Part shown: piece after piece, positions 1-6,356 of the stretch | Layout: the number at the start of each line of letters is the position of its first letter | How positions within the stretch are numbered: the first letter of the stretch is position 1 | Origin: Candidatus Latescibacterota bacterium | Lineage (GTDB): Bacteria; JAAXHH01; JABIQT01 | NCBI GenBank assembly: GCA_018667995.1 | Contig: JABIQT010000987.1 | Coordinates: 1 to 6,356 of the forward strand | Direction: 5' to 3' | Length of the DNA: 6,356 nt | Made by a program: the position numbers and the translations under genes | Notes under the pieces: model-generated | Told to the model about the DNA's origin: nothing | The model's input: the letters and a program-made list of their open reading frames with translations, nothing else | Databases searched by the model: none

Positions 1-1414
1 CTCCCGCACCAGCCTGGATATATGCTCTGCCGTTTTTTACCACCAAGGTTCGAATCGTAATACAGAGATCCATATTTCCCGAAAAACCTACGTATCCCAA
101 GGCTCCACCATATACTCCTCGGCGGGTGGTTTCGAGCTCGTCAATGATCTCCATGGCCCGAATCTTCGGGGCACCGGAAAGCGTTCCTGCTGGAAACGTC
201 GCCCGCAGTACATCAAATCCATCGATGCCTGGCCTGAGCCTGCCATCTACTTTGGAGACGATATGTATCACGTGAGAGTACTTTTCTATCGCCATGAGTT
301 CTGTGGTCTGTACAGTCCCATACTCGCACACGCGGCCTAGATCATTACGACCAAGATCCACCAACATGACATGCTCAGCACATTCTTTCGGATCTTCAAT
401 GAGGTCCTTCATCAGTGCTCTGTCTTCATCCTCCGTGGAGCCCCGTCGTCTCGTACCGGCGATGGGACGAACCAGCGCTTGGCCGTCCTCAACCAATACC
501 ATAGTCTCCGGTGAGGCACCAACGATCTGTACGTCGTCCAGCTGCAAGTAGAAGAGATAAGGAGACGGATTCAGCAGTTTGAGCTTACGGTATATCTCAA
601 ATGGATCGCTCGGAGACTCGGTGCTGAATCGTTGCGACAATACTACCTGAAACACATCGCCAGCCGCAATGTAATTCTTTGCCTGACGAACCACGCTTTG
701 GTAGGCTTCTGGTAGTACATTTGACGCAGGATCCAGGGGGATCTCAGTGCCAGCTTTCTGAGGTAGGGGATCAACCGTACTGCCTGACGCTCCGCCAGCA
801 GATTTCAATCTCTCGAGTATGCCGTCAATCTGGAGACGGGCCGTATCATACTCAGCCGCATGATCGTTGCTATCCGTGTTGGCATTCGCGATAACATAGA
901 GTTTACCTTGAAGGTGATCAAAAACGACAACGGAGCCGGCTATAATAAAATGAAGGTCGGGCAGGTTCATCTCGTCCGGATTATTGTCCGGGATCACCTC
1001 GAAGTGTCGGACTATATCGTAGGCAAAGTACCCGACTGCTCCGCCGGAGAATCGTGGCAGACCAGGAGTCACATGCATCTTATATCGCGACATGGCCTCC
1101 CGCATCAGAAGAACGGGGTCACCTGTGAAAGTCTCGCGCTGCTTGCCGCGTATACGGTCAAGGCCGGTGTCCGTACCGATCAATCGTTCTACAGGATCGG
1201 TCCCGACAAACGAGTAGCGAGCCGTTTTCTCGTCGCCTTCAAGGCTCTCTAAAAGGAATGCATAGGGACGATCTTCGCTGATATTGAGGTAAACGGCCTC
1301 AGGTGTTCTGTCATCAATGGGTAGTTCGCACCATATGGGAGCAAGGTTGGATTCAGAATCCTCCACGATTTGGCAGAATTCGGAATATGTAGGTTGGTAT
1401 TCAATTTCAATCAT
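1..1414 (-). CDS. trpE: Anthranilate synthase component I, C-terminus cut by window edge
   Basis: This is the large subunit of anthranilate synthase. It converts chorismate, with ammonia supplied by the TrpG glutaminase partner, to anthranilate in the first committed step of tryptophan synthesis in the cytoplasm. The start at 1414 gives MIEIEYQPTYSEF, and 471 residues are readable before the left edge, so perhaps 25-40 residues are missing. The N-terminal regulatory domain has LLES at 54-57, the Trp feedback-inhibition motif, and NPSPY at 282-286, also part of the inhibitor-site region. The chorismate-binding domain shows AGDVFQVVLSQRF (251-263), PIAGTRRRG (317-325; the usual form is PIAGTRPRG), VDLGRNDLGRV (352-362), TFPAGTLSGAPKIRAME (406-422) and RRGVYGGALGY (431-441). 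All the family motifs that fall in the window look intact, so the enzyme should be active and Trp-inhibitable. The ribosome site is weak (GGGA about five bases before ATG). The gene is preceded by a terminator-like hairpin, which suggests attenuation. Other trp genes may follow outside the window. PabB or a phenazine-type homologue is less likely given the LLES motif and overall pattern. Confidence 0.96.
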   Translation of the reverse strand, partial: MIEIEYQPTYSEFCQIVEDSESNLAPIWCELPIDDRTPEAVYLNISEDRPYAFLLESLEGDEKTARYSFVGTDPVERLIGTDTGLDRIRGKQRETFTGDPVLLMREAMSRYKMHVTPGLPRFSGGAVGYFAYDIVRHFEVIPDNNPDEMNLPDLHFIIAGSVVVFDHLQGKLYVIANANTDSNDHAAEYDTARLQIDGILERLKSAGGASGSTVDPLPQKAGTEIPLDPASNVLPEAYQSVVRQAKNYIAAGDVFQVVLSQRFSTESPSDPFEIYRKLKLLNPSPYLFYLQLDDVQIVGASPETMVLVEDGQALVRPIAGTRRRGSTEDEDRALMKDLIEDPKECAEHVMLVDLGRNDLGRVCEYGTVQTTELMAIEKYSHVIHIVSKVDGRLRPGIDGFDVLRATFPAGTLSGAPKIRAMEIIDELETTRRGVYGGALGYVGFSGNMDLCITIRTLVVKNGRAYIQAGAG

Positions 1415-1434
1415 GATTATCCCAAAAAGGCAAC

Positions 1435-1468
1435 AAAAAAGGCCACTACCGATTGCTGGGTAGAGGCC
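1435..1468 (-). terminator. Intrinsic terminator hairpin in the trpE leader (candidate attenuator)
   Basis: On the minus strand, GGCCTCTACC (1468-1459) and GGTAGTGGCC (1450-1441) form a ten-position stem with a single T/T mismatch around an eight-base loop. The stem is followed directly by TTTTTT (1440-1435). A second T5 run lies at 1428-1424. The U-run only makes sense for minus-strand transcription, and the only minus-strand gene near it is trpE, which starts 20 bases further on. A terminator placed just upstream of its own gene is the classic layout of an attenuator. Part of the 5' arm (CCTC at 1466-1463 and ACCC at 1461-1458) could instead pair with GAGG (1535-1532) and GGGT (1546-1543) in the leader, giving a possible antiterminator with a bulge. 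The hairpin is seen directly. The regulatory role is inferred. It could also end transcripts of a gene not recognised here. Confidence 0.72.
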
Positions 1469-1498
1469 GGGCATGCAACTTTTGAATCATAACGTTCA

Positions 1499-1558
1499 TT
1501 AACAGGATTCAGTTCGTCTCATCGCTTCCCACCTCAGCGCAGACCCGTAAAAAACCAT
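1499..1558 (-). CDS. Candidate trp leader peptide, 19 residues, one Trp
   Basis: A short ORF, MVFYGSALRWEAMRRTESC, lies between the proposed trpE promoter and the terminator hairpin. It has a single Trp codon at residue 10 (1531-1529). That codon overlaps the GAGGTGGG stretch, part of which could pair with the 5' arm of the terminator. This is the right place for a leader peptide whose stalled ribosome would control termination. Against it, there is only one Trp codon, there is no convincing Shine-Dalgarno sequence before the ATG, and short ORFs of this size occur by chance. A shorter in-frame start at 1522 (MRRTESC) follows an AGGTGGG stretch but holds no Trp. Treat it as a possibility rather than an established gene. 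Confidence 0.22.
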   Translation of the reverse strand: MVFYGSALRWEAMRRTESC

Positions 1559-1594
1559 CGTGTAAACGGAAAAACCCGCCAGAGCCAGGCCTGT

Positions 1595-1622
1595 ATTCTA
1601 TAAACTGATATGGGAGAAACAA
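1595..1622 (-). promoter_or_regulatory. Possible sigma70-type promoter for trpE
   Basis: On the minus strand, TTGTTT (1622-1617) and TAGAAT (1600-1595) are separated by 16 bases. The -10 box matches consensus at five of six positions and the -35 box only at TTG. Transcription would start near 1588 and give a leader of about 170 nt that includes the candidate leader ORF and the hairpin. The position agrees with an attenuated trp operon. The -35 is weak, and another pair further upstream (TTGACT at 1677-1672) cannot be excluded. Confidence 0.4.
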
Positions 1623-1782
1623 TGAAAGTCATACGATAATTCCTGGTAATTCATTATTTTGAATGAGCGGTAGTCAACAAGAGCAGGATTATATCGAGCT
1701 CGTTTGTCAAAGTCAATAGAAAAAACAAGTATAGCCGGCTCCAGAGTGGTTCGCGGACGTATCAGCTGGCCCAAGAAAAGGG

Positions 1783-1810
1783 TTGCCAACTGGAGTCTGG
1801 ACTTTATAAT
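1783..1810 (+). promoter_or_regulatory. Sigma70-type promoter for the rightward gene cluster
   Basis: TTGCCA (1783-1788) and a perfect TATAAT (1805-1810) are separated by 16 bases. Transcription would start about 1816-1818, some 13-15 bases before the AGGAGG ribosome site. The -10 box is exact and the -35 matches at four or five positions, so this is the best promoter in the window. The resulting 5' leader of about 25 nt leaves no room for a riboswitch. It also disfavours the ATG at 1823, which would sit only about six bases from the RNA end. Confidence 0.7.
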
Positions 1811-1830
1811 ACGCAGGCGAAAATGCGCAT

Positions 1831-1836
1831 AGGAGG
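1831..1836 (+). promoter_or_regulatory. Shine-Dalgarno AGGAGG that fixes the DUF624 gene start
   Basis: A perfect AGGAGG is followed by four G and then ATG at 1841. The longer frame's ATG at 1823 lies upstream of this site and has no comparable ribosome site of its own. The start at 1841 is therefore preferred. The spacing is slightly short, but the G-rich run allows a shifted register. Confidence 0.7.
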
Positions 1837-1840
1837 GGGG

Positions 1841-2524
1841 ATGCTGGAACGGGGTAAAAGCACGATCAAACGCTGGTTCTGGCACACCTATGATTTTCTG
1901 GGTACGCTGATCGCTCTCAATGTAGTTTTCCTCGTCTTATCGCTACCAGTGATCACGCTTCCCCTTTCGCTTGCTGGACTGTTTTATGTGACGGATCGGA
2001 TAGTGAGAGTTGAGGATGTCAGAGTTCGTGACTTTTTTAGAGGAATGCGCGTCCATGGAATCAGATTCATCTCCCTTGGCGTCTTGTTTTTTGTCTGTAT
2101 AGCTGTGCTAGCTGTGAACGTGTTCTTCTATATACAGATGATAGAGCAGTGGTCGTGGGCAGCTGCATTGCTGGCCGGGGTGATATTTTGGCTGATCGTA
2201 TTTGTGTTGATTGTCGTTGCGGTGTCGTTTCCTCTGCTCGTAAGTACGGATGAGCCGTTAAAGTCCGTTGTTTGGCGCGGTGTACTGCTGGTTCTGAACG
2301 ATCCATATGCATCAGTCAGTCTGCTGATCGGAATTATGATCATCCTGTTTCTGGGGATCGTAACCGGGGCGGGATTCATTTTTGGTGCCCTGTCGGTGTC
2401 CGCCATGCTGTGCAGTACTGTTTTCAGGGAAATGTCGACGAAATATGATAATGTATCCGATTCTGAGCCAGAGGAAATACGAGGGTGGCGTGACCTGTTT
2501 CGTCCCTGGGACCTTGGAAAATGA
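1841..2524 (+). CDS. DUF624 (YesL-type) multi-pass membrane protein
   Basis: This is a 227-residue inner-membrane protein. It starts with a basic stretch (MLERGKSTIKRWFWHTYDFLG) followed by long hydrophobic segments at about 21-49, 76-99, 107-134 and 157-190. Amphipathic charged loops lie between them (RVEDVRVRDFFRGMRVHG at 56-73). The tail ends in an acidic stretch and then RGWRDLFRPWDLGK (214-227). The layout resembles the DUF624/YesL family, in which a short N-terminal W-rich segment leads into four to five helices and the C-terminus often carries a (W/L)RDL.RPW-like motif. The family has no settled biochemical role. Some members sit beside carbohydrate transport operons, and no transporter genes are present here. 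It is the first gene after the promoter, and its stop overlaps the tmk start (ATGA), so the two are probably translationally coupled. The family call rests on remembered pattern, not a search. The membrane nature is clear. Confidence 0.7.
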   Translation: MLERGKSTIKRWFWHTYDFLGTLIALNVVFLVLSLPVITLPLSLAGLFYVTDRIVRVEDVRVRDFFRGMRVHGIRFISLGVLFFVCIAVLAVNVFFYIQMIEQWSWAAALLAGVIFWLIVFVLIVVAVSFPLLVSTDEPLKSVVWRGVLLVLNDPYASVSLLIGIMIILFLGIVTGAGFIFGALSVSAMLCSTVFREMSTKYDNVSDSEPEEIRGWRDLFRPWDLGK

Positions 2525-3150
2525 GTAGCGCCCTTGAGACGGAGCGTCCTCTATTCATCGTGTTTGAAGGGATTGATGGTGCAGGAACGACCACTCAAGC
2601 CCAGGCCGCCTGCGCTTGGCTGGAGGAATCTACTCAAAACCCTGTGTTTCTGACTCGGGAGCCTTCACAAGGCCCCATCGGGGCGCTGTTGCATCAGGCG
2701 TTACGTAGGCGGATCGAATTTGATCCGCGCGTCATGTCTCTACTCTTCGCCGCAGACCGCCTGGATCATCTATTCGAGGAAATTCAGCAACATCTGAAAG
2801 ACGGGGTAGCGGTGATTTGTGATCGATACTATCTGTCGTCGCTGGCGTATCAAATGGTGGACGCCCCACAAGACCTTGAATGGCTGGATCAATTGAACGC
2901 TAAGGCTATCTCGCCCGATCTCACCATTCTCCTTGATGTGCCTGCGGACGTGGCTATGGATCGCATATGCAGAGGGCGTCTGAACTTGGATTTGTACGAG
3001 AACCTTGATAGACAGAAATTGGTACGGGACAATTATCTGCATCTCGCTGAACATCGCCGACGGCCAGATGAGAGGATTGAAGTAGTCGATGGTCATCGCG
3101 CTCAGGAACAGGTGCTGTCCGATATCTGTGAACTGATCGCTTCAGTTTAG
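2521..3150 (+). CDS. tmk: Thymidylate (dTMP) kinase, variant P-loop
   Basis: This 209-residue protein would phosphorylate dTMP to dTDP with ATP in the cytoplasm, a step essential for dTTP supply. Its length is typical of the family. Visible motifs are FIVFEGIDGAGTTTQ (12-26) as P-loop, TREP (45-48) for dTMP phosphate binding, FAADR (76-80), the catalytic-region DRYYLSSLAYQ (101-111), LLDVP (137-141) and an Arg-containing LID segment, R149/R151 to about 170. The P-loop has Thr23 where the Walker A Lys is usual (GxxGxGK[ST]). The following TREP is continued as SQGPIG instead of GGTPLG. I recall bacterial dTMP kinases with GTTTQ together with REPS/T.GP.G, so this is probably a natural subfamily and not a dead enzyme. 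The start overlaps the upstream stop by four bases and has only a weak ribosome site (GGA), consistent with coupling. A related nucleotide kinase is possible but less likely given the DRY motif and TREP. Confidence 0.9.
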   Translation: MSSALETERPLFIVFEGIDGAGTTTQAQAACAWLEESTQNPVFLTREPSQGPIGALLHQALRRRIEFDPRVMSLLFAADRLDHLFEEIQQHLKDGVAVICDRYYLSSLAYQMVDAPQDLEWLDQLNAKAISPDLTILLDVPADVAMDRICRGRLNLDLYENLDRQKLVRDNYLHLAEHRRRPDERIEVVDGHRAQEQVLSDICELIASV

Positions 3151-3215
3151 TCAGATAGCGAGAAGTGCGTCGAGAGAGTTTATAGTTTGTATTACTGATT
3201 CAGGGGTAGCGGCAG

Positions 3216-3437
3216 ATGATAACATACCTATTCAGGGCAGTCGCGGGATTCTTGTTTGGATATGTAATGCGCGAGGGGATGCGCATTCTTTTCGCCCAGG
3301 GTGTACGAAGGGCCTCAAAGACACCGAGTCCTGAGGAGGCTCGTACCCCCGCTGCACGAGAGCCTCGTATACATATTGATCCAGCAGATATAGTCGATGG
3401 TGATTTCAAGCCGATTGCGAATCGTGAGAAGCGGTAA
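3216..3437 (+). CDS. Small hypothetical protein with N-terminal hydrophobic segment
   Basis: This is a 73-residue protein I do not recognise by name. Residues 1-29 are mostly hydrophobic and glycine-containing (MITYLFRAVAGFLFGYVMRE then MRILFAQG). This gives a short membrane anchor or amphipathic helix, and positive charges (RR at 31-32) lie just after it. The middle (33-50) is Pro/Ala/Glu-rich and probably disordered. The C-terminus has a compact acidic motif, IDPADIVDGDFKPI (54-67). Similar short tails (D-I-x-D-A/G-x-F-x-x-I) recur in small membrane-anchored proteins of several environmental bacteria as far as I remember, which suggests a conserved docking segment. AGGGG at 3202-3206 lies nine bases before the ATG and supports translation. 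The gene is 65 bases after tmk, and its stop shares one base with the next start (TAATG), so it is probably coupled to the phosphatase-acetyltransferase gene. Function is unknown. Confidence 0.7.
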   Translation: MITYLFRAVAGFLFGYVMREGMRILFAQGVRRASKTPSPEEARTPAAREPRIHIDPADIVDGDFKPIANREKR

Positions 3438-5194
3438 TGCTCAGAAATTTCAGCTGGGTTATTGATGGTCGACTAGCCGGTATGGCCATTCCAAGCGGCG
3501 CCTATAGAGGCTCCCTGCGAGGTGGGACTTCCGAGCTGGAACGGGATGCGGAGGAGCTCACAAATCATGGAGTAAACGCGGTAGTTTCACTGACTCACCA
3601 AGCCCTTGCTCCGGATGTGCTTAAGACATTTGGAATCACTACATTGCATCTTCCTGTCGAGGATATGACGCGTCCTACGCGGGAGCAGATTGATGAGTTT
3701 ATCTCCTTCGTCGACCAGACTGATGGCGGCGTGGTCGTGCACTGTGCCGCGGGCATCGGACGGACTGGCACCATGCTTGGATGTTATCTGGTCTGGAACG
3801 GCTTGCCGGCGGACCAGGCGATTAGTCGCTTGCGCCGACTGCGTCCCGGATCCATTGAAACACCGGATCAGGAGTGGGCTGTTCTTGACTTTGCCGACCG
3901 CGTCGTTCAGGTCGGTATAGGCTTAGGGAAAGGTGCCCGCCCAGCCCATCCTGGCAAAATGGATGACGGCGAAGTTCGTGAAGCGACTGATCAAGAGTTG
4001 TCAGCCGTCGTGGATGTGATGACCGCCGCATTTTCGGAACGGGCAGGATATGACCGACGAGCCGACTTCGAACGGAGAATTGCTAGCGACACCTGCGGAA
4101 CATTCGTGAAAAATCGGGTATTGATGGCTGATGATACCATCAAGTCAGCACTCCGAATCTACGACAGGACGGTCCGCATTGGCCGGGCATCCATTCGATG
4201 TGCAGGTGTTGGTGATGTTGCCACCATGCCGGAGGCGCAGAACCTTGGTTACGGGTCACATCTGGTACGGTCCACGGTACGATCCCTGGCCGAGCAGGGC
4301 TATGAAATGGCTTGGCTGACCGGTTCGCCTGATTATTATGGTCGATTCGGTTGGCACACCTGTCCCTGTCATTTTTTCGAGGTTACACAGATTTATCAAG
4401 TAGAAAGGTCCAACGTCCCCTGCACAGTTCGTACATTCGATGAAGATGGGGATTACAATCAGATTCTGGAGATCTACGATCAGTTCAATTCGGTGAAAAG
4501 TTTTACGGTCGAAAGATCGCCAGAATACTGGTCGTGGCTAGACCGATACCGTACGCTTTGGCAGCACGAAAAGATCAGAGTATTGGCTGCCAGCACTGAT
4601 GGTCGTCTTGTTGGCTATTTAATCCTTGAACGTCATTCCTCTGAGTGGCGCATATTGGAAGTTGCAGGACCTGACATCGACCAAGGGGAAATAGCGGCAC
4701 TTATAGCTACTGCAGGTCGGATGGCTGTAGAGGCCGGAGTTGGCAGGATTCGCGGTGTAACTCCATACGATGATCGTTCTCTTCGGCAATTGCAGAGGGC
4801 CGGAATCGAGGGAAGAGTGTTGAGTGATGTTCCACTGTTTGGCAATGTGATGGTTCAGATTCTGAATCTGAGGAGCTTTCTCAAACGAATGATTCCGGAG
4901 TTAGAATCGCGGCTGCGTCAGACCTGGCAAGGCAGTCTTGCATTTAGTACCGAGAAGGGCGAACGCGTCGTTCTTATCATTCAAGGTAATGCGTTAAGTG
5001 TTCGTGAAGTGCGGGCCGCCGATATCGAAATCTCCTTCCCGGCTTCGGATCTCACTACTATGTTGCTGGGGTATACCTCCTTTAGAAATACGCACAGACT
5101 TGGACCGGATACAATTCCCAGGCAAGTCATGAACCTGCTGGATTCGCTTTTCCCTGAGACCAATCCCGTGTATTGGGCGACGGACTACATCTGA
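3437..5194 (+). CDS. DUSP23-like phosphatase fused to Eis-type GNAT acetyltransferase
   Basis: This is a 585-residue cytoplasmic-looking protein made of two units. Residues 1-157 resemble the DUSP23/VH1-like dual-specificity phosphatases. NFSWV and GRLAGMAIP lie near the N-terminus (4-19), VSLT is at 50-53, and the likely general-acid Asp76 is in VEDMTRP. The catalytic P-loop HCAAGIGRTGT (102-112) has nucleophile Cys103 and Arg109, and RLRPGSIETPDQEWAV (134-149) follows. A linker (about 158-182) leads to a 400-residue unit like Eis acetyltransferases. The first GNAT domain (about 183-310) has an acetyl-CoA motif with Q268-x-x-G271-x-G273 and YYGRFGW (300-306), where Tyr301 matches the family's proposed general acid. 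A second GNAT-like domain (about 330-475) and an SCP2-like domain (about 478-585, ending LFPETNPVYWATDYI) follow. Both units are full length and keep their key residues. The fusion is one continuous frame, with the start fixed by the NFSWV alignment and the TAATG overlap. Substrates are unknown. The domain calls are by remembered motif. Confidence 0.87.
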   Translation: MLRNFSWVIDGRLAGMAIPSGAYRGSLRGGTSELERDAEELTNHGVNAVVSLTHQALAPDVLKTFGITTLHLPVEDMTRPTREQIDEFISFVDQTDGGVVVHCAAGIGRTGTMLGCYLVWNGLPADQAISRLRRLRPGSIETPDQEWAVLDFADRVVQVGIGLGKGARPAHPGKMDDGEVREATDQELSAVVDVMTAAFSERAGYDRRADFERRIASDTCGTFVKNRVLMADDTIKSALRIYDRTVRIGRASIRCAGVGDVATMPEAQNLGYGSHLVRSTVRSLAEQGYEMAWLTGSPDYYGRFGWHTCPCHFFEVTQIYQVERSNVPCTVRTFDEDGDYNQILEIYDQFNSVKSFTVERSPEYWSWLDRYRTLWQHEKIRVLAASTDGRLVGYLILERHSSEWRILEVAGPDIDQGEIAALIATAGRMAVEAGVGRIRGVTPYDDRSLRQLQRAGIEGRVLSDVPLFGNVMVQILNLRSFLKRMIPELESRLRQTWQGSLAFSTEKGERVVLIIQGNALSVREVRAADIEISFPASDLTTMLLGYTSFRNTHRLGPDTIPRQVMNLLDSLFPETNPVYWATDYI

Positions 5195-5270
5195 TGATTC
5201 TTTGGAGCCATATATATCGAAATTGTGCATCCAGATCGTGGAATCACTGACTAACTTTTACATGAAACAT

Positions 5271-5274
5271 GGAG
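5271..5274 (+). promoter_or_regulatory. Shine-Dalgarno GGAG that fixes the TIM-barrel gene start
   Basis: GGAG lies six bases before the ATG at 5281. The longer frame's ATG at 5269 overlaps this site and has no ribosome site of its own. The protein from 5281 begins MFSYAVITDEVSQD, which matches the usual family N-terminus directly. Confidence 0.6.
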
Positions 5275-5280
5275 CAGAGA

Positions 5281-6159
5281 ATGTTCTCCTATGCGGTCAT
5301 TACCGATGAAGTGTCTCAGGATCTCGAGGATGTAATAAGGTTCTGCGGAGATTTCGCCCTCGACGGGATAGAAATCAGATCTGTCTGGAATAAGCCTCCC
5401 CATCAGCTTACTGAGGGAGACATAGCACGCCTTCGTGATGGTGTGGGGGAAGCAGGATTAAAGGTTTTTGGTATCGCGGCTCCGTTTTTCAAATGTGATA
5501 TCCGGAGCGATGCAGACTTCGACGAGCACCTTGATATTTTACGTCGTTGCATCAATCTGGCGCAAGCTTTGGATACGAATCTGATTCGCGTGTTTGCATT
5601 CTGGCGGCAAGATCCGTTTGAGGATTACCTGGACCAGATAGTGGAGAGATATCAAGAGCCTATTCGCATTGCGGAAGCCGAAGGTATCATTCTTGGAGTG
5701 GAAAATGAACACTCCACTATGGTGGGCACCGGGCGCGACACGCGCACGCTGGTAAATCGTTTGGACTCACCAGCAGTGAAAGTGATCTGGGATCCATGTA
5801 ATGAGTTTCACGATAGCCGTGGAGATGTCCCGTTTCCTGCTGGCTACAACCACGTCAAGGATGTCCTGGCTCATGTTCACATCAAAGATGCGGTGCTGCA
5901 GCCTGATGAAGGTGCCATATGCGTGCCTATGGGGGATGGTGAGATAGATTTCAAGGGACAGTTTCAAGCTCTGGCCGCCGATGGTTATAGCGGATGTATC
6001 TCTCTGGAAACCCACTGGCGTCCTAAACCAGAGCAAATTGAGCGACAGCTACTCGATCGGCCGGGCGGTCAGGCGTTTTCTGAATTGGGTGAAGAGGCGT
6101 CAAGAATCTGCTTTGAGAACACATTTAAACTACTTAACGAGATAGGAATCAGTCGGTAA
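5281..6159 (+). CDS. Sugar phosphate isomerase/epimerase-like TIM-barrel protein
   Basis: This 292-residue protein has the pattern of the AP_endonuc_2/xylose-isomerase-like TIM-barrel family, whose members isomerise or epimerise sugars, inositols or related hydroxy-ketones using a divalent metal. Visible landmarks, numbered from the chosen start, are the N-terminal strand YAVITDEVSQDLE, GIEIRS with Glu31, the strand LIRVFAFWR (101-109), GVENEHS with Glu141 and IWDPCNE with Asp171. HVHIKDA (198-204) with His198/His200, MGDGEIDFKG (217-226) and SLETHWRP with Glu243 follow. These supply the Glu/Asp/His/Glu set that normally binds the metal. Length is typical, with no signal peptide or membrane segment. 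The exact substrate cannot be read from sequence, because this family is broad and often only annotated generically. It lies 86 bases after the fusion gene and 34 before aspS. No sugar catabolic or transport gene is adjacent in the window. Confidence 0.87.
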   Translation: MFSYAVITDEVSQDLEDVIRFCGDFALDGIEIRSVWNKPPHQLTEGDIARLRDGVGEAGLKVFGIAAPFFKCDIRSDADFDEHLDILRRCINLAQALDTNLIRVFAFWRQDPFEDYLDQIVERYQEPIRIAEAEGIILGVENEHSTMVGTGRDTRTLVNRLDSPAVKVIWDPCNEFHDSRGDVPFPAGYNHVKDVLAHVHIKDAVLQPDEGAICVPMGDGEIDFKGQFQALAADGYSGCISLETHWRPKPEQIERQLLDRPGGQAFSELGEEASRICFENTFKLLNEIGISR

Positions 6160-6193
6160 TATCGGCTTGAGGATCTGCGAAAGGAAATACTGA

Positions 6194-6356
6194 ATGAGTG
6201 AGCATCCATACCGGTCTCACACCTGTGACGAATTGCGTTTGTCAGACGAAGGTGCTACGGTCCGCCTGTCTGGCTGGGTCCACAGGAAACGGGACCATGG
6301 TAGCCTATTGTTTATCGACTTGCGTGACCACTATGGAATCACCCAGATTGTAGTTA
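6194..6356 (+). CDS. aspS: Aspartyl-tRNA synthetase, N-terminal part only
   Basis: The first 54 residues of a class II aminoacyl-tRNA synthetase are present before the right edge. It charges tRNA-Asp (and in some bacteria also tRNA-Asn) with aspartate. The visible part is the OB-fold anticodon-binding domain. It begins [17 protein letters not shown], then [20 protein letters not shown] (23-42), then [11 protein letters not shown], the typical start of bacterial AspRS. The RDHG form of the RRRDLGS/RDHGG segment resembles the type common in alphaproteobacteria and several other phyla. Non-discriminating status depends on residues near the anticodon pocket, and the truncated sequence is not enough to decide it. 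AGGA (6182-6185) lies eight bases upstream of the ATG and supports this start. It follows the TIM-barrel gene by 34 bases with no terminator between them, so read-through is likely. Confidence 0.95.

Follow-up and report, generated by a model that had tools for sequence, protein, structure and literature searches.

The window, i.e. the whole stretch of DNA that was analysed (6,356 nt; contig JABIQT010000987.1 of assembly GCA_018667995.1, from an uncultured bacterium deposited near Latescibacterota), contains a gene that joins a DUSP23-like phosphatase to an Eis-type acetyltransferase in one chain of 585 aa. Judging from the sequence, we take this to be a real two-enzyme chain, joined once and with both active sites kept (probability roughly 0.7); a shared function arising from the tethering would be the inferred part of this reading. 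The figure covers the structural statement; a neutral tether, which we rate at rather less than an even chance, competes only with the functional gain, and the two estimates overlap.

From left to right, the window carries trpE on the minus strand, followed on the plus strand by genes for a DUF624/MusI-like protein, dTMP kinase, a 73-aa protein, the fusion, a TIM barrel protein and the start of aspS. The uninterrupted frame at 3437-5194 given in the preliminary description is correct, starting with ATG and containing no internal stop. The features are:

1823..2524, plus strand: DUF624/MusI-like membrane protein, conserved operon neighbour (domain searches; synteny)
2521..3150, plus strand: dTMP kinase (tmk), conserved operon neighbour (TIGR00041, 1.4e-46; synteny)
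3216..3437, plus strand: 73-aa protein, predicted to have one membrane segment (sequence; directly upstream of the phosphatase in 10 of 10 genomes of the order examined)
3437..5194, plus strand: fusion gene, 585 aa, DUSP23-like phosphatase and Eis-type acetyltransferase (single ORF; 47% full-length homologue in another family)
3437..3910, plus strand: N-terminal phosphatase domain, residues 1-158, with predicted general acids D76 and E141, nucleophile C103, and R109 (Pfam PTP-SAK/Tc-R-P/DSPc; human DUSP23 alignment; 55.7% identity to the second fusion)
3911..3970, plus strand: linker, residues 159-178, unconserved (the two fusions are 10% identical here; model confidence is low at 160-176)
3971..5191, plus strand: C-terminal Eis-type module, residues 179-585 (Pfam; full-length profile match to Eis-family structures; conserved chain end), with subdomains GNAT at 179-307, second GNAT at about 330-430 and SCP2-like at about 478-585, Y301 and a free C-terminus
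5269..6159, plus strand: xylose isomerase-like TIM barrel protein, a conserved neighbour on the downstream side (AP_endonuc_2, 4e-34; synteny)

The stop codon of the 73-aa gene overlaps the start of the fusion gene (TAATG at 3435-3439), and therefore the two genes are probably translationally coupled. The 73-aa protein has no match in Pfam or NCBIfam; a C-terminal motif like IDxxNIVDxxFED is conserved in it. No structured RNA was matched in the window with Rfam, and a PADLOC search for anti-phage defence gave no match.

The two enzyme halves

In Pfam searches the N-terminal half matched PTP-SAK (1.2e-23, residues 3-149; the origin of this name was not found in the literature), Tc-R-P (5.9e-25) and DSPc (2.3e-12). 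Compared with PDB sequences, essentially the whole half is covered by the DUSP23-like protein 25xa (4.8e-36) and by human DUSP23 (2.4e-28). The CX5R loop HCAAGIGRTG with C103 and R109 is present and is common to a second fusion (see below), and D76 and E141, both invariant in the fusion pair, align with Asp65 and Glu134, the dual general acids of DUSP23, of which Glu134 is reported as the primary one (PMC9038691). By its sequence, this half is a DUSP23-type dual-specificity phosphatase with predicted activity. Along its whole length it aligns with DUSP23 (VHZ) and with bacterial and archaeal DUSP23-like enzymes (PDB 2img, 4erc and 25xa; Tk-PTP), sharing the NFSW motif, the HCxxGxGRTGT P-loop, the Asp and the Glu of SIET. 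These enzymes are single-domain proteins, whereas the window protein adds a 400-residue acetyltransferase behind the phosphatase.

The C-terminal half contains an Acetyltransf_9 domain (Pfam, 6.2e-23, residues 179-307), a second GNAT domain seen as a weak Acetyltransf_6 match at 330-400, and an SCP2_2 match at 518-578 that, for the single sequence, falls slightly under the cut-off (20.8 against 23.2 bits). A profile made from 18 relatives aligned with positions 3-399 of 404 of the Eis-family structure 3n7z (1.3e-41) and with 2i00 (3.6e-28), and matched M. tuberculosis Eis in part. As the profile spans 3n7z from end to end, the half is full length, with the tandem GNAT domains and SCP2-like C-terminal domain of the Eis-type layout. 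Y301 and the terminal LFP...W..D-x are aligned in nearly all relatives, and the chain ends at the same length. In M. tuberculosis Eis, the tyrosine equivalent to Y301 (Tyr126) serves as general acid, and the C-terminal carboxylate, on Phe402, as remote base (PMC8556138); a conserved chain end is what would be expected if the terminal carboxylate were catalytic as in Eis (PMC8556138, PMC3795558). The terminal residue itself is Ile/Val in the two fusions, whereas M. tuberculosis Eis ends in Phe. With the NCBIfam Eis models, the best Eis-group matches (36 vs 259 bits, and lower) do not reach the equivalog cut-off. Because these scores are far under the cut-off, the half is, at the level of sequence, an Eis-like branch and not Eis proper, with predicted activity. 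In common with the Eis/type V tandem-GNAT enzymes (PDB 3n7z, 2i00, 2hv2, 3r1k) it has the GNAT-GNAT-SCP2 order, the acetyl-CoA loop, the catalytic Tyr and the chain end; unlike them, it belongs to a divergent branch (about 25-28% identity to the nearest stand-alone relatives) and has a phosphatase attached at its N-terminus.

Domain searches match both halves, and Pfam, the PDB sequence search and the profile search agree with the preliminary description that each is full length. The active-site residues it quoted (D76, C103, R109, Q268/G271/G273 and the Tyr of YYGRFGW, i.e. Y301) were right; the list of catalytic residues was incomplete in that Glu141, the counterpart of DUSP23 Glu134, had been missed. 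An AlphaFold model of the whole chain, computed with a seven-sequence alignment, reached a pLDDT of 57 and a pTM of 0.33, with low confidence at residues 160-176, which is too weak to position the two active sites relative to one another; the best Foldseek matches of this model were nevertheless DUSP23 (target TM-score 0.83) and acetyltransferases of the Eis family.

Distribution and origin of the fusion

A search for homologues over both halves, which the preliminary description had proposed as a check, yielded a full-length fusion in a second family of the order. This protein of 600 aa (contig JACQVL010000155.1 of genome G001) matches residues 1-585 at 47% identity (55.7% for the phosphatase halves, 46.1% for the Eis halves and 10% for the linkers). 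G001 is an independently assembled groundwater MAG deposited as 'Candidatus Latescibacterota'; it belongs to the same order but to a different family. Both fusions have D76, H102-C103, R109, Q268, G271 and Y301 in common, the exception being G273, which is Ala in G001. Both genomes also show the same gene order, DUF624-tmk-small protein-DSP(-GNAT)-TIM-aspS. In a third family (f3), by comparison, a stand-alone phosphatase of 163-172 aa is present in 14 of 14 genomes, the match stopping near residue 160. Where f3 loci were read through, the TIM barrel gene lies directly after the phosphatase with no acetyltransferase between; the exception is contig L029, which ends just beyond the phosphatase. 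In close relatives there is a fusion or else a lone phosphatase, not the two separate genes that the preliminary description had named as speaking against it.

No third fusion was found in the 517 genomes scanned, of which 16 belong to the phylum and the others to other phyla; part of the scanning used a stricter threshold. As each species is represented by a single genome in the collections and the scans were limited, rarer fusions may exist. Plasmid records contained no match covering both halves, and a single-protein scan of genome contigs gave no match. The fused genomes are two, one per family, and conservation is judged from this one pair.

In the tree, the two fused Eis halves are sisters (support 100/99), so one joining event suffices, and the phosphatases from all three families cluster together with moderate support (86/79). 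The stand-alone proteins closest to the Eis half come from genomes of another phylum, with no phosphatase nearby. Such relatives include those of the G054 phylum, in which Eis-like acetyltransferases were observed in 83 of the 84 genomes, with up to 12 matches per genome and no fusion. A derivation of the Eis half from a paralogue in the window genome itself (at C748) was rejected, this paralogue grouping with f3_G013 (100/100); the two fused halves stand apart from it and from the Eis-like proteins of the third family. The simplest account is a single joining, either in the ancestor shared by both fused families or earlier and followed by loss in the third, the species tree being unrooted. 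Since the neighbouring genes are the same across the order's three families, our best reading of the sequences is that the phosphatase would be the older resident of the operon slot and that a single event added an Eis-type gene or domain at its C-terminus.

Possible function of the joined chain and alternative readings

If both enzymes are active, the phosphatase half would hydrolyse phosphomonoesters via a thiophosphate intermediate at Cys103, with Arg109 binding the phosphate and Asp76 and Glu141 serving as acids; the Eis-type half would use acetyl-CoA to acetylate an amine, Tyr301 acting as the general acid and the carboxylate at the free C-terminus as the remote base. The phosphatase-first order leaves the Eis C-terminus free, which would fit Eis chemistry, and may be required by it. 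The linker differs in length as well as in sequence between the two fusions, and in G001 it holds an in-frame array of 7-bp repeats (CCCCGAA type). An 18-base pattern of this array matches 74 times in the G001 genome and is absent from both the window genome and G002. As this G001-specific array sits inside it, the linker looks like a flexible tether or insertion-tolerant spacer. Spacers of G001 are likewise rich in heptamer tandem repeats (L028 9554-9586, 10829-10858, 10914-10943 and others). The predicted bifunctional protein would thus have two independent active sites. Given a flexible tether, the likeliest gain would lie in co-localising the two enzymes at a shared stoichiometry, and not in a rigid active site common to both. 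Should the Eis half oligomerise as Eis does, several phosphatase domains would be displayed around the core. The sequences directly show which domains are present, that they stand in a single chain, their conservation and synteny, and that the catalytic residues are kept; enzymatic activity, oligomerisation and a common substrate or pathway are what we infer here.

The properties of the linker also suit a neutral origin, in which an acetyltransferase gene was inserted between the genes for the phosphatase and the TIM barrel protein and a stop codon was lost, leaving two unrelated enzymes merely tethered. We regard this as a serious contender, if not quite an even bet: a linker that varies in length, is 10% identical and has taken up a heptamer array tolerates insertions, both halves are still similar to stand-alone relatives, and those closest to the Eis half (25-28%) reside in another phylum without a nearby phosphatase. 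Linker divergence and isolated distribution are compatible with it as well. Against it, the chain has persisted in two families at 47% protein identity; both active sites are still intact, and no case was seen of the halves separating again. As to a functional gain, dephosphorylation and N-acetylation might act successively on one substrate, which could be an amino-sugar phosphate or phosphorylated protein; no such coupling has been described so far, and we consider this particular proposal rather doubtful.

Another arrangement would be regulation in cis, the Eis half acetylating a lysine on the phosphatase half. Its precedent is M. tuberculosis Eis, which acetylates and activates host DUSP16 at Lys55 (PMC3795558, PMC5799202). 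As in the window, an Eis-type enzyme there meets a dual-specificity phosphatase (human DUSP16/MKP-7), but the two are separate proteins of two organisms, pathogen and host, acting as enzyme and substrate, and the DUSP families differ, whereas the window pair is covalently joined and has no conserved target lysine. The lone lysine of the window phosphatase half, K63, is Gln in the second fusion. As the two fusions have no lysine at a common aligned position, cis acetylation is very unlikely as a conserved function. Least probable of all is that the chain is an artefact of assembly or of a frameshift, or that internal initiation yields two proteins: the same single frame in the independently assembled second genome, at 47% identity, rules out an assembly artefact, and the in-frame ATG of the window linker (M175 region, KMDDGE), a conceivable internal start, stands against a G001 linker without methionine.

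Comparison with other fusions and biological meaning

In line with the preliminary description, which knew of no such domain order, we found no description of a phosphatase-acetyltransferase fusion of this kind in the open-access literature. Each half comes from known families, and their combination is, by sequence, a genuine but narrow new domain architecture. The DUSP23-like/PTP-SAK type of phosphatase appears prone to fusion, because it was also seen joined to MazG and a PRA-PH nucleotide pyrophosphohydrolase (L089 4541-5782, 413 aa) and, as a DSP-type phosphatase in an f3 genome, to an ADP-ribosylglycohydrolase (L090 3862-5337); in neither case is the partner an acetyltransferase. Other f3 genomes have ORFs of about 500 aa that are similar to the L090 fusion and give weak DSP matches; three plasmid matches are annotated as ADP-ribosylglycohydrolase. 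In a protein of 437 aa (L048 5122-6435), a DUSP23-like domain lies C-terminally, behind about 290 residues without a Pfam match.

Gene fusions often signal functional links, and bacterial DUSP23-like phosphatases and Eis-like acetyltransferases are widespread, their native roles being poorly known. A conserved phosphatase-acetyltransferase chain may thus offer a lead to the substrates of both kinds of enzyme. The fusion also fits the idea that Eis chemistry, by way of the free C-terminus, would limit where a partner domain can be attached.
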